From a virus: a stretch of DNA of 30,459 nt. Under the pieces are notes generated by a model. That model saw only the letters and a list, made by a program, of their open reading frames with translations. It did not search any database and was not told where the DNA came from. Location: the IMG/VR virus record IMGVR_UViG_3300027741_000190, positions 1-30,459 of that record. The stretch is one strand, 5' to 3'. This document shows positions 1 through 30,459 of the stretch, one piece after another (within the stretch, counting starts at the first letter, position 1; each line of letters starts with the position of its first letter). Both the position numbers and the translations under genes were made by a program.

Positions 1-159
1 CGTACCGCCAAGAGAATCAATACCAAGCAGATCCCGCCCGCTCGCTATACGCAGAAGGCTCCACCGATAAGAGCGCCGCGGAACATGGTGATCGTCCCGC
101 CAAACATGCGCGGCAGTCGCGGCGGCGGCATGCGTCGAAACGGCGACAATCGTCGTTGA
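1..159 (+). CDS. C-terminal fragment of an upstream gene (basic, Gly/Arg-rich tail)
   Basis: Frame 1 is open from the first base to a TGA at 157-159, giving the last 52 residues of a protein whose start lies outside the window. The visible part is strongly basic, Pro-rich in its middle and ends in a Gly/Arg/Asn-rich tail (RGSRGGG, then MRRNGDNRR). Such tails are often disordered or nucleic-acid binding, but no domain can be recognised. The stop overlaps the -35-like hexamer of a candidate promoter, which suggests this gene ends an upstream transcription unit. It could be chance coding, but the unbroken frame and the same strand as its neighbours favour a real gene end. Confidence 0.55.
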   Translation, partial: RTAKRINTKQIPPARYTQKAPPIRAPRNMVIVPPNMRGSRGGGMRRNGDNRR

Positions 160-184
160 CGCCCGCTTTGTAATACTGTAGACT
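156..184 (+). promoter_or_regulatory. Candidate sigma70-type promoter ahead of the packaging/morphogenesis operon
   Basis: TTGACG at 156-161 (five of six matches to the -35 consensus) is followed after exactly 17 bp by TAGACT at 179-184 (four of six matches to -10). Transcription would start near 191, just ahead of the ATG at 210. Between the two lies a small inverted repeat, ACACC (188-192) with GGTGT (202-206), around a CCCCGGGG core. It could be an operator or simply a leader hairpin. This is one of only a few non-coding gaps in the window, which fits a promoter here. It is a sequence match only. Confidence 0.4.
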
Positions 185-209
185 TGTACACCTAACCCCG
201 GGGTGTGAA

Positions 210-1076
210 ATGCAACAAAAGTTCTCTGTCGGCTTCTGTACGTTCTCTTATGGTGGCAATGGCGGAATCTCATCGGAACACCCGGACATCCGCGAGTGGA
301 TGCTTCCGATCACCTCCAGCCTTTCGCAAGACCCGCGTGTCTCGCGTATCCAAGTCTGGAATCTGTCCGACACGCCGATCACAATGACGCGCAATCGGGC
401 TGTACTCATGGCGCGCGAGTATGGCATTGATGTGCTGGTGATGGTGGATTCCGACATGAAGCCCGACATGTACTCGGGGCATGTGGACGCCAAGCCGTTC
501 ATCGCATCTTCGTTCGACTTCTTGGTGGAGCATTATCCCAAGGGTCCGGTGGTTATTGGTGCGCCCTACTGCGGCCCACCCCCCCATGAGAACGTCTACG
601 TATTCCGATGGCAGGCCCACCAGTCCGCAAACGCCAACCCAGACTTTAAGCTGGAGATGTACGACCGGGACACTGGGGCGAAGATGGCTGGCATCCAAGA
701 GTGCGCCGCTCTTCCGACCGGATTGATCATGTACGACATGCGGGCGTTTGAGATCACGGAACCACAGACATCCGCTGACCACCCTTGGTTCTATTACGAG
801 TATCCAGACAAGTACCAAGCCGAGAAGTCGTCCACGGAAGATGTGACGATGACCCGCGACCTGTCGCTGGCAGGCACGCAGAAGCTGGGCTACAACCCCG
901 TCTTTTGCAATTGGGATGCGTGGGCCGGTCACTGGAAGCCCAAGTGCGTTGGCAAGCCACAGATCGTCCAGGCCCAAGACATCAGCGCCAAACTCAAGCA
1001 GTGCTGGGAAGCCAACTACGACGCGAGCGTGAAGCTGATGGATCTGCGTCCCAAGTGGAGCGTGAAGCCTGTCTGA
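210..1076 (+). CDS. GT-A fold glycosyltransferase-like protein
   Basis: The 288-residue product looks like a family 2-type (GT-A) glycosyltransferase. What can be seen: an N-terminal beta strand (FSVGFCTF, residues 5-12), the MTRNRAV segment (59-65) typical of related phage and bacterial proteins, and a DSD metal/nucleotide-sugar motif at 80-82 after a hydrophobic strand. An acceptor-site-like PTGLIMYD follows at 169-176, then an ED pair at 210-211 and a WAGHWKP segment with His241 that could complete metal binding. Substrate and acceptor cannot be read from sequence. In a phage it might decorate virion proteins, DNA or host surface glycans. The ATG is preceded only by a weak purine stretch. 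The next gene overlaps its end by a few bases, so the two are probably co-translated. Confidence 0.8.
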   Translation: MQQKFSVGFCTFSYGGNGGISSEHPDIREWMLPITSSLSQDPRVSRIQVWNLSDTPITMTRNRAVLMAREYGIDVLVMVDSDMKPDMYSGHVDAKPFIASSFDFLVEHYPKGPVVIGAPYCGPPPHENVYVFRWQAHQSANANPDFKLEMYDRDTGAKMAGIQECAALPTGLIMYDMRAFEITEPQTSADHPWFYYEYPDKYQAEKSSTEDVTMTRDLSLAGTQKLGYNPVFCNWDAWAGHWKPKCVGKPQIVQAQDISAKLKQCWEANYDASVKLMDLRPKWSVKPV

Positions 1077-1668
1077 CTACAAGGCGTGCATCCAGTGCGG
1101 GACTTCCTATGAGGTCACTGCAACGTACTGGCATAAGTCGAAGGACGGTTTCCACGCGCGGTGTCGCAAGTGCCGCAATGCCCATGAGAAGAAGGCCCGT
1201 AAGAAGAAGGGCAACAAGAAGCTCGCGGAGATTGAGAAGGGTGCGGTGGATCTGTTCGTAGCCTCCGCAAGGATCGGGGGAGCGAACATCCCCCACTCTT
1301 CGGAACTCCTAGAAGTTCTGATGGAGTATTTCGGTGGAGTGCGAGGCTTCGCCAACTGCTACATGAAGCAGCTGTTCGACTCCCCGTCAGGCGGCGCGTT
1401 CAGAACAAAGATGCTGGATACCGTCGTCCGCTTGGTATCCGCCAACACCGCCATGGGTGGAGCGAAGAAACCTCTCACCGCCTGGAGCGAGGAGGAACTA
1501 GAGGACGAGCTTCGCCAGCGGATTATGGAAGCGGCCACAACGATCACGGTCCAAGGAATCCCTTTGAAGGAGCTTCAGCATGGAGTGTCAAACGTGCCGG
1601 TGGTGGAGGGAGATCATGGAAGCGGGGTTCGGCCATTGCCACCGATACCCGCCGTTGATCCCGATTGA
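1069..1668 (+). CDS. Zinc-ribbon protein, putative terminase small subunit (probable CTG start)
   Basis: The frame is open from a TGA at 1063-1065 to a TGA at 1666-1668. The first conventional start is a GTG at 1246, but the sequence upstream of it clearly codes: it holds a CxxC (CIQC) and a second CxxC (CRKC) about 21 residues apart, followed by a Lys-rich stretch, a classic zinc-ribbon or HNH-type DNA-binding N-terminus. No ATG, GTG or TTG lies before the first Cys pair. CTG at 1069 has GGAG at 1057-1060 at ideal spacing and would give a 199-residue protein starting MSDYKACIQC. It overlaps the glycosyltransferase gene by 8 bases. The rest is mostly helical with an acidic segment (EEELEDELR). 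Its place directly before the large terminase, plus a DNA-binding head, suggests the small terminase. No family match is recognised, so that role is inferred. Confidence 0.6.
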   Translation: MSDYKACIQCGTSYEVTATYWHKSKDGFHARCRKCRNAHEKKARKKKGNKKLAEIEKGAVDLFVASARIGGANIPHSSELLEVLMEYFGGVRGFANCYMKQLFDSPSGGAFRTKMLDTVVRLVSANTAMGGAKKPLTAWSEEELEDELRQRIMEAATTITVQGIPLKELQHGVSNVPVVEGDHGSGVRPLPPIPAVDPD

Positions 1669-1768
1669 GCCCGGTAGTGAATTTGGCTGGATACCAGTGA
1701 CTAGCGAAGGAGAGTTCTGCGGAGAATATGCGGAAGCACCCACAGATCCCACCGCCGCCAACACCTGA
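1580..1768 (+). CDS. Small four-cysteine (zinc-type) phage protein
   Basis: The 62-residue product begins MECQTCRWW and carries Cys3, Cys6, Cys20 (followed by His21) and Cys47, in the arrangement CxxC ... G-x-C-x-R-Y-P-P ... F-C-G-E-Y. This pattern recurs in small proteins of phages and bacteria and probably binds one metal ion. Its function is unknown to me. AAGGAG at 1567-1572 gives the ATG a strong ribosome binding site. The gene overlaps the 3' end of the zinc-ribbon gene and the 5' end of the large terminase in different frames. The invariant-looking Cys/Pro/Gly positions and strong RBS make it a real gene despite the overlaps. A role in packaging is possible from location only. Confidence 0.75.
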   Translation: MECQTCRWWREIMEAGFGHCHRYPPLIPIEPGSEFGWIPVTSEGEFCGEYAEAPTDPTAANT

Positions 1769-3410
1769 CGAACCGGCGGTCCAAGGCATCACGCAGCACG
1801 CGCTTAACCAGCTGCGAGATGTGCAGCTGGAGCTTGCGGAACGCCGGATCGAAGCCTTGCGTCTGTATTCCCCCATGCCCAAGCAGGAGGAGTTCCACAA
1901 GTGCATGGCGAGCGAACGCCTGCTGATCGGCGGCAATCGGTCAGGAAAATCGGCAGCAAGTTTCGTAGAGGACGCACGCGCGGCCACCGGACAAGACCCG
2001 TACGGCAAGTATCCAAAGGAGGGCGGGAACCTAGTGATCATCGGGCGGAACTGGCCCCACATAGGTCTTGTGGTTGTGCCGATGCTGTTCCGTGCCGGTG
2101 CGTTCAAAATGATCAAAGATGAAAAGACGGGCCAGTGGCGGGCCTTTAAGCCCGGAGTGGACGATCCCTCCAAGGCCAAGCCAGCCCCACCTCTGATCCC
2201 GCCTCGCATGATCAAAGAGATGTCTTGGGTATTGAAGAACGCCAGTTACCTCAACAAGGCAGAGCTTACCAACGGCTGGACTATTAACTGCTTCTCCTCA
2301 GAAGGCGAACCGCCCCAAGGTTTCCAAGCAGATTTAGTTCACATTGATGAGGATATTAATAATGAACGGTGGGTCGGAGAAATGCAGGCGCGGCTTGCAG
2401 ACCGCAAAGGCCGGTTTGTTTGGTCGGCTATGCCGCATAGTAAAAACGATGCGCTGCTGGGATTGTGTGAACGTGCGGACAAGGCCGAAGAAGAGGGGCG
2501 TGAGAACTCAATCATTAAGAAGTTCACCCTGCGGTTCTTGGATAACGCCCATATCGACCAAGAGGAAAAGAAGAAAAACATTGAGCGGTGGTCTGCCTTG
2601 GGGATGGACGAGCTTCGCATGCGAGCGGAGGGTGAGTTCACCACGGAAAGCACGCTCATGTACCCGTCGTTCAATCCTGGTGTGCATGTTCTGCGGCGAG
2701 AGGATCTACCCGATGGGAGGGTTCCAGCTGACTGGACGCGCTATGTTGCAATCGATCCAGGACACACGGTCCTTGCGTGCGTGTTTGGGGCGGTTCCCCC
2801 AGACGAAAAGTTCCTGCTCATCTACGACGAACTGTACATCCGTCAAGCCAACGCATTGATCTTCGGTGACCATTTTGCCCAGAAGGCAGACGGGCAGAGC
2901 TACAGGACGTTCATCATCGACATGCACGGCGGCATGCTCAGGGACTTGGGGTCCGGTCGGCTTCCCCATGAACTGTACTCCGAAGAACTGAAGAAGCGTG
3001 GCATTAAGTCGCAGATGAGCGGTTACGGTTTCATCCCAGGGTCGGACGACATCCCGGCGCGCACGGCTCTCGTCCGGCAGATGATGCACATCCGGGGGGA
3101 TGGGACCACCAAGCTGAAGTTCTTGGACGGTGCCTGTCCGAATCTGATGCGCGAGATCCGCCGCTACCGCAAGAAGACCACTAGCGTCAACGGCCAGATC
3201 TACGTGACCGACGAACCGCAAAGCCGCGGGGAAGTCCACGCCATCCAGAGCGTGGAGTACCTCTGCGCGTACGAACCAAAATACCACGCACCACCAAAGA
3301 CCTATGGCCCCGATCCATGGTGGGTGCGTTACCTCGCGGATAAACGCCGCAGGCAGCAGTCGTCCGAAGACAACTGCATCGTTCTCGGGCCTATGGGGAG
3401 TCGAAGATGA
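1728..3410 (+). CDS. terL: Terminase large subunit (DNA-packaging ATPase/nuclease)
   Basis: The 560-residue product is the motor that cuts concatemeric phage DNA and pumps it into the prohead through the portal. The adenine-binding region (PMPKQEEFHK, about 49-58) precedes the Walker A loop GGNRSGKS at 68-75. Walker B is LVHIDEDI at 203-210 with Asp207 and catalytic Glu208, followed by the coupling segment SAMPHS at 233-238. The RNase H-like nuclease domain shows AIDPG (Asp343) and IIDMHGG (Asp398). The third acidic position of the nuclease is less clear: where many relatives have an Asp/His box, this protein has GEVHAIQSVEY (501-511). Length is normal for the family. The next gene starts on an ATGA overlap, so translation is probably coupled. 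Confidence 0.97.
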   Translation: MRKHPQIPPPPTPDEPAVQGITQHALNQLRDVQLELAERRIEALRLYSPMPKQEEFHKCMASERLLIGGNRSGKSAASFVEDARAATGQDPYGKYPKEGGNLVIIGRNWPHIGLVVVPMLFRAGAFKMIKDEKTGQWRAFKPGVDDPSKAKPAPPLIPPRMIKEMSWVLKNASYLNKAELTNGWTINCFSSEGEPPQGFQADLVHIDEDINNERWVGEMQARLADRKGRFVWSAMPHSKNDALLGLCERADKAEEEGRENSIIKKFTLRFLDNAHIDQEEKKKNIERWSALGMDELRMRAEGEFTTESTLMYPSFNPGVHVLRREDLPDGRVPADWTRYVAIDPGHTVLACVFGAVPPDEKFLLIYDELYIRQANALIFGDHFAQKADGQSYRTFIIDMHGGMLRDLGSGRLPHELYSEELKKRGIKSQMSGYGFIPGSDDIPARTALVRQMMHIRGDGTTKLKFLDGACPNLMREIRRYRKKTTSVNGQIYVTDEPQSRGEVHAIQSVEYLCAYEPKYHAPPKTYGPDPWWVRYLADKRRRQQSSEDNCIVLGPMGSRR

Positions 3411-3724
3411 GTGATTACGTAATGCCGACAGCTGAGCTTGGTGACTGGGTGTTGTTCCGTGCCCATGATGGCGCTGAGACTGTCCCGGCGGTGGTGACGA
3501 AGGTAAGCCAGCGAACCCTCACGCTTTGGGCCTTGGCTCCCGGGTACGGCGGGAATGAGAAGCCGTCTGTCCACCATGTCACCGACCCGGGCGTAAATGA
3601 TTTCCCGGCCTGGAAGGAATACGGCAACTGGGAACACAAGCCCCAGAAGAATGCAATTCTGGCCGAGAAAGTGGCTCTCTTGGAGCGCAAGGTGGCCGAC
3701 TTGGAAGCCCGTAGGGGCAAGTAG
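3407..3724 (+). CDS. Small conserved phage protein with C-terminal coiled coil
   Basis: This 105-residue protein starts on the ATGA that ends the terminase gene and has GGGGAG a few bases upstream. Its first two thirds look like a small beta barrel: LGDWVLFRAHDG (11-22), PAVVTKVS (27-34), then a LAPGYGG turn and HHVTDPG. Residues 82-103 form an amphipathic heptad helix (ILAEKVALLERKVADLEARR), likely a short coiled coil. I recall similar small proteins between terminase and portal in environmental phages, without known function. It may oligomerise at the packaging vertex, but nothing in the sequence proves that. Confidence 0.75.
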   Translation: MSDYVMPTAELGDWVLFRAHDGAETVPAVVTKVSQRTLTLWALAPGYGGNEKPSVHHVTDPGVNDFPAWKEYGNWEHKPQKNAILAEKVALLERKVADLEARRGK

Positions 3725-3747
3725 GGCACTTACCTATAGGAGTCTCC

Positions 3748-5730
3748 ATGGATAAACCGCTTCGTCCAATCGTCGCCCGCTGGCTAGAGTGCATCAAGCA
3801 GGCGACTGCCCACAAGCGTCCCTTCACTGAGGACGCTGACGAGGCACTCAACTTCTTCGCTGGCGACCCGGACTTCATGTGGAAGGACGGCTACGCCCGC
3901 GGGGAGAGGGGTTACAACAAGGGCATGACGCCCCCTGCCTTCCGCATGCAGGTGAACCGCGTGTGGGAGGCGGTCCGTTTGTTTACCGCGGTCATCCATC
4001 ACCGGAACCCAAACAGGGCGGTGACCCCCAAGGACTATCCGATCATCGGACCCGCACTCCTTGGCATCCAGCCCCAGCCCCCCATCCCAGCCATGGGGCC
4101 GGACGGCCAGCCAATCATTGGACCGGATGGCCAGCCGGTGATGATGCCAGACCCCGGCATGCAGATGTACCAGCAGGGCTTGCAGGATCAGCAGATGATG
4201 CTGGAGAAGCGGAAGCTCGTCTCCAAGCTGTTGGAAGATTATTTGAACTACACGCCCAACGAGTTGGACTTAAAGAAGCACTCTCGCAAGGTGGTTGAAG
4301 AAGCGTTCATTAAGGGGGCCGGTGTCTGGTGGCATGAGCTTTATTCGCCCCCAGGCTCGCAGCTAAAGATGGCTGGCAGCTTCTACGACAGCATCGACAA
4401 CCTCGTCTGGGATCCTGACGCCGATGAGTTTGAGGATATCCGCTGGGCGGCGAGAAAGCGTATCCAGCCTTTGGACGAGGTGATCCAGAAGTTTGGCCTG
4501 TCCAGAGAAGATCTGAAGGGGCACATCGAAAGTTACTCGTCGCGCGGCGACAACAATGAGCGCGGCTTTGAGTACAAGAAAAAGCTAGGGAAAACGAACG
4601 ACCTCATCGTCTATTGGGAAATCTATTCCAAGACGGGGTTTGGTGACCGGCTCAAAAACGCCGATAAAGACCTCCGCGGCAAGTTTGATGCGTTCGGCCC
4701 CAACTGCTACATCGTTGTGGCAGAGGGCGTCGATTTCCCGTTGAACATGCCTGAGCAGATGCTGCAGGAGGAAGTGGACGAGACGGGTGTACCGCAGTCA
4801 ATGTTTCTGGCGGCGCAGTGGCCCATCCCATTCTGGGCAGAACCAGGCGGCTGGCCGTTCACGCCGCTGGTCTGGCACGGCAAGCCTGGGTACAGCTGGC
4901 CCATCTCTATCATTCGTCCCGGCATTGGTGAGCTTCGGTTCATCAACTGGGCTATGAGCTTCCTCGCCACTCGCATTGCGACGAGCGCGCAGGTGCTGAT
5001 TGGCGTAGCGAAGTCAGCCGACCCGGATCTAAAAAGTAAGATCCTAGAGAAAGACGAGGGGGGCTTTAAGATCGTAGAGATCTCTGAAGCCATCGGCCGG
5101 TCGGTCAACGATGTGATCTCTGTCTTCCAGATGCCCGGTGTCACATCGGACATGTACCAGATCATCTCTGAGGTCACCGCGCTGTTCGACCGGCGAGTGG
5201 GTCTGACAGAACTCATCTACGGCATGACCAGGAATCAGTTTCGGTCGGCCGCAGAAGCGCAGGTCAAAGCTGAGCAGATTTCGGTACGGCCGGATGACTA
5301 TGCAAATATCTTGGAAGACGCCCTGTCGCTGGTCGCCCGCAAGGAAGCGTTGCTTGCGCGGTGGCTGATCGGCCCGCAGGACGTTGCCCCGCTGCTTGGC
5401 CCGATGGCTGCGCAGGCATGGCAGATGCACGTACAGGGAGAAGACCCGGATTCGATTGTGCGTGAGTATTCGTACCGCGTTGAGGCTGGTTCCGTGAAGA
5501 AGCCAAACAACGCCACGCGCGTGGAGAACATCACCAACGCCATGCAGATCCTTGCCCCGATCAGCCAGGGCTTGCTCCAGGCCGGACGGCCGGAACTGTT
5601 CAACGCCCTCTTGGAAGACTGGGGCAAGGCTATGAACGTGGATGTGACGCGGTACATGGTGCCGCCTCCTCCTCCCCCACCTCCACAAGGACCGCCCCCC
5701 GAAGGACAGGCAAATGGAAATCCCGGTTGA
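3748..5730 (+). CDS. Portal protein
   Basis: The 660-residue product is the right size and in the right place (directly after the terminase) for the dodecameric portal, the DNA gate at one capsid vertex that also carries the tail adaptor. It shows the mixed-helical core expected of podovirus-type portals, with segments such as RMQVNRVWEAVRLF near 67-80 and a long central part with FINWAMSFLATR and GVTSDMYQIISEVTALFDRR. Two lineage-specific embellishments are visible: an insertion with a duplicated GPDGQP (117-122 and 125-130), and a C-terminal tail with eight consecutive prolines. AGGAG at 3738-3742 gives a clear ribosome binding site. The next gene begins inside its last codons. Confidence 0.9.
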   Translation: MDKPLRPIVARWLECIKQATAHKRPFTEDADEALNFFAGDPDFMWKDGYARGERGYNKGMTPPAFRMQVNRVWEAVRLFTAVIHHRNPNRAVTPKDYPIIGPALLGIQPQPPIPAMGPDGQPIIGPDGQPVMMPDPGMQMYQQGLQDQQMMLEKRKLVSKLLEDYLNYTPNELDLKKHSRKVVEEAFIKGAGVWWHELYSPPGSQLKMAGSFYDSIDNLVWDPDADEFEDIRWAARKRIQPLDEVIQKFGLSREDLKGHIESYSSRGDNNERGFEYKKKLGKTNDLIVYWEIYSKTGFGDRLKNADKDLRGKFDAFGPNCYIVVAEGVDFPLNMPEQMLQEEVDETGVPQSMFLAAQWPIPFWAEPGGWPFTPLVWHGKPGYSWPISIIRPGIGELRFINWAMSFLATRIATSAQVLIGVAKSADPDLKSKILEKDEGGFKIVEISEAIGRSVNDVISVFQMPGVTSDMYQIISEVTALFDRRVGLTELIYGMTRNQFRSAAEAQVKAEQISVRPDDYANILEDALSLVARKEALLARWLIGPQDVAPLLGPMAAQAWQMHVQGEDPDSIVREYSYRVEAGSVKKPNNATRVENITNAMQILAPISQGLLQAGRPELFNALLEDWGKAMNVDVTRYMVPPPPPPPPQGPPPEGQANGNPG

Positions 5731-6247
5731 AGTTAAGCGCGCTGGCGAAGAAGCCATCGCAACGTACAGGCGCGCCCTGCCCTACGGCGAGAAGTGGGCT
5801 GCGATGGTCGCCATGCAGACACCCCCGGGCACCCGCGGCACCGACCGTGCGTTTATGCAGGGTCGCATGAACAACCAGCAGCTGGATGACATGCCCGTTC
5901 GTCAGGCCAAGTACGTGGCCGCAGAGGCCAAGAGCGCCGGGATCAACATCTCTGGCAAGCACTACGTAGGTGGGCTTGCGGACAAAAGAGGCTGGCGTGA
6001 TCCCGAAGCATGGGTTTCAAACAATGACGATGTCCTAAAAGTCGCCCACAAGCGCCGCCTGTCAGTGTCAGGAACGGTGAACTACGACCCAGGCCCTGCG
6101 GATCCCAAGCGCAAGCTCATCAGCGAGTCGATTGTCAGGGAAGCTGTCGCCAAGGAAAAGCGGCTGAATCCTTCCGCCAAGTCCAGCGATCTCAGGGAGA
6201 AGGTCATTGAGAAGCACGCCTATCGGGTGAAGGGGCGCAACGTATGA
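5714..6247 (+). CDS. Conserved phage protein of unknown function (portal-proximal)
   Basis: The 177-residue protein overlaps the end of the portal gene by 17 bases and the following fibre gene by 4. Recognisable stretches are PPGTRGTDRAFMQGR (37-51), INISGKHYVGGLADKRG (76-92) and the basic C-terminal EKHAYRVKGR. I have the impression of near-identical motifs in other uncultured phages, always unnamed and near the portal. There is no signal peptide, membrane segment or known catalytic motif. It is basic, so it could contact DNA or the capsid interior. It lies where a scaffold or protease gene often sits, but it resembles neither. Confidence 0.75.
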   Translation: MEIPVEVKRAGEEAIATYRRALPYGEKWAAMVAMQTPPGTRGTDRAFMQGRMNNQQLDDMPVRQAKYVAAEAKSAGINISGKHYVGGLADKRGWRDPEAWVSNNDDVLKVAHKRRLSVSGTVNYDPGPADPKRKLISESIVREAVAKEKRLNPSAKSSDLREKVIEKHAYRVKGRNV

Positions 6248-6600
6248 GCTACAAGCTCGTCCAGTTCCGCCGCGGCACGGCAGAAGAATGGCGGATCAAC
6301 AATCCCATTCTGGCTGCGGGAGAGGTTGGCTATGAGCGAGACGTTCCGCTCGCCCTCACTGCATCTGCGGACACGTTTGATTATTCAGACCCAGCGTTCG
6401 GTTCGGGGGCAATAAAGATAGGGGACGGGGTGGCTCGGTGGAACGATCTACCGTACCTTCTTAACGCTCTCAGGTTCTCGCTCCCGTCCTCCAGCGATGT
6501 CGAAGTCACAGATATTAAGACCGGCGACATTTTGCGCTGGTCTGGCGGCAAATGGCGGAATTACTCGGAGACGACACTTTTAGACGGGGGTAACTACTGA
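6244..6600 (+). CDS. Tail-fibre-type protein with Mtd-N/IKIGDG anchor domain
   Basis: The 118-residue protein has the typical phage receptor-binding N-terminal signature: QFRRGTAEEW near the start, then N-P-I-L-x-x-G-E-V-G-Y, and IKIGDGVARWNDLPY further on. This is the small domain seen at the N-terminus of the Bordetella phage tropism determinant and many tail fibres, where it attaches the fibre to the baseplate or tail. A second part (DILRWSGGKWRNY) ends in LLDGGNY, a motif echoed at the end of the next protein. At this length it is probably an anchor or adaptor that polymerises with the longer fibres downstream. The start is on an ATGA overlap and the stop on a TGATG overlap. Confidence 0.8.
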   Translation: MSYKLVQFRRGTAEEWRINNPILAAGEVGYERDVPLALTASADTFDYSDPAFGSGAIKIGDGVARWNDLPYLLNALRFSLPSSSDVEVTDIKTGDILRWSGGKWRNYSETTLLDGGNY

Positions 6601-7373
6601 TGGCAACTATTCGGATTAAGCGACGGGCAAACGGTGGTGGTGCTGGCGCGCCAAGCAGTCTTGCCAACGCGGAACTTTGTTACAATGAGCAGACAAACAT
6701 TTTGTACTACGGCACTGGTACAGGCGGGTCCGGCGGCACGGCGACTAGTATTATATCGGTAGGTGGTAGTGGTGCATTTGCAAGCACTAGCTACGTAGAC
6801 TCTGCCCTGTCTTCTGGCGTGGCGTCTGCCGTTGCGTCACAGTTGACGAACTACGCCGCGCTTGCTGGTGCCTCCTTCACGGGCAACGTCGTTGTCGGCG
6901 GCAATCTGACGGTCAACGGTACGACTACCACCATCTCGTCAACCACCCTTTCCATAGCCGACAAGAACATTGAACTGGCAAAGGGTAGCACCACTGACGC
7001 GGCTGCTGATGGCGGCGGCATTTCGCTATCTGGCACCGGCACCTACACGCTGAACTGGGTGTCGGCCACAGCGTCATGGACGAGCAGCGAGCATTTCAAC
7101 ATCCTCACCGGCAAGAGCTACAAGATTGCCGGGACCAACGTGTTGTCCGCGACGGCGCTTGGTTCGGGTGTTGTCAGTTCGTCGCTGACAAGCGTGGGGA
7201 CCATCGGCACCGGAACGTGGCAGGGCACCGCGGTAGCTGTGGGCTACGGCGGCACAGGACTCACATCGGCAGTCAACGGACTCCTCAAAGGAAACGGATC
7301 GGCGTATTCACTGGCAAGCGCCGGGACCGATTACCTCGCGCCTAGTTCGGATATTGATGGAGGCACGTTTTAG
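6600..7373 (+). CDS. Tail fibre protein (repeat-rich shaft)
   Basis: The 257-residue protein starts MATIRIKRR and carries the anchor pattern P-S-S-L-x-x-x-E-L-x-Y-N-E ... L-Y-Y-G shared with the genes at 7374 and 9799. A Ser/Thr/Gly/Ala-rich beta shaft follows, including SFTGNVVVGGNLTVNG and the fibre-typical SIADKNIELAKGS. The segment VGTIGTGTWQGTAVAVGYGG near the C-terminus is a widespread tail-fibre repeat. It ends in DIDGGTF, matching the GGNY end of the previous protein. No chaperone or peptidase domain is visible. It probably trimerises as part of the host-binding apparatus. Confidence 0.82.
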   Translation: MATIRIKRRANGGGAGAPSSLANAELCYNEQTNILYYGTGTGGSGGTATSIISVGGSGAFASTSYVDSALSSGVASAVASQLTNYAALAGASFTGNVVVGGNLTVNGTTTTISSTTLSIADKNIELAKGSTTDAAADGGGISLSGTGTYTLNWVSATASWTSSEHFNILTGKSYKIAGTNVLSATALGSGVVSSSLTSVGTIGTGTWQGTAVAVGYGGTGLTSAVNGLLKGNGSAYSLASAGTDYLAPSSDIDGGTF

Positions 7374-8699
7374 TTGGCGACTGTCCGAATCCTGAGATCG
7401 ACCACGGCGGGCAATACCCCAAGCTCGCTTGTTTCTGGCCAGATCGCAATCAACGAAAGCGACGGGAAACTCTTCTATCGCAACGGTTCCGGGTCCGTCA
7501 CTGCACTGGCCACGGGCGGCGGCGGCAGCATCGTCACCGCCGCGTCCGTCTCCGCGTTCCCAGCGACCGGCTCGGCGTCGAATCTCTACATCACGACCGA
7601 GGATCAGCGTATCTGGCGGTGGGACGCGACCGCGAGCATCTACGTTGAGTCGGGGCCGTCAGGCGGGTCTGGCCTCTCTTGGTCATCGGTTCCAACTTCC
7701 GCAACGGCGACGGGGTCTGTGGGGCAGATCGCGTACGACTCGCAGTACCAGTACACATGTGTGTCAACAAATTTCTGGCGGCGTGTGCCTTACGCCCTGT
7801 GGTCGCCCACCCTTCTCACTGGTTTGCAATGCTGGCTTGATGCGTCAGATCGCACCACGCTGTTTACGGCTGGCTCAGGCGGCAACTTGCCGGACGACGG
7901 CGGCAGCATCGGGCGGTGGCTGGACAAGGCTGGCAGCAATCACGCGACCGATGTTGTTGACGGCAGTAACGCGACGATCAGCACGCAGCGTCCGACTCGC
8001 GTTGCGCGAGCGCAGAATGGATTGGATGCGATTAACTTCGGCGGCACGCATTGGTTTGACCAGAATTCAGCGCGTGACATGCTGCGAAATCGTTCCTGCG
8101 CGATCATGGCAGTGGCGATGAAGTACGCCACGGTAAATAATAGCAATAGCCAGTTGGCGTGGACAAACCGGAAATCAAGCACTGGCGACACCGCAACTCG
8201 CTATCAATTATCGCATCGCAGTGAGAACACCGTTGGAGGCAGCAGTCGTCGCTTAGACTCTGACTCTTCCATTACGCTCGCGACAACTAGCACGGTGCCT
8301 CCATTCGACACCAGTTGGCATGTGCATGTCTCGTTGTGCGATTGGGTGAATGGCACTCTGTACCATCGGGTCGATGGAACTCAAATCGGGACTGGGTCAT
8401 TTCTGAGCAGCGGGAACACATCAGATACCAGCCTTGGCACGGCAGCTAGTTCGTCTGATGGCGGCACATGGACGGCTATTGGAGCCAGTACTAGGACGCT
8501 ACGAACAGACGGCGTTGCAAACAATCTGGCCTTGTCGTCTGGGTCACAGATTGGCGAAATGATTTGCCATGCTCGCACCAGTGGCTCCTACGTCACAGCA
8601 GACCTCCAGACGGTGGAGGCGTATCTCGCGTGGCGGTGGGGACTGCAAGCCAATTTGCCAGCCGGTCACCCATACAAGAGCGTGCCGCCGTCCTTTTAA
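7374..8699 (+). CDS. Tail fibre / adhesin with ConA-like (LamG) module, TTG start
   Basis: The 441-residue product begins at TTG, with GGAGG at 7359-7363. The choice is supported by homology, because the resulting MATVRILR start matches MATIRIKR in the previous gene. The anchor motif (PSSLVSGQIAINESDGKLFY) is followed by a linker and then a module starting SWSSVPTSATATG and YDSQYQYTCVS. The C-terminal half looks like a concanavalin/laminin-G-like carbohydrate-binding domain: LDASDRTTLF, IGRWLDKAGSN, and an ending like AYLAWRWGL ... PAGHPYKS, which is common in such proteins. It is probably a receptor-binding protein recognising host glycans. The next gene has a clearly related central and C-terminal part. 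Confidence 0.85.
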   Translation: MATVRILRSTTAGNTPSSLVSGQIAINESDGKLFYRNGSGSVTALATGGGGSIVTAASVSAFPATGSASNLYITTEDQRIWRWDATASIYVESGPSGGSGLSWSSVPTSATATGSVGQIAYDSQYQYTCVSTNFWRRVPYALWSPTLLTGLQCWLDASDRTTLFTAGSGGNLPDDGGSIGRWLDKAGSNHATDVVDGSNATISTQRPTRVARAQNGLDAINFGGTHWFDQNSARDMLRNRSCAIMAVAMKYATVNNSNSQLAWTNRKSSTGDTATRYQLSHRSENTVGGSSRRLDSDSSITLATTSTVPPFDTSWHVHVSLCDWVNGTLYHRVDGTQIGTGSFLSSGNTSDTSLGTAASSSDGGTWTAIGASTRTLRTDGVANNLALSSGSQIGEMICHARTSGSYVTADLQTVEAYLAWRWGLQANLPAGHPYKSVPPSF

Positions 8700-8725
8700 T
8701 ATGAACACTTACTAAGGACTCACTG

Positions 8726-9721
8726 ATGCCAATCTCTTACCCATCGTCGCCGACGACCAACCAGATATACACCTACGGCAACCGTAACTATCGGTGGACC
8801 GGAACAGCGTGGGAGTTCGTCGCATCAACCTCGGGCCTCGCATGGTCAAGCGTGCCAGCGTCATCGACGGCTACTGGGGTTGCTGGTCAGGTCAGCTACG
8901 ATTCGCAGTACCAGTACACCTGCGTTTCAGCAAACTATTGGGTGCGGACGCCGCTGACGCCGTGGTTGCCGACTACTGCCGGACTGCAACTGTGGCTAGA
9001 TGCGTCCGATCCACTTACGCTGTGGGATGCCACGTCCGGCGGTGCGCTGACGGAGGCGGATGGTCAGGTGCGACGATGGCAGGATAAGTCTGGCAATGCA
9101 GCGCACGCAACCATTTCTGCGAACGGTCCAACTCGCAAGACAAGCGTTAGGAACGGGCGCGATGTCCTTAGGTTCGACGGTGTTAATAACTATCTACAGA
9201 CAGGTGCAATCTCTGGTTTAAACTCGCTGACCATGACCACGTTTTTTGTTGGCTCGCAGCGAGTTACAGGAACAGTCGGGACGGCTTTGACATTAGGGTA
9301 CGGCGACTTTAGTGCCACCAGCTCAAACGAGAACCGACACGAGTTAATTTCGTTTGATTCTTCGGCAACTCTGGCGGCATTTGCTCGCAACTCAGTTGGC
9401 AGTGCTGTGGCCGTGAGTTCTGGGAGCAGGCAATCTTTTACCGCCAATGAGCTTTTGGTCGCCGGGTATACCATCGATTCATCCGGGGCGTTGCTGGCAT
9501 ACAAAAACGCCGCGACCCCGCTGTCTGGCGTTGCCGGGTCGGGGTCTAGCGCAGTTGACACTCCATCACTTCATCAGACCGTGACGCTTGGTGACAACCC
9601 AGCAGCGGCGGCAAAACTGGATGGCGATATATGCGAGTTGCTGATTTACAACACGCGATTGTCAGACGCAAACCGCAACGCGACTATCAGCTATCTGATG
9701 AAAAAGTGGGGTATCGCGTGA
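8726..9721 (+). CDS. Adhesin with LamG/ConA-like module, paralogue of the preceding gene
   Basis: The 331-residue protein lacks the PSSL anchor of its neighbour. It instead opens with a short module (PISYPSSPTTNQIYTYG ... YRWTGTAWEFV) of the kind found in other phage fibres. From residue 37 it repeats its neighbour's architecture: AWSSVPASSTATG, YDSQYQYTCVS and GLQLWLDASDPLTLW, then RWQDKSGNAAHAT and a jelly-roll-type domain ending SYLMKKWGI. Protein-level similarity is obvious while the DNA has diverged, so this is an old duplication. It likely binds a different or variant surface glycan. TAAGGA lies 13 bases upstream of the ATG. Confidence 0.83.
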   Translation: MPISYPSSPTTNQIYTYGNRNYRWTGTAWEFVASTSGLAWSSVPASSTATGVAGQVSYDSQYQYTCVSANYWVRTPLTPWLPTTAGLQLWLDASDPLTLWDATSGGALTEADGQVRRWQDKSGNAAHATISANGPTRKTSVRNGRDVLRFDGVNNYLQTGAISGLNSLTMTTFFVGSQRVTGTVGTALTLGYGDFSATSSNENRHELISFDSSATLAAFARNSVGSAVAVSSGSRQSFTANELLVAGYTIDSSGALLAYKNAATPLSGVAGSGSSAVDTPSLHQTVTLGDNPAAAAKLDGDICELLIYNTRLSDANRNATISYLMKKWGIA

Positions 9722-9798
9722 CCGACCACCTCACTGAGGCGGCAACGAGGACGTTGGTTGCGGGACAATAGTCTTTAGGCCCATTTCGCAGGATAGAC

Positions 9799-10935
9799 AT
9801 GCCACCCCCACGCCTTAAACGCAGCAACACGGCAAATGCTACCCCGGCCTCCTTGGAGGACGGTGAGATCGCCATCAACCAGGCGGATGGAAAACTGTAC
9901 TACCGGACGGCTGGTGGCGGGGTGTCGTCGTTGGCCGGAACCATCGTTGATGGAAGCGTGACAATTGCCAATATTGCCGACGGCAGCATCACCTCAGCAA
10001 AGATTGCAGACGGGGCTGTAGCAACAGTAGACATCGCAAACTCTGCCGTCACGTACGCCAAGATTCAGAACGTCTCTGCAACCGACAGGATACTTGGTCG
10101 GTCCACTGCGGGGGCGGGGGTTGTCGAAGAGATCGTATGCACCGCGTTTGGCAGGAGCGTCTTGGATGATGTAGATGCTGCCGCCACCAGGACAACGCTT
10201 GGGCTTGGCACTGCCGCCACTGCCGCAAGCACCAGTTTTGCGGCTAGCTCGCATACCCACGCGGCCACCGAAATTGTCAGCGGAGTGCTGGCCGATGCGC
10301 GCCTGTCAGCCAACGTAGTTTTAACTACAGACTCTCGTCTCTCTGATGCTAGAACCCCAACGTCGCACGTTCACGGCAACATCACCAACGCTGGTGCAAT
10401 CGGCACTGTGTCTGGGCAGATTGTTGTCACTGGCTCTAGTGGTGTATTGACCACGGCTGCGACGATTGCTGCCACTGCCGTCACCGGGCTAGCCACCGTT
10501 GCCACCACTGGCAGCTACAACGACTTAACCAACAAGCCGTCAATTCCATCGGCCTACACGTTGCCTACCGCATCGGCCACTGTGCTGGGCGGCGTGAAGA
10601 TCGGTTCTGGCATCAGCATCGACGGCACCGGCGTCATCTCCGCCTCTGCGTCGTATACCCTACCCAGCGCCACTACTGCCACGCTGGGTGGCGTCATTGT
10701 TGGAACGGGCCTTGGCGTAACAAGCGGCACAATTAGCGTGACCTACGGCACAACCGCGGGCACGGCCTGCCAAGGCAATGACTCGCGATTGTCTGATGCC
10801 CGCACCCCGCTTGCGCACACACAGGCTGCTTCCACAATCACTGGCCTCGCCACTGTCGCCACATCGGGTTCCTTTACCGACCTGACCAATCAGCCAACGA
10901 TCCCGACGTTCGGCCGGTTCCTAGCCCTCCTTTGA
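9799..10935 (+). CDS. Long repetitive tail fibre
   Basis: The 378-residue protein starts with the shared anchor (PRLKRSNTANATPASLEDG, then EIAINQADGKLYY). It continues as a shaft of short beta repeats, such as DGSVTIANIADGSITSAKIA. Two repeat families stand out: DSRLSDARTP occurs twice, and GLATVAT followed by DLTNKPSIP-like sequence occurs twice. A TLPxAxxxxLGGVxxGxG repeat also occurs twice. These are classic tail-fibre shaft elements. There is no obvious receptor-binding tip, and the protein ends abruptly after PTIPTFGRFLALL. The tip may be supplied by one of the small beta-rich proteins encoded next. The 77-base gap before it holds no convincing terminator. Confidence 0.83.
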   Translation: MPPPRLKRSNTANATPASLEDGEIAINQADGKLYYRTAGGGVSSLAGTIVDGSVTIANIADGSITSAKIADGAVATVDIANSAVTYAKIQNVSATDRILGRSTAGAGVVEEIVCTAFGRSVLDDVDAAATRTTLGLGTAATAASTSFAASSHTHAATEIVSGVLADARLSANVVLTTDSRLSDARTPTSHVHGNITNAGAIGTVSGQIVVTGSSGVLTTAATIAATAVTGLATVATTGSYNDLTNKPSIPSAYTLPTASATVLGGVKIGSGISIDGTGVISASASYTLPSATTATLGGVIVGTGLGVTSGTISVTYGTTAGTACQGNDSRLSDARTPLAHTQAASTITGLATVATSGSFTDLTNQPTIPTFGRFLALL

Positions 10936-10942
10936 GCAACCA

Positions 10943-11314
10943 ATGGCTAACCCCAACCTCAATTCACCGTCATCCTGCTATGCCAACAGCACCATTGTTG
11001 CATTGACCTCCACCACAGAAACCCAGATTGCCGTAAACGCTGCCAGTTCCGGCAAAGTTTTTATATTTGACTCCGTGCAATGCGCTAACGTCAGCGCCAC
11101 GGGAGCGGATTTCACGTTGACAATCTATAACGCCACAACCAACACGGGCACGGCCGGTCGCATCGCTTACGCGGTCACCGTCAACAGCAAAGCCGCGTTG
11201 CTGGCCGTCACCAAAAACCTCGGTCTAGCACTCAGGGAAGGCCAGTCGTTGTACGCTACAGGCAGCGTCGCCTCCTCATTAACGGTCACGGCGTTTTGGA
11301 AAGAATTTGCGTAA
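10943..11314 (+). CDS. Small beta-rich virion protein (tail-associated, unnamed)
   Basis: The 123-residue product is Ala/Thr/Ser/Val-rich with an alternating hydrophobic pattern that suggests an all-beta fold (for example KVFIFDSVQCANVS and TVTAFWKEF). It has no signal peptide, membrane segment or catalytic motif. In length, composition and pattern (an N-terminal strand, a short NATTNTG-like turn and an aromatic final strand) it resembles the protein at 11551-11910. The two may be diverged copies of one small fibre-tip, decoration or knob protein. Its place among the fibre genes supports a virion role. The next gene starts on its TAATG stop/start overlap. Confidence 0.65.
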   Translation: MANPNLNSPSSCYANSTIVALTSTTETQIAVNAASSGKVFIFDSVQCANVSATGADFTLTIYNATTNTGTAGRIAYAVTVNSKAALLAVTKNLGLALREGQSLYATGSVASSLTVTAFWKEFA

Positions 11315-11547
11315 TGAAGCGCGGTCGCAACACACTGGAATCAGTCTCACTGACAAATGCCGGTGGCCGAAGCGGCTTGTTTGCATTGGACGGCGATCCT
11401 AACGACGACCACATCATCGGTGGCGAGACGTTTGTTTCGCTGTGGTCGGGCATGTATGAGATGCAATGGATTAATACCAGCATCCCACCCATCACACTCA
11501 TAAACTATTTTTACTACGAAGATACACTTCCGTATCACTGGAGCTAG
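11314..11547 (+). CDS. Short hypothetical protein in the fibre cassette
   Basis: I place the start at ATG 11314, inside the TAATG overlap with the previous stop, with GGAAAG about ten bases upstream. An in-frame start six codons earlier would overlap the neighbour more. The 77 residues are MKRGRNTLESVS-like at the start and aromatic-rich at the end (LINYFYYEDTLPYHW). They fit a beta-rich small structural protein, but no family is recognised. It is too short to be a receptor-binding protein alone. It could pair with the flanking small beta proteins. Confidence 0.55.
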   Translation: MKRGRNTLESVSLTNAGGRSGLFALDGDPNDDHIIGGETFVSLWSGMYEMQWINTSIPPITLINYFYYEDTLPYHWS

Positions 11548-11550
11548 CGC

Positions 11551-11910
11551 ATGCCCGCACCCGATATTGCACGACCGTCCAAGGTCGAAGCCAAGCTTTT
11601 CACCACTCAACTTGCCAACGCCGCGGCAACGTTGCTGCTCACATGCCCTGCGAATTCGATTATTCGCATTCGCACGGCATACGCCACGAACCCGACTGCG
11701 ACAGCGCAGGTGATGACGTTTGCAATCAGCCGCAGTGCAGGCGGCACATACCAAATGCAGTCTGGCGTGACGATCCCATCAAAGAATTTGTTCAACATCA
11801 CAACGCAGGACGATGCTTTCTACCTTGAAGCAGGAGACTCCATCTCCGTTGCGCAGACCGCGACTACTGCTGCTCTCAACATATTCGTCAGCTACGAACT
11901 GATTACCTAA
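11551..11910 (+). CDS. Small beta-rich virion protein, similar in type to 10943-11314
   Basis: The 119-residue protein (start MPAPDIARPSKVEAKLF) shows a run of predicted beta strands with Ala/Thr-rich turns: AATLLLTCPANSIIRIRTAYATN, then AFYLEAGDSISVAQT and a final NIFVSYELIT. This is the layout expected of a small beta sandwich decorating a fibre or tail. The AGDSISV turn resembles REGQSLYA in the 10943 protein, supporting relatedness at fold level. The gene follows the previous stop after three bases and is followed immediately by the glycine-rich fibre gene. Function beyond virion component is not supported. Confidence 0.65.
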   Translation: MPAPDIARPSKVEAKLFTTQLANAAATLLLTCPANSIIRIRTAYATNPTATAQVMTFAISRSAGGTYQMQSGVTIPSKNLFNITTQDDAFYLEAGDSISVAQTATTAALNIFVSYELIT

Positions 11911-11911
11911 T

Positions 11912-13612
11912 ATGCCAAAAGCCAACTACGGATTTAAGGGCACTGCGATTACGCTGGCAGACGCTGTTGCTGCCGGTGCGGCAATACCGGCAGCGCAGTA
12001 CCAGTACTACTCGCAGTTGGGCGCGATCTCACCGTTGCTTCCGCCGGGACGCCCAAGTGGACTCACTGTCACTGGCGGCACCAATCAGGTGACAGTGAGC
12101 TGGACTGCGCCGTCCGGCTCTGGCAGCAACGCCGCCACTGGATACAAAGTGTCATACGTTAATGACAGTGGCACTGCGGTTACAACGACAACCTCATCTA
12201 CAAGCACAACCATCACAGGACTGTCTAGCGGTTCCACATATTCGTTTTCAGTAGTCGCATACAACGTAAATGGAGACGGCGACCCAGAGTCTGTAAGCGG
12301 TTCTCCGCTATCGTTCTCTACTACTGCCGTCATGCTAACTAGCGGCACCAGCTACACAGTCCCGTCCGGTGCCAACTCCATGAAGATTTGGGCCGTTGGC
12401 GCTGGTGGTAGCTCCAGTGCTTGGAACGGTGGCGGGGGTGGAACAGCGTACCGCACATTCTCATGCACCCCCGGCACCACCATTAGTTACTCACTCAACG
12501 ATGATACTGTTGTGACATACGACAGTATATCTATGCGGGCCTACGCGGGTGGCTCTAGTACCGGCAGTTTTGGTTCACTCAGTAACACTGTGTGTAACGG
12601 TGGAGTGTTTGGAGGTGCAGCAGATGGTGGTGCTCAGGGCGGGCGTTCGCGCACTCAGTCGCTTAGTCAAACTGCCTATTCAAGCGGTGCTGTTGGTCAG
12701 GGCGGTAGCGGATTGGATGAATGGCACAGCAACAGCGTAGAAACAGGTTCAATTCTTAGCTGTGGCCGCATACCAGCGGCAGATGTAAGCGATCTATTTG
12801 CGGCGTTGGAATTGGCTGGTGTCAACACCACAGAAAGTTGCGGCTCAACCGCCGCTTTTGGGTCGGGCGGCTACCAATACAAGTACGGCACTCCGAAGAG
12901 TTTCGGGATCGGTGGTGGTGGTTATGCTCTTGCCGGATATGGCAATCCCAGCGGCGCGGTGGTCATCAAATTTATGGCAGGCACCGTAAGCAACCCCCAG
13001 CCCTCATACACACCCAGTGCCGTTCTTCTGACAAGTGGCGCGCAAAGCAGTTCGCTGTACAACTTCAACGGAAGCGCATCTGAATTTCAAAAATACACTG
13101 TGCCGACCGGGGCTACCAAGGTGAAGGCATGGGCGGTAGGGGGCGGGTCGTTCCCATACGCCGGTGGTGTTGCGTATGCGGAGTGGCCTGTGTTCTCTGG
13201 GCAGTCGATTTATTATCGCGTTGGCGCATCGCGGGAATCGTCCTATGTAGTTGCTTTCGGAAGTCGCTTCTTGATAGGCCACTGCGGCCAGAATCGCACT
13301 CAGGGTGTCGGACTCTATTCCGGCGGCGACGGCGGTGCCCAAGGTGGGCGGGGCACCCAGTACGGCGGTTACGATTGGGGCGGTTCAATCGGAGGGAACG
13401 GGTCTGCCCAGTATGTCGGCGGTACATACAGGACGCGAAAGGCTCCAATCGACGTTAGCGGCCTTCTGGCGGCGGTGACACTTGCTGATGGCCCGTCCGA
13501 TTTTGGATACGGCGACTACACTGAGAAATACTACAGCCTGCCCCCCGGAATTGGCGGCGGTGCCAGATGGGGCGACGGCGGGCAGGGTTGCGTTGTCTTG
13601 TATTTTACATAG
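11912..13612 (+). CDS. Fn3 plus duplicated glycine-rich-domain adhesin
   Basis: The 566-residue protein has a short N-terminal segment, then a fibronectin type III domain at about 46-137 (PSGLTVTGGTNQVTVSW, GYKVSYVNDSG, TYSFSVVAYNVNGDG). Two copies of a Gly-rich receptor-binding-type domain follow, at about 141-355 and 378-566. Each opens with a T-V-P-x-G-A-x-x-x-K-x-W-A-V-G-G/A-G strand and carries GGAQGG loops. Each also has a D-V-S-x-L-x-A-A-x-x-L-A-x-G helix, and a final hydrophobic strand (VVIKFMAG in one, CVVLYFT in the other). Gly-rich loops of this kind present variable residues in the distal adhesins of other phages. It is probably a receptor-binding protein. It is followed by the sulfotransferase gene eight bases on. 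Confidence 0.82.
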   Translation: MPKANYGFKGTAITLADAVAAGAAIPAAQYQYYSQLGAISPLLPPGRPSGLTVTGGTNQVTVSWTAPSGSGSNAATGYKVSYVNDSGTAVTTTTSSTSTTITGLSSGSTYSFSVVAYNVNGDGDPESVSGSPLSFSTTAVMLTSGTSYTVPSGANSMKIWAVGAGGSSSAWNGGGGGTAYRTFSCTPGTTISYSLNDDTVVTYDSISMRAYAGGSSTGSFGSLSNTVCNGGVFGGAADGGAQGGRSRTQSLSQTAYSSGAVGQGGSGLDEWHSNSVETGSILSCGRIPAADVSDLFAALELAGVNTTESCGSTAAFGSGGYQYKYGTPKSFGIGGGGYALAGYGNPSGAVVIKFMAGTVSNPQPSYTPSAVLLTSGAQSSSLYNFNGSASEFQKYTVPTGATKVKAWAVGGGSFPYAGGVAYAEWPVFSGQSIYYRVGASRESSYVVAFGSRFLIGHCGQNRTQGVGLYSGGDGGAQGGRGTQYGGYDWGGSIGGNGSAQYVGGTYRTRKAPIDVSGLLAAVTLADGPSDFGYGDYTEKYYSLPPGIGGGARWGDGGQGCVVLYFT

Positions 13613-13620
13613 GAGATTTT

Positions 13621-14139
13621 ATGGGCGATTTACTACGCTGCCCAAACGGTAGCGCTCTTGTGCTTACTCCCCGATCCGGGTCGCACTCTCTTTGTGACGC
13701 CGCATTGGCGTCGTTCTGGCCCGACGCACCCAGATTGCCAACGTACCACCCCGCCGCATCCCTTCCCATCCAAGAGTTTTTCCCCGCCGACGTTGGTGCC
13801 GCTACGGCTGTGGCAATGGTGGTTCGCAATCCCGTTGAGCGGTTCCGCAGTATGTGCGCGCACCGCCCTAACCAAACCATAGAAGAGCATCTGCAACAGC
13901 CGGTGTATGGCCCGCTCCCCGCAGGCCAGTTCTCCAAGCTGTTTCGGTTTGAGGATCAGTTGCAAGAGTGTGCCGATTGGCTTGGCATCACTACGCCTCT
14001 GGAACAAATCGACCCCACTGAGCCGTCAGCCAAGCCCGACCTGTCACCAGAGCAGGAAGCCCGCGTCAGAGAAATCTACGCAGACGATATCACCCTGTGG
14101 GAATCTCTTCAGCCCACCAATGACACCGAAGGTCAATGA
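13621..14139 (+). CDS. Sulfotransferase-like protein
   Basis: I place the start at ATG 13621, which has AGGAG ending six bases upstream, rather than at an earlier in-frame start inside the previous gene. The 172-residue product carries both PAPS-binding signatures of sulfotransferases: the 5'-phosphosulfate loop TPRSGSHSL at 16-24 and the 3'-phosphate motif VVRNPVERFRSM at 67-78 (Arg69 and Ser77 as expected ligands). A C-terminal Y-A-D-D-x-x-L segment is also typical. It is shorter than most family members (commonly 220-300 residues), so it may be a minimal catalytic core. The expected reaction is transfer of sulfate from PAPS to a glycan or protein tyrosine. The acceptor is unknown. Its location between the adhesin and the tail adaptor suggests virion or host-surface modification. 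Confidence 0.82.
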   Translation: MGDLLRCPNGSALVLTPRSGSHSLCDAALASFWPDAPRLPTYHPAASLPIQEFFPADVGAATAVAMVVRNPVERFRSMCAHRPNQTIEEHLQQPVYGPLPAGQFSKLFRFEDQLQECADWLGITTPLEQIDPTEPSAKPDLSPEQEARVREIYADDITLWESLQPTNDTEGQ

Positions 14140-15275
14140 TGCTCACCTACTACGACGCCGTTGAGCATCTTATCACCAGTAGTTTTGGTGGTCCGCAGGA
14201 CGCAGAGCAAACAGACATCCGTACATCCATTCAAAGGGCTTACAGCGAAGTCTCAACGATCCGAGATTGGAACTACTACCAAACTCACGGACGGATTAAG
14301 TTCTCCATCAATTGGTACGGCAGCGTCACGTATTCTCGCAGCACGCAGTTTTTTGATTTAGCGTCCGGCGATGCGTTCCCAAACAACTCTGCGCTGTGTC
14401 GCATGCGGATCAACAACACGGTCGCCAAGATTGCCTCGCGCGTGAGCAGCACGCGCCTGCAGTGCGATCCGATCTTGTGCCCTGCGGAAGACTTGGTCAA
14501 CGCCACCCAAGCCACGCTGTACCAAGACACTTTCCCCCTGCCATCGGACTTCCGGTCGTTGGACTCGCCCATCGACCATGTGGCGTGGACGCGGTTCATC
14601 TACGCAACCCCCGACCAAGCGATGAAGTTGGAGAACGCCAACAACCTCGCTGGCCCACCGCATGCGTGGACGGTGATCAAAGACCCACAGGGAACTGGGT
14701 GGGCGATTAAGGTCGTTGGTTATCCGGTGGCAAATTCCAACTTGGACTTCACCTACCGGCGTCTGCCAAGGCGACTTCGGATCTCGGGCCATGAGGTCAG
14801 TTCTAGGCAGGGCACAGTGACCATTGCTGGGACAGTTGTCACGGGCACAGGCACAGCTTTCACTTCTGCCATGGTGGGGTCCGTTATGCGAGTGGGAACG
14901 TCTTCGGAATCCCCAGGCAGCGACGGCTCCCTGACACCGTACCAAGGGGAAGCGGTTATCTCTGCGGTTTCTAGCGCAACGTCTTGCACACTAGCCACAT
15001 CGCTCACGGCCACTGCGGCCAAGTACATCGTCACAGACATTGTGGACATGTCGTCAGGCATGCACAACGGATTCCTGTCCTGTGCAAACTACTGGCTCTC
15101 CCGCACGCGCGGCACCAAGCCCGAAAATGCGTTTGCGATGTATCAGCGGGATCTGCGTCTGGCCATGGAGTCGGATGCGCTTACGCCGTTTCAGCAGCCA
15201 CAGCGGGTTATCTTTGACGCTATGGCTTGGCGTACTCCTCTCCAAGCCGACAACTTCGACGGGGGTTCGCCGTGA
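14136..15275 (+). CDS. Putative head-tail adaptor / tail tube protein (gp11- or gp4-type position)
   Basis: The 379-residue product starts MMLTYYDAVEHLI on an ATGATG that overlaps the previous stop. It has a helical N-terminal half with IRTSIQRAYSEVSTIRDW (about 30-47), a length and pattern typical of podovirus adaptor-type proteins. A beta-rich segment follows (GTVTIAGTVVTGTGTAFTSAMVGSVMRV), and then a helical C-terminus (NYWLSRTRGTKPENAFAMY, LRLAMES). It lies directly before the nozzle-like genes, exactly where T7-type phages place their tail adaptor. In such phages it bridges the portal and nozzle. Sequence identity to a known family is not obvious to me, so the role rests on order and pattern. 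Confidence 0.65.
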   Translation: MMLTYYDAVEHLITSSFGGPQDAEQTDIRTSIQRAYSEVSTIRDWNYYQTHGRIKFSINWYGSVTYSRSTQFFDLASGDAFPNNSALCRMRINNTVAKIASRVSSTRLQCDPILCPAEDLVNATQATLYQDTFPLPSDFRSLDSPIDHVAWTRFIYATPDQAMKLENANNLAGPPHAWTVIKDPQGTGWAIKVVGYPVANSNLDFTYRRLPRRLRISGHEVSSRQGTVTIAGTVVTGTGTAFTSAMVGSVMRVGTSSESPGSDGSLTPYQGEAVISAVSSATSCTLATSLTATAAKYIVTDIVDMSSGMHNGFLSCANYWLSRTRGTKPENAFAMYQRDLRLAMESDALTPFQQPQRVIFDAMAWRTPLQADNFDGGSP

Positions 15276-15547
15276 TCGTCATAGACAAGTGGACTGGGTT
15301 GGTGACCAACGCCTCGCCGTATTCGATCCCGCCCGGGGCGTCTGTTCAGCAGGTCAATTTGCAGTGCTTGGTTCCGGGGAAGCTCACCGTGCGAGCCGGA
15401 CTGACTCCGATCACATTCGCATCGGCCGACTCCACATCCTCTCCGGTTCGGTCGGCGTTCCGATACCAGAACGGAACCGCTGAGCATCTTGTCTACCAAG
15501 ACTCCGCGGGCCGCATCTACTCCTCCGTGAAAACTGGCAGCGCCTAA
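15272..15547 (+). CDS. Nozzle-like protein, N-terminal part (separate ORF)
   Basis: I set the start at GTG 15272, inside the GTGA overlap with the adaptor stop. The earlier ATG at 15227 would overlap that gene by 49 bases. The 91-residue product, WTGLVTNASPYSIPPGASVQ near its start and then LTVRAGLTPI, looks like the N-terminus of short-tail nozzle or stabilisation proteins. In those, a PxxxPxGAxxxxxN segment opens the beta propeller. Its end (VRSAFRYQNGTAEHLVYQDSAGRIYSS) reads as the first propeller blade. It stops with TAA at 15545-15547, exactly where the next ORF starts. The two probably form one functional nozzle translated as coupled polypeptides. Confidence 0.7.
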   Translation: MIVIDKWTGLVTNASPYSIPPGASVQQVNLQCLVPGKLTVRAGLTPITFASADSTSSPVRSAFRYQNGTAEHLVYQDSAGRIYSSVKTGSA

Positions 15548-18138
15548 TGACGTTCCTTGCTCAACGCCGGTCTGGCCAAGTTGTCTCTATCTCTCTGGCC
15601 ACTGGAGGCTCTGGGTACACAGCCCCACCTGCCGTGAGCTTTTCTGGTGGCGGCGGCACTGGTGCGTCTGGTATCGCCCACATGGCCGGTACGCAGGTGG
15701 AATCGGTAGTTATAACAAATGGTGGAACTGGCTATACATCCTCTCCAACGGTCACCATCTCTGGCAACGCATCTGCGACCGCGGGCGTGTACACCGGCGC
15801 AGTGATTCCTGCTTCGTTTGTGCGATCCCGGTTTAATGATTTGTACGCCTTCGACGGCATGGGGCGCGGCTTGCGGTGGGACGGCTCGGCCAGCACAATG
15901 CAGCCCATCGGTCTTCAAAAGCCCTACAAAGGACCGGCAGTCACTATCGCCAGTTCCGCTCTTGCGGGCTATGTGGACGCCGTAAATGTGGTCAGCCCTG
16001 GCAGCGGCTATTCCGTTGCGCCGACCGTTACGTTTACGGGCGGCTCCCCCACAACGGCAGCGGTGGCACGCGCGGAGGCTGTGGGCGGGCGAATAATCGG
16101 CATCACGGTGTCAGAGCCGGGGGCTGGCTATCAGTCTGCACCATCTGTGACGCTAAGTGCCAGCAATGCCTCCGGTGCTGCTTTCTCTGTTGGAGTGCTG
16201 GGGTCTGTGCGTTCGGTCGCTATCGCTGGCGGTGGGACTGGCTACACCTCTGCCCCAACGGTTGTGTTCTCCACTGCACAAGGTCTGACCAAGGCCAACG
16301 CGACCGTCACCATTTCTGATTCGGGTTCGATCTCTTCCATTGATCTGCTGAGCGGCGGCACTGGAGCCACGGGGGCCGTGACTGCCTCTCTGAGCGGTGG
16401 CGGCGGTACGGGGGCCAGTTTGTCGGTCGGAATGCAGTATGGCGTCTCAGCTGTGACTGTCACCAACGGCGGGACGGGATTCCTGACGCCGCCCGCAATC
16501 TCGTTTCTCCCTGACATCACTGACACAACGGCATCCGATGCCGCAGCAACGGCCACTGTGTCAGGCGGCAGCGTCACTAAGGTTACCGTGTCTGGCGGCG
16601 GGATCTACTCGCTGCCACCCACGGTGGTCTTGGGCGACTACAACGCCACGGCAACGGCGACTGTCTCCAACGTGATGCGCGGCAAATACAAGTGCGCCAT
16701 TCGCTACATCGACTCCACGCCAGAGAAGTTCCGCGGGCCGGTCAGTTCATCGATCTCTGAGCTTGTGGAGGTGGACGTTCAGAACGGGGCCTCGTCGCTA
16801 ACGTGGACGCTTGCCCATGCTGGCTTGGATGACCGCGTCTACGCCGTGGAGTTGTGGCGCACCACCTCCGACCAGAGCGTCCTCCTATTCCGCGTGGCTA
16901 CGATTCTGCGCACAGCCGCCAATTTCACGGGCACATACACCGACACCCTCAACGACGACAAGCTGTCTGACACCACACGCACCGGCTACGGCTTGCTGCC
17001 CGTGACTCTTCCAAGCGGGCAGTTGAATGCGCGGCGTTTCGGTGTGCCTCCTGCCAACTTCTCGGTCGCCTGCATGTTCCAAGATCGCTGTTGGCTGGCT
17101 GTGGATACCACCGGGGAAAAGCCCAACAGCCTTTATTTCTCTGAGGTGGACGAACCCGAATCCATTCCGATGGAGAACGAGATCGTTGTGCAGGAGAACG
17201 CTGGCGACTCGGACGCCGTGGTTGCGCTTATCCCTCTTGGGTCGTTCCTCATCGCTGCCCAGGCTCGCCATCTCTACAGGCTGACCTATGTGGCCCAGCC
17301 GGTGCTTGACGCCAGCATCATGCTGGTGGCGTATCGGGGAGTCCTCAACAGCCGGTGCTGGGATGTGATGAGCGGAGTTGCTTTCATCGCAGATAGCTAC
17401 GGTATCTATGTGTTTGATGGCCAAAGCGACCAGCCGATCTCCGTGCCCGTCGATAACTACTTCCGCGACGGCATCATCGACTTCTCCAAGTCCTCACAGT
17501 TCTTTGTGCGTGCAGACTTGGCGACCAAGGTGGTTCGCTTTTTCTATTGCAACTCAACAGACACAGCCCCGGCGCGCGCTCTGTGCTATTCCGTTACCAC
17601 AAAGGCGTGGTGGGACGAGCAGTACGCAACGCCACTGACTGCCGCGGCACCTTACGCTGTCAGCAGCCAGCAGGGCGTGGCCTATGCAGCGTCTGGTTCC
17701 GGTTTTGTCCGCATGGCTGGGTACTCCGACAACGGCACTGCGATCCCGTACAGCTTCCGGTCAGGCAACCTGGAGATCGCCAACGAAGACGGCAGGCAGG
17801 CCGTTAGCGTCCTATACACGCCCACCACTGGCGATTCGTCGCTCTCACTGTCCCGGTACTTCAACGGCTCCGACACGGCGCGGCCAAACGCGGTGGCGAG
17901 TGATCGCGGAGATGGGTTCGTCCCGACCTCTCCCGGTTCCGCGTCTGTGCTTAACATGAATCGCACTCGCTCTACGCTGGGCGAGGCGAGCGGAGTGGCC
18001 CGCGCAATGTTCTACGGTGGCAACGAAGAGAGGGCCGCTGGATCCGACCGGCATGTCGCAATTGCCTTGGCTGGGACGCAAGCGTCTTCCGCTGACGCTC
18101 CTGCCATTCACACCGTCATTGTGGAGGGCGCGAAGTAG
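15547..18138 (+). CDS. Nozzle-like tail protein with inserted GGxGY beta repeats
   Basis: The 863-residue protein begins on the TAATG that ends the previous ORF. Residues 12-373 hold eight copies of a roughly 22-residue repeat (pattern V-x-x-V-x-V-x-x-G-G-T-G-Y-x-x-x-P-x-V-x-F) at 12-34, 51-73, 143-165, 183-204, 221-243, 262-284, 300-321 and 343-363. Between repeats 2 and 3 sits a propeller-blade-like segment (SRFNDLYAFDGMGRGLRW, 94-111). From about 376 the protein reads as a tail nozzle: KYKCAIRYIDS, NSLYFSEVDEPESIP, LIPLGSFLIAAQARHLYRL and IADSYGIYVFDG. So repeat modules appear spliced into a nozzle beta propeller, probably as outward decorations. The nozzle closes the distal tail channel in short-tailed phages. 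No lytic or depolymerase motif is seen. Confidence 0.78.
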   Translation: MTFLAQRRSGQVVSISLATGGSGYTAPPAVSFSGGGGTGASGIAHMAGTQVESVVITNGGTGYTSSPTVTISGNASATAGVYTGAVIPASFVRSRFNDLYAFDGMGRGLRWDGSASTMQPIGLQKPYKGPAVTIASSALAGYVDAVNVVSPGSGYSVAPTVTFTGGSPTTAAVARAEAVGGRIIGITVSEPGAGYQSAPSVTLSASNASGAAFSVGVLGSVRSVAIAGGGTGYTSAPTVVFSTAQGLTKANATVTISDSGSISSIDLLSGGTGATGAVTASLSGGGGTGASLSVGMQYGVSAVTVTNGGTGFLTPPAISFLPDITDTTASDAAATATVSGGSVTKVTVSGGGIYSLPPTVVLGDYNATATATVSNVMRGKYKCAIRYIDSTPEKFRGPVSSSISELVEVDVQNGASSLTWTLAHAGLDDRVYAVELWRTTSDQSVLLFRVATILRTAANFTGTYTDTLNDDKLSDTTRTGYGLLPVTLPSGQLNARRFGVPPANFSVACMFQDRCWLAVDTTGEKPNSLYFSEVDEPESIPMENEIVVQENAGDSDAVVALIPLGSFLIAAQARHLYRLTYVAQPVLDASIMLVAYRGVLNSRCWDVMSGVAFIADSYGIYVFDGQSDQPISVPVDNYFRDGIIDFSKSSQFFVRADLATKVVRFFYCNSTDTAPARALCYSVTTKAWWDEQYATPLTAAAPYAVSSQQGVAYAASGSGFVRMAGYSDNGTAIPYSFRSGNLEIANEDGRQAVSVLYTPTTGDSSLSLSRYFNGSDTARPNAVASDRGDGFVPTSPGSASVLNMNRTRSTLGEASGVARAMFYGGNEERAAGSDRHVAIALAGTQASSADAPAIHTVIVEGAK

Positions 18139-19334
18139 TGTTCACACAGAGCATGCCTGCACTGGCGCAGGCTCTGTCCGGCGCACTTCCAGAGGAAGCA
18201 CTGCGTCAACTGATGCAGTCGCTGGGCAACTGCCAGCAGCCGCTCACGCACCGAGGTGCTATCAATCTCCAGCAGCCTGCCTCCACGGGCGTGGGCGGGC
18301 TGGCTCGCCCTGGCGCTTGGAGTCCTTCCGACTACTCGGGCTTTTTACCTACAGCTGGGCAAGACGTTTTTGTCGATATTGCGGGAGACAAAAACTACAA
18401 CACCAATAACACCAACAACTACGGTGGGCACCAGTTTAACTTCCCGATAAACCAAGACTTCACCTACAACAATTATTTCGGTGGAGACACGTTCAACGTG
18501 GCTGGCGACAGTACGTTCAACAACACATTCACCAACAATGCCAACACCACTCGGCTCAATGTTGAGTACATCAACAACACATACGTTGGTGGGGATGGGC
18601 GAGATGGTGCAGCCGGGGCCAACGGCTTTAACGGCATGGACGGCTTCAACGGCCGGAACGGCATCGATGGCGTGACGCGCGTGTTTTTCTTTGGCGGCGG
18701 CAGGCAGGGCGTGCGTCAAACCAAAGCGTTGATCTCTGAAGTCAACGTGAAAGGCTCCGTGGTTGTCCCCACGGTCACAGCCGCTACGGTATCGTCCACG
18801 GCAGTAACTGTTGGCACCTCGCAGCGGGAGGTGACGGTCACCGTAAACGGGACAGCAACGGTCCCGACAGTCAAAAGCGCCAGCGTGAGTACCATTCCCA
18901 CTGGAGGTACGTTCTCGGCCACGCCCACCGGGATTGCCGCTGCGGCTACCCTTGGCACGCTGGCCGGAGTAGTGGCCTATAAATATGCGTCAGGAGGATA
19001 CCTGGACGCCTCTTGCAATCTTGTGCTGACCTACGCCAGCACAACGGCAGCTGTGACGATTTCTGGATCACCCGCGGTTACTATCAGTTCGCAGGGGGCC
19101 GTGTCCGGTCCAGTCACTCTGACGGGTTCTACCTCCGCACCCGTCACATTGACTGCGGGCACGGCGAGTGTTGCTGTGCCATCGACGGGGTACTTCTTCA
19201 TTACGGAGCCGACTGGGGCAGGCACTTTGCAGACGGCCGCCGTTACGATAGCGGCAAGTACGGCTACCAAGCAGTTGATCCTCAAAGTCAACACTCCGCG
19301 CGCTGACTTGATTACATATCTGAGGCCCAACTAG
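18138..19334 (+). CDS. Asn-rich, collagen-like fibre protein (GTG start)
   Basis: The GTG start overlaps the previous TAG by one base. The 398-residue product has a short helical head (residues 1-35), then an Asn-rich zone at about 86-150 built of NTN, NNT, NNY and TFNNTF elements. An uninterrupted collagen-like stretch follows: Gly at every third position from 154 to 178, eight triplets. The remaining 220 residues are Thr/Val/Ala-rich beta repeats, as in fibre shafts. Collagen triplets in phage proteins commonly form trimeric fibre stalks. This is probably a side fibre or appendage bound to the nozzle. Location between the nozzle and the Cys-rich lectin supports a virion surface role. No enzyme motif is visible. 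Confidence 0.8.
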   Translation: MFTQSMPALAQALSGALPEEALRQLMQSLGNCQQPLTHRGAINLQQPASTGVGGLARPGAWSPSDYSGFLPTAGQDVFVDIAGDKNYNTNNTNNYGGHQFNFPINQDFTYNNYFGGDTFNVAGDSTFNNTFTNNANTTRLNVEYINNTYVGGDGRDGAAGANGFNGMDGFNGRNGIDGVTRVFFFGGGRQGVRQTKALISEVNVKGSVVVPTVTAATVSSTAVTVGTSQREVTVTVNGTATVPTVKSASVSTIPTGGTFSATPTGIAAAATLGTLAGVVAYKYASGGYLDASCNLVLTYASTTAAVTISGSPAVTISSQGAVSGPVTLTGSTSAPVTLTAGTASVAVPSTGYFFITEPTGAGTLQTAAVTIAASTATKQLILKVNTPRADLITYLRPN

Positions 19335-19336
19335 CC

Positions 19337-20560
19337 ATGCCATGTGCCTGTTGCGAGACTGGTCGGTGCTGCGATTCCTTTTCCAATTCCTGCTCTGAAA
19401 TCAACCACTCGTTTTGCGCCTACTTAGGAAGCCGGTACAACTTTTCCCAAGGTACATGTGCTGCCACCGCGTGCATCGACCTAAACGGACGTTCTACTTG
19501 CAGTCTTACGGACTACTGTCAGTGTACTGGCAATTACCGCACATCCACTGCGGTCGCGACTTGCAATTGCAATTCATTGATTGCAGCGGGCTACACCAAA
19601 GGTGGGTGCGACTGGTTCAATTGCACTGCATGTGATTCCGCCACGGGCACTTGTGTGAGTGCGTGCCCCGCCTACCGATCTTGTTGCGCAGGAACGTGTT
19701 GTCCAGTTTCGCAAACTTGCACTGCGGGAACATGCACTGATCGCTGCACATCCCCGTCCACATTTTGTTTAACATCAACCGGGGCCACCAGTGTTGCTTA
19801 CGAATGCTGCACAACCGGCCAGAAATGTTGCGGCTCATCGGGCTGCTTGGCGACAACGACCACTAACTTCACCGTTGACGTTACCCAGAACGTGTGGGTT
19901 GACACGGGCGTAACGATTGCTACGGGGACGGGCGTGACCATCACGGCCAGCGGCACGGTACAGTGGGCAGGAGCCGGTTCGACGGTTACGCCAAACGGCG
20001 TGGCGGCAGGAGTCTGCTACAACTTTACGAGTTGCTCCCCAGCCACCGCATTGTGTCACATGGCCCTAATTGGCCGCATCGGTTCCAGCGGCACCCCGTT
20101 CCTTGTGGGTTCCAGCTACTCAGGATCTCCCGGTGTAGGGAGACTGTACCTCAGACAGAACGACAGCTGCGTTTCCGACAACAGCGGAACCTTCACTGGG
20201 ACCATCGTCACGGACCCATGCCCTGGCTACACCCCAGCGGCCATTGGTGAGCCAATCGTTTACGCAGCCGGGGAGGAACCGCCAAAACAGTTACCGGGGC
20301 CGGGGTCGGAAATGAAACTGTTATTGGGTCTGGTGGGGATCGTCGCCTCCCCCACATGCAGCTGTAACGCCCGGGCCGCACAGATGGACACTTGGGGCGA
20401 ATGGGAGTGTCTGAAACGCTTCCCAGAAATCTGCGGCTGGCTCAAAGAAGAGGCCGAGAAGCGGGAATTGTGGTTTTTCCCACCGGCCGGGGTGGCTTTG
20501 ATTCTGGCTGCGATTTCCTTGTCGGCACTGAAACGACCGTTCCGGGGCATTCATAGGTAG
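19337..20560 (+). CDS. Cys-rich / LecA-like lectin / transmembrane protein
   Basis: The 407-residue product has four parts. Residues 1-171 contain 32 cysteines, many as CC or CxC pairs (CACC, RCC, SCC, TCC, ECC, KCC), resembling small disulfide-rich or granulin/EGF-like repeats. Residues about 177-292 match the PA-IL (LecA) galactose-binding lectin pattern: VWVDTGV ... TITASGTVQW ... ALIGRIGSSGTPFLVG ... GRLYLRQND ... DNSGTFTGTI. The Asn-Asp and Asp-Asn pairs are placed like the calcium/sugar ligands of LecA. Residues 341-366 form a C-x-C ... Q-M-D-T-W-G ... C ... C box that I recall at the C-termini of uncultured phage proteins. A hydrophobic helix (about 381-398) followed by basic residues could span a membrane. 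Nothing resembles a signal peptide at the N-terminus. Role: probably glycan binding. Confidence 0.8.
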   Translation: MPCACCETGRCCDSFSNSCSEINHSFCAYLGSRYNFSQGTCAATACIDLNGRSTCSLTDYCQCTGNYRTSTAVATCNCNSLIAAGYTKGGCDWFNCTACDSATGTCVSACPAYRSCCAGTCCPVSQTCTAGTCTDRCTSPSTFCLTSTGATSVAYECCTTGQKCCGSSGCLATTTTNFTVDVTQNVWVDTGVTIATGTGVTITASGTVQWAGAGSTVTPNGVAAGVCYNFTSCSPATALCHMALIGRIGSSGTPFLVGSSYSGSPGVGRLYLRQNDSCVSDNSGTFTGTIVTDPCPGYTPAAIGEPIVYAAGEEPPKQLPGPGSEMKLLLGLVGIVASPTCSCNARAAQMDTWGEWECLKRFPEICGWLKEEAEKRELWFFPPAGVALILAAISLSALKRPFRGIHR

Positions 20561-20569
20561 GAGACTTTC

Positions 20570-21763
20570 ATGGCATTTAACGGTTCCATCATTGCCCCTT
20601 GGGGGGCCAACACGGCCAAGGAATACGCCACGGCCGTTGGCTCGCAGATCGCCGCTGCCCCCGGTCAGTTCGGCCAGACTCTTGGTGGGATGTACGACTC
20701 CTACAACAAGGGCTATGGCACATACAACCAGGGCCTTGCCAACCTTGGCAACAGCTACGCGCAGAACTACGCCGCCATGGCGGGTGGGATCGGCGGCGTG
20801 GCAAACGCTCTGGGAAATACGTGGAACAACGCCCAAGCCAACAACCAAGCGTCTTCTGCTGCCGAGGCGGCGCGACAGGCCGCGGTGTCCAATCTCGGCA
20901 CGGCGGCTATGGCGAACTACGGCAACGTCGCTGGGCAAGGACTGCAGGCGTGGGCTGCGAACCAGAACGGATACCAGAAGTCACTGACTGATATGAATGT
21001 CGGCAACCAGAACGCCGTCAGCCAGTTGGGTGTGGGTCGGTACAACGCTTTGGCTGGCCTGGGCAAGTCCGGTGCTGCGATGCAGGTCGGCCGCGATGTC
21101 TCCGCTGCGCTTCCGGGGCTGGCCGGTAATGCCTCCGTTGGATCTCCTGCTAGTGGCGGCGATGGATTCCGCATGCTGGATGGCCTGCGCGGCGACATCA
21201 ATAACGGCGCTGAGCTAAACGCCTTGGCACGCACGCATGACGCCGACGTTGGCTCCCTCAATGCCGACCAAGCCATTGCCCGCAACACGCCGCGTACGAT
21301 GGTGAGCGATGCCTATGGCGCACTGATGGACTTCAACAAGCTGAATCTCGGCGCGTCCCGCAATGGAATGAACCAGTTCTATGACTTCGCCCGAGAGTCC
21401 CAGGCAAACAACTACCACCCCGGCCAAGCCATCCCAACCGGCTCGCTCTTGGATGCTCTAGCTGGCGGTTACACCGACTCTGCAAATCGAATTGGCGGCG
21501 TGCAGAAGGACATGAACTCTGGCTGGTCAGACAACAAGAACATCTACAAATCTTCCGTGGCGGGCGTGAACGATCTGTTCAATCGCAGTATCGGCAACAC
21601 GGGCGCGTTTAACAGCGCGGCACAGAATCAGCAGGCCGAATATGCAATGCAGGACGCCGCACTGGCCCGCAGCAAGCAGCAGGCCGACAGGCAGCGGAAG
21701 GACATTCTGGCCAAGTTTGGTTCGCCCGCAGCCTACTCTCGCGCCCTCAACGGATACGCCTAA
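20570..21763 (+). CDS. Internal virion (ejection-type) protein, Ala/Asn/Gly-rich
   Basis: The 397-residue protein is rich in Ala, Asn, Gly and Gln, with long stretches of low-complexity helix (YNKGYGTYNQGLANLG, ANALGNTWNNAQANNQ). There is no enzymatic signature, signal peptide or membrane segment. Compositions and gene order like this, right after the nozzle and fibre genes, are typical of podovirus internal virion proteins that are ejected with the DNA and may form a channel across the host envelope. The ORF begins ten bases after the previous stop with a GGAG close upstream and ends on a TAATG overlap, so it is coupled to the next gene. The role is inferred. Confidence 0.65.
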   Translation: MAFNGSIIAPWGANTAKEYATAVGSQIAAAPGQFGQTLGGMYDSYNKGYGTYNQGLANLGNSYAQNYAAMAGGIGGVANALGNTWNNAQANNQASSAAEAARQAAVSNLGTAAMANYGNVAGQGLQAWAANQNGYQKSLTDMNVGNQNAVSQLGVGRYNALAGLGKSGAAMQVGRDVSAALPGLAGNASVGSPASGGDGFRMLDGLRGDINNGAELNALARTHDADVGSLNADQAIARNTPRTMVSDAYGALMDFNKLNLGASRNGMNQFYDFARESQANNYHPGQAIPTGSLLDALAGGYTDSANRIGGVQKDMNSGWSDNKNIYKSSVAGVNDLFNRSIGNTGAFNSAAQNQQAEYAMQDAALARSKQQADRQRKDILAKFGSPAAYSRALNGYA

Positions 21764-22029
21764 TGCAGTCACCATACGCCGCTTATCCGCAGGGGCACCA
21801 GGACGTTCTGAATTCGTTGCTGCAAAGCAACCAAGCGTCGAACGACATGGGAGCCGCCCGCCGTCAGTCTGATCTCGGCAAACAGGCCAAGCAGTTCGCC
21901 CAGCAGTACGCGCTCCAGGGCCTGCAGAATCAGATCCAATCGCAGGGCTATGGCAACAACCTTGCGCAAAGCAAGCTGGACGGCGTCTTCGGGCCAGCGG
22001 GCAACATCTTGCGAGGGCTGTTTAATTGA
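21763..22029 (+). CDS. Small Gln-rich virion protein
   Basis: The 88-residue product starts on the TAATG overlap with the previous gene. It is Gln/Ala/Ser-rich and mostly helical (QAKQFAQQYALQGLQNQIQ), ending FGPAGNILRGLFN. It belongs to the same compositional family as its neighbours on both sides. The two following products share the final G-x-L-x-N type ending (LRGLFN here, LGGLLN in the next). That suggests related small internal or tail components, possibly diverged duplicates. Function is otherwise unknown. Confidence 0.6.
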   Translation: MQSPYAAYPQGHQDVLNSLLQSNQASNDMGAARRQSDLGKQAKQFAQQYALQGLQNQIQSQGYGNNLAQSKLDGVFGPAGNILRGLFN

Positions 22030-22403
22030 TTCCACAGCAGAAGATTAACGCCAACTTCAACAACGAATACGCCAATGCGATCTCGCTTGGAGATCCCCGT
22101 CTGCAGGTGAAGCAGATGGACCGCGGTGGCATGTCACGCGGCGCGGGACAGATGAGCAACGCCGGAATGCAGGGCGCGGCGAAGATGGCCGATGGCATCG
22201 CGCAGGCGTACGGCAACAAGCAAACGGCGCAGGACTACAACAACGCCTACTCCCTGCAGAACCAGCAGTCCGATGCCTCGCAGCAACAGGCACTGCAGGG
22301 CCTATTGCAGCAGCAGCAATACAACAACCAGATGGCCGCACAGCAGCGGCAGAACTCTGCGATGAACTTTGCGACTTCGATTCTTGGAGGCTTGCTTAAC
22401 TAA
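22026..22403 (+). CDS. Gln/Asn-rich virion protein, TTG start
   Basis: Translation starts at TTG 22026, which forms a TTGA overlap with the previous stop, with GCGAGG upstream. No ATG in frame would keep the Gln/Asn-rich N-terminal part. The 125 residues read as a single low-complexity helix-rich unit, ending QQQQYNNQMAAQQRQNS and then ATSILGGLLN. The terminal hydrophobic segment could be membrane-active, as expected of an ejection protein. The sequence resembles the previous product in composition and C-terminal pattern. Nothing enzymatic is visible. Confidence 0.6.
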   Translation: MIPQQKINANFNNEYANAISLGDPRLQVKQMDRGGMSRGAGQMSNAGMQGAAKMADGIAQAYGNKQTAQDYNNAYSLQNQQSDASQQQALQGLLQQQQYNNQMAAQQRQNSAMNFATSILGGLLN

Positions 22404-22696
22404 TGGCACGCATTGATTTTGACTTGGACGATCTGACGCAGGCTGGACTGAAGCGGCTGGTGAAGCAGCTGCTCTCGGCCAGCGACGATGAGGAAAAGAA
22501 GATCGTCGCCAAGCTGGGCAAGCAAGGCCCTGCGGAAGAGAAGGCAGAGGGCAAGCCTCACAAGCAGAGGAACGATCTTGCAGACTTGGACGAAGAGATG
22601 CACGGCAAGCCGAATACCCCGATGGTTGAAGAAGACGATGGCCCAGAGGACGGCGAAGAGATGCCTGCGTTTCCAACGAAGAAGGGCAAGAAGTAA
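22403..22696 (+). CDS. Small highly charged, acidic-tailed protein
   Basis: The 97-residue product begins MARIDFDLDDLTQAG and is very rich in Glu, Asp and Lys. It has an EEDDGPEDGEE acidic patch close to the C-terminus followed by a KKGKK tail. Such highly charged small proteins in this position could be scaffold-like chaperones or linkers for the ejection proteins, but no family is recognised. Start and stop both overlap neighbours (TAATG), indicating translational coupling. GGAGG at 22386-22390 lies 12 bases before the ATG. Confidence 0.6.
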   Translation: MARIDFDLDDLTQAGLKRLVKQLLSASDDEEKKIVAKLGKQGPAEEKAEGKPHKQRNDLADLDEEMHGKPNTPMVEEDDGPEDGEEMPAFPTKKGKK

Positions 22697-23952
22697 TGGC
22701 CAATCCTATTAAGTGGCTGGACGATCTGATTTCCAGCGGCGCAAGCGGCGTGAACTCTGTCTGGCTGAAACGCGCCGCAGACGCTGGCGTGATTAAGCCC
22801 GGGATGTCGGCTGACGAGATATACCGCGCCGCATCCGGCATGGCAGTCCCGCCCCCAACCCGCCAGCTTCAGCTTCCTATGGGAAGTGACTCTGCCGGTG
22901 ATGGCGTCCGCTCGTTGATCCCCTACGACAACGGTGCCCGCGGGTTTCAGATGGGCGCGAACAACACCCGCACGCCTGCTACTGTCCCATCCCCGGGCAC
23001 GGGCATGATCCCTTCTCCTCCGCGTGGACTGGGTGGCCCCGCTCAACCGCGTATCGGCACCACCGCTGGCGTTCGCTCTGGCGGATCGTACGAATCGCTC
23101 AGCCCAGCAGACCAGAGCGCGTGGGATGACATGGTTCGCCAATTTGATACCGAGCGTCCATTTGCTTTGGATGCCAACGGCCAAATCACTATGTCTCCCC
23201 GTGGCTTAGCTTTGTCCCGCGAAGGCCAGAAGGCGCTCCCCGCCCCAGCGCGGAAAACCCTGCCTGCGCCTGCCTCTACTGCGATGCGTGACCAGCAGGC
23301 AGTCGATGGTATTGCTAGCCAGTTCGACAACGTGATGGGTGGGCGTGCCCCCACGGAGGATCTTCAACTCGCTCCATACGGCTACAGCGGCTCGCGCGCC
23401 GCCTCTGCCGCTCCTGCTTCCGGCGGCATTCCTGCTTGGGCCAAAGCGGCTGCGGGTGCTGGTCTGATCGGTGCTGGTGCTACCGCGTACAACATGATGC
23501 CCAAGGGGATGCGGTCCAAGGAGTCAGAGGCTGTTGGTGAGCTAGACAGCACCGATGGCACCGCGGATCTTGTCGAAGAGAGTCGCCCTGCTCCAAAAGT
23601 AGAAGCGCCGCCTGCACCGGAAGTCAGCCCCCGCGACCAAGCCCAGGCTCTGATTGCAAAACTGAATCAGATGCGCCGACAAGCCGGGGGCGAAGTACCC
23701 GAGGCCCCGCAGATGATGCAGGAAATCAATAGGCTTATGGCGATGAGCAATCAGAGCCGTAACGCCATGACTCCGCAGCAGGCCCAAGGCTCCAACGATC
23801 CGCACATCCAAGCTCAGGCTCTCATTGCCCAGTTGAACGAGATGCGGCAGCGGGCGGGCGGTGAAGTCCCGCAGGCCCAGCAGATCATGGCGGAAGTCCG
23901 CAGGTTGCAAGCCATGGGTGATCAGCAGCGCAACTACGCACAGACACGGTAG
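22696..23952 (+). CDS. Internal virion protein with duplicated C-terminal helical repeat
   Basis: The 418-residue product has a helical head, a long Pro/Ala/Gly-rich disordered middle, and a hydrophobic helix at 247-265 (AWAKAAAGAGLIGAGATAY) that might insert in a membrane. Its C-terminus has two copies of a 41-residue unit, at 316-356 and 373-413, each A-Q-A-L-I-A-x-L-N-x-M-R ending near a QxR-N. The repeats are amphipathic and probably form a helical bundle. Composition and position fit an internal or ejection protein that crosses the host envelope. No lysozyme or peptidase motif is seen. Confidence 0.62.
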   Translation: MANPIKWLDDLISSGASGVNSVWLKRAADAGVIKPGMSADEIYRAASGMAVPPPTRQLQLPMGSDSAGDGVRSLIPYDNGARGFQMGANNTRTPATVPSPGTGMIPSPPRGLGGPAQPRIGTTAGVRSGGSYESLSPADQSAWDDMVRQFDTERPFALDANGQITMSPRGLALSREGQKALPAPARKTLPAPASTAMRDQQAVDGIASQFDNVMGGRAPTEDLQLAPYGYSGSRAASAAPASGGIPAWAKAAAGAGLIGAGATAYNMMPKGMRSKESEAVGELDSTDGTADLVEESRPAPKVEAPPAPEVSPRDQAQALIAKLNQMRRQAGGEVPEAPQMMQEINRLMAMSNQSRNAMTPQQAQGSNDPHIQAQALIAQLNEMRQRAGGEVPQAQQIMAEVRRLQAMGDQQRNYAQTR

Positions 23953-23960
23953 GAGAGAAG

Positions 23961-25094
23961 ATGCCAATGAATCCCATTGCGCGGCTTACACGCTTGGAAG
24001 AGCTTCGGCGGGCTGGCGTGCCCATTGGGCCGGAGATGTTGTCTGACGGCTTAGAGGGGGCTAGCACTCCGATTGAGGCCGATCCGGCTATGGCCGACCA
24101 GGAGGCGATGTTCCAGAAGCAGGCCAATCGGATTAAGACCGACGACTACCGCAAAGAGCGCGCCATGTACCGCGTGGCTCAGCGTACTGGCACTCCAGTT
24201 GCTGAACTGATGCAGCAGCCAGAGTGGGGCGGTGTGGGCGAGGCTCGCTCCGATGACGCTGTTGTACCAATGCAGGCTCGCGCCGCCATGGCGCAGAAGC
24301 GCATGGATGACGAGAACGCTCGCATGCAAAAGTGGAAGTCGCAGATGATGTTGGCTAGCTCCAACTCACGCGCCAACATGTCCAACGCTTTTGGCATGCT
24401 CAGCCCCGAGCAGCAGCAAAACGTCATCATGTCCCGCTTTATGCCGAATGGCGGGTACGTTGATCCGCGCGTGCAAGTGGCCATGCTAGAGGCGCAGTCC
24501 CGCGACCGCATCGGCAATCGCCAAGCGGACCTAGACCGGGAGAGGCTCGCGCAAGATAAAACCTTGGCTGAACGCAAGGCGGGCCAAGACGACAAGCGGA
24601 TCGCGGACGACCGCACGGGCCGTGTCGAAGACGTTGGGATAAAGCGTGACGCTCTTAAAAGCGCGGAGGCAACGTCTGCCGCAACACGCTCCTCCGATTG
24701 GTGGAAGTTTGTAACACAGCTTGGCGCGCAAGCGTTTCTGCAAAACGCTGCCGGTCAGCAAAAGCTGCAGGAGATAGACCGCACTGCCGCTGTGAAGAAC
24801 CCGATGCAAGGGCCAGCGGCCGATTTGGCAACGCTTCAGGCTGACAAGTTGCGCACCGAGGCGGCACAGGCTGCAGTGCAGTGGGCAAACCAACACGTTG
24901 GCAGCAACTACGCTTGGGACAAAGGGATAAAAGACTACGTGGGCTTGGGCGGCACAACGCAGTTTACTGCCGACGAACAGGCCGCTGCCCTCGCTGCGCT
25001 GCAAGCTCAGTTCCCGCAAATGAAGGGCGACCAAGCGGCGCAGATTATTCGGTCTATAGCAGCGCGCAAGAACTCTGACCCCTCGCCGTTCTAG
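23961..25094 (+). CDS. Internal virion protein, helical, Gln/Arg/Ala-rich
   Basis: The 377-residue product is almost wholly helical and charged. A long central coiled-coil-like zone (DRIGNRQADLDRERLAQD and following, about 180-230) is rich in Arg, Asp, Lys and Gln. The C-terminus contains helices with repeated AALAALQAQ elements. GGAGAG just upstream of the ATG gives a good ribosome binding site. No catalytic motif is visible. It sits directly before the giant gene and probably assembles with it in the capsid interior or ejection channel. Confidence 0.62.
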   Translation: MPMNPIARLTRLEELRRAGVPIGPEMLSDGLEGASTPIEADPAMADQEAMFQKQANRIKTDDYRKERAMYRVAQRTGTPVAELMQQPEWGGVGEARSDDAVVPMQARAAMAQKRMDDENARMQKWKSQMMLASSNSRANMSNAFGMLSPEQQQNVIMSRFMPNGGYVDPRVQVAMLEAQSRDRIGNRQADLDRERLAQDKTLAERKAGQDDKRIADDRTGRVEDVGIKRDALKSAEATSAATRSSDWWKFVTQLGAQAFLQNAAGQQKLQEIDRTAAVKNPMQGPAADLATLQADKLRTEAAQAAVQWANQHVGSNYAWDKGIKDYVGLGGTTQFTADEQAAALAALQAQFPQMKGDQAAQIIRSIAARKNSDPSPF

Positions 25095-25103
25095 GTGCAG
25101 CCG

Positions 25104-28100
25104 ATGGCTCGCTCCCCGCTCTTTGACCTGTATGACCCGTACGGCATGCTGCAGCAGCAGGCGCAGTTCGGCATGCTCCCCGAGATGGACGATGAGATTG
25201 ACCCCATAGGGGTTGCACCTCTCGGCCCGCGGAAGCCGCAACTCTCTGACCTTATGCCAGAGGAAGAGAAGTCAGCGTGGCTTAAGAAGCTGTCGGAGAT
25301 GGGATCGTCCGGCCTTGCTGGGCTGGGATGGATCATGGACACCCCGGGCGCTATTGTGCGTGGCGGGCTGTCTGGTGGCCTTGGCAAAGCAGTGTCTGCC
25401 CTCACTGACACAACCGACCAGCGTGTCACTGGCCGCGAGCTATTGCGCCAGTACGGCATGGTGGGTGACGAGGATACGTGGGGCAACTTCGCAGGCGGCT
25501 TGGCATCTGAAGTTCTTTTAGATCCGACCACCTACCTGTCGCTTGGGTTGAACCAAGTCCTTGGCAAAGGCGCGAAGACGGTGGCTGGTATGGGCGCGGC
25601 CAATGCTGGCTTGTTGGAAGGTGCCGACGTTGCAGCACGCAAGGCAAAGATGGGCATCCGCGAGTATCTGCGAAAGAACACTGCGCAGTCGCTTATCGAT
25701 GCCTCTGACAATCCCGCGTTGGCCATGGAGAGGTTTCGCAACGCGGCTGGCAGGAACGCCGACAGTCTGCTGAACGATCCGATCACGCGGATGAATCGGC
25801 TCAGCGTGCTTGGGTATGACTTGGGCGCTACGGATCTCTATGGAAAGCGTGTTGGCGACTACGTTGCCCGTGCAGCGGACCAGCTTGGCGAGAGCGCAAA
25901 GACCGCACCCGTCATTGGCACCGCATACCGCTGGGGGCAGAAGGCTTTCAACCCAGATGTGCTTGGGTTCTCGGACTACGACCGGCAGTGGGAGGCGCGG
26001 GGTGTGGTGGATGCCGCCCGCCGCCGGGAGGTTAAGGACCGCGGCATCCTGTCTCAGCTACAGTTCGACGCCAACGAAGCTCTGAAGGACGGTCCCGTCC
26101 GAATGGGCGATGACGAGTACAGCCGCTGGCTGCGGAACCTCGCTGAAGGGCAGGTCAACTCCCGGGCTGACTTTAAGAACTTCGACGCCTTAGACCAGAT
26201 GTTCCAGAGCGGGCCGCACAAGGATCTCGCGGATTACTGGGACAACTACCGGCAGTCCGTGCAGGCCGAAGCAGACCGCCTTGGAATCCCCCTCAATGAA
26301 TTCAAATCCAAGGTCGGCACAGAGTTCTTTCCCCGGCAACAGTCTGGGTTTGATTCCCCGCAGTTCCCGAAGTACCCCGATGGGGTTGAGGCTCCCACGC
26401 CTGCGGACAAGAGGGCCTACCTGCTCGCCAGCAAGGCGGCTCCGCTCAGCGACTCGCCTGGGCTAGGGAGAAGGGATTACACAGACCTCCCCGGCGGCAC
26501 CGACACGCTCAACAAGATGTCCTTGGACGGTGCCCTGCAGGAATCCATGCGTGGGGCCAACAACCAAGACGCCACTCGCATCTTGCAGGAGTGGGGCGAG
26601 AGGAACGGGTTCGGCGCACCGACCACTGCCGGTGCGCCAAGCGGCGACCTGTTTGAATGGGCCACTGACCAAGCCCAGCGGGACAAGCTCTACGACAACC
26701 TCGCCAAGTTCGTTCGCAACATTGACCCACAGCATGCCCAGAAGGGGGTGCCGATCTTCGGCAACCACTCATTCAATGAGATGGCGACCTACCAAATGCG
26801 GCGTGGGCGGGCGGCGAGCAACGCCGAGCAAATGCTGCAGTTGCTCAAACCGCAGATGGCCGACCAGAGTGCCGACCTTGTCACTGGTGGTGTGAACTAC
26901 ACCGCCAAGGAGACTGCTCAGAAGTTGGGCTTCGACCCCGAGACATTCGGCCCCGCTTTCATGCGCGAGCTTGGCGTGGACAACCTGGACAACGTCTCCT
27001 TCCCTAAGAAGTTCGTAGACGACTGGTCGCAGAGGGTGAACAAGGGCAGGCTCACTCCTGGGGCCGAGGGTCCGTTGGGTCTGTTCGATGATTTCACTGC
27101 ATCGTTTAAGACGCTGGCGCTACTCTCCCCTGCCCGCTATGTCCGAGATGCCTACTCAGGCGCGTTCGCTGCTGCGACACAGGGCGCGTTCAATCCGCGG
27201 GATTGGTTGGCTGGTGTCAGTGCCCGCAATGGCAACTACGCTCCTCTCCTCCGCAGGCTGAAGGACGCACCCGGGTACAAGGATTTGGATGATGCTGCCA
27301 AGCTGCGTAAGTTTATGGTGGAGTCTGGCGCGCAAGGGCTTGGCACAAGCACCGTTGCTGACGAGATGCTGCGCGGCGCGTCAGGGACACAGATGCGCGG
27401 AACCTACCCGGGTGCTGCGCCACCGACTTGGTCTAGCCTTGGCAAGCGTTTCTATGACAGTGGCCGCAGTTATGGCCAAGCACTGTATGACTACAACCCA
27501 TTCGCCGTCCGGTCAGGGGCTGGCAATCGCAACCCCATCTTGGAGCTTGGTGACCGCGCTGCCGAGACGACCGACGCTGGGAATCGACTGGGCACCTACC
27601 TCAACCAAGTTCGTAAGGGTGTGTCTCCAGAAGAGGCGCGCCGAATCTCGGACATCAGTCAGGTACGGTATTCACCCGATGCTTTTACCGACCTAGAGCG
27701 CGACGTTTTGAAGCGGGCATTCCCCTTCTACTCATATACGAAAGGCATAGCCCCGCTCGTCGCTGACAACATCATCAACCGGCCTGCTGGCTTGCAAGGT
27801 CAGTCTCTCCGAGCAATCAACAGAGGTTCGGAGCCTAGCGAAGACTTCTTCACGCCAGAATATCTGCGACAGTCTGCCAGCGTCCCTGTGCCAAAGGACT
27901 TGCCGTTCGTTGGGCTGAGCAGCAACCCAAACCTTCAGCGGTTCCTGACCAACATCGACTTGCCCTATGAGTCGCTGATCAACCTGTTCACTCCGGGCGT
28001 AGGAAACACAGCGTTCGATAAGCTGTCGTCCAGTGCGCAGAAGACATTCCTCAACGTCCTTGGACAGTCCAACCCGCTGTTTAAGGGACCGGCTGAGTTG

Positions 28101-28586
28101 ATCACCAATCGCCAGTTCTTCTCTGGCAGGCAGCTGTCTGATCTATACTCCATGTTGGAGCAGCCACTGGGTAGTCCCGGGCGCGTGCTGGAGCAGGTCG
28201 GCTCAAATCTCCCCGGCGGCTCGCGCGTTCTTGGTACGGTGCGTCAGCTTATGGACGACCGGCTCTCGCCAACAGAGAAGCTGTCAAAGCTGGCAGTCAA
28301 CACCCTGACCGGACTGAAGTTCCAAGATGTTGACCAAGAGCGCACTAAGCGACTCGCCGCCCGGGACATGCTTAACCAGCTGCTGGAAACAACCCCCGGC
28401 GTGAAGAGCTACGAAAACATCTCGGTGCCCGAAGATGTGATCCGACAGATGCCAGAGGAGCAGCGGCGCATGTACCTCCTCTATAGGATCGTCCAGAGCG
28501 AAGCCGCCAAGCGGGCTAGGGACAAGAAGAAGGCAGAGTCGGCACTGGATCCCCTCCAGGTTCTAGGGGTTACCCAGCAGTTCTAA
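25104..28586 (+). CDS. Giant internal virion protein (ejection-type)
   Basis: I take the ATG at 25104 as start, because AGGTG at 25093-25097 is well spaced for it. A GTG at 25095 would add three residues. The roughly 1,160-residue product is the largest in the window. It has a Gly/Ala-rich N-terminal third (GGLSGGLGKAVSALTD, SEVLLDPTTYLSLG), long helical central parts and a characteristic motif AFPFYSYTKGIAPLV at about 870. Similar FPFYxxT-type motifs occur in large phage proteins that are ejected with DNA. No lysozyme or transglycosylase motif is evident. It likely forms the core or channel together with the preceding products. Function is inferred from size, position and motif. Confidence 0.75.
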   Translation: MARSPLFDLYDPYGMLQQQAQFGMLPEMDDEIDPIGVAPLGPRKPQLSDLMPEEEKSAWLKKLSEMGSSGLAGLGWIMDTPGAIVRGGLSGGLGKAVSALTDTTDQRVTGRELLRQYGMVGDEDTWGNFAGGLASEVLLDPTTYLSLGLNQVLGKGAKTVAGMGAANAGLLEGADVAARKAKMGIREYLRKNTAQSLIDASDNPALAMERFRNAAGRNADSLLNDPITRMNRLSVLGYDLGATDLYGKRVGDYVARAADQLGESAKTAPVIGTAYRWGQKAFNPDVLGFSDYDRQWEARGVVDAARRREVKDRGILSQLQFDANEALKDGPVRMGDDEYSRWLRNLAEGQVNSRADFKNFDALDQMFQSGPHKDLADYWDNYRQSVQAEADRLGIPLNEFKSKVGTEFFPRQQSGFDSPQFPKYPDGVEAPTPADKRAYLLASKAAPLSDSPGLGRRDYTDLPGGTDTLNKMSLDGALQESMRGANNQDATRILQEWGERNGFGAPTTAGAPSGDLFEWATDQAQRDKLYDNLAKFVRNIDPQHAQKGVPIFGNHSFNEMATYQMRRGRAASNAEQMLQLLKPQMADQSADLVTGGVNYTAKETAQKLGFDPETFGPAFMRELGVDNLDNVSFPKKFVDDWSQRVNKGRLTPGAEGPLGLFDDFTASFKTLALLSPARYVRDAYSGAFAAATQGAFNPRDWLAGVSARNGNYAPLLRRLKDAPGYKDLDDAAKLRKFMVESGAQGLGTSTVADEMLRGASGTQMRGTYPGAAPPTWSSLGKRFYDSGRSYGQALYDYNPFAVRSGAGNRNPILELGDRAAETTDAGNRLGTYLNQVRKGVSPEEARRISDISQVRYSPDAFTDLERDVLKRAFPFYSYTKGIAPLVADNIINRPAGLQGQSLRAINRGSEPSEDFFTPEYLRQSASVPVPKDLPFVGLSSNPNLQRFLTNIDLPYESLINLFTPGVGNTAFDKLSSSAQKTFLNVLGQSNPLFKGPAELITNRQFFSGRQLSDLYSMLEQPLGSPGRVLEQVGSNLPGGSRVLGTVRQLMDDRLSPTEKLSKLAVNTLTGLKFQDVDQERTKRLAARDMLNQLLETTPGVKSYENISVPEDVIRQMPEEQRRMYLLYRIVQSEAAKRARDKKKAESALDPLQVLGVTQQF

Positions 28587-28588
28587 CT

Positions 28589-28927
28589 ATGCCTTGGCCA
28601 TACCAGCTATACGACTACGGCCCTCGTCACCATGACGGCAGTCCCAAGGGGCAGGGCTGGATGGGTGAACGGCTGACGCCTAACGGCGATGTGGCCACAG
28701 AACTTTCCTTTGAGTTTGGGCCGAAGCAGACTGCCGCCCCGCTCATCGTTCCAACGCTCACGGAAGACGAGCTTCGGTCGCTGATCAATGGCGATGATCC
28801 GACGCCCGCGATCTATGACAAAGCGGAATCCCACGCCCGCGTGCGTGGCCTGACAGGCAAGAGTCCATTCGCCTCCCCGTGGGAAGGTCGCCCCGCTTGG
28901 GTCTTGGGAGGATTACTGGACCGCTAA
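28589..28927 (+). CDS. Small conserved phage protein (DGxPKGxG family, unnamed)
   Basis: The 112-residue product contains the pattern DGSPKGQGWMGER, followed by VATELSFEFG, a PLIVPTLTEDEL stretch and a KSPFASP element near the C-terminus. I recall this combination in many phage proteins of this size, with no assigned function. The start follows the giant gene after two bases and the stop is TAATG, shared with the next gene. It lies at the end of the virion module, so it is likely a late protein. No DNA-binding or enzymatic motif is visible. Confidence 0.7.
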   Translation: MPWPYQLYDYGPRHHDGSPKGQGWMGERLTPNGDVATELSFEFGPKQTAAPLIVPTLTEDELRSLINGDDPTPAIYDKAESHARVRGLTGKSPFASPWEGRPAWVLGGLLDR

Positions 28928-29337
28928 TGCCTGACTACCGCAAAGACCTCCTGCGTTCTCAGTATCCAGTGCGACAGCCGTACGCGGATGAGAACAACTT
29001 CTTTCGGGCCAACCCTGGCGTGGCTGGATACGCAGCCGATGACCAAGCAGTTGTGCTGAATCCGCACTCGCCACTGTCGGAGGCGGGCAAGTCATCGGTG
29101 GCACTGAACGAAGCGGCTCGCCTACATATGATGAACCGGGGGACGATCCACAACTTTCCCCTCACAGACCAGCAGCAGCAGTTCTTCGCCAATACCCCGT
29201 ACGGCACAAACCCGCAGATGGCTAAGCACACCGTGGTAGCCAGACTGATTTCTGGTGATCCCTCTGCTGCGCCATACTCCGATGCTCAGCGGCTGGCTGC
29301 GGAGTCGGTTCTGTCCGGCCTCCTGCTGGATCGCTAA
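28927..29337 (+). CDS. Conserved phage protein, last gene of the late module
   Basis: I choose ATG 28927 in the TAATG overlap rather than the upstream in-frame start at 28879, which would overlap the previous gene by 49 bases. The 136-residue product carries a pattern I recognise from other phages: FFRANPGVAGYAADD, then VVLNPHSPL, ALNEAARLHMMN and TPYGTNP, with a final AARxxSGDPSA-like segment. There is no known function for it. Its stop overlaps the integrase stop by four bases on the opposite strand, so the two genes converge with no room for a conventional terminator between them. Confidence 0.7.
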   Translation: MPDYRKDLLRSQYPVRQPYADENNFFRANPGVAGYAADDQAVVLNPHSPLSEAGKSSVALNEAARLHMMNRGTIHNFPLTDQQQQFFANTPYGTNPQMAKHTVVARLISGDPSAAPYSDAQRLAAESVLSGLLLDR

Positions 29338-30155
29338 CGCATCCCGGCCATATCTAGGCTAGGCACCGCCCGCTTTAGGTCAGACAGAATGACCATATCT
29401 AGGTAGTGCCTTTTCATCCCCGGGGTCAAATGACCCAAGTGTCCAGTGGCGTCCATTCCCGCTAATTGGGCGTAAGTCGCACTAGCTCTTCGCAAGTATT
29501 TGCCTGAGCCAGTCAGTCCCGCGCGCTTGACCAGTGCGCGCATGGCCACTATGATCCGGCTCCTTCCGACCAGTCCACCGAAAATCTTCGGGCCGCGGCG
29601 AGGTAGGGAGCGAATGGATTCCAAGGCATTAGCGTCAAGGACGACGACATGTTGCTGGCGAGTTTTCTGCAAGACCGTAGCCAGACGATCCCCTCTGAGG
29701 GAATCGTAGGTAATGGCCAGCAGATCCCCGAGCCGCAGACCGCTGCTGTAACCCACCAAAATCCATGCAGGCAGCAGGATTCGGTGCGGGCAATGCAGCG
29801 TACCCCCCGGCATCTCCTTGGCCACCGCAAGCAGTGTTCTCATCTCTTCATGGGTCCACGCGCGAACCATCGGCAAGGTGTGCTTGACACGGCGGATCGG
29901 GCGTGTACAATCGTCCACCACAAGGCCGTCTCGGAGGGCGGCTCGTCGCAGGGTACTGAGCATACGCCTGTGATTGTGAACCGTGGAGGCGGCGAGATGA
30001 TTCAGAGCTTGGGTCAGGTAAGCATCGATGTTGCTGACGGTCAAGTCGGCCACCCCCCAAGGGAGCCGCTTGGTCAGAACAACGAGTTGCTCACGGTAGC
30101 CGGGGGAAGCCCCCGATTGGAGGGCGTAAGCCTCCGCGAACTCTCTGAGAGTCAT
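29334..30155 (-). CDS. int: Tyrosine recombinase / phage integrase
   Basis: This minus-strand gene encodes a tyrosine site-specific recombinase, which would join phage and host attachment sites. The residues here are numbered from the GTG at 30248, the longest possible start. Catalytic positions visible: Arg172 in SGLRLGD, Lys195 in LQKTRQ, then K-Y-L-R at 250-253 in place of the usual H-x-x-R, His273 in HLGH and the nucleophile Tyr282 in RHYLD. Lys in place of the first His is a known variant. The N-terminal SAM-like DNA-binding domain begins MTLREFAEAYALQ, and I therefore prefer the ATG at 30155. The GTG start would add 31 residues across a region holding repeats. It is the only minus-strand gene and indicates a temperate life style. 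Confidence 0.9.
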   Translation of the reverse strand: MTLREFAEAYALQSGASPGYREQLVVLTKRLPWGVADLTVSNIDAYLTQALNHLAASTVHNHRRMLSTLRRAALRDGLVVDDCTRPIRRVKHTLPMVRAWTHEEMRTLLAVAKEMPGGTLHCPHRILLPAWILVGYSSGLRLGDLLAITYDSLRGDRLATVLQKTRQQHVVVLDANALESIRSLPRRGPKIFGGLVGRSRIIVAMRALVKRAGLTGSGKYLRRASATYAQLAGMDATGHLGHLTPGMKRHYLDMVILSDLKRAVPSLDMAGMR

Positions 30156-30197
30156 GATGATATTGGAGATTGCGTGGAGCGTGTTGAGGGGGGCGAG

Positions 30198-30229
30198 AAT
30201 ACCCCCACTTTTAGCAATCGCAATACCCC
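30198..30229 (+). repeat. Direct repeats AATACCCC, 24 bp apart, upstream of int
   Basis: AATACCCC occurs at 30198-30205 and at 30222-30229, start to start 24 bp. This lies between the preferred integrase start and the -10 of a divergent promoter. Short direct repeats beside an integrase gene can be arm-type integrase binding sites, or operators for a regulator. If the longer GTG start of int is used, they lie within its coding sequence. They are short, so chance cannot be excluded. Confidence 0.35.
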
Positions 30230-30238
30230 TGCTATACT
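30230..30238 (+). promoter_or_regulatory. Extended -10 promoter, rightward, before the tRNA-like element
   Basis: TGCTATACT at 30230-30238 matches an extended -10 element (TG-n-TATACT, five of six for the hexamer). A recognisable -35 is absent, as is common for extended -10 promoters. Transcription would begin near 30245, six or seven bases before the tRNA-like element at 30252 and just ahead of the ATG at 30249. It would therefore produce either a tRNA-like transcript or a nearly leaderless mRNA. It overlaps the second AATACCCC repeat edge, which would allow repression. Confidence 0.4.
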
Positions 30239-30248
30239 GACGGGCCAC

Positions 30249-30459
30249 ATGGCACCCCTAGCTCAATTGGATAGAGTCGGTCGAAGCGTCCCCCCTTCGG
30301 GGTGGATCTCCCGAATCATACGGGGTGCGGTGCTAGCTTCGCTAGTGGCCATCATCTTTCTGCACGGCGTGGGCACTCTGCTCACGTTCCTCGCTCTTGG
30401 ACAGTTGGGCCGAGCGGCGGTTCTGTTCCGCCGCGGTCTTCGGAGGGAGTCTGTTCGCC
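30249..30459 (+). CDS. Partial ORF for a small membrane protein, divergent from int
   Basis: From ATG 30249 the frame stays open to the end of the window (70 codons, 3' end cut off). The predicted protein starts MAPLAQLDRVGRS, has a strongly hydrophobic stretch at about 24-50 (AVLASLVAIIFLHG and TLLTFLALG visible) and then turns basic (FRRGLRRESVR). That is the pattern of a membrane protein with one long or two short helices and a cytoplasmic basic end. Its first 27 codons coincide with the tRNA-like element. Ribosome binding is not evident, so it would be nearly leaderless from the extended -10. The real start may be a GTG at 30330, after the tRNA-like element. Function unknown; a lysis or superinfection role would be speculation. 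Confidence 0.4.
   Translation, partial: MAPLAQLDRVGRSVPPSGWISRIIRGAVLASLVAIIFLHGVGTLLTFLALGQLGRAAVLFRRGLRRESVR
30252..30328 (+). other. Degenerate tRNA-like element (possible attachment site)
   Basis: The 77 bases begin GCACCCC and end GGGGTGC, a perfect 7-bp acceptor stem. The 5' half is a textbook tRNA: TA at positions 8-9, GCTC (30261-30264) pairing with GAGT (30274-30277), and an A-box-like TAGCTCAATTGG. At the 3' end CGAATC followed by the acceptor strand sits exactly where a T-loop should be. The middle is wrong: the T-stem 5' side (30305-30309) does not pair with 30317-30321. The anticodon arm fits only as CGAAG/CTTCG (30282-30286 with 30295-30299), with an 8-base loop and three extra bases before it. 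No CCA follows. It looks like a tRNA gene whose middle was altered, resembling tRNA-Arg in its 5' half. tRNA 3' ends are common integrase targets. Confidence 0.5.

Follow-up and report, generated by a model that had tools for sequence, protein, structure and literature searches.

How can a phage whose particles assemble in the reducing cytoplasm obtain folded proteins that contain dozens of cysteines? The question is raised, and made testable, by a phage gene whose 407-aa product (P0001) joins three modules in a single gene: a Cys-rich N-terminal region, a domain predicted to have the LecA (PA-IL) lectin fold, and a C-terminal helical domain, here called CT, through which such folding might proceed. 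The gene lies in a window (the whole stretch of DNA that was analysed) that makes up the whole of an IMG/VR virus record, 30,459 bases long. P0001 probably belongs to the virus particle as a host-binding component that can be exchanged. The main discovery of the analysis is the CT end-domain, which represents a previously unannotated domain family carried by many unrelated proteins. A sequence-only reading of the locus had noticed the cysteines, the lectin-like part, a C-terminal Cys box and a hydrophobic helix; it overlooked that the box and the helix belong to one domain family that accompanies Cys-rich proteins in many phages. The features of the gene are as follows.

19337..20560, + strand: whole gene (P0001, 407 aa), Cys-rich region, LecA-fold lectin and CT module
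19337..19849, + strand: residues 1-171, forming the Cys-rich scaffold; 32 Cys, among them six CC pairs
19850..20224, + strand: predicted LecA (PA-IL)-fold lectin domain, residues ~172-296 (profile against PDB, AF2, Foldseek)
20162..20182, + strand: putative calcium-site segment D276...D281-N282, aligned with D/D/N of PllA and EclA
20225..20296, + strand: low-confidence linker, residues 297-320 (pLDDT <50 at 299-318), near the identity step between L120 and L122
20297..20557, + strand: CT module, predicted four-helix domain, residues 321-407, motif GPGxELKxLL...GIVAxPxCSCN...M...C...I.GWLKEEA.KR
20357..20365, + strand: invariant C341-x-C343 (62/62 non-redundant CT domains), start of CT helix 2
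20480..20533, + strand: CT helix 4; hydrophobic in this phage clade, whereas nearly all other CT domains have an amphipathic, cationic helix here

Genome context

The window apparently represents part of a phage genome of about 60 kb, and several relatives are 60-63 kb long. It encodes a P22-like portal protein, which places the P0001 gene in a podovirus-like structural module. The gene order from the fibre-like gene through the P0001 gene to the conserved downstream gene is the same in related phages, in which full-length P0001 homologues (36-66% identity) occupy the equivalent slot.

3748..5730, + strand: P22-like portal protein (PF16510, 1.5e-8; phrog_156 portal, 2.2e-11)
18138..19334, + strand: fibre-like neighbour gene with a collagen-like segment; N-terminal ~150 aa conserved, remainder variable in most relatives
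20570..21763, + strand: conserved downstream gene closing the variable cassette (comparison with relatives)

A single-sequence search of viral contigs gave no relatives. These were found stepwise, from the portal to homologues and from their alignment to a profile. Neither the portal nor the CT module had a match among 50,697 INPHARED phage records; the lineage is thus known from metagenomes only, in the collections searched. The syntenic phage contig L201 sits in a Pirellulaceae bin, which hints at a Planctomycetota host, a link that rests on few binned contigs.

Several other genes of the window were noted. Short fibre-like proteins are encoded one after another at positions 6244-10935; the leading one has an Mtd_N domain (PF18454), and several of them have tail-protein PHROG matches in common. 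A protein starting MGRRRAGLRCLVFYIGDFMGDLLRCPNGSALVLTPRSGSHSL (13567-14139) had no match in Pfam or PHROG. An 863-aa protein (15547-18138) contains repeated GGTGYTSAPTV-like units, through which it matches many head, tail and baseplate PHROGs.

Cys-rich region and lectin domain

P0001 has no family in Pfam or PHROG scans, and its Cys-rich region has no match in Pfam or PDB. The protein contains 41 Cys in total, of which exactly 32 fall within residues 1-171, as the sequence-only reading had counted. When P0001 was aligned with 11 homologues (12 sequences in all), mean conservation was 97% in the 32 Cys columns, against 35% in the 139 other columns; 21 Cys columns were invariant and 31 were conserved at 90% or more. 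The Cys tract is therefore a selected scaffold, of either disulfide or metal type. Between P0001-family pairs close enough to measure, dN/dS was ~0.17-0.22. A chance low-complexity origin of the tract, raised in the sequence-only reading, was rejected on the same conservation figures.

The cysteines follow a CC-x(3-5)-CC spacing in a region rich in Gly, Pro and aromatic residues and almost devoid of His, as read from the sequence. This favours disulfides rather than bound metal. We take the region to resemble granulin-like disulfide-rich extracellular repeats. The likeness, judged by eye, lies in the CC-x(3-5)-CC spacing and in conservation confined to Cys, whereas the P0001 region differs in lacking any Pfam or PDB match.

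Residues ~172-296 are predicted to adopt the LecA (PA-IL) fold. A profile of the lectin family searched against PDB at E<=1 returned three sequences only, all of the PA-IL family: PllA (E=0.0078), the N-domain of EclA (0.13) and a PA-IL lectin (0.18). Taken in blocks of ten residues, positions 171-290 of the AlphaFold model had a pLDDT of about 71-92, and all 11 Foldseek matches below 1e-3 were LecA, PllA or EclA, with probability 1.00 and TM (target) of 0.65-0.80. Profile and predicted fold thus bear out the LecA-like domain proposed from the sequence. A single-sequence phmmer search of the domain against PDB gave chance matches only, so that the assignment rests on profile and fold. The Pfam PA-IL model (PF07828) had no match by hmmscan in any of 13 members, nor in the genome search. 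P0001 therefore shares with the LecA/PA-IL lectins (PF07828; LecA, PllA and the EclA N-domain) a beta-sandwich across the whole ~120-aa domain, a weak but specific profile similarity and a D/D/N triad, but it escapes the Pfam model, is phage-encoded and is fused to two further domains. A 2024 paper (PMC11875179) described EclA as the first case of a LecA domain joined to a further one. A literature search on phage LecA-like lectins, Cys-rich virion proteins and Cys-rich tail proteins of Planctomycete phages found nothing relevant.

The domain likely has a sugar ligand. D276, D281 and N282 align with the EclA calcium ligands Asp114, Asp121 and Asn122 (PMC11875179), and the triad is kept in 9/13 relatives and missing in four (L125, L128, L131 and L132). 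The sequence-only reading had proposed a calcium-dependent galactose lectin. Its calcium part agrees with the window protein and with these nine relatives, but its galactose specificity is not supported: the LecA galactose-contact loop (His50/Gln53 region) is replaced in P0001 by a longer, Cys-containing loop in which the matching residues are absent. EclA also lacks galactose-binding residues (PMC11875179). Since the loop is remodelled, as it is also altered in EclA, galactose is not predicted as the ligand.

The CT domain and its link to Cys-rich genes

The Cys box and hydrophobic helix are modelled as one compact four-helix domain. The AlphaFold model of CT, built from 56 sequences, had a mean pLDDT of 89.9 and a pTM of 0.78. 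CT alone had no relative in Pfam, PHROG or PDB (PDB fold search included), and a fold search in BFVD gave one match only, to an uncharacterised protein of an uncultured phage.

The C-x-C...C...C box described from the window sequence proved conserved in part. Its CxC is present in 62/62 non-redundant CT domains and its third Cys (C358) in 57/62, but the fourth (C366) varies even between close relatives. In sequence and model, the invariant CxC lies at a helix start and may be a redox-active Cys pair. In model compounds, CxC dithiols can act like protein disulfide isomerase (PMC2672033, citing Woycechowsky and Raines 2003), which makes a catalytic role of CT plausible. CT resembles these CxC peptides in its dithiol, here invariant and placed at the start of a helix; the peptides themselves are small catalysts.

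The hydrophobic helix of the sequence-only reading likewise exists in this clade and hardly elsewhere, and it corresponds to helix 4 of the compact domain. In the window protein its mean Kyte-Doolittle value is 1.99 across 19 residues with zero charge, and across this phage clade it is uncharged with values of 1.6-2.1. Nearly all other copies contain 4-8 charged residues in helix 4. Because of this charge and the packing in the compact model, helix 4 is probably a packed helix and not a membrane anchor.

CT copies bear at least a dozen different N-terminal parts. Among 60 assessable non-redundant copies (the divergent PPPYTD-type branch being left out), 48 were fused to a Cys-rich region or encoded directly downstream of a Cys-rich gene: 15 were fused, and 33 had their start at most about 150 nt from where a Cys-rich ORF ends, frequently with a 4-nt overlap. 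Other ORFs made up the background, 6.6% of them lying downstream of a Cys-rich ORF, which gives an odds ratio of 39 for unfused CT (Fisher 3e-28, a value that overstates independence because CT copies share ancestry). An earlier count with other gene calling gave 19/29 copies with a Cys-rich link against a background of 4.4%. In L110, L111, L113 and L200, CT and the Cys-rich protein are encoded by two adjacent genes; by this comparison of sequences, P0001 appears as the fused form of what other phages encode as two neighbours. In the PPPYTD-type branch (L165-L198), CT is preceded by a conserved N-terminal part of ~104 aa that contains no Cys, and a Cys-rich neighbour is usually absent.

Other fusions point to a role of CT in processing or recruiting, as judged from sequence. 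In L147 (779-6411) and L162 (1040-6330), a GT2 glycosyltransferase with CT adjoins a ~1,100-aa Cys-rich, Thr-rich protein, whose long Thr-rich linkers it may glycosylate. These Cys-rich neighbours contain 83-89 Cys. In a contig of an uncultured Methylococcaceae (L202:482-1390; CAIMEB010000049.1), CT is fused to a membrane-anchored AhpC/TSA-type thioredoxin-fold protein (AhpC/TSA and Redoxin matches), and the gene is followed by one for a Tat-like Cys-containing protein. The order of CT and Cys protein recurs in L209, a second genome of the same order. The partner of CT in the L202 protein may be labelled, by resemblance, a MauD/TlpA-type thiol-disulfide oxidoreductase, whereas CT itself has four helices and not a thioredoxin fold. 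Further downstream in L202 lies a gene that is PqqD/HprK-like by eye.

CT was found in 2/251 bacterial genomes of the order of the Methylococcaceae genome and in 2/392 of the phylum of a Planctomycetaceae genome, the seed genome being counted in each case. CT is therefore essentially viral. This unannotated family, which occurs in many uncultured phages and is linked to Cys-rich genes, is more novel and more important than the lectin.

Variable cassette and possible functions

The conserved parts of the locus, namely the first ~150 aa of the fibre protein, the CT module and the downstream gene over most of its length, mostly showed 65-95% identity between phages. For the C-terminal part of the fibre and residues 1-~250 of P0001, identity was 28-70% in most pairs; in the close pair of the window and L119, unlike most pairs, the fibre end is conserved. 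Across window positions 18138-20560, the C-terminal part of the fibre and the N-terminal part of the lectin protein form one variable stretch with conserved flanks in most relatives. L120 and L122 are 100% identical as far as the lectin/CT border and 84-86% identical beyond it, a step that likely marks a recombination junction. CT was present in 8/8 near-full-length relatives searched, in one copy each except in one linear record with CT at both contig ends.

Phage receptor-binding proteins usually combine a constant anchor with a variable head. Both parts are seen at the P0001 locus, and the P0001 gene lies within the virion structural module adjoining fibre genes. From sequence comparison, the locus thus has the anatomy of a receptor-binding cassette with an exchangeable head between constant flanks, the constant part of P0001 presumably attaching the head to the virion. 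The tail-associated lectin suggested by the sequence-only reading fits this position next to a fibre-like gene.

Of the explanations considered, the one that we favour, with a chance of about one half, is that P0001 is a virion adhesin made of a Cys-rich scaffold, a LecA-fold head and a constant CT that docks it, matures it or does both, with the head swapped by recombination. The Cys-rich region would form a rigid scaffold, probably held by disulfides, that becomes oxidised either outside the cytoplasm, which is reducing, or in the course of lysis and thereafter. The lectin would present its modified site, containing calcium in most members, to glycans of the host surface. CT would join the head to the virion, act in cis on the Cys-rich part through thiol-disulfide maturation by its invariant CxC, or both. 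The head would be exchanged, and the particle retargeted, by recombination between two conserved stretches, the N-terminal part of the fibre gene on one side and the CT/downstream gene on the other. With such an adhesin, the known range of phage receptor-binding proteins would come to include a LecA-type lectin, and one whose domain architecture was absent from the databases searched. Some observations point against this explanation: the calcium triad is lost in four of the 13 relatives, no signal peptide was visible when the N-terminus was read by eye, and no thioredoxin genes were found in relatives. The third CT Cys is also absent from some copies, and the PPPYTD branch mostly lacks Cys-rich neighbours, so that CT does not serve Cys-rich partners alone. 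A search of relatives for Erv/ALR sulfhydryl oxidases gave no match, but its control was unmatched too, and it is therefore uninformative.

If CT were purely a structural docking domain that plugs the adhesin into the virion, its cysteines would be structural or metal-binding and its link to Cys-rich genes would merely reflect the usual adhesins. This alternative is not negligible, though we consider it rather unlikely. It accords with the conservation of CT while heads vary, with its occurrence in all eight near-full-length relatives searched and with the usual anchor-and-head logic of receptor-binding proteins, but many phages encode CT as a small protein of its own, with an N-terminal part that varies; a simple plug would hardly be expected on glycosyltransferases or on a thioredoxin-fold protein, and the invariance of CxC in 62/62 domains exceeds what a plug needs. 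Unlikely as well, and put forward tentatively, is the proposal that CT is a virus-specific maturation factor catalysing or guiding disulfide formation in Cys-rich partners, and also recruiting a glycosyltransferase and a thioredoxin-fold oxidoreductase. If true, it would constitute a phage-encoded oxidative-folding system for adhesins.

The virion adhesin must also be weighed against two readings of its parts. The Cys-rich region could instead bind metal, as a metallothionein-like or zinc-cluster domain that is produced and functions in the cytoplasm. No export signal was seen, the cytoplasm in which phage structural proteins mature is reducing, and 32 Cys form an even, dense set, all of which would suit metal binding; yet the spacing and composition are those of extracellular disulfide-rich repeats and not of CxxC...CxxC zinc ribbons, and similar repeats of other CT-linked proteins lie in long Thr- or Ser-rich, surface-like proteins. 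Metal binding is accordingly improbable. Very improbable is a membrane-anchored surface lectin of lysogens, which the sequence-only reading had offered as its other option, with helix 4 spanning the membrane and the lectin displayed on the cell. The 19 uncharged hydrophobic residues of helix 4 in this clade and the integrase-like genes of some relatives speak for it, but the protein lacks a visible signal peptide, helix 4 packs into a confident, compact and soluble-looking model and is charged in nearly all other members, and the gene is part of the structural module, flanked there by fibre-like and virion-type genes. Moreover, no integrase above the cut-off occurs in the relatives with the closest homologues (G003-G005, G007 and G017).

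Integrase-like genes were absent from the window, G003-G005 and G017. Matches above the Pfam cut-off were present in the more distant relatives G019, G024 and G026 (loci L290-L292), and a weaker one, below the cut-off, in G007.
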